26,379 nucleotides of DNA, taken from the IMG/VR virus record IMGVR_UViG_3300044675_002423, positions 1 to 26,379 of that record; one strand, written 5' to 3'. The notes under the pieces were generated by a model that had not been told where the DNA came from, did not search any database, and saw nothing but the letters and a program-made list of their open reading frames with translations. Every line of letters starts with the position of its first letter. The first letter of the stretch is position 1. Below, piece after piece: positions 1 to 26,379 of this stretch. The position numbers and the translations under genes were made by a program. The stretch comes from a virus.

Positions 1-1
1 G

Positions 2-1309
2 CCAGAAGTAAAGGTCCAAGTTATCAAGGGAACTGCAACTCAGCGTCGTAAACAATTTGACGAAGAAGGCGTAGAGGTTTACGTTATCAACTGGGAATCT
101 CTACGTTCACACTCTCGTCTAGCACCTTACGGTTCAGTGGCACTTGCTAAGTGCCCAGACTGTGGTGGACACGATGACCGTGTAACTCTAAACCGTTGTG
201 AAGTTCACCCTCGTGAACTCAACGGCATTGATTTTAAGGCTGTCGTAGCCGACGAGATGCACCGTTCAAAAGAGCCTAAGTCAAAACAGACTCGTGCACT
301 TTGGTCTGCAACTGGCAATGCTGACATTCGCTTTGCGTTGACTGGTACTCCAATTGCTAACAACGTTCTTGACATGTGGGCTATCTTGCATTGGCTATCT
401 CCGCAAGAGTTCCCGAGCAAGACTAGATGGATTGACCGCATGATTAACACAATGCTCAATGCGTTTGGTGGAATGATGGTTCTTGGCGTAAAGCCACACA
501 TGGAAGAAGAGTTCCACGCAACTATTAATCCTCGTATGCGTCGTATGTTGAAATCTCGTGTGTTGCCTTGGTTGCCAGAGATGATGTTTGAGCGTCGTGA
601 CGTAGAAATGTCTACTAAGCAGAAGAAGGCTTACGAGCAGATGCGTGACACTATGATTGCTGAACTTGAAGGTAGCAGTCCAGTTGTAGCACCTAGCGTT
701 TTGACTCAGACTTTGCGTCTCCACCAGTTTGCAAGTTCATATGCCGAAATGGTTATTGACGAAATTACTGGTGAACCAAAGACTCGTTTGTCAGAGCCAT
801 CATGTAAGGTAGATGCTCTTATGGACGATATCAAGAATGGCGATTTTGGCGAAGACAGCGTTGCTGTGTGTGCTGTATCTCGTCAGTTGTTGGAGTTGCT
901 AAGTGCAAACCTAACTAAAGAAGGTATTGCTCACGGAATGATTACTGGTGCTCAAAACGAAGACGAGCGTCAGATGGCTATTGACGATTTCCAAGCAGGT
1001 CGAATCAAGTGGATTCTGTTCACTGACAAGGCTGGTGGTGTAGGTGTTACTTTGACTGCAGCACGTCGTTTGGTTATGCTACAAAGACCGTGGTCTCTTG
1101 TTGACCACAAGCAAGCACTTGACCGTGTTCACAGAATTGGTTCTGAAATTCACGACTCTGTCCTAATCATGGACTATGTTACTGAAGGAACAATCGAAGA
1201 ACGAGTAATTCAAGTTCTTGAAACTAAGGCCGACAACTTTGACCAGATTGTTAAAGATAGAGCCAAACTACTAGAGTTGCTAAAAGAAGATAAGGCTGGT
1301 ACTATCTAA
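2..1309 (+). CDS. SNF2-family DNA helicase, 5' end missing
   Basis: The frame is open from base 2, so the protein begins upstream of the window; 435 codons are visible. A GTG at 137 lies inside the gene and is not the start. In order, numbering visible residues: a C51-x2-C54-x11-C66-x2-H69 zinc-knuckle-like insert, a DEMH Walker B box near 84, TGTP (motif III) near 114, then a second RecA lobe with AGGVGVTLTAARR (motif V) and QALDRVHRIGS (motif VI, arginine finger). This is the SNF2 group of superfamily 2, ATP-driven double-strand DNA translocases; phage members are found among replication and recombination genes. The three genes behind it encode a Cas4-like nuclease, a Sak4-like ATPase and an SSB-like protein, which fits. 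Walker A must lie outside the window. The family call is firm; the exact role is unknown. Confidence 0.93.
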   Translation, partial: PEVKVQVIKGTATQRRKQFDEEGVEVYVINWESLRSHSRLAPYGSVALAKCPDCGGHDDRVTLNRCEVHPRELNGIDFKAVVADEMHRSKEPKSKQTRALWSATGNADIRFALTGTPIANNVLDMWAILHWLSPQEFPSKTRWIDRMINTMLNAFGGMMVLGVKPHMEEEFHATINPRMRRMLKSRVLPWLPEMMFERRDVEMSTKQKKAYEQMRDTMIAELEGSSPVVAPSVLTQTLRLHQFASSYAEMVIDEITGEPKTRLSEPSCKVDALMDDIKNGDFGEDSVAVCAVSRQLLELLSANLTKEGIAHGMITGAQNEDERQMAIDDFQAGRIKWILFTDKAGGVGVTLTAARRLVMLQRPWSLVDHKQALDRVHRIGSEIHDSVLIMDYVTEGTIEERVIQVLETKADNFDQIVKDRAKLLELLKEDKAGTI

Positions 1310-1311
1310 TT

Positions 1312-2271
1312 ATGAATGACGAAATTACAACAGAAATAAAAGCACCATACACGCTTTCAAACTCTGAGATACAGACTTTTAAAGACTGTCGCCGTAAGTG
1401 GTGGCTAGCCTACTACCGTCGCTTACAGCCACGCACTAAGCAATTTACTGGTGCTCTTGCTTTAGGTTCTCGTATCCACGAGGCACTAGACCAGCACTAC
1501 TCAACTGGTGTTGATTTGCTTGAGGCTCACAAGGCACTTGTAGCAAAAGACATGGAACTACTTGTTGCTGATGCACGTGACACTCACGACCTAGAATCAG
1601 AGGCCGAACTTGGTCGCATCATGCTTGAGGGCTACCTCCAGTGGATGGAAGACGAAGGTATCGATGCAGACCTTGAAATGATTTCAACTGAAGAAATTAT
1701 TCAGATGCCGTTGTTCGATGGAGAAGTTGTTCTTCAAGGTAAGTTGGATATGCGTGTTCGTCGTCGCTCCGATGGCGTTCGTATGTTCCGTGACTTTAAG
1801 ACCGTTGGTGGGTCATTCTCTGACTTTGCTAATCAAGCACAAATGAACGAACAGATTCTTACCTACATGCTTTTGGAGTCTGCTCAAAACAAGAATCCTG
1901 AAGAACGTTCTGAGGGTGGAATCTTTACCATGCTTAAAAAGGTAAAGCGTACTGCTGCTGCAAAGCCACCGTTTTACGAGCAGATTGAAGTACGTCACAA
2001 TCAGTACACAATGCGTTCTTTTTGGCAAAGAATTCACGGAACCATTTCAGATTTAATGAATGTCAAGAAGGGTCTCGACGCTGGTGGAGACCACAACTAC
2101 CTTGCGTATCCGACACCTGGCAAGGATTGTAAATGGAAGTGTCAGTTCTACACTATTTGTCCGCTTATCGACGACGGTTCCGCCGCCGAGGCAGCAATTA
2201 GTGAGATGTACGAGGTCGCCGACCCGTATGGTTACTACAAATCAGAAGAAAAGAAAGGCAGTGAGAACTAA
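1312..2271 (+). CDS. Cas4/RecB-like PD-(D/E)XK exonuclease with Fe-S cysteines
   Basis: A 319-aa protein that starts two bases after the helicase stop. Visible nuclease residues are H56 (GSRIHEALD), D146 (QGKLDMRV) and D161-F-K163 (FRDFKTVGG), the order of the RecB/Cas4 nuclease fold. Four cysteines, C26 near the N-terminus and C273/C277/C283 near the C-terminus (CKWKC...C), match the split [4Fe-4S] cluster of Cas4, AddB and related phage nucleases. It probably resects DNA ends for recombination or replication restart alongside the downstream Sak4-like ATPase and SSB. There is no CRISPR context, so it is a phage recombination nuclease rather than an adaptation protein. The stop overlaps the next start as TAATG, implying translational coupling. 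Confidence 0.9.
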   Translation: MNDEITTEIKAPYTLSNSEIQTFKDCRRKWWLAYYRRLQPRTKQFTGALALGSRIHEALDQHYSTGVDLLEAHKALVAKDMELLVADARDTHDLESEAELGRIMLEGYLQWMEDEGIDADLEMISTEEIIQMPLFDGEVVLQGKLDMRVRRRSDGVRMFRDFKTVGGSFSDFANQAQMNEQILTYMLLESAQNKNPEERSEGGIFTMLKKVKRTAAAKPPFYEQIEVRHNQYTMRSFWQRIHGTISDLMNVKKGLDAGGDHNYLAYPTPGKDCKWKCQFYTICPLIDDGSAAEAAISEMYEVADPYGYYKSEEKKGSEN

Positions 2272-3029
2272 TGTCAGAAGTACATCGTTCCCTCACCATG
2301 ATGGTCTATGGCGAATCAAAGGTTGGTAAATCAACTTTTGCAGTCACAGCACCATACCCTCGCCTGATGCTAGACGTTGAAGGTGGACACCGTTTCCTAC
2401 CTATCAATGTGAAGTATTGGGACCCAATGCGAGAAGAGCCACCAGTGGCTGACGGCACTTGGGACACAGTAGTTGTACAGGTTCGTGACTACGATGTAGT
2501 CCTAAAAGCGTTCCAGTGGCTACAGTCAGGTAAGCACCAATTTAAGTCGCTTATCATTGACTCTATTTCAGAACTTCAAGTGAAGTGTATGGATAACATT
2601 GCTGGCACCGAGCAGATGAAGATGCAACAGTGGGGCGAACTACTTCGTCACATGGGGCACCTACTTCGTGACCTTCGTGACCTAACCTCGCACCCTACTC
2701 AGCCTCTTGAGGCTGTAGTTATGACTGCTATGGCTAGCCGTGGTCAGGACAATCGTATGCACCCTTATCTACAGGGTCAGTTGAAAGTTCAGGCTCCGTA
2801 CTTCTACGATGTTCTCGGATATATTTCTAACGAGACCATTCCAAACCCAGACCCAACTCAGTTGCCTTACAAGGCACGCCGTATGTATGTGGAACGTACT
2901 GATGAAGTTGAGGCTGGAGAACGCGTTCAAGGTCGTCTTGGTGCCATTGTGGAGCAAGAAAACCTAGGCGTAGAGCGTATGCTCGACATGATTTTCGGTG
3001 TAAAAGCCGAGAAAAAGAAGTCTGCTTAG
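2271..3029 (+). CDS. Sak4-like RecA-fold ATPase (AAA_24)
   Basis: A 252-aa single-domain P-loop ATPase. Walker A is G14-ESKVGKS-T22; a Walker B-like strand SLIID ends at D97. Length, early P-loop and the LDVEGGH segment after strand 2 fit the AAA_24/Sak4 group of phage proteins, which are RecA-core relatives that anneal or exchange single strands, often with help from the phage SSB. The SSB-like gene follows directly and the end-processing nuclease precedes, a classic phage recombination cassette. The start ATG shares its A with the upstream TAA. The C-terminus is lysine rich (EKKKSA). Confidence is high for the fold and moderate for annealing activity. Confidence 0.82.
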   Translation: MSEVHRSLTMMVYGESKVGKSTFAVTAPYPRLMLDVEGGHRFLPINVKYWDPMREEPPVADGTWDTVVVQVRDYDVVLKAFQWLQSGKHQFKSLIIDSISELQVKCMDNIAGTEQMKMQQWGELLRHMGHLLRDLRDLTSHPTQPLEAVVMTAMASRGQDNRMHPYLQGQLKVQAPYFYDVLGYISNETIPNPDPTQLPYKARRMYVERTDEVEAGERVQGRLGAIVEQENLGVERMLDMIFGVKAEKKKSA

Positions 3030-3076
3030 AATCCTAAGTAGATAAAATAACCCAACATTAAGGATAGGTGAGTGCT

Positions 3077-3652
3077 ATGAGTAGCATTAACTGGGGCGAT
3101 TTAGTAAAGGATGCTGGCGAATCTGCTGGCGGAAATTACGAGCCGTTGCCCGACGGCGAATACGAACTCAAAGTTATTGAGGCTAAGGCCACAGTATCTC
3201 AGAGTGGTAAGACAATGTTCAAAATTACTACTGAAGTTCAGGGTGGCCCTTTTGCAAAGCGTCGCATCTGGGACAACCTAGTAATTTCTCCTGAAAACAA
3301 GAATGCCCTAGGTATCTTCTTTTCAAAGATGGCAGCACTTGGTGTTCCTCGTGAGTTCTTTATGAACAACAATCCGAGCAATGCACAGGTTGAGGCTACA
3401 ATCCTTGACAAAACTTTCCGTGCAACTATTGGAAAGCGTACATGGAACAACGATGTAAAGAACGAAATCAAGAAGTACCACGTTAATGCATCTTCTGCTG
3501 TAGCACCACAGGTAGCAAGTTCTGCTCCAGTGGCTCCAGTGGCCCCACCTGCTCCACCTGCTCCACCTGCTCCACCTGCTCCAAGCACTGCTGGAGTGGC
3601 AGTACCACCTGCTCCAGTGGCTACTTCAGCACCAACTGACGCTCCTTTCTAG
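3077..3652 (+). CDS. DUF669-type single-stranded DNA-binding protein
   Basis: I chose ATG 3077 (191 aa) because AGGTGA lies five bases upstream; an in-frame GTG at 3068 would add three residues. The N-terminal 130 residues (INWGDLV, LPDGEYELKVIEAKA, GKTMFKITTEV, FSKMAALG) look like DUF669, an OB-type phage protein found beside Sak/Sak4 recombinases and proposed to bind ssDNA. The C-terminal third is a flexible Pro-Ala-Val linker with repeated PAP units, ending in TDAPF. A disordered linker plus short terminal acid/Phe tip is the layout of bacterial SSB (tip DDDIPF) and recruits partner proteins; function here is inferred. A terminator follows, so this closes the recombination block. Confidence 0.8.
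   Translation: MSSINWGDLVKDAGESAGGNYEPLPDGEYELKVIEAKATVSQSGKTMFKITTEVQGGPFAKRRIWDNLVISPENKNALGIFFSKMAALGVPREFFMNNNPSNAQVEATILDKTFRATIGKRTWNNDVKNEIKKYHVNASSAVAPQVASSAPVAPVAPPAPPAPPAPPAPSTAGVAVPPAPVATSAPTDAPF
3545..3580 (+). repeat. Four perfect 9-bp tandem repeats in the SSB linker
   Basis: The unit CCACCTGCT occurs four times without a break (3545, 3554, 3563, 3572) and once more at 3605-3613. It encodes PPA triplets of the linker. The unit is a multiple of three, so slippage would alter linker length without shifting frame. Confidence 0.9.
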
Positions 3653-3668
3653 GTCGGAACATAAAATT

Positions 3669-3711
3669 AAAGGGGCATCGTTTGCTAGTATTAGTGACGG
3701 TGCCCCTTTTT
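3669..3711 (+). terminator. Rho-independent terminator after the recombination block
   Basis: Arms 3669-3681 and 3697-3709 pair over 13 positions (core GGGGCA with TGCCCC, one G-T wobble), with a 15-nt loop, and run into five T residues. It sits 17 bases after the SSB stop and just before the next + strand gene, separating two transcription units or acting as a leaky attenuator. Confidence 0.9.
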
Positions 3712-3726
3712 CTATTAAGGTAATAA

Positions 3727-4737
3727 ATGTCAAGAATTTTTCTAACAGGGATGTCAGCCCCTCAAGCGTCTTCTTCCGCTAACTTAAAAAACTTAAGTTT
3801 TGCTGGCTTAATTAATATGGCACTAATTGATGCTGGTCACGAAGTTGTTTGGGCTAGCCCGAGTGTTTACATGACAAAAGAAACTCTAAATGAGTTTGAT
3901 GTAGTCGTAGTTGGAGTGTCTCCTATTACTAGCATGGGTGCTAACAGAGTGTATGGTGCACTTAATGTAATTCAGACTATGTGGGGGTCAGACAAATTAA
4001 CTCTGTTTGTCGATACCCCAACGCCAAGTCAAATAGAAGTTAGCCTAAAATCTGTAATTAATAACCCAAAGAGTCTGACTAAATCTTTCTTTTCTTATCG
4101 CAAAGAGTACTCAAACGTGGTGGCCGATAAAAAGTTACTGGACAGTGCTTTTGATGCCGTAAACCTTCTCTATAAAGAAGATTGGCAAAAAACTGTGTAT
4201 GCAAAACTTCCTTGGAAATCCCTAGATTCAGTAAAAATGGCTCCAAATCTAAAAAAGAATTTAGTTGGTTTAAATCTAGACTCTTATGTTATTTCTGACT
4301 CGAGTGCTGGAGAAGAAGAGCGAATTCAAAAATGGGTCTATGACTCAAGCGAATCTCCTTGGTATAAGAGTCAGGTGCAGTTTCTAAAATTACCGACTCT
4401 GCCGATGAAAATTAATCGTGGAAGTACTGACTATGACGTTATTACCCAGTTGCAACGCTCTCTTGGGGCATTAATATCCCCAGATAGAAGAGACGGTACT
4501 GCTTGGAGTTACAGGTACGTTCAGGCTCTAAACACTCAAACTCCAATAATAACGGAGTGGAAAGAGAGCGGTGTTTTGGGGGACGCTTGGTCTGTTTTAG
4601 CGTATAGCATAGAGGAAATGAGTCAAAGCAGACGTGACTTAGTCTCTCTGGCTCAGAAAGAATCTTATTTGGCAAACATTCCTGATAAGAAAACAGCATT
4701 AAAAAATTTAGAATCAACATTTAACATAGGAAAATAG
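3727..4737 (+). CDS. Probable GT-B-fold glycosyltransferase
   Basis: A 336-aa protein. The N-terminus is Rossmann-like: strand RIFLTGMS, helix FAGLINMALIDAGHEVVWASPS, then FDVVVVGVSP, as in many GT-B enzymes and other nucleotide-binding proteins. The C-terminal part has the donor-lobe flavour of GT-B proteins: GALISPDRRDGTAWSYRYVQAL, then TPIITEW, then IEEMS and a late helix. No signal peptide or membrane segment is seen. AAGGT six bases before the ATG supports the start. Codon choice is more AT-rich than in the recombination genes. It lies directly behind a terminator and ahead of small unknown genes. Similarity to glycosyltransferases is by pattern only; it could be another Rossmann-type enzyme. 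Confidence 0.5.
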   Translation: MSRIFLTGMSAPQASSSANLKNLSFAGLINMALIDAGHEVVWASPSVYMTKETLNEFDVVVVGVSPITSMGANRVYGALNVIQTMWGSDKLTLFVDTPTPSQIEVSLKSVINNPKSLTKSFFSYRKEYSNVVADKKLLDSAFDAVNLLYKEDWQKTVYAKLPWKSLDSVKMAPNLKKNLVGLNLDSYVISDSSAGEEERIQKWVYDSSESPWYKSQVQFLKLPTLPMKINRGSTDYDVITQLQRSLGALISPDRRDGTAWSYRYVQALNTQTPIITEWKESGVLGDAWSVLAYSIEEMSQSRRDLVSLAQKESYLANIPDKKTALKNLESTFNIGK

Positions 4738-4738
4738 C

Positions 4739-5161
4739 ATGGGAAAGATAAATGAAAACTGGGTAAAAGAGCAATTTGCCCAAGCCAAAGTAAGACTAGG
4801 TGTTGGAAACGCTGTATTAAAGTTGCTCGCTGCTTGGCGTGACGTATCTGTTAGAGATAATGATGTGCCAGAAGTGGTGGACATATTTTCTAAGTTAATC
4901 AGAGGACACTCCCTAGCCAAGACAGAAGAAACTAACGGAATTTGGGTTCCAGTGCGTCGTGGAGATATCAAAGTTGCTGACTATGTTCGAGTTAAGGCTG
5001 ATGCTTTTGATGGAGAACTTGGAATGACTCACAATGGTAGAGAAGGTGTAGTAACTGCTATTCGCTCTGGTGACATCATTATGAAGACTAATGATGACAG
5101 AGAGCCTCAACTAGACGGTGCTCACTACTCTCCAGAAAAACTAGAAAAGATGGTCAAGTGA
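4739..5161 (+). CDS. Conserved-looking phage protein, possible SH3-like C-terminus
   Basis: A 140-aa protein that begins one base after the upstream stop. I do not recognise the family. The N-terminal half is helical (WVKEQFAQAKVRLGVGNAVLKLLAAW). The C-terminal half has alternating short strands with a central glycine turn (VRVKADAF, GREGVVTAI, DIIMKTND), as in small beta-barrels of SH3/KOW type. Its last codons overlap the GTG of the next gene (GTGA), so the two are probably translated together. It is cytoplasmic by sequence. Any function would be a guess. Confidence 0.75.
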   Translation: MGKINENWVKEQFAQAKVRLGVGNAVLKLLAAWRDVSVRDNDVPEVVDIFSKLIRGHSLAKTEETNGIWVPVRRGDIKVADYVRVKADAFDGELGMTHNGREGVVTAIRSGDIIMKTNDDREPQLDGAHYSPEKLEKMVK

Positions 5162-5361
5162 TTAGGGAAAAACTAACTTTAAATGTTTATGGTTCAAACC
5201 AAGAAGAAATAAAAAGAAGAGTTGCCCAGATTGCTAGTGAATATCTAGGTCTAGAACAAGAAGAACTACTTAAAGTTGTAGATATTGAACTAGAAGTAAC
5301 CGCTACAGACAAACAACCAGAGTCATTTTCTGCTACAGCATACGTAAAGGTAAAAAACTAA
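5158..5361 (+). CDS. Small unknown protein, alpha/beta
   Basis: 67 aa, starting with GTG inside the end of the preceding gene (GTGA overlap) and ending in TAATG shared with the methyltransferase behind it. The order strand (KLTLNVYG), helix (QEEIKRRVAQIASEYLGL), strand (VDIELEVTA), strand (FSATAYVKVK) suggests a compact beta-alpha-beta-beta fold. No family is recognised. Tight overlap at both ends supports a real gene within the 3727-5867 operon. Confidence 0.7.
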   Translation: MIREKLTLNVYGSNQEEIKRRVAQIASEYLGLEQEELLKVVDIELEVTATDKQPESFSATAYVKVKN

Positions 5362-5867
5362 TGCCAAATTCTGACTACGCCAACAAACCTTGGGCTGCAT
5401 CTGTAATCCAAAAAATGCAACCAGCAAGTGCTATTGACTTTGGTGCTGGTGAAGGTATCTATGGTCAAATTATTAGAAAGTACTCTCCAAACACATACAC
5501 TGTTGGAGTAGACGTCTGGGCACCTTATGTTACAGAATTCAAACTAGATAAAATTTACAACGAAGTTTGGGTTTGTGACGCAAGAATATACCCACACTTT
5601 AAATATGATTTAGTAATTTTTGGTGACATTCTTGAGCACATGAGTAAGGAAGATGCGGTCGCTTTGTGGGAGCGTGTATCTAAAGAGGCTAAGTATGCAA
5701 TTGTCTCTATGCCAATTATTCAATTTCCTCAGGGGCACATTCACGGCAATCCTTATGAAAAGCACGTCAAGGATGACTGGAGCCACGAAGAAATTTTAGA
5801 GACATTTGGTGGAATTGTTGCTCACCAAACTTTTGAAGTTACTGGCATGTATCTTGCAAAATTCTAG
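5361..5867 (+). CDS. Class I SAM-dependent methyltransferase
   Basis: 168 aa. Motif I is D26-FGAGEG (SAM glycine loop), the acidic end of strand 2 is GVD51, and the motif IV region reads FGDILEHM (88-94), typical of small class I methyltransferases. Substrate is not evident: no DPPY/SPPY motif, so it is not an ordinary amino-methylating DNA enzyme, and no target-recognition domain is present. Sugar or small-molecule methylation would fit the glycosyltransferase-like gene upstream, but this is inference. The start overlaps the previous stop as TAATG. It is the last gene before a new promoter. Confidence 0.85.
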   Translation: MPNSDYANKPWAASVIQKMQPASAIDFGAGEGIYGQIIRKYSPNTYTVGVDVWAPYVTEFKLDKIYNEVWVCDARIYPHFKYDLVIFGDILEHMSKEDAVALWERVSKEAKYAIVSMPIIQFPQGHIHGNPYEKHVKDDWSHEEILETFGGIVAHQTFEVTGMYLAKF

Positions 5868-5881
5868 ATTTTCTGTATAAT
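5854..5881 (+). promoter_or_regulatory. Sigma70-type promoter ahead of the glycosylase-family gene
   Basis: TTGCAA (5854-5859), a 16-bp spacer and a perfect TATAAT (5876-5881). The expected RNA start near 5888 gives a short leader containing ACGACGAAAGGA before ATG 5907. The same ACGAAAGG leader element recurs at 10473-10480 and 15424-15431. Confidence 0.65.
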
Positions 5882-5906
5882 GGTTATATAACGACGAAAG
5901 GACAAC

Positions 5907-6401
5907 ATGCAAACATTTCTACCTCTAACATCATCGTTTGAGAAAATTGCAAAAACTCTAGACAACAAACGCCTCAACAAGCAAGCCTTAGAGGGTTGGC
6001 AGATTCTTATGACCCTTCTTGAACTAGACCCTCAGGGGGAGCATAGAAAGCCTAAAGGATGGGTGAATCACCCTGCTACTAAGATGTGGCGAGGCCATGA
6101 AGTGGCTCTACACGACTACATACAAGCAATGGTTAACGAGTGGAAACGTCGTGGCTTTAATTCAACTATTGGCGACAAGGCTCACCAAACTATACTTAGG
6201 GCTACTCAACTTGGACTACTTTCAGAAAGTGCTTCTGAAAATCCTTCTTGGTTGTCTGATTTTAGTAAATTTACCCAGATTGCATCCAGCCACAGAATGG
6301 CTTTATTAAGCAAAGACTACAACTGGTACAGCCAATTTAAGTGGGAAGAAGACAACGGCAGTAGACCTGAAACTTACGAATATGTCTGGCCTGTAAATTA
6401 A
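5907..6401 (+). CDS. MSMEG_6728-like protein, pyrimidine-dimer DNA glycosylase superfamily
   Basis: 164 aa. Opening MQTFLP, then LDNKRLNKQ (18-26), NHPATKMWRGHE and the late HRMALLSKDYNWY are the signature blocks I know from the actinobacterial MSMEG_6728 family, related to T4 endonuclease V (PF03013). In T4 the catalytic nucleophile is the alpha-amino group of Thr2. Here residue 2 is Gln and Thr is residue 3, so an identical mechanism is uncertain. A role in repair of UV-damaged DNA would suit a phage of surface waters but is inferred. A good SD (AAAGGA, 5897-5902) precedes the ATG, and the gene has its own promoter. The family call is fairly sure; the activity is not. Confidence 0.75.
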   Translation: MQTFLPLTSSFEKIAKTLDNKRLNKQALEGWQILMTLLELDPQGEHRKPKGWVNHPATKMWRGHEVALHDYIQAMVNEWKRRGFNSTIGDKAHQTILRATQLGLLSESASENPSWLSDFSKFTQIASSHRMALLSKDYNWYSQFKWEEDNGSRPETYEYVWPVN

Positions 6402-6443
6402 ATAATAACAAGCGTGTCTTTTAGTGGTTTTTTTATAACAATG

Positions 6444-6449
6444 TATAAT
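6444..6449 (+). promoter_or_regulatory. -10 box of a leaderless promoter
   Basis: A perfect TATAAT ends seven bases before ATG 6457. Transcription should begin at or next to the A of the start codon, and no SD exists between them. The -35 region (TTAGTG, 17 bp upstream) is weak. TGTATAAT is shared with the 5876 promoter. Confidence 0.6.
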
Positions 6450-6456
6450 CTATACT

Positions 6457-6801
6457 ATGAAAGATTCACGTATAGGCGAAACTCTTTGGAGCGAGTGGGA
6501 TGGTAGCAACTATCAGCCATCAGACCCACGGTCCATGGTTTTTTATACCGAAGAGCACGTGGATTTATCTAATGACTTAATCAGACGTGCATTGGCCTCT
6601 ACCATACAAAGAGATGGCCACACTGACTCTTTAAGTCAAGCATTTTCAACTCTAGATATCTGCTCCTATGAGTATGGCTATGTTGGAGTTATTGATGGCG
6701 AACCTGAATTCACCGCATGTGACATTAACGGAATGACAATCTATGAAGACACAGTAGAAAAGGTTATTCCAGTCACGTGGGTGAATATTAATGTCAGATG
6801 A
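6457..6801 (+). CDS. Unknown protein expressed from a leaderless mRNA
   Basis: 114 aa, acidic, with no family recognised. The middle part contains aromatic and strand-like segments (ICSYEYGYVGVIDGEPEF, DINGMTIYED). There are no cysteine clusters and no membrane segment. The last 11 bases overlap the start of the WhiB-like gene, so the two are probably one transcript. The -10 box seven bases before the ATG implies leaderless translation. Confidence 0.7.
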   Translation: MKDSRIGETLWSEWDGSNYQPSDPRSMVFYTEEHVDLSNDLIRRALASTIQRDGHTDSLSQAFSTLDICSYEYGYVGVIDGEPEFTACDINGMTIYEDTVEKVIPVTWVNINVR

Positions 6802-7261
6802 TTTTAAAGATATGTCCTACCAAAAGGACTCGCTATGTTCCAAAAAAGAAAATCAAAAATACGTTGAGTTATTTTTTTCTGATAAACCAGAAGATAAGTA
6901 TGAGGCTAAAAACTTATGCTTTACTTGTCCAGTAAGAAGGGACTGTATTAAATATGCTTTGGAAAGTAAACAAATTTGGGGCATCTGGGGTGGAAAAGAT
7001 GAAAATGAAATTCGTCGAACTCTATCTGTCGATGCTAATGGTGATGAATATCGCAGAGGTCGCTATCCTCAGTGTGGCTATTGCTCTGCTCGCACTAGCA
7101 AATTAAAAACATACATTGTAGATTTACCGGGCGGTGGTCGCTGGACCACGGCACGTATGGTTGAATGCACTGACTGTGGGTTTATTTGGCGTAGCAGGAC
7201 AAGTGCTAATGCGGTAAATGCTTACCATGCAGAACGTGCAGAAAAAAATTCTAAGAAATAA
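6791..7261 (+). CDS. WhiB-family Fe-S regulator with C-terminal zinc ribbon
   Basis: 156 aa. The N-terminal domain has the four WhiB cysteines C16, C43, C46 and C52 (C-x2-C-x5-C at the end) that hold a [4Fe-4S] cluster, followed by WGIWGG (63-68), the family's conserved turn that contacts the housekeeping sigma factor. Most WhiB proteins are 80-130 aa and end with a basic tail. This one carries about 60 more residues with two CxxC pairs, C95/C98 and C126/C129, laid out as a zinc ribbon ending CTDCGFIWRS. WhiB proteins are confined to actinobacteria and their phages, and phage copies can redirect host transcription. It overlaps the upstream leaderless gene and meets the - strand cytidylyltransferase gene tail to tail, with an 11-base overlap. 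Confidence 0.88.
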   Translation: MSDDFKDMSYQKDSLCSKKENQKYVELFFSDKPEDKYEAKNLCFTCPVRRDCIKYALESKQIWGIWGGKDENEIRRTLSVDANGDEYRRGRYPQCGYCSARTSKLKTYIVDLPGGGRWTTARMVECTDCGFIWRSRTSANAVNAYHAERAEKNSKK

Positions 7262-7667
7262 TTCTTTTACGTAGTTCTGTAGTGCTAATACTCTCAGTGT
7301 AGGGAACGTAGCATAGGCCAATTCCGTGGCTATCTAACCACTCTTGAGTAAAACTCATTTGCTTGTAATAATCTTTAGTGGCCCAATCCGAGCCAACTAC
7401 TATAAAATCTGGCTTTACTAATTCAATTACTGGTTTTGAATCTGCTCCACCAAAGTTTGGCACTACCTCATCTACCCATTTGCAAGCAAGAAGAATCTCT
7501 CTACGCTCTTCGTAGGACATAATAAGTTTCTTGCCTTTGTACTGCTCCGAAAAGTTAGATAAATTTAGTGCAACTGTGACTAATCCAAGTTGTGCTGCAC
7601 GTTCCAGAAGTCTGTAGTGCCCGTGATGCGGAAGGTCAAAACTTCCTCCAGTGTAAACTCTAGGCAT
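7251..7667 (-). CDS. Cytidylyltransferase-like nucleotidyltransferase
   Basis: 138 aa. GGSFDLPHHGHY near the N-terminus gives the HxGH motif (H14-x-G-H17), and ISTTELRKRI near the end is the ISTT/SxxR phosphate-binding motif. Length and motifs match glycerol-3-phosphate cytidylyltransferase (TagD) and the related ADP-heptose/FAD synthetase domains, which transfer a nucleotide from NTP to a phosphorylated alcohol or sugar. The start has SD AAAGGAAG six bases upstream and overlaps the end of the GT-A-like gene by eight bases, so they are co-translated. An activated polyol or sugar for the neighbouring glycosyltransferase is the simplest reading. Substrate cannot be read from sequence. Confidence 0.85.
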   Translation of the reverse strand: MPRVYTGGSFDLPHHGHYRLLERAAQLGLVTVALNLSNFSEQYKGKKLIMSYEERREILLACKWVDEVVPNFGGADSKPVIELVKPDFIVVGSDWATKDYYKQMSFTQEWLDSHGIGLCYVPYTESISTTELRKRIIS

Positions 7668-8469
7668 TTTCTACTTCCTTTGGGTTTTGGTAAAAATCTT
7701 CTAAGGTCAATGAACGTGGCTCTTGAAACAGTTGACCTATTTTTTCAACTATCTGAAGATATCTATATGAGTCATATGACAATACTTGCTCAAGAAAATC
7801 TGAAAATTTTCTAATCACTATCAATGCCTCTTCTTGTGCTCTAAGTATGTTGTAGTTACTTGAAGGCGGATGATTGATTTCAACCATGCGGTCTCTGTAG
7901 CAATACTTGTTATTATATATAGCATAGGCTGCTATTACAATATCTATACCCCACCCACTAAGCATTTTTTCTGACTCTATAAGTTTGCTATCTACAGATG
8001 ACCACCGATAGAAATCATTTAGAACAACGCACATTTCTCTGCTTAGGGCAAAATAAATTCCGTTAGTGCATGTAGTCAAATAAAAATTTGTGTACTTAGT
8101 AGAAGGTCTTATGTTAGAACGCATACCCGACCAAGCGTCATTTGACGCATTTGGTGCAAAAGCAATTAGGTTTGGGTTTTCAGAAAAGACTTGTTCTATG
8201 TATTTTGTGTATCCTACGTAGTCAAAATATTTAGCATCTCCAGCACTAAAGATAAAAACCTCAGCGTCGGTTTCTAAAAATTCTTCTACGGAGTTAAAAA
8301 AGTGAGTGTAGTATCTAACGTCTCGTCTTCTCTGCCAGTTTTCATTTAGTTCTGGAGATGCGGATACGTTAAAAAATTTGTGGTCTATTTTTCCATAAAA
8401 TTGATTGCTCATGCGTGTGCAATTTTCTATTGCACCGTCCCAAGCGATAATGTAAGTTTTGCTTTTCAT
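7660..8469 (-). CDS. Putative GT-A-like glycosyltransferase
   Basis: 269 aa. An N-terminal strand (KTYIIAWDG), then EVFIFSAGDAKYFDY (70-84), where SAGD stands in the place of a DxD metal/nucleotide motif, and a later SGWGIDIVIAAYAIYNN segment followed by INHPPSS resemble small GT-A enzymes. A clear DxD is absent, so activity is uncertain. It is transcribed with the metallophosphoesterase (two-base gap) and overlaps the cytidylyltransferase gene; the partnership suggests glycan transfer. No SD is visible, so initiation probably depends on coupling. AT-rich codon use. Confidence 0.5.
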   Translation of the reverse strand: MKSKTYIIAWDGAIENCTRMSNQFYGKIDHKFFNVSASPELNENWQRRRDVRYYTHFFNSVEEFLETDAEVFIFSAGDAKYFDYVGYTKYIEQVFSENPNLIAFAPNASNDAWSGMRSNIRPSTKYTNFYLTTCTNGIYFALSREMCVVLNDFYRWSSVDSKLIESEKMLSGWGIDIVIAAYAIYNNKYCYRDRMVEINHPPSSNYNILRAQEEALIVIRKFSDFLEQVLSYDSYRYLQIVEKIGQLFQEPRSLTLEDFYQNPKEVENA

Positions 8470-8471
8470 TA

Positions 8472-9671
8472 TTACTTAACTGGCAACACGCTTATGTTTT
8501 CCCGAGGGTCATAATCTCCACCAAGAACCATAGTTAAAAGTCCCGGCTTTGACTCTAGTCCTGCACGGTCACGGAACCACTCTGACCCAGGGTCAGTAGT
8601 TGGGCACTGTAGCCACAAGCGGTCCCCTACATCCATTGTGCGGAAGTTGTGAAAGTGTCCAGAAATCCAAACATCTGCACCACCTAATGCGGTTTGACCT
8701 GCAGCCTGTCCAGATAAATATTTAAGAACGTTGTTTTGATTTGCCTGATGTCCGTGGAACAAACCTAACATTGTGCCGTTTACGTCTACTGTCAGTGTCT
8801 GATGCCCGGAGGCTGGATAACGGAACTCGATGTGTTGTAGTGCTGGGTTTTCTGCACAAGCGTCTTGAACTGCTGATGCAATCTCGACGTTCCATCCGTC
8901 TGCTGGGTCTGTTGCAACATAGCGTCCTGCCTCGTCATGGTTTCCATTGATTACAGGAATTATCATTCTTTCGGCTAATGGTGCCAGTGCTTTAATCTGT
9001 GCCATAAGCAAGCGACGTGCAACACGGACTTGTTCTGTTATTCCCAAGTCTGATGCAGCCAGACCTTGTAAACGTCCGCCCTGAGATACGTTACCTTCAA
9101 CGTGGTCTCCTGGAAGTCCTAAAACTATTGTGCCTAAAGATAGGCCCATCTTTTTTAAACCTTTAAATCTTGCAACAGAAGATTCTGTAAGATACAAAAT
9201 TCTTTCGATAGATTGCTCGGTGCCACCAGAACCAGTCTTTTTACCAATTTGTTGGTCGCTAGGGAATAGTGAAAATGCACCACCACCAGTTGACGCTTTG
9301 ATACCAGCCTGTGGACGCCACTTTTTAATCTCGTCTATAAGTTTTTCTGCATCTAATTGGTCAGCAACTGCCACTCCTGCTGGAGATAAACTCACTCGAA
9401 CTGACTCAAGCCACTCTCCAGAGTAAGTCTGCCAACGAGAGCGACGTAGGGAAGTTACTGCCCAAGCGTTGGGGTCTAAATCAAACTCTTTTAATATTTC
9501 TTCTGCGTCTGGAATTTGTCCAGCAGGTCTTGGTCTGGATACAACAAAACCACCTTTAGTGTCATCGACATCTAAACGTGGTCGCCAATCTTCTGGAGTA
9601 TTTAATGCTTTAACATCCGAGCCAGATTTACCGGGTTCTGAATATTCTTTTAATTTATCTGAAATGCTCAT
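8472..9671 (-). CDS. Calcineurin-like metallophosphoesterase (phage Mre11/SbcD-like)
   Basis: 399 aa. Metal-binding blocks in order: S138-D-Q-Q-IG (motif I, DxQ instead of DxH), GDHVEGN (GDxxxxN, 188-194), GNHDE (243-247), FHGH (305-308) and GHFH (338-341). A 130-residue N-terminal region with EFDLDPNAWAVTSLRRSRWQ precedes the catalytic domain and is common in actinophage members. Such proteins are annotated as phosphoesterases or nucleases; the substrate is unproven. The start ATG overlaps the preceding TAA (TAATG). It opens MSISDKLK, nearly the same as MSLSDKLK of the upstream HTH protein. Confidence 0.88.
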   Translation of the reverse strand: MSISDKLKEYSEPGKSGSDVKALNTPEDWRPRLDVDDTKGGFVVSRPRPAGQIPDAEEILKEFDLDPNAWAVTSLRRSRWQTYSGEWLESVRVSLSPAGVAVADQLDAEKLIDEIKKWRPQAGIKASTGGGAFSLFPSDQQIGKKTGSGGTEQSIERILYLTESSVARFKGLKKMGLSLGTIVLGLPGDHVEGNVSQGGRLQGLAASDLGITEQVRVARRLLMAQIKALAPLAERMIIPVINGNHDEAGRYVATDPADGWNVEIASAVQDACAENPALQHIEFRYPASGHQTLTVDVNGTMLGLFHGHQANQNNVLKYLSGQAAGQTALGGADVWISGHFHNFRTMDVGDRLWLQCPTTDPGSEWFRDRAGLESKPGLLTMVLGGDYDPRENISVLPVK

Positions 9672-9940
9672 TATTTTTTACCCCATCTAAAGCATGAGCA
9701 GTCTTTTCTACGGTGCCTATCGACTGCACTATTTGATATGTCGTAGCCTTCTTCTCTAAGTATTCTACCTATTTGACTATTTGGAATTCTATCTGGCGTA
9801 GACTCTTCTACCTCTAAAACTGATTTGAGATAGTTTCTATCTTCTACTGGAACCGATGTTGACTGTAAAACTATCCCTAATTTACATAAGGCAGTTTGAG
9901 AAGATTTTGAGGCATTTTTTAACTTGTCTGAAAGCGACAT
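9671..9940 (-). CDS. Small helix-turn-helix protein
   Basis: 89 aa from the ATG at 9940. An in-frame ATG at 9958 exists, but GAAGGAG lies between the two, five bases before the inner ATG, so the inner start is correct. The body has DRNYLKSVLEVEE, then NSQIGRILREEGYDISNSAVDRHRR, a helix-turn-helix with its recognition helix ending in RHRR, then a short C-x-C tail. This is a common small actinophage protein type, sometimes annotated as an HTH or terminase-small-subunit-like protein. Direct coupling to the metallophosphoesterase suggests they act together. Confidence 0.75.
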   Translation of the reverse strand: MSLSDKLKNASKSSQTALCKLGIVLQSTSVPVEDRNYLKSVLEVEESTPDRIPNSQIGRILREEGYDISNSAVDRHRRKDCSCFRWGKK

Positions 9941-9994
9941 CGGTACTCCTTCATACATCCTGTGTCATTACAAATCTTAGCGGCTTTTCTGTTT

Positions 9995-10339
9995 TTAAGC
10001 GGATTTTTTTATTCGTGTCCTTTTTGGCTTTATTGTATCTACTTCTGGCTTTACTCCAGCAGATGCGGTAACAATTGCTGTAATCAGTTTTACTTCAGCA
10101 CTAAGCGAGGTTACTGACTTATCAATATTGTTTACTCGGTCAGCAAGCGAGGAGCCACCGTTTTCCCAAAGTTGGTGCTCTACTCTATCTAGGCGTTCTG
10201 CCAGCGTACGGCCATACTTGTCTACTCCAATAGAGTCGCCTATTCTTTTAGCAACCCTGTAAATAGCAATTAAGGAGCCAATAATTACACCAATGGCTGT
10301 AATTACTGCTGCTGTAGTCATAACTAATTCTTGTGGCAT
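9995..10339 (-). CDS. Single-pass membrane protein, DUF2746/holin-like
   Basis: 114 aa. One hydrophobic segment at about residues 7-28 (TAAVITAIGVIIGSLIAIY) is followed by a charged, heptad-like region (ERLDRVEHQLW ... ADRVNNIDKSVTSLSAEVKLI) and a basic tail (KPKRTRIKKSA). This matches actinophage DUF2746 proteins, sometimes called holin-like or lysis-associated. No endolysin is visible in the window, so a lysis role is unsupported. It is the first gene of the leftward unit. The SD is poor (AGGG two bases before the ATG), and the start could instead be the Met at residue 7. Confidence 0.65.
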   Translation of the reverse strand: MPQELVMTTAAVITAIGVIIGSLIAIYRVAKRIGDSIGVDKYGRTLAERLDRVEHQLWENGGSSLADRVNNIDKSVTSLSAEVKLITAIVTASAGVKPEVDTIKPKRTRIKKSA

Positions 10340-10421
10340 TCCCTAATCCATACTCCAGATTTACCTTATAATTATAACCTCAGGTAGTGCATTCCTATTT
10401 GTATAAAGGCACAAAAAACAC

Positions 10422-10438
10422 AATCTCAAGTTGAGATT
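10422..10438. promoter_or_regulatory. Perfect 17-bp palindrome in a divergent promoter region
   Basis: AATCTCAA-G-TTGAGATT, eight-base arms around one base. It lies between the leftward membrane-protein gene and the rightward primase unit, about 17 bases upstream of the extended -10 at 10455-10463. Position and symmetry suit a repressor or activator site. Confidence 0.5.
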
Positions 10439-10454
10439 ATTTGTCGTCTCTTCG

Positions 10455-10463
10455 TGCTAACAT
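10455..10463 (+). promoter_or_regulatory. Extended -10 promoter of the primase unit
   Basis: TG-C-TAACAT. The predicted RNA start near 10470 yields the leader ACAACGAAAGG, very like the leader of the gene at 5907. No good -35 stands at normal distance (TTGAGA is 21 bp away). Confidence 0.45.
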
Positions 10464-10486
10464 GTATGCACAACGAAAGGTTTGAA

Positions 10487-10525
10487 ATGAAACAATTGTC
10501 AGTAAAGACGCAGGTGACAACATAA
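10487..10525 (+). CDS. 12-residue leader peptide ahead of the primase
   Basis: ATG 10487 has a clear SD (AAAGG, 10476-10480, six-base spacing) and encodes MKQLSVKTQVTT. Its TAA stop (10523-10525) abuts the ATG of the primase at 10526. The primase has its own AGGTGA at 10512-10517, inside the short frame. Ribosomes translating the leader would cover the second SD, so coupled or attenuated translation is likely. It is not rich in any one amino acid, so not a typical attenuator. The peptide itself may have no function. Confidence 0.5.
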   Translation: MKQLSVKTQVTT

Positions 10526-13162
10526 ATGACTACATCTCCCAAGTCAGAGCACATTGAGAAAATCATCAAAGGGGCCAACTGGTACGCAAATAACGGTTGG
10601 AAAATACTCCCTTGCTACGGAATAAATGATAGCGGTAGGTGTACCTGTAACGGTGCACACACTGAGCCTAAAGACGTAGGCAAGCATCCAGCAATTGGTG
10701 AGTGGCAACTTCGTGCAACTGATGACCCTTCCGTTGTTGGTGATTGGTGGACTACAAATCCAGACCGAAACATTGGCGTAAATTGTAAGCCTTCTGGATT
10801 CCTAGTAATTGATATCGACCCACGTTCTGGTGGAATTGAATCTTTTGAAAAGTTTGAAGAGATAGTTGGTGCGTTACCTCCAACTGTTGAGGCTTTGACT
10901 GGTGAATACAATCACGGTGGAAAAGCCGTTCGTGGACGCCACCTCTACTACAAAGTAGAGGCTAGTGAGCAACTGCTAGGTAATCTAAAATCTTCTGACT
11001 TACCGGGAATTGATATCAAGCACAACGGTTATGTTCTGATTGCACCTTCACGCCATTTCTCTGGAGTAACTTATGAGTGGGCTGATGGTAAGGCACCATG
11101 GCAAATTGAGATGGCTGATGCACCTGAGGAACTTCTAAATTCTTTGCGTAAGCGTAGTCGTCGCTCTGGGACATCGATGGGCACCACCGATTGGGATTGG
11201 ATGTCTGACCTTGACTTTGGTGGTGGCGAGCGTGTAGACATTGCCAAGATGTTAGAAGAGGGAATTAAAGAAGGTTCCCGTGCTGTTGACATTTACAAGT
11301 TAGCCTGTGCTATGTCCAACAAATTTGGTGTGGAGACTTCTGAAAAACGTCTAATGATTGAAACCATGATGATGCGTTTCAACTTTGAAAAGGTTAAGCC
11401 ACCTATGGACCTTGAAGGTCCTAACTCATTGCTTATGCACACTCGTCGTGCAATGGACTTCGTTGCTGACAATCCTGTTGGATTTAAGATGTACCCAGAA
11501 CTTGAGAGTTGGGTTAATCGCTCACAGGCTGAAACTAACGCTACTCTTGCTTCTGCCAATACTCCTGCGGTAAATACTTCAGACCCTGACGACTGGGAAG
11601 AGCAAAACAGTTTGCCTGGAACAGTTGGTGGCTCAGTCACAGAAGCAACTAGAAACGGTATGTCAATCTCTGATGCCTTTAGTTCTGGAAACATTGATAT
11701 CCCTAAAGACCCTGATGCAATTTCTGAAGCCGAAGGTGGTACTCCGGGTAGACGTACTCTTTCAGACATCGGTAACGGTCGTCGCTTAGTTGATTCTTTT
11801 GGTAATGCGGTTCGCTACACGCCTGGCATTGGTTGGTTTATTTGGGACGGTCAATACTGGAAACCAGATGCCGAGGATTTAGGTATGCATGAGTTGGCAA
11901 AAAAGTTACCACCGATTATTGCAACTGAAGTGGTCCACTATTCTGACCAAGACAAGAAGAATGAAGTTATTAAGTGGGCTAACAATGCTAAGTCGAACTC
12001 ACGTTTGAATGGTGCAATTGAAAGTGCTAACTCTGACCCTCGGATTGTCACAGCGGTTGAACGTTGGGACGGTGATGAATATTTGTTTGGTGTTCAAAAC
12101 GGTGTTATTGATTTGCGTACTGGTGAACTACTTCGTGGTCGTCCTGACCTTTACATTACTAAGCGTGCAGAAGTTGCTTACACTGCTGGACTTCGTAATG
12201 TTCGTTGGGAGCAGTTCATTGACTTTGCTACTGGTGGAGATAAGGAACTTCAAGAGTGGATTCAACGTGCAGTTGGTTACACCCTTACTGGTCTAAATAA
12301 TCAAGACCTTATGTTCTTGGTTTACGGTCCTCCCGGCTCTGGTAAAAACACATTTGTTGAAGCCGTTGTTAAGGCTATGGGTACTCAGCAATATGCGTGG
12401 CCTCTGGACTCAAGCATCTTGGCTGACAACGGTGGAGCAACTAGCAGTACCGACCTCTACCACTGGGCCGAACTTCGTGGTCGTCGTATGGTTTGGGTTG
12501 ACGAGTTGCCAGAATCTGAACGCATCAAAGAAAACGCAATTAAGAAATTGACTGGTTCATCTGAAATTTCTGCTCGTTCTCCTGGTGAAAAGCCATTTAC
12601 ATTTAAGGCTCAGGCTAAGTTGTGGATTACAACTAACCATCGCCCAATGATTAACGACGATGCTATGTGGCGTCGTATTCGTCCTATTCCATGGAGCAAC
12701 GTCCCTGAGTCACCAGACCCAGACCTAAAGGCATATTTGTTTGATGCTGAAGGTGGTCTGCCAGCGATTCTGTCTTGGGCTGTCGAGGGTGCAATTAAGT
12801 ACCTAGGCTCGTCTGCTCGTGACCCTCTTGGTTGGTGTGCCTCTGTAAAAGATGCAGCAGAAATTTACCGCAAGAACGAGGACCGCATTGGCCTGTTCTT
12901 GGATGAAGAGGCTAAGCAATCCGATGGAGGCTCTCTATCGGTTAAGGCTCTATTCTCTGTCTATCGTATGTGGTCGGAAGACCGTGGTGAGCGTCCTATG
13001 ACTCAAATTGCCTTTAACCGTAAGTTGTCTGATAGAGGATTGACTATCATTGGTCACGGCTCTAAGGCTGAAATTACTGGAATGATTTTGCTACCCCGTG
13101 CTGTGCCATCGGCCGAAGTTGACTGGAGCATGGCAACACGATTTGCTAGAAACAGTTTTTAG
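10526..13162 (+). CDS. Bifunctional primase-polymerase / SF3 helicase
   Basis: 878 aa. The N-terminal prim-pol (archaeo-eukaryotic primase) domain has CTC...GKHP (39-55) with zinc-site residues, VIDIDP with metal ligands D96/D98, and RGRHLYYK. A low-complexity linker follows (about 340-400). The C-terminal superfamily 3 helicase has Walker A GPPGSGKN (601-608), Walker B MVWVDE (655-660) and motif C WITTNHRP near 700, followed by an arginine-rich DAMWRRIRP. This is the fused primer-synthesis and unwinding protein of many phages and plasmids, and would open and prime the phage origin. AGGTGA with eight-base spacing supports the start, and the short leader frame ends directly before it. Codon use is the more GC-balanced type shared with RNR and the helicase. 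Confidence 0.95.
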   Translation: MTTSPKSEHIEKIIKGANWYANNGWKILPCYGINDSGRCTCNGAHTEPKDVGKHPAIGEWQLRATDDPSVVGDWWTTNPDRNIGVNCKPSGFLVIDIDPRSGGIESFEKFEEIVGALPPTVEALTGEYNHGGKAVRGRHLYYKVEASEQLLGNLKSSDLPGIDIKHNGYVLIAPSRHFSGVTYEWADGKAPWQIEMADAPEELLNSLRKRSRRSGTSMGTTDWDWMSDLDFGGGERVDIAKMLEEGIKEGSRAVDIYKLACAMSNKFGVETSEKRLMIETMMMRFNFEKVKPPMDLEGPNSLLMHTRRAMDFVADNPVGFKMYPELESWVNRSQAETNATLASANTPAVNTSDPDDWEEQNSLPGTVGGSVTEATRNGMSISDAFSSGNIDIPKDPDAISEAEGGTPGRRTLSDIGNGRRLVDSFGNAVRYTPGIGWFIWDGQYWKPDAEDLGMHELAKKLPPIIATEVVHYSDQDKKNEVIKWANNAKSNSRLNGAIESANSDPRIVTAVERWDGDEYLFGVQNGVIDLRTGELLRGRPDLYITKRAEVAYTAGLRNVRWEQFIDFATGGDKELQEWIQRAVGYTLTGLNNQDLMFLVYGPPGSGKNTFVEAVVKAMGTQQYAWPLDSSILADNGGATSSTDLYHWAELRGRRMVWVDELPESERIKENAIKKLTGSSEISARSPGEKPFTFKAQAKLWITTNHRPMINDDAMWRRIRPIPWSNVPESPDPDLKAYLFDAEGGLPAILSWAVEGAIKYLGSSARDPLGWCASVKDAAEIYRKNEDRIGLFLDEEAKQSDGGSLSVKALFSVYRMWSEDRGERPMTQIAFNRKLSDRGLTIIGHGSKAEITGMILLPRAVPSAEVDWSMATRFARNSF

Positions 13163-13205
13163 TAAATTAGGTGTAGTATAAAAACGTGTCTTGGGAGAGA
13201 CGCAC

Positions 13206-13234
13206 AGGAGGGGGTCAGGGCTTCCTGACCTCCT
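13206..13234 (+). other. GC-rich hairpin between primase and glycosyltransferase genes
   Basis: AGGAGG-GGG-TCAGG pairs with CCTGACCTCCT across a GCTT loop (11 bp, three-base bulge). No T-run follows, so it is not a standard terminator. It hides an SD-like AGGAGG and sits about 30 bases upstream of the GTG at 13267. It may stabilise or process the mRNA. Confidence 0.6.
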
Positions 13235-13266
13235 CACTAAAACTTTCTAAATAACAAGGAGAAGAA

Positions 13267-14235
13267 GTGAAGATTACGATTGCTACCCCTATGTACGGTG
13301 GTATCTCAAAGAGCGTTTATGTCGCTTGTCTAAGTGAACTTATGTCTAAGTTGGGTGAGTCTGGCCACTCTGTAAACCATGTCTCTATTACAAATGAGAG
13401 CCTAATCACTAGAGCAAGAAACACTCTCGCTCATATGTTTTTAAAGAGTGACAGCGATGCTCTTTTGTTTATCGATGCTGACCACGGATGGGTTTCAGAC
13501 GACGTTGTAAAAATGGTCAACTCTGGTAAAGACCTTATCGGTGCTATCTACCCAATGAAATCAATCAACTGGGATAACGTACACGCTGCAGCAATTTCTG
13601 GTCGCCCAGCAAACGAACTTTCTCTTTACTCTGGAAACTTTGCAATTAACTTCCTACCAGAGAATCAAGAATTTAAGGCTGACGAGGCTTTTAAGGTTCG
13701 TGACATCGGTACTGGAATGATGTTTATTCGTAGAATTGTGTTTGACACAATCGCTCCTCTATGTAAGACATACAACAACAATTCTCCTAGTGCTGATATT
13801 GCTATGGGAGAAAAGATGGTTGAGTTTTTCCCGACTATCATTACTGATGAGCCTGAAGCAATTCTTCTATCTGAGGACTACGCTTTCTGTCACATGTGGC
13901 GTCAAGCAGGGCAACATGTCTACGCTGCACCTTGGGTAAGAATTACTCACGCTGGAGAATACAACTTCTCTGGATTCTTCTTAAAGACTCTAGAAATTCA
14001 AAATCAGATGGCTACAGCACAGCAGGATTACAACCCTTTTGAAAATGTAGACGAAAACGGAAACGTTGTTGTGAATACGCCTAGTCATCCGATTGATGTT
14101 GAATTGAGTCAAGCAGATTCTTTACAGTCGTTGGATACCATTTTCGAAGGTTCTGCGTTGGAATCTGGTCTCGATTTAGCCCCTCAGCAATCTGACGAAA
14201 AGAAAGCCCCAAAGACCTCTCGGAAGAAATCCTAG
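13267..14235 (+). CDS. GT-A-type glycosyltransferase with an antisense-derived tail
   Basis: 322 aa, GTG start preceded by AAGGAG. The N-terminal strand KITIATPMYGG, RARN (49-52) and LLFIDAD (DxD at 70-72), then DIGTGMMFIRR and a late EDYAFCHMWRQAG segment are the layout of family-2-like GT-A enzymes: donor binding, metal site, acceptor loop. It could glycosylate phage DNA, virion or host surface. The catalytic part ends near residue 255. The last 51 codons (14081-14233) run antisense to the recombinase gene and look low in complexity, ending TSRKKS. This suggests the original 3' end was replaced when the recombinase arrived. Confidence 0.82.
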   Translation: MKITIATPMYGGISKSVYVACLSELMSKLGESGHSVNHVSITNESLITRARNTLAHMFLKSDSDALLFIDADHGWVSDDVVKMVNSGKDLIGAIYPMKSINWDNVHAAAISGRPANELSLYSGNFAINFLPENQEFKADEAFKVRDIGTGMMFIRRIVFDTIAPLCKTYNNNSPSADIAMGEKMVEFFPTIITDEPEAILLSEDYAFCHMWRQAGQHVYAAPWVRITHAGEYNFSGFFLKTLEIQNQMATAQQDYNPFENVDENGNVVVNTPSHPIDVELSQADSLQSLDTIFEGSALESGLDLAPQQSDEKKAPKTSRKKS

Positions 14236-14752
14236 ACTTAATCTCTTCTGGAGTCTTATTCTTAGGTCCCATATCCACGCCCCAAACTATGCCTCGTTCT
14301 CGACGGTCTTTATGTACGTCTTTCTGACGGGCAGCAATGATGCCTCGTTCCATCTCGGCTAGTGCTGACATAATTGTCACCACGAAACGGCCTTGATAGG
14401 ACGAGGTATCTAAGTTTAGGTCGAGCATTACAAGACGCCAGCCTTTGTTATTTGCTCGGTCAATAATGTTTAGAAAGTCCTTTGTAGAGCGTGCTAAGCG
14501 GTCTATACGGGTTACAAACAAAGCGTGGGCTTCTCCGCTATCTAAGCGTTTAAGGGCGTCTGTGAGGGCAGGACGGCCTGAAATGGACTTACCTGAGCGA
14601 CCCTCTTCACGAACTAATTCGTACTCTGTAAAGCCAGCCAGTTCTGCTGCTTGGATTAGTTGACGTTCTTGAACATCAAGGCTCACACCATCGTTAACTT
14701 GTAATTGAGTTGAGACACGAGCGTATAGTAATGCAATTGCATTGTCAGTCAT
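14081..14752 (-). CDS. Serine recombinase, resolvase/invertase type
   Basis: 223 aa from ATG 14752, chosen because GGAG lies five bases upstream; a longer frame to 14794 lacks an SD. The catalytic domain opens IALLYARVST, with the nucleophile in the RVS motif, then SGRPALTDALKRL, VTRIDRLARS (active-site arginines) and an E-helix segment MSALAEMERGIIAARQ. The C-terminus has the helix-turn-helix GLSFRQIAEGLNRDQIPTQ...W. Size matches Tn3/Hin/Gin small serine recombinases, not the 450-600 aa large serine integrases. It could resolve, invert or mobilise DNA. No partner transposase is seen. Its 3' end overlaps the GT gene by 155 bases on the opposite strand. Confidence 0.92.
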   Translation of the reverse strand: MTDNAIALLYARVSTQLQVNDGVSLDVQERQLIQAAELAGFTEYELVREEGRSGKSISGRPALTDALKRLDSGEAHALFVTRIDRLARSTKDFLNIIDRANNKGWRLVMLDLNLDTSSYQGRFVVTIMSALAEMERGIIAARQKDVHKDRRERGIVWGVDMGPKNKTPEEIKSRISSERSLGLSFRQIAEGLNRDQIPTQNLRKWYPTTVKNLLDSIQHQSDD

Positions 14753-14771
14753 AGTTACTCCAGAGTTATAT

Positions 14772-14785
14772 AATAATGTATCATT
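14772..14785 (-). promoter_or_regulatory. Extended -10 region of the recombinase gene (approximate)
   Basis: On the - strand, TGATACATT (extended -10) is followed by AT-rich DNA and then GGAG-N5-ATG at 14752. A TTGCCA box lies 20 bases upstream, slightly too far for a normal -35. Position is approximate to a few bases. Confidence 0.35.
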
Positions 14786-14817
14786 TTCGTACATTTACTT
14801 TGGCAAAAAATGCCGTA

Positions 14818-14837
14818 TAAACTTAATCCTAAGTTTA
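14818..14837. repeat. Perfect inverted repeat between recombinase and next gene
   Basis: TAAACTTA-ATCC-TAAGTTTA, eight-base arms with a four-base loop, in the gap between 14794 and 14844. It could be a weak terminator for the - strand gene at 14844, a recombinase site or an operator. A small GGCA/TGCC hairpin with an A-rich loop lies just left (about 14802-14814). Confidence 0.55.
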
Positions 14838-14843
14838 AACGTT

Positions 14844-15362
14844 TTACTGGAGATTGATTAAATGCGTAGGCTCTGGGAATGAAGTTAGCGACGTAAGTGG
14901 ATAACGCCAGCCACCAATATACGGGTCTATGTAATAGTCGTTATCAATTACTGTGTCAGCCATAACCCAGCCGTAAACTTCAACTTCTGTGAAGTATTCC
15001 ATGTCTGTAACTTTACAGCCCACGATTGCCTTGCCAGAATCCTTTTTCCAGATAGGAACTTCATCATAAGTACGAACTGTGCGTACTTCTATGTTCCCAC
15101 CGACGTCAGGTAAGTCTTTGCGATAAGGGTGCAATTCGTTTGGATACCAAGGCAGGTTATAGGACTTGTTGGTGGCCTTTGCCACAGCGTACTCGGCAAC
15201 AATGGTTCGGACGTTAGCCAATAGTTCTGGCTCTAGACGTCCGTCTTTTTTGCCCTCTGCGTAGTTGGGGCGGTCGGTGCTACCGAACTTCATTAGCCAG
15301 CGTTCTACGGCTAGCATTGTGCAAACTCGGATTTCATCTTTTGTCATTTGTACTTTAAACAT
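14844..15362 (-). CDS. Conserved-looking protein, weakly nuclease-like
   Basis: 172 aa. I do not recognise it with confidence. An N-terminal helix (TKDEIRVCTMLAVERWLMKFG), a helix with an acidic residue (LLANVRTIVAEYAVAKATN), then LPDVGGNIEVRTVRT and GKAIVGCKVTDMEYFTEVEVYGWV resemble the E...D...ExK/R arrangement of some PD-(D/E)XK-fold proteins, with arginine in place of the usual lysine. That likeness is tentative. The ATG lies six bases after an extended -10 box with no SD, so it is a leaderless mRNA. It sits directly downstream of the candidate small RNA and its terminator. Confidence 0.7.
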   Translation of the reverse strand: MFKVQMTKDEIRVCTMLAVERWLMKFGSTDRPNYAEGKKDGRLEPELLANVRTIVAEYAVAKATNKSYNLPWYPNELHPYRKDLPDVGGNIEVRTVRTYDEVPIWKKDSGKAIVGCKVTDMEYFTEVEVYGWVMADTVIDNDYYIDPYIGGWRYPLTSLTSFPEPTHLINLQ

Positions 15363-15368
15363 GTTTAT

Positions 15369-15377
15369 AGTCTAGCA
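15369..15377 (-). promoter_or_regulatory. Extended -10 of a leaderless promoter
   Basis: TG-C-TAGACT on the - strand, then six bases, then ATG at 15362. No SD is present. It is nearly identical to the promoter box at 15474-15482. Confidence 0.6.
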
Positions 15378-15379
15378 CG

Positions 15380-15421
15380 AAAAAAGAAAAACCGCCCAGT
15401 TTGTGCGAACTGAGCGGTTTT
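15380..15421 (-). terminator. Rho-independent terminator, leftward
   Basis: Arms 15408-15421 and 15388-15401 pair over 14 positions with one mismatch around a six-base loop. Read on the - strand the stem leads into TTTTTCTTTTTT. In the + direction only four Ts follow, so the leftward sense is the functional one. It would end both methyltransferase mRNA and the candidate small RNA. Confidence 0.88.
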
Positions 15422-15467
15422 CCACGAAAGGAGACTGATATGAACAACAGCCTGTCAATTACTTGAC
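15382..15467 (-). ncRNA. Candidate small regulatory RNA (~86 nt)
   Basis: A promoter (TTGAAA, 18 bp, TGCTAGTCT) ends six bases before 15467. The predicted RNA begins with a perfect hairpin GUCAA-GUAA-UUGAC with a GNRA loop, continues with about 32 unpaired bases containing CUCCUUUCGU, and ends in the terminator hairpin with U-tract. That order (5' stem-loop, single-stranded seed, intrinsic terminator) is typical of bacterial small RNAs. The seed is complementary to ACGAAAGGA in the leader of the 5907 gene (9 bp) and to ACGAAAGG in the primase leader (8 bp). No similarity to a known RNA family is claimed. Alternative: simply the 3' untranslated end of the methyltransferase mRNA. Confidence 0.45.
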
Positions 15468-15473
15468 TTCTAT

Positions 15474-15503
15474 AGACTAGCACACATTGACGTCAATTTT
15501 CAA
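15474..15503 (-). promoter_or_regulatory. Promoter with palindromic operator for the candidate RNA
   Basis: On the - strand: TTGAAA (15503-15498), 18-bp spacer, extended -10 TGCTAGTCT (15482-15474). The spacer contains the perfect palindrome ATTGACGTCAAT (15486-15497), well placed for a repressor, and it also overlaps the stop codon of the methyltransferase gene. Confidence 0.5.
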
Positions 15504-16443
15504 CACTTTTTACAGTAATTGAGCCAAAAACTCCAACTTCAGTTGTAAGCCTTTGCTCCGACAATTCAGCGTAATCCTTGTTTATCTCAATGCCAATGTA
15601 GTTTCTGTTGTTTTGTAAAGCCACTACTCCAGTAGTTCCAGAGCCTGAAAATATGTCTAGCACTGTGTCATTAGGCCTAGAACCTGCCAAAACGCAAGGC
15701 TCGATTAGAGCCGTTGGGTAGACAGCAAAGTGTGCACCTTTATATGGCTTGGTAGATACAAACCAGACATCACGTTTATTTCTCAAGCCAGTGTCTTCAA
15801 AAACTCTACCTTCGTCGTTACGCAATGTACCTACTTGATTAGATGCACCAAACTGACGTGGCTTTCCATTTTTAGTTGTAGCAGGTTCTTTCATTGCCAC
15901 GTGGTCAAAAAAGTATTTAGGTTTTTTGCTAAGCAGAAAAATATATTCGTGTGACTTAGTGCAACGGTCTTTCACGCTTTCAGGCATTGGATTTGGCTTA
16001 GCCCAGATAATATCTTGGCGAAGGTACCAGCCATCCTCTTGTAAAGCAAAAGCAACTCTCCAAGGAATACCAATTAAATCTTTTGACTTTAGTCCATCGA
16101 CTTTATTGTTTAAAGCGGTGGTTTGGCCGTTTCTTCCATTGCTGTACTTAGGGTCTTTGTGTTCGCCCTTGTGTCCAGTACCAACGTAAGAGTCTCCTAG
16201 GTTTAGCCAAACTGTGCCATCATCTTTTAGCACACGCTTGACGTCACGAAAAATTTCTACAAGGTTTTCCACAAACTCGTATGGAGTGTCTTCTTGTCCA
16301 AGTTGGCCAGTAGTTCCGTAATCTCTTAGTCCCCAGTATGGTGGAGACGTAATTACTGTTTGTACGGATTGGTCTGGCAAGGATGCCAATGCCTGTCTTA
16401 CATCGCCATTTAATATTTCAGCGGTATTTGTCATTTTTGTCAT
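15493..16443 (-). CDS. Orphan DNA methyltransferase, beta class (m6A or m4C)
   Basis: 316 aa. The catalytic motif TSPPYW (32-37) lies near the N-terminus and the SAM motif VLDIFSGSGTTG near the C-terminus. This order defines beta-class N6_N4 methyltransferases (PF01555), which methylate the exocyclic amine of adenine or cytosine; SPPYW leaves both possible. No restriction endonuclease is adjacent, so it is probably a stand-alone enzyme that protects phage DNA from host cleavage or alters regulation. Start ATG 16443 lies six bases after TGATAGGCT with no SD (leaderless); a second ATG three codons on is less well placed. It diverges from the small zinc-finger gene on the + strand. Confidence 0.92.
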   Translation of the reverse strand: MTKMTNTAEILNGDVRQALASLPDQSVQTVITSPPYWGLRDYGTTGQLGQEDTPYEFVENLVEIFRDVKRVLKDDGTVWLNLGDSYVGTGHKGEHKDPKYSNGRNGQTTALNNKVDGLKSKDLIGIPWRVAFALQEDGWYLRQDIIWAKPNPMPESVKDRCTKSHEYIFLLSKKPKYFFDHVAMKEPATTKNGKPRQFGASNQVGTLRNDEGRVFEDTGLRNKRDVWFVSTKPYKGAHFAVYPTALIEPCVLAGSRPNDTVLDIFSGSGTTGVVALQNNRNYIGIEINKDYAELSEQRLTTEVGVFGSITVKSVEN

Positions 16444-16449
16444 AGGAAT

Positions 16450-16458
16450 AGCCTATCA
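16450..16458 (-). promoter_or_regulatory. Extended -10 of leaderless methyltransferase promoter
   Basis: TG-A-TAGGCT on the - strand, six bases before ATG 16443. No SD or clear -35. It is separated by seven bases from the opposing + strand -10 at 16466-16474. Confidence 0.5.
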
Positions 16459-16465
16459 GGTTGAG

Positions 16466-16474
16466 TGCGATAAT
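16466..16474 (+). promoter_or_regulatory. Extended -10 of leaderless promoter for the zinc-finger gene
   Basis: TG-C-GATAAT ends eight bases before ATG 16483, with no SD. It forms a compact divergent pair with the methyltransferase promoter inside a 39-bp gap. Confidence 0.5.
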
Positions 16475-16482
16475 TGTTGTAT

Positions 16483-16644
16483 ATGGAACAACAAAATAGA
16501 GAGCCAGACCCTTACAGATGTGAGGTTTGTAATGAATTTTTTGTTGTACAGATATTGGCTCGGTGCTGTGAAATGAAGCACGATGGGGTTGTCTTTGAGA
16601 GACGACTTGAGCAGAAGACTAAAAAAGAAAGAGAAGAGTCTTAG
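16483..16644 (+). CDS. Small zinc-finger-like protein (53 aa)
   Basis: A 53-aa gene on the + strand within a - strand region. It reads MEQQNREPDPYRCEVCNEF, then ILARCCEMKH, then a charged tail ending KKEREES. Cysteines 13 and 16 (C-x2-C) with C28/C29 and H33 form a plausible C2-C-H zinc site. The charged helical tail and the ligand spacing suggest a real coding sequence. It diverges from the methyltransferase, and its stop is two bases from the - strand gene at 16647. Confidence 0.65.
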   Translation: MEQQNREPDPYRCEVCNEFFVVQILARCCEMKHDGVVFERRLEQKTKKEREES

Positions 16645-16646
16645 TA

Positions 16647-16889
16647 TTACCACTTGCCAAGTGGACACTTGGCTGCTTCTAGTTTTGTTTTAAATTCCAT
16701 AAAGCAACCGCATTGCTTACACTGGTCAACCACTTTAATAAGTTCTGGACATTCTTTACAGATAGCCATACGACCAGCAGCGTGGCTCTCGTCAATCTTA
16801 CGAGTCTTAGGGTTTAGCAGGTCGAGTGGCGTTACGCCATTCTTTTCTTTGTACTGCTCCCAGCGGGATTTCTTAGGCTCCGTGCTCAC
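16647..16889 (-). CDS. Conserved phage zinc-ribbon-like protein
   Basis: 80 aa, GTG start overlapping the end of the upstream gene by 17 bases. SRWEQYKEKNGVTPLDLLNP at the front and ICKECPELIKVVDQCKQCGCFM, then AKCPLGKW at the end, form a pattern I associate with small conserved proteins in many aquatic phages. The cysteines C44, C47, C57, C60, C62 and C75 would bind zinc. No biochemical role is known to me. No strong SD precedes the GTG, so translation is probably coupled. Confidence 0.8.
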   Translation of the reverse strand: MSTEPKKSRWEQYKEKNGVTPLDLLNPKTRKIDESHAAGRMAICKECPELIKVVDQCKQCGCFMEFKTKLEAAKCPLGKW

Positions 16890-17274
16890 CGTGGAACGGT
16901 TCCAATCCAGTCATGTCTGTCTCTAGTATTACAAACTCTTCGTTTACAAAAAGTGCGTTAGGTGATGACACATACATTCCATATGGATAATCCAAAAGAT
17001 TTAGTACTTGTGGGTCACTTAAAAGGATACTACCGAAGTAATTGGAGGTTTGTAGTTCTTCTAGAACTTGACCGTCTTTTATGAAACGGACTGTTACGCC
17101 TTCGTGCTCTGGGTAATCTTCTGAGATGTCTGCTATCTCGGTTGCCTCAGTAAAAATAGCAGCGTGCTCCACTGAGAGTGGTAGGTCATAAACGCATTGA
17201 GTTTCTATAACCCAAACCAGAGGCACTCCTCTAGTTCCGTTGTAGGTAAATTCTAATAATTGGTCAGTAAGCAT
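16873..17274 (-). CDS. Unknown protein downstream of the tail-fibre genes
   Basis: 133 aa with a clear SD (AGGAGA, five-base spacing). Mostly beta-type, acidic sequence (PLVWVIETQCVYDLPL, GVTVRFIKDGQVLEEL, LFVNEEFVILETD). No family is recognised, and there is no membrane segment or cysteine cluster. Its position after the tail fibres could mean a fibre chaperone or virion accessory protein, but this is only context. Confidence 0.75.
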   Translation of the reverse strand: MLTDQLLEFTYNGTRGVPLVWVIETQCVYDLPLSVEHAAIFTEATEIADISEDYPEHEGVTVRFIKDGQVLEELQTSNYFGSILLSDPQVLNLLDYPYGMYVSSPNALFVNEEFVILETDMTGLEPFHGEHGA

Positions 17275-17295
17275 TTTTCTCCTGTAGTAAACATG

Positions 17296-17493
17296 CTACT
17301 CGCAGTTGCCTGGAATAAATGGGTCTGGCGAACTTGCTGGACTACAGGACGCACCTATACCCAAAGTTCCACACTGGTTTGTGTTAGTACAACAACCAAT
17401 AGAAATTTGAAAAGTTGTACATCTAAACAAAGACGGTGCTGGAGCAGCGACTGTCCCATAAGAAGCCAAAAGCCCTTGGACTACACCAACCAT
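17296..17493 (-). CDS. Small cysteine-rich protein coupled to tail fibre
   Basis: 65 aa beginning MVGVVQGLLASYGTV. Its ATG shares one base with the TAA of the tail-fibre gene (TAATG), a coupling used at many other junctions in this window, so this start is preferred over one 10 codons upstream inside the fibre gene. It has six cysteines (FRC, IGCCTNTNQC, ASC, GNC) and a Pro-rich C-terminus. The N-terminal stretch is mildly hydrophobic. It may be a fibre-associated or assembly protein; no family recognised. Confidence 0.7.
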   Translation of the reverse strand: MVGVVQGLLASYGTVAAPAPSLFRCTTFQISIGCCTNTNQCGTLGIGASCSPASSPDPFIPGNCE

Positions 17494-18779
17494 TATGTAA
17501 GACCGTTTCCGCTCATAATCCAAACATTGGAGGTGATTTTCAGTGCGGTTGCTACACCGTTAGCAGCGAGGGTTCTTGTGCCAGTCGATGTGCTGTTTGC
17601 CAGACGCAAAGTATCCGTTGTGAGAGCAATAGAAAGAGAAACATTGCTGGCGGTAACAAATGTGATTGCTGTCCCGACTTCAAACGCCACATTGGAGTTG
17701 GCTGGAATAGTGTGGGTTAACCCAGTGACAGTTGTGTAGATATGTTTACCAGCGTGAGTAGCAAGAATTGCGGTGTTGGCATTTACAGAAACTTGTGGCA
17801 TACCAATGTAGCCAGCCGTGCTCGCTGATGTCGCAGCGACAGCGTTTGCTGGAGTGATAGTTGGCGTAGTTCCAAATACAAGAGCACCAGAACCAGTTTC
17901 ATCTGAAACCACACCTGCTAGTTGAGCAGAGGTAGTTGCTGCGTAGTAAGTGTTGCTTAGAGTGGGCTGAACCCAAAACGGTGCGTTAGTGCTTGAGTTG
18001 AAAGCAAGTGTTGAGTTATTTGTGGCTGTTCTTGCTAAGTAGGTTGTTGTATTTGCTGCTGATTGATATGGCAATGAGCCAGCAGCACCACCCAAAACAT
18101 TTGATGTTGAGCCAGAAATAGCGACATTCAGGTTTGCTACCTGAGTTGTAGATGTAACTGTAAACGGTGCAGTTCCAACAGACACATTTGAAATAAATCT
18201 AGTTCCAGAAACTGTTCCTGGGAAAGTGGTATTTCCAGAACCGTCAAGAATTGTTGCTGTCCTAGCCAGTGTGGCAAATACGCCAGTGTACTGTCTCACA
18301 TGGATGGGTTCAGTACCGTCATCTGCGGTTGCAATTTCTACGAATCCAGCGTTTGTTGCGGTAGCACCAATTTGGATTCGGAACTGGTCGTTGTCACCCA
18401 TGCTTCCGTAAACAAGATTAGCGGAGTTAGTTCCTGTGACTGTAGCGTTTACCGAGCCAGATGTGGCGACATTTAGGTTGGCTACTTGAGTTGTTGAAGA
18501 AACTATAAATGGTGCGTTACTTGTCGCAATCGTGGAGATAAATTGACCGCTTGTATTTACGCCACCAGTGTTGGAGACAACCAAAGCGTTGGTGATTGTT
18601 CCACCGTTAAATACTGCTGCTTGATAACCTAAAGAAGTCCATGCGGTTGAGCCATTACCAATTTTGAACTTTAGGGTGTCAGTCTCAAAGCCAATTTCAC
18701 CTGAAGCAAGAGTTGGGTTAGTAGAGGTCCATGTTGCTGCGGTGTCTCTGCGAACTTGAAATTTAGTAGATACAGGCAT
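17493..18779 (-). CDS. Tail fibre protein with Mtd_N-like N-terminus (paralogue A)
   Basis: 428 aa. The first 55 residues (QVRRDTAATWTSTNPTLASGEIGFETDTLKFKIGNGSTAWTSL in two parts) match the 'major tropism determinant' N-terminal type that anchors phage receptor-binding fibres. The rest is Ser/Thr/Ala/Asn-rich beta-repeat sequence. It contains two copies of an APFxVxSTTQVANLNVA unit and the SNTYYAATTSAQLAGV block, both shared with the 667-aa fibre. AGGGG seven bases upstream supports the start. It would form a trimeric fibre contacting the host envelope. The receptor is unknown. Confidence 0.85.
   Translation of the reverse strand: MPVSTKFQVRRDTAATWTSTNPTLASGEIGFETDTLKFKIGNGSTAWTSLGYQAAVFNGGTITNALVVSNTGGVNTSGQFISTIATSNAPFIVSSTTQVANLNVATSGSVNATVTGTNSANLVYGSMGDNDQFRIQIGATATNAGFVEIATADDGTEPIHVRQYTGVFATLARTATILDGSGNTTFPGTVSGTRFISNVSVGTAPFTVTSTTQVANLNVAISGSTSNVLGGAAGSLPYQSAANTTTYLARTATNNSTLAFNSSTNAPFWVQPTLSNTYYAATTSAQLAGVVSDETGSGALVFGTTPTITPANAVAATSASTAGYIGMPQVSVNANTAILATHAGKHIYTTVTGLTHTIPANSNVAFEVGTAITFVTASNVSLSIALTTDTLRLANSTSTGTRTLAANGVATALKITSNVWIMSGNGLT
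17881..17990 (-). repeat. Module shared by fibres A and B (copy A)
   Basis: Encodes NAPFWV, then SNTYYAATTSAQLAGVVSDE and a TG-rich strand. The matching block in fibre B lies at about 19988-20101 (SNTYYGATTSAQLAGVISDE). Similar at DNA level but with many silent differences, so an old duplication. Confidence 0.75.
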
Positions 18780-18782
18780 TTA

Positions 18783-19016
18783 CTACCCCTGTTCTGGTGG
18801 AAGAGCGTTTAAATCCCTTTGATAAATTTGAATGACGTTACCAATTTCAATAATTTTTTGTTCGGCCTCAAGAATTAAATCTTGCTTACCGTTCCTTTGA
18901 GCACCTTCTCTATTTAATTGATGCTGATATCCTTCGGCTGCAAGTTGCTGAATACGTTGCTTTAAAACGGTACGGCGTTCTTCTAAGGGCAATAATGAAA
19001 TAAAGTCTGTTGTCAT
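18783..19016 (-). CDS. Small coiled-coil protein between the two fibres
   Basis: 77 aa, highly helical (LPLEERRTVLKQRIQQLAAEGY, then QDLILEAEQKIIEIGNVIQIYQRDL), rich in Gln, Glu and Leu. AAGGA eight bases before the ATG supports the start. Nested between two tail-fibre genes with gaps of 3 and 21 bases, so co-transcribed; a fibre assembly chaperone or connector is possible, but no family is recognised. Confidence 0.75.
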   Translation of the reverse strand: MTTDFISLLPLEERRTVLKQRIQQLAAEGYQHQLNREGAQRNGKQDLILEAEQKIIEIGNVIQIYQRDLNALPPEQG

Positions 19017-19037
19017 TCTACTTATCCTTAACGGCTA

Positions 19038-21041
19038 CTAGGCTGAGCCACCATCAATTGTAACTGCAAATAGTGTACCAACATTTGACAGAGACATCAT
19101 CATTGCAGCAGCACCATCTCTTGCTTCAAAGATATTAGCAGTCTGTGTTGTATTTGCACGGATACCAAATGTCAAAACGTCTGAGTTGACGTTAATACGC
19201 TGAGTGGTTGTGTAGGTAAGAGCAGATGCAAGGTTAATGCTGATGGTACCTGTTGTAGTGATAGGGCCACCAGTAAGGCCTGTACCAGTGGCAACGTTAG
19301 TAACACCGCTTGCTGTTGGAGTGATAAACGCTGGCTGACCAGAGGTAATACCTAGAACTTGACCGTTGTTTCCAGTCGAGTAAGCAAGGGTTGCTAATGT
19401 GTTAGCGGTAGCACCAACAAATATAAGGTTGTTTGCAGTTGCGGTGATGTTGTTAGCCTGACCAGCGATAGTCGCTGAGTCAGCAACACCTGCGGTGGCT
19501 GCGTTTAGGTTTGTAACACGAGTAGTCGATGCAACTGATAGAGGTGCTGTACCAGTTGTCTGAGTCGAGATTAGTTGACCAGTTACGTTAATCGAAGTAC
19601 CAGTTGCTACACCAAGTGCTGGAGTTGTAAGAGTTGGGCTAGTACCAAATACAACTGCACCAGTTCCAGTAGCACCAGTTACGGTGTTTTGGAAGTTAGC
19701 AGTTGTTGGAGTTGCTAGGAAAGTAGCAACATTTGTTCCTAGACCAGAAACACCAGTGCTGATTGGAAGACCAGTAGCATTTGTTAGCGTACCTCCTGAT
19801 GGAGTACCAAGTGCCCCGCCATTCACAACTACAGCACCAGCGGAACCAGTGTTATTGGCAAGAGCAGCAGCAACTCCAGTACCTAGACCAGAAATACCTG
19901 TTGATACTGGGAGACCAGTAGCACTTGTAAGGTTAGCAAAAGACGGAGTACCAATGTTTGGAGTAGTAAGAACTGGGCTAGTTGAGAATACTAAGTTTCC
20001 AGTTCCAGTCTCGTCTGAAATAACTCCAGCCAACTGAGCAGAAGTTGTTGCTCCATAGTATGTGTTGCTTAGGACTGGAGTAACCCAGAACGGTGCGTTA
20101 GTTGCTGTGTTGTAAGCAAGAACTTGGTTGTTAGTAGTTGTTGCAGTTAGTTTAGATGTGGTGTTGACACCAGACATATAAACAATTTCACCCTTGTTAG
20201 TTGTTCCACCAGTTATGTTGGCAGCAAGCGAGGCAACACCAGTTAGAGATGCGGTGATTGTTCCAGCCGCAAAGTTTCCAGAAGCATCACGAGTAACGAT
20301 TGTTGACGCACTGTTGGCGGTGTTAGGAGTGAACCCAAGAACCTGTGTGCTAGAAAGAACGGTAGTGCCGTTGATTTCATAGACTTTGCCAGTTACAAGG
20401 TTTAGGTCTTGGTTTGATGTCCAAGATACGGTTGCGTTGGTGTAGTTGAAAGTCTTGTCAGTTGCACCCTTTACGGTTAGACCAGCACCGTCTGCGGTAT
20501 TGTCTGTTGCTCCACCGATAGTTAGTGTTACTGAACCAGTAGCACCAAAGGTACCAGTCACGGTGAACTCGGTAGGGCTTACGATAGAAGCAATAGTTCC
20601 ACCAGCGTATGCCACACCTGCGGTTCTAGTAACTGACTGACCAACTATGAAGTTGTATGAGGTTGCTGTAGTAACTGTAGATGTACCGCTTTCAACATCT
20701 CCAGCAATTCCAACAACCTCAGCGACAGAACCTAGTTCTAGGTTCTTGTCGTCTACCTGAAGAGTAGAAGAGTTAATAGAAGTAGTTGTACCGTTTACGG
20801 TTAGGTTTCCGCCAATAGTTACGGCACCAGTTGTGGTAAGAGTTGTAAGAGTGGCAGCACCTGATAGAAGAGAAGCATCTTGTGAATACTTGAGAGTGGT
20901 CCAAGCATTCGAGCCATTACCGACTTTAAACTTTAGGGTGTCGGTCTCAAAACCGATTTCACCAGCGGCTAGCGTCGGGTTGGTTGAGGTCCATACTGAT
21001 GCATTATCTCTACGGAGTTGAATTTTAGTTGATACTGGCAT
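19038..21041 (-). CDS. Large tail fibre protein with Mtd_N-like N-terminus (paralogue B)
   Basis: 667 aa. It begins MPVSTKIQLRRDNASVWTS and continues GEIGFETDTLKFKVGNGSNAW, the same Mtd_N-type domain as paralogue A. A long beta-repeat shaft follows: GTPSGGTLTNATGLP-type units, two copies of GLPxSTGxSGLGTxVAxxLA, and the SNTYY/STTRVTNLN blocks shared with A. It ends in TIDGGSA. AAGGAA with five-base spacing supports the start. This is probably the main receptor-binding or long fibre of a siphophage-like virion. Repeats of this type recombine easily and are often hypervariable in phages. Confidence 0.87.
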   Translation of the reverse strand: MPVSTKIQLRRDNASVWTSTNPTLAAGEIGFETDTLKFKVGNGSNAWTTLKYSQDASLLSGAATLTTLTTTGAVTIGGNLTVNGTTTSINSSTLQVDDKNLELGSVAEVVGIAGDVESGTSTVTTATSYNFIVGQSVTRTAGVAYAGGTIASIVSPTEFTVTGTFGATGSVTLTIGGATDNTADGAGLTVKGATDKTFNYTNATVSWTSNQDLNLVTGKVYEINGTTVLSSTQVLGFTPNTANSASTIVTRDASGNFAAGTITASLTGVASLAANITGGTTNKGEIVYMSGVNTTSKLTATTTNNQVLAYNTATNAPFWVTPVLSNTYYGATTSAQLAGVISDETGTGNLVFSTSPVLTTPNIGTPSFANLTSATGLPVSTGISGLGTGVAAALANNTGSAGAVVVNGGALGTPSGGTLTNATGLPISTGVSGLGTNVATFLATPTTANFQNTVTGATGTGAVVFGTSPTLTTPALGVATGTSINVTGQLISTQTTGTAPLSVASTTRVTNLNAATAGVADSATIAGQANNITATANNLIFVGATANTLATLAYSTGNNGQVLGITSGQPAFITPTASGVTNVATGTGLTGGPITTTGTISINLASALTYTTTQRINVNSDVLTFGIRANTTQTANIFEARDGAAAMMMSLSNVGTLFAVTIDGGSA
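19700..19940 (-). repeat. Two internal GLPxSTGxSGLGT repeats in fibre B
   Basis: Near-identical units of about 45 bases at about 19742-19788 and 19889-19932 encode GLPISTGVSGLGT and GLPVSTGISGLGT, each followed by VAxxLA. Coordinates are approximate. Confidence 0.75.
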
Positions 21042-21090
21042 TTTGTTCCTTTTTATAGGCTGTTTGGGAGAAAGTCTTTATAAAATCTTA

Positions 21091-21873
21091 TCATGCTGAG
21101 CCACCCTCTATTATTGAAACACCTAGGCGTGATGTGGCTAAACCGCTAGTTTGGGGGATATCGTCAACTAATGTGACCTCATCTCCAGATACTCCAGCAG
21201 AGATGGCTAAACGTAAAGTTCCAGCCAAGTTACCTGTCCTAAAGTAGATTCCAGCCTTGTCGTTTCCAAAGGCTGTAGGCGTGCTTGTTTGTTTGGTGAA
21301 TTGTACGTATCCACCTGAATTTTCTTCGCCAATTTTTATATAACTATTTAAAGTTGAAACGGTGTTTGCAAAGACTCCACCATTTGAGTCAACTCTCATC
21401 AAAACAGAATCGCTGGAAGATTTAATAACCAGAGTATCTGCATTCTGTGACGTAACGCCCTTAATGATTAGCCCAGAAGCGTTGACGTTAGGGGTAACTA
21501 TAGTCTGAGTCCCAGTAAAGGTTTGAGATGCTGTTAGATACGGAATTACGTTAGCGTCAACTGCTAAAGTTCCAGTTGTTGTGATTGTGCCACCTGTAAG
21601 ACCAGTTCCGCCAATGACGCTAGATACGGTGTTTGCCCATGCGGTGTCATAGTTGGTGGCACTTGCCTTAACTAAGACTTGACCTTGTGCACCAGCAACT
21701 GGGATTACAGTTACGCCTGGCTCACCTTGCGGTCCTTGCGGTCCTTGAATACCTTGGGGTCCTGAAGCAGAAACTTCGACGTAGTTTCTAATCTCTTGGA
21801 TAGCAATAACGTTGGTATCTCTAGGATTAACCTTTACGGTATTTTTTTCTTCGACTACTTTAATATCAGCCAT
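21091..21873 (-). CDS. Collagen-like tail fibre protein
   Basis: 260 aa. A short N-terminal domain is followed by five collagen triplets (GPQ GIQ GPQ GPQ GEP, residues 38-52). A beta-rich stretch, with the shared VIGGTGLTGGTITTTGTLAVD motif, and a head-like C-terminus ending in IIEGGSA follow. Collagen triplets in phage fibres form a short trimeric stalk. The final GGSA is shared with the 667-aa fibre, suggesting a common C-terminal role or origin. It follows the beta-sandwich protein by two bases. Probably a shorter tail or baseplate fibre; receptor specificity unknown. Confidence 0.85.
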   Translation of the reverse strand: MADIKVVEEKNTVKVNPRDTNVIAIQEIRNYVEVSASGPQGIQGPQGPQGEPGVTVIPVAGAQGQVLVKASATNYDTAWANTVSSVIGGTGLTGGTITTTGTLAVDANVIPYLTASQTFTGTQTIVTPNVNASGLIIKGVTSQNADTLVIKSSSDSVLMRVDSNGGVFANTVSTLNSYIKIGEENSGGYVQFTKQTSTPTAFGNDKAGIYFRTGNLAGTLRLAISAGVSGDEVTLVDDIPQTSGLATSRLGVSIIEGGSA

Positions 21874-21875
21874 GG

Positions 21876-22235
21876 CTATCTAGTTACCTCGGCTTTAACA
21901 ACAAAGTTCCCCTCAACGATGCGACTTACTTCCCCACCACCAGACACCATCTCAAGGTCATAAACATACAAACCTGGAGTTAGGTTGGCGGTTGTGTTTG
22001 CTGATACTAGAAGGTCAATTGTTCCAGCAGTGCCACCTAGAGTGATTGTGGTATTTGAAGTGGTAAGTGACAAAATGGTGGAATCGGAGTTTGCTAATTC
22101 TCTAACCTGCATACGAGCGGTATACCCAGTTACGTTAATTGGCGTTTTGTTTGGCTCAAGCCAAGTCAGGGTACGCTTAAGAGTGGCACCTTGCTGGCAG
22201 GTGATGTTATAAGTTCCAGCGATTCCACAGGTCAT
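21876..22235 (-). CDS. Beta-sandwich virion protein, LtfC-like
   Basis: 119 aa, start supported by GAGG five bases upstream. YNITCQQGATLKRTLTW, then INVTGYTARMQVREL, then TTITLGGTAGTIDLLVSA and LTPGLYVYDLEMV form the strand pattern of an Ig-like sandwich seen in actinophage LtfC-type and BppU-type tail proteins. It is probably the upper fibre or baseplate connector. It is the first gene of the leftward tail-fibre operon. Confidence 0.7.
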   Translation of the reverse strand: MTCGIAGTYNITCQQGATLKRTLTWLEPNKTPINVTGYTARMQVRELANSDSTILSLTTSNTTITLGGTAGTIDLLVSANTTANLTPGLYVYDLEMVSGGGEVSRIVEGNFVVKAEVTR

Positions 22236-22284
22236 AAGTGCCTCATTCGGGAGAGGATGTAGTCCTTATTATTTTACAATAAAA

Positions 22285-22302
22285 GAAAAGTGATGACTTT
22301 TC
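22285..22302. repeat. AT-rich inverted repeat upstream of the tail-fibre operon
   Basis: GAAAAGT-GATG-ACTTTTC, seven-base arms, in the 112-base gap 22236-22347. It is possibly a weak terminator for the leftward gene at 22348 or an operator for the fibre operon. A TAAAAT -10-like box follows leftward near 22275. No convincing -35 seen. Confidence 0.4.
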
Positions 22303-22347
22303 AAAAAGGACGCACTTCACCTAGGAACCCTAAGCGGAGTGGGCTAG

Positions 22348-22551
22348 TTACCTAGCCAGTAAACGCTCTGACTCATCCACAACTTCCTGTGCACTTTCAG
22401 ATATTACTTCTTTGTTGTCGTTCCAGTGGTGAAGGCAAAACAGTAAGTCTCCAGACTCAAGTTTGACGTAGATGTATGCTTGGGAATTACAAGCATCACA
22501 GCGGTCAGTAGTATTTAATAGGTAGTCGGTATCTTCTACTTTACTCTTCAT
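22348..22551 (-). CDS. DUF7455-like zinc-binding protein
   Basis: 67 aa from ATG 22551. A longer frame runs to 22656 but overlaps the divergent gene and has no initiation signals. The inner ATG lies six bases after a perfect TATAAT. TTDRCDACNSQAYIYVKLESGDLLFCLHHW is the C-x2-C...C-x2-H pattern of DUF7455, a small actinobacterial zinc protein often found near sigma-factor genes and in phages. No activity is established. Leaderless expression is predicted. Confidence 0.82.
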   Translation of the reverse strand: MKSKVEDTDYLLNTTDRCDACNSQAYIYVKLESGDLLFCLHHWNDNKEVISESAQEVVDESERLLAR

Positions 22552-22557
22552 GGAAGT

Positions 22558-22563
22558 ATTATA
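22558..22563 (-). promoter_or_regulatory. -10 box of leaderless DUF7455 promoter
   Basis: TATAAT on the - strand, six bases before ATG 22551, no SD. The same AT-rich spot (TATTATAAC) may also serve the + strand GTG at 22567, only 15 bases from the opposing start. Confidence 0.6.
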
Positions 22564-22566
22564 ACT

Positions 22567-23532
22567 GTGAACCATCCTCTTGATTACGTCAGTTTTGAAT
22601 CTATTGGCGGAACTGTTAAAAAGGCTATGCGATTTATTAATCCAGCCGATAGGCACTGGTCTGCCTTTAATCCTTCTATTGGTATGGCTCCAGACGGCTC
22701 TATGGCTATGACAATTCGCTCTAGTAACTACATTCTTAAGCCAGAAATAGGTAAATACGAAGTGGTTACTGGAAACCTAATCAAGAATAAAACTTGGTTC
22801 TGTAAAGTTGACGACAATCTAGAACTTAGTGAGTTGTCTGAAATTAACTACTACCCAGTTTCTTATATGGATGTAAGCGTAAGTATGGTTAGGGGAGCAG
22901 AGGACGCGAAACTATTTTGGCGAGATGGTGGCTGGAAATTTACAGCAGTCTTAAAAGAACCAGATTTTGGTATACCTATACCAAGAATTGGTGTATTTAA
23001 TTTTGATGGCCAAAATGCTCAACTAACTAATATTGAACATTTTAATGATGAAAGCCCCGATGTTGCTGAAAAAAACTGGATGGCTCCTTACGAAGTAAAC
23101 CCAAATTTTGATTATATATACAATGAAAACCACATAGTCAAAGACAACGAGTTAATAAAAACTAGAGAAAACTCGGACGTAATTGAAAATTTACGTGGTG
23201 GTTCAAACTTGTGGGATTTAGGGGACGGGACTTATCTAGGTATAACTCACAGAACTTTTGTCAAATGGATAAATTATTATGATGCTCCATCTTTTGGGTA
23301 CAAAAAAAGTCATGTCAGAAATTATTATCACTACTTTGTTAGATATGACTATCAGGGCAAGATAATTGAAATGTCACGTGCCTTTAAGTTTTTAAATTCT
23401 GGAGTTGAGTTTGGTGCTGGTTTAATTGTTAAAAACGGTGAAGTAATAATTTCTTTTGGAGAGAATGACTGCACTGCTTACTTTGGTACAATTACTTTAA
23501 AGTCAGTAATTAATTTTATGGAAAAGGTTTGA
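22567..23532 (+). CDS. GH130-like beta-propeller protein
   Basis: 321 aa if GTG 22567 is used; ATG 22627 (with AAGG two bases upstream) would give 301 aa. Repeated propeller-blade signals are FNPSIG (early), RGAEDAKLFWRDGGW, ENLRGGSNLWDLGDGTYLGITHRT, YYHYFVRYD and SGVEFGAGLIVKNGEVIISFGENDCTAYFGTI. These resemble the five-bladed propeller of GH130 mannoside phosphorylases/mannosidases and related glycosyl-processing proteins. A catalytic Asp cannot be assigned with certainty from pattern alone. It could trim or bind sugars made by the neighbouring glycosyltransferases. AT-rich codon use. TGATG overlap with the next gene. Confidence 0.62.
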   Translation: MNHPLDYVSFESIGGTVKKAMRFINPADRHWSAFNPSIGMAPDGSMAMTIRSSNYILKPEIGKYEVVTGNLIKNKTWFCKVDDNLELSELSEINYYPVSYMDVSVSMVRGAEDAKLFWRDGGWKFTAVLKEPDFGIPIPRIGVFNFDGQNAQLTNIEHFNDESPDVAEKNWMAPYEVNPNFDYIYNENHIVKDNELIKTRENSDVIENLRGGSNLWDLGDGTYLGITHRTFVKWINYYDAPSFGYKKSHVRNYYHYFVRYDYQGKIIEMSRAFKFLNSGVEFGAGLIVKNGEVIISFGENDCTAYFGTITLKSVINFMEKV

Positions 23533-23759
23533 TGCAAGATTTACTAGAAGCACCGTCTACGCAAGAAACGGACTCTGACGATTCAAATCAGTTTGCTCAC
23601 TATGCAGAAAAAGCCAAAGTAACTGAAGGGTACATTATGGGAACTTCCGTAATAGCCTTGTGCGGTAAGGTTTTTGTGCCACACAGAGACCCACTAAAAT
23701 TAAGGATTTGTCCAGAGTGCAAAGAAATTTTTGACCTACTATATTTAGATTCCGAGTAA
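23532..23759 (+). CDS. DUF3039 protein
   Basis: 75 aa. ATG 23532 shares a base with the previous TGA (TGATG), and AAAAGG lies four bases upstream; a TTG one codon earlier is less likely. FAHYAEKAKVTEGYIMGT, then VIALCGKVFVPHRDP, then CPECKEIFDLL are the defining blocks of DUF3039, a small actinobacterial protein with a C...C-x2-C zinc-like site. No function is known. It is translationally coupled to the GH130-like gene. Confidence 0.87.
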   Translation: MQDLLEAPSTQETDSDDSNQFAHYAEKAKVTEGYIMGTSVIALCGKVFVPHRDPLKLRICPECKEIFDLLYLDSE

Positions 23760-23778
23760 TACCCTAATTTTTTTCGGT

Positions 23779-23784
23779 TATACT
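23779..23784 (+). promoter_or_regulatory. -10 box ahead of the RNR operon
   Basis: TATACT at 23779-23784 with a weak -35; predicted leader of about 30 bases before ATG 23820. The SD is poor (AAAGAAATTGG). Confidence 0.4.
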
Positions 23785-23819
23785 GATATCTCTTAACAAC
23801 CCTCAAAAAAGAAATTGGT

Positions 23820-25865
23820 ATGGCTGTGTCTATTTTTTCATTCGAACTAAACAAAGAATTTGTAAACTCCTACAAAGAAAAAGAATCTCCTTTTGGTTTC
23901 AAAGATGCCGCTGGCAACTCTGTAGGTGAAATTACTTTTCTTAGAACCTATAGTCGTAAGAAAGAAGATGGCACTAAGGAAACTTGGTCCGAAGTATGCG
24001 AGCGTGTAACTAACGGAACTTACTCGCTACAAAAAGATTACGCAAAACAACAGCGTTTGCCATGGTCAGATGCTAAGGCTGCTGCTTCTGCTAAAGAATT
24101 TTTTGACCGTTTGTTTGACCTCAAGTGGTCTCCTCCGGGACGTGGTCTATCTCAGATGGGCACCGACCTTGTAAACCGTCAGAAAAACTCTGCCTCGCTA
24201 CAGAACTGTGCCTTTGTCTCAACTCTTGAGATGACTAAAAACAACCCAGGTAAGCCATTCGCATTCCTAATGGAAGCATCGATGCTTGGTGTCGGTGTTG
24301 GCTTTGATGACAAGGGTGCAGATAAAAACTTTGAAATCTACACTCCGGGTGCTGTTCAGACATATGTTATCCCAGACACTCGTGAGGGTTGGCAGGAAAG
24401 CACTGTTGCTCTAATCAACTCATACCTAAAGCCAGAGCAAGCAAGCCTAGAGTTTGACTACAGTGAGATTCGTCCATATGGTGCACCTATTGCAACATTC
24501 GGTGGAACTGCATCTGGCCCTAAGCCACTAATTGATTTGCACGAAGCAATTAAAAAAATCTTTGCTGACCGTGCTGGAGAACTTCTTAACACAGTGGACA
24601 TCGCTGACATCGGTAACTTAATTGGTCGTTGTGTTGTATCTGGAAACGTTCGACGTTCGGCTGAACTTTTGATTGGTCGCATTGACGATGACAACTTCCT
24701 AAACCTAAAAAACGCTGAGGCTTTCCCTGCTCGTAACTCTTATGACGAAGAGGCACCTGGTTGGGGTTGGATGTCGAACAACTCGGTTATGGTAAACGTT
24801 GGAACTGACTTCTCAAAGATTATCGATGGAATCATCCGCAACGGTGAGCCGGGAGTTATCTGGGAAGACATCTCTAAGGCTTATGGCCGTCTAGGTGACC
24901 CAATCAACAACAAGGACTGGCGTATTGCTGGATACAACCCTTGTGCTGAGCAGAGCCTTGAGTCATACGAAATGTGTACTCTTGTTGAGACTTACCTAAA
25001 CCGTCACACAGACGTTGAGGACTTTAAGAGAACTTTGAAGTTTGCCTACCTATACGCTAAGACTGTAACTCTTCTTCCTACACACTGGGAAGAGACCAAC
25101 GCAATCATGCAACGTAACAGAAGAATTGGAACTTCAATCTCTGGTATCGCAAACTTTGCAGACAACAAGGGTCTACCTGTACTTCGTACTTGGATGGATG
25201 AGGGCTATGCGGTAGTAAAGAAGTATGACTCTGTTTATTCTGAGTGGCTAGGTGTTCGTGAGTCAATCAAGACGACAACTGTTAAGCCATCGGGAACTGT
25301 TTCTATTTTGGCTGGAGAATCTCCGGGTGCTCACTGGTCACCGGGTGGCGAGTACTTTATGCGTGCAATTCGTTTTGGAAACGATGACCCACAGTTGGCT
25401 TTGTTCAAGATGGCTAACTACACAGTTGAGCCAGCATCTGAAAACCCAGAGCACACTTCTGTTGTCTACTTCCCAATCAAAGCAAGTGCTAAGCGTGCCG
25501 AGAAAGACGTAAGCATTTACGAGAAGATGAACTTGGCTGCAACTGCTCAGCGTTACTGGTCAGATAACTCTGTATCTGTAACTATCTCGTTCAACCCTGA
25601 CACGGAATCAAACGACATTGAAAAAGTCCTTCACATGTATGACGGAAGTCTAAAGACTGTTTCGTTCCTACCGAGTGGAAACTTTACTTACAAGCAGATG
25701 CCGTACACGCAGATTACCAAAGAAGAGTATGAAGAGTCAGCAACTAAGTTATTCCCTATTGATTTTGCTGGTATCTACGCTGGTCTTGGTCTAGATGGAA
25801 TCGGTGAGGCTTACTGCACAACTGATGCATGTGAAATTAAGTTGATTGTGGAGAACCAGAAGTAA
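23820..25865 (+). CDS. Adenosylcobalamin-dependent ribonucleotide reductase (class II, monomeric type)
   Basis: 681 aa. LQNC130AF, N373-P-C375-A-E377 and C386 (11 residues after C375) match the Cys119/Cys408-x-Glu410/Cys419 set of the monomeric Lactobacillus triphosphate reductase. The C-terminal shuttle pair C666-x4-C671 (YCTTDACEIK) matches Cys731/Cys736. It is slightly shorter than the 739-aa reference. It reduces ribonucleoside triphosphates to dNTPs with B12 as radical source, needing no oxygen and no second subunit. Phage copies supply dNTPs for replication. The redoxin gene follows with a TAATG overlap and should re-reduce the Cys pair. Codons are of the well-expressed type. No intein or intron seen. 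Confidence 0.95.
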   Translation: MAVSIFSFELNKEFVNSYKEKESPFGFKDAAGNSVGEITFLRTYSRKKEDGTKETWSEVCERVTNGTYSLQKDYAKQQRLPWSDAKAAASAKEFFDRLFDLKWSPPGRGLSQMGTDLVNRQKNSASLQNCAFVSTLEMTKNNPGKPFAFLMEASMLGVGVGFDDKGADKNFEIYTPGAVQTYVIPDTREGWQESTVALINSYLKPEQASLEFDYSEIRPYGAPIATFGGTASGPKPLIDLHEAIKKIFADRAGELLNTVDIADIGNLIGRCVVSGNVRRSAELLIGRIDDDNFLNLKNAEAFPARNSYDEEAPGWGWMSNNSVMVNVGTDFSKIIDGIIRNGEPGVIWEDISKAYGRLGDPINNKDWRIAGYNPCAEQSLESYEMCTLVETYLNRHTDVEDFKRTLKFAYLYAKTVTLLPTHWEETNAIMQRNRRIGTSISGIANFADNKGLPVLRTWMDEGYAVVKKYDSVYSEWLGVRESIKTTTVKPSGTVSILAGESPGAHWSPGGEYFMRAIRFGNDDPQLALFKMANYTVEPASENPEHTSVVYFPIKASAKRAEKDVSIYEKMNLAATAQRYWSDNSVSVTISFNPDTESNDIEKVLHMYDGSLKTVSFLPSGNFTYKQMPYTQITKEEYEESATKLFPIDFAGIYAGLGLDGIGEAYCTTDACEIKLIVENQK

Positions 25866-26083
25866 TGGTTATCGTATACAGCAACCCAAACTGCCAAGCG
25901 TGTGAGCAGACTAAAAGATTCTTAACTGTCAAAGGCGTAGCATTTGAATCTAAAATGATTTCAGAAAGTCCTGAAGTGTTTTCTCTAATTGAAGAAAAAG
26001 GATACAAGTCTGCACCTGTAGTAGTTGCTGGCGAAGACAGTTGGTCGGGATTTAGATTAGATAAGTTGAGTGAACTTCTGTAA
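25865..26083 (+). CDS. NrdH/glutaredoxin-like redoxin
   Basis: 72 aa. C10-Q-A-C13 active site (NPNCQACEQTK), cis-Pro segment SAPVV and WSGFRLDKL near the end are the NrdH-redoxin signature. It is the electron donor for ribonucleotide reductase, usually reduced by host thioredoxin reductase. The ATG shares one base with the TAA of RNR, so the two are made together in a fixed ratio. No odd residues seen; the symbol is left blank because the class II partner differs from classic nrdHIEF. Confidence 0.92.
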   Translation: MVIVYSNPNCQACEQTKRFLTVKGVAFESKMISESPEVFSLIEEKGYKSAPVVVAGEDSWSGFRLDKLSELL

Positions 26084-26085
26084 TT

Positions 26086-26268
26086 ATGGCTAGTTATGAC
26101 TATGTGTGTGAGACTTGCAAAAAGCCTTATACAGAACATCGTGGAATGAACGAACCTCAGAAACAGCAAACTTGCGTTGAGGATACTTGTAAAGGTAAAC
26201 TACTTAGAGTGTTCAATGCCCCACCGATTACATTTAAAGGTTCGGGGTTTAGTTCCACAAGAGGCTAA
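26086..26268 (+). CDS. FmdB-type zinc-ribbon protein
   Basis: 60 aa beginning MASYDYVCETC and continuing to CVEDTC, giving C8/C11 and C30/C35 zinc ligands, then NAPPITFKGSGFSSTRG. This is the short FmdB/CxxC-regulatory domain layout, including the GSGF(Y)xT ending. Such small proteins are common in phages; a regulatory role has been suggested for relatives but none is proven. It is two bases after the redoxin stop, so co-transcribed. Confidence 0.88.
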   Translation: MASYDYVCETCKKPYTEHRGMNEPQKQQTCVEDTCKGKLLRVFNAPPITFKGSGFSSTRG

Positions 26269-26285
26269 CTAACAGAATAGGTTCT

Positions 26286-26379
26286 ATGCTAAATCAAATT
26301 ATTGGAAAAGATTACCCAGATTTTGAAGAGCATGGTGCTCCTCCTTGTTCTGAATCATTTCCCGATGCATTTTTTACAG
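26286..26379 (+). CDS. Probable WhiB-family protein, 3' end missing
   Basis: The frame starts at ATG 26286 and runs off the window. The 31 visible residues include GAPPC, SESFPDAFFT, which has the C-x-x-x-x-PDxFF shape of the first WhiB cysteine and its conserved aromatic pair. The other three cysteines would lie beyond the edge. AGG four bases before the start is a weak SD. If correct, this is a second WhiB in the genome. Confidence 0.6.
   Translation, partial: MLNQIIGKDYPDFEEHGAPPCSESFPDAFFT

Follow-up and report, generated by a model that had tools for sequence, protein, structure and literature searches.

A candidate anti-Shine-Dalgarno small RNA family encoded by putative actinophages

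The minus strand of the window, by which we mean the whole 26-kb IMG/VR record (26,379 nucleotides), carries a small RNA gene at about 15468-15380, made of an extended -10 promoter followed by three hairpins, the third of which is the terminator. The gene, its strand, its structure, its exposed motif and its conservation were established by sequence comparison, and it probably encodes a trans-acting anti-Shine-Dalgarno RNA of ~90 nt that would most likely block mRNAs led by a Shine-Dalgarno (SD) sequence. The small RNA family is undescribed as far as our searches show. An earlier note on this DNA had predicted such a gene, short and equipped with a promoter, a terminator and an anti-SD seed; the analysis supported that prediction, but most of what the note had built on it was not established. 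The minus strand of the RNA region reads GTGTGCTAGTCTATAGAAGTCAAGTAATTGACAGGCTGTTGTTCATATCAGTCTCCTTTCGTGGAAAACCGCTCAGTT... and contains, with its neighbours, the following features.

15493..16443, minus strand: DNA methyltransferase gene, upstream; another gene stands there in L004 and L099
15474..15482, minus strand: extended -10 promoter element TGCTAGTCT; TGNTANNNT immediately precedes hairpin 1 in each of the 14 RNAs compared
15454..15467, minus strand: hairpin 1, GUCAA-GUAA-UUGAC; two-sided changes at 5 of 5 pairs in 8 sequences
15432..15453, minus strand: hairpin 2, AGGCUG/CAGUCU (15453-15448 with 15437-15432), loop UUGUUCAUAU; from folding and covariation
15426..15434, minus strand: invariant UCUCCUUUC, which contains CUCCUUUC; 14 of 14 RNAs compared
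15380..15423, minus strand: intrinsic terminator, of which 15423-15386 form the hairpin and 15385-15380 the U-tract; from folding and covariation
15369..15377, minus strand: extended -10 (TGCTAGACT) distinct from that of the RNA and belonging to the downstream 172-aa gene, at a position that suits a leaderless mRNA with its ATG at 15362
14844..15362, minus strand: gene of a 172-aa protein, function not assigned, downstream; adjoins the RNA in class 1 phages

The -10 element, the six bases that separate TGCTAGTCT (15482-15474) from hairpin 1, the hairpin with its GUAA loop and the terminator with its U-tract were all confirmed as the earlier note had described them. Transcription would start near 15468-15466. 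The note had also described about 32 unpaired bases, but most of these are taken up by hairpin 2, which it overlooked and which is kept in relatives; 8 nt, CCUUUCGU (15431-15424), are exposed between hairpin 2 and the terminator. CUCCUUUCGU lies at 15433-15424 on the same strand. The whole RNA folded at -34.1 kcal/mol (z -6.4) and the terminator at -20.6 kcal/mol (shuffle z -6.0). The palindrome ATTGACGTCAAT, proposed as a promoter operator, is present, and the exact TTGACGTCAA is unique within the window, but among homologues it occurs only in the identical L002 and is missing from every non-identical one, and the operator was rejected.

Gene order and primase in the window match those of DSL-LC01, a 129-kb lake phage whose Actinomycetia host was assigned by prediction, without observation (PMC10611076), and the window was therefore taken as a likely piece of a larger actinophage genome. 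The two primases share 67% identity over part of the protein only. No copy of the RNA was found in DSL-LC01 with either of the models used. The phages that carry the small RNA probably have freshwater actinobacteria as hosts.

The RNA has homologues in about 15 contigs of related phages, where it occupies two gene loci that are unrelated to each other; these contigs are incomplete, and their genes were called by simple ORF rules. At the first locus, relatives of the 172-aa gene with the same element occur in L003 and L004/L005, and wider searches added L099 and L109/L110. The promoter -10, hairpin 1, UCUCCUUUCGUGG and the terminator are kept there, while the intervening sequence varies. L004 and L099 have another gene upstream of the RNA in place of the methyltransferase, indicating that the methyltransferase is not part of the RNA and that conservation of the RNA is not inherited from its neighbour. 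A covariance model built from five sequences was used to find further copies in relatives; its E-values are rough, as the calibration was shortened. The second locus lies 3' of a small-protein gene with the motif LLHEVLHA, by this motif only a metalloprotease-like protein, in G009, G016, G472, G474, G010, G012 and G473. In G011 and G014 the RNA lies further along from this gene. Relatives that keep the terminator alone had been proposed as a sign of a plain 3' UTR; promoter, UCUCCUUUC and terminator were retained in 14 of 14 RNAs compared, and the 5' stem in nearly all of them, an outcome that favours the RNA gene.

The weakest second-locus copies scored near background with the models, so this locus was gathered again by protein similarity alone, without the motif. 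Among the loci displayed, ten distinct ones have a non-coding gap, and in all ten this gap holds an RNA-like element in which a -10, hairpins and a terminator are combined with a CU-rich motif left exposed. As some of the 14 RNAs had been found by patterns or models including UCUCCUUUC, this protein-gathered set is the fair sample; in it CUCCUUUC is present in 8 of 10, and CCUUCCUUUC lies in a hairpin loop in L525 (G007) and L540. The assignment of the classes farthest from that of the window, whose model scores are weak, rests on synteny and motif. G007 carries a class 1 RNA plus a second-locus RNA. At L218 4562-4448 (G007) and in L540 the hairpin loops of a related RNA bear CCUUUC or CCUUCC, and the second hairpin is nearly identical between the second RNA of G007 and L540. 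A search for host homologues gave model matches in 15 of 151 small actinobacterial genomes, of an order that may not contain the host; the five inspected proved to be terminators that lack the CUCCUUUC linker. The weak phage matches L194, L197, L198 and G012:73116 were likewise terminators.

The folding, the conservation and the covariation are all far beyond what chance would give. In the alignment of 8 sequences, 97.4% of cells pair, two-sided changes occur at 14 pairs against a shuffle mean of 7.0, and the score is 0.60 against 0.25 in shuffles, counts biased in favour of the structure since the alignment had been fitted to that of the model. Sliding the partners by one column lowered pairing to about 50-60%, and a MAFFT alignment of five sequences gave the same picture with fewer changes. 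In hairpin 1, A-U is replaced by G-C in a compensatory manner in L003 and L109; in the terminator all pairs are retained in 8 sequences, with two-sided change at 7 of 14. G.U cells numbered 31 and A.C cells 1, which fixes the minus strand as the transcribed one. Most members do have an SD-ATG pair on the other strand, where GAAAGGAG followed by ATG AAC AAC could open a short translated ORF, but the peptides vary in length and sequence (8, 9, 15 and 16 codons), L109 has no ATG, and the G.U asymmetry, the promoter and the U-tract all point to the minus strand. Opposite-strand coding is therefore strongly disfavoured and extremely improbable. An extended -10 in every one of the 14 RNAs, a covarying terminator and the lack of a conserved opposite-strand ORF fit the general class of trans-acting bacterial and phage sRNAs; transcription of the RNA would be driven by this promoter and end at the intrinsic terminator.

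The RNA would fold so as to present UCUCCUUUC single-stranded. This motif is identical in 14 of 14 RNAs compared, while hairpins 1 and 2 are rebuilt, and its core CUCCUUUC is identical to the anti-SD of 16S rRNA; the expected 16S rRNA end GGATCACCTCCTTTC was found in 5 of the 8 actinobacterial genomes tested. CCUUUC was exposed in 15 of 15 RNAs, whereas dinucleotide shuffles exposed it in 3.7% of cases on average. In class 4, UCUCCUUUC has moved into a hairpin loop. In G011 and L544, CUCCUUUC/UCCUUUCU is repeated in the terminator loop; G009, G472 and G016 have CCUUCC or CCCCC in the hairpin 1 loop; and in L540 and the second RNA of G007 the hairpin loops display CCUUCCUUUC and motifs like it. 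Judged by these motifs, some members are multivalent. An invariant, exposed copy of the 16S rRNA tail, repeated in some members, is best read as an anti-SD RNA. The motif would most likely pair with the SD sequences of a group of mRNAs; ribosomes would then be kept from loading during infection, and these mRNAs would be repressed. Conservation of exposed pyrimidine motifs without any conserved mRNA target would also suit a decoy whose CU-rich segments capture a protein or a G-rich host sRNA rather than an mRNA. The 8-nt identity of the invariant core with the 16S tail, however, is a more specific feature than a mere wealth of pyrimidines, and we consider a decoy unlikely.

Pairing of the anti-SD motif with two leaders in the window had been taken to mean that the RNA silences two genes of the phage itself, the pyrimidine-dimer glycosylase (5907) and the primase. 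The 9-nt match in the 5907 leader exists (ACGAAAGGA, 5894-5902) and is kept in G004, but it is lost in G006, where the orthologue reads GACAGAAAGAC despite the same RNA seed. The 8-nt match before the primase (ACGAAAGG, 10473-10480) exists as well and recurs as ACGAAAGG in G004 and, with one G.U, as ACGGAAGG in G006/G007. However, some 46 nt separate it from the primase ATG downstream, and it is the ribosome-binding site of an upstream ORF.

10487-10525, plus strand: ORF of 12 codons, MKQLSVKTQVTT, with its own ribosome-binding site; its stop abuts the primase ATG

Because this ORF abuts the primase, pairing at its ribosome-binding site could still reduce primase translation by coupling. G004 and G006 likewise have a short ORF before the primase, which suggests translational coupling. 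As a ribosome-binding site, ACGAAAGG is standard among the related phages, with or without the RNA, so that the two matches of 8-9 nt are not above chance; even in DSL-LC01, where the RNA was not found, 12 of 13 GAAAGG leaders are ACGAAAGG. The bases flanking the seed (GU, GG, AC and AA) differ among classes, and leaders of the same phage do not follow them. Silencing of these two phage genes is accordingly a doubtful explanation. No target site was conserved across the phages, the complementarity being generic SD, and a whole-genome duplex scan of start regions gave no recurrent target, with unrealistic interior loops dominating its scores.

A second exposed element, UUGUUCAU (or UUGUACAU), lies 6-10 nt from CUCCUUUC in most members, and UUGUUCAU...CUCCUUUC could be the antisense of the start of one mRNA (GAAAGGAG-n-AUGAACAA) of the host or a competing phage, a partner that would be expected to carry AUGAACAAC. 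We hold this to be quite unlikely, as the spacing varies from 6 to 10 nt, the AUG part is not in place in L109 and G011, and no conserved gene with such a start was found in 198 and 201 actinobacterial genomes or in the phages. Neither phages nor actinobacterial genomes gave one conserved mRNA complementary to both UUGUUCAU and CUCCUUUC. Nor was a host mRNA complementary to both exposed parts found in the actinobacterial genomes, of which the small ones belong to an order that may not contain the host. As candidate host targets, starts with SD plus AUGAACAA(C) occurred in chance-level numbers in 198, 6, 201 and 201 genomes (sets that overlap), and a G472 gene with SD plus ATGAACAAC was rejected as a target since its orthologues lack that start.

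To our knowledge, few phage-encoded trans-acting sRNAs are known. Searches of Rfam gave no family match at the gathering threshold and a permissive scan no match to 6C, indicating that the RNA is a member of neither 6C/B11 nor Yfr1/Yfr10; the best reading would be a new phage sRNA family that works like one or the other. B11 represses eccB4 via its C-rich loops (PMC10470900, citing Mai et al. 2019). The phage RNA is like 6C/B11 of mycobacteria and other actinobacteria in its actinobacterial setting, its small size, its hairpins and the proposed action of C-rich loops on mRNAs. Unlike these it is phage-encoded and without an Rfam match, and whereas 6C has C tracts in two loops, the core of the phage RNA is CUCCUUUC, usually in the linker before the terminator. 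Class 1 has no C tracts in its hairpin loops, which are GNAA (hairpin 1) and UUGUUCAU; CCUUCC or CCCCC loops occur only in some class 2 members. Yfr1 and Yfr10, which have many mRNA targets, carry a conserved UCCU-containing motif; in Yfr1 it is single-stranded and flanked by two hairpins, and in Yfr10 it lies in the loop of a hairpin (PMC6778093). Both presentations, linker and hairpin loop, occur in the phage RNAs, but the cyanobacterial RNAs have another motif, belong to another phylum and are host-encoded, and no Rfam match links them to the present one. The c4 RNA of P1/P7 is a phage RNA that covers a ribosome-binding site, as proposed here (PMC12197685), but it has one phage target with specific complementarity, whereas no specific target was found for the present RNA. 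Non-coding RNAs of mycobacteriophages L5, D29 and StarStuff are likewise small actinophage RNAs of unknown function (PMC5712189); they come from other phages and other loci and are set apart by these, not by sequence. A type III toxin-antitoxin RNA was rejected: the RNA is a single non-repeated unit (by eye) with no tandem repeats, and the protein encoded downstream, for which Pfam gave no match, is retained in L006, L007 and L113-L119 although the RNA is not next to it there.

One exposed copy of the 16S anti-SD is thus kept at two independent loci while its surroundings are rebuilt, and it is sometimes multiplied within a molecule. The family offers a clear and testable example of how a phage RNA is directed at actinobacterial translation initiation, and the alignment and models allow a search for the RNA in phage transcriptomes. 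In actinobacteria, SD-led and leaderless mRNAs are mixed. A multivalent anti-SD RNA might act in the infected cell as a general switch of translation that disfavours SD-led mRNAs and leaves leaderless ones of the phage untouched, that of the downstream 172-aa gene among them; we give this wider role only a small chance.

Several minor observations were made on the same phages. In the window and in most related phage contigs, ~10-16% of genes have TANNNT 5-8 nt before the start codon, a position as for leaderless mRNAs (control 3-6%). In L006, L007 and L117-L119 a tRNA-Gly with a terminator occupies the place of the class 1 RNA upstream of the 172-aa gene, and a tRNA-Gly is likewise found in L107 (2366-2437). 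No relative of the 172-aa protein was found in prokaryote genomes. Several related phages have tmRNA genes with the tag AESRSAFALAA or AESRSAFALVA, some with tRNAs nearby.

L107, 573-905: tmRNA gene
L108, 1297-1642: tmRNA gene
L117, 1306-1603: tmRNA gene
L492, 12691-13036: tmRNA gene
L499, 8972-9311: tmRNA gene
L218, 9878-10230: tmRNA gene

A serine recombinase gene with a Resolvase domain (window 14081-14794, minus strand) adjoins the RNA region, and DSL-LC01 has a recombinase at a like place.
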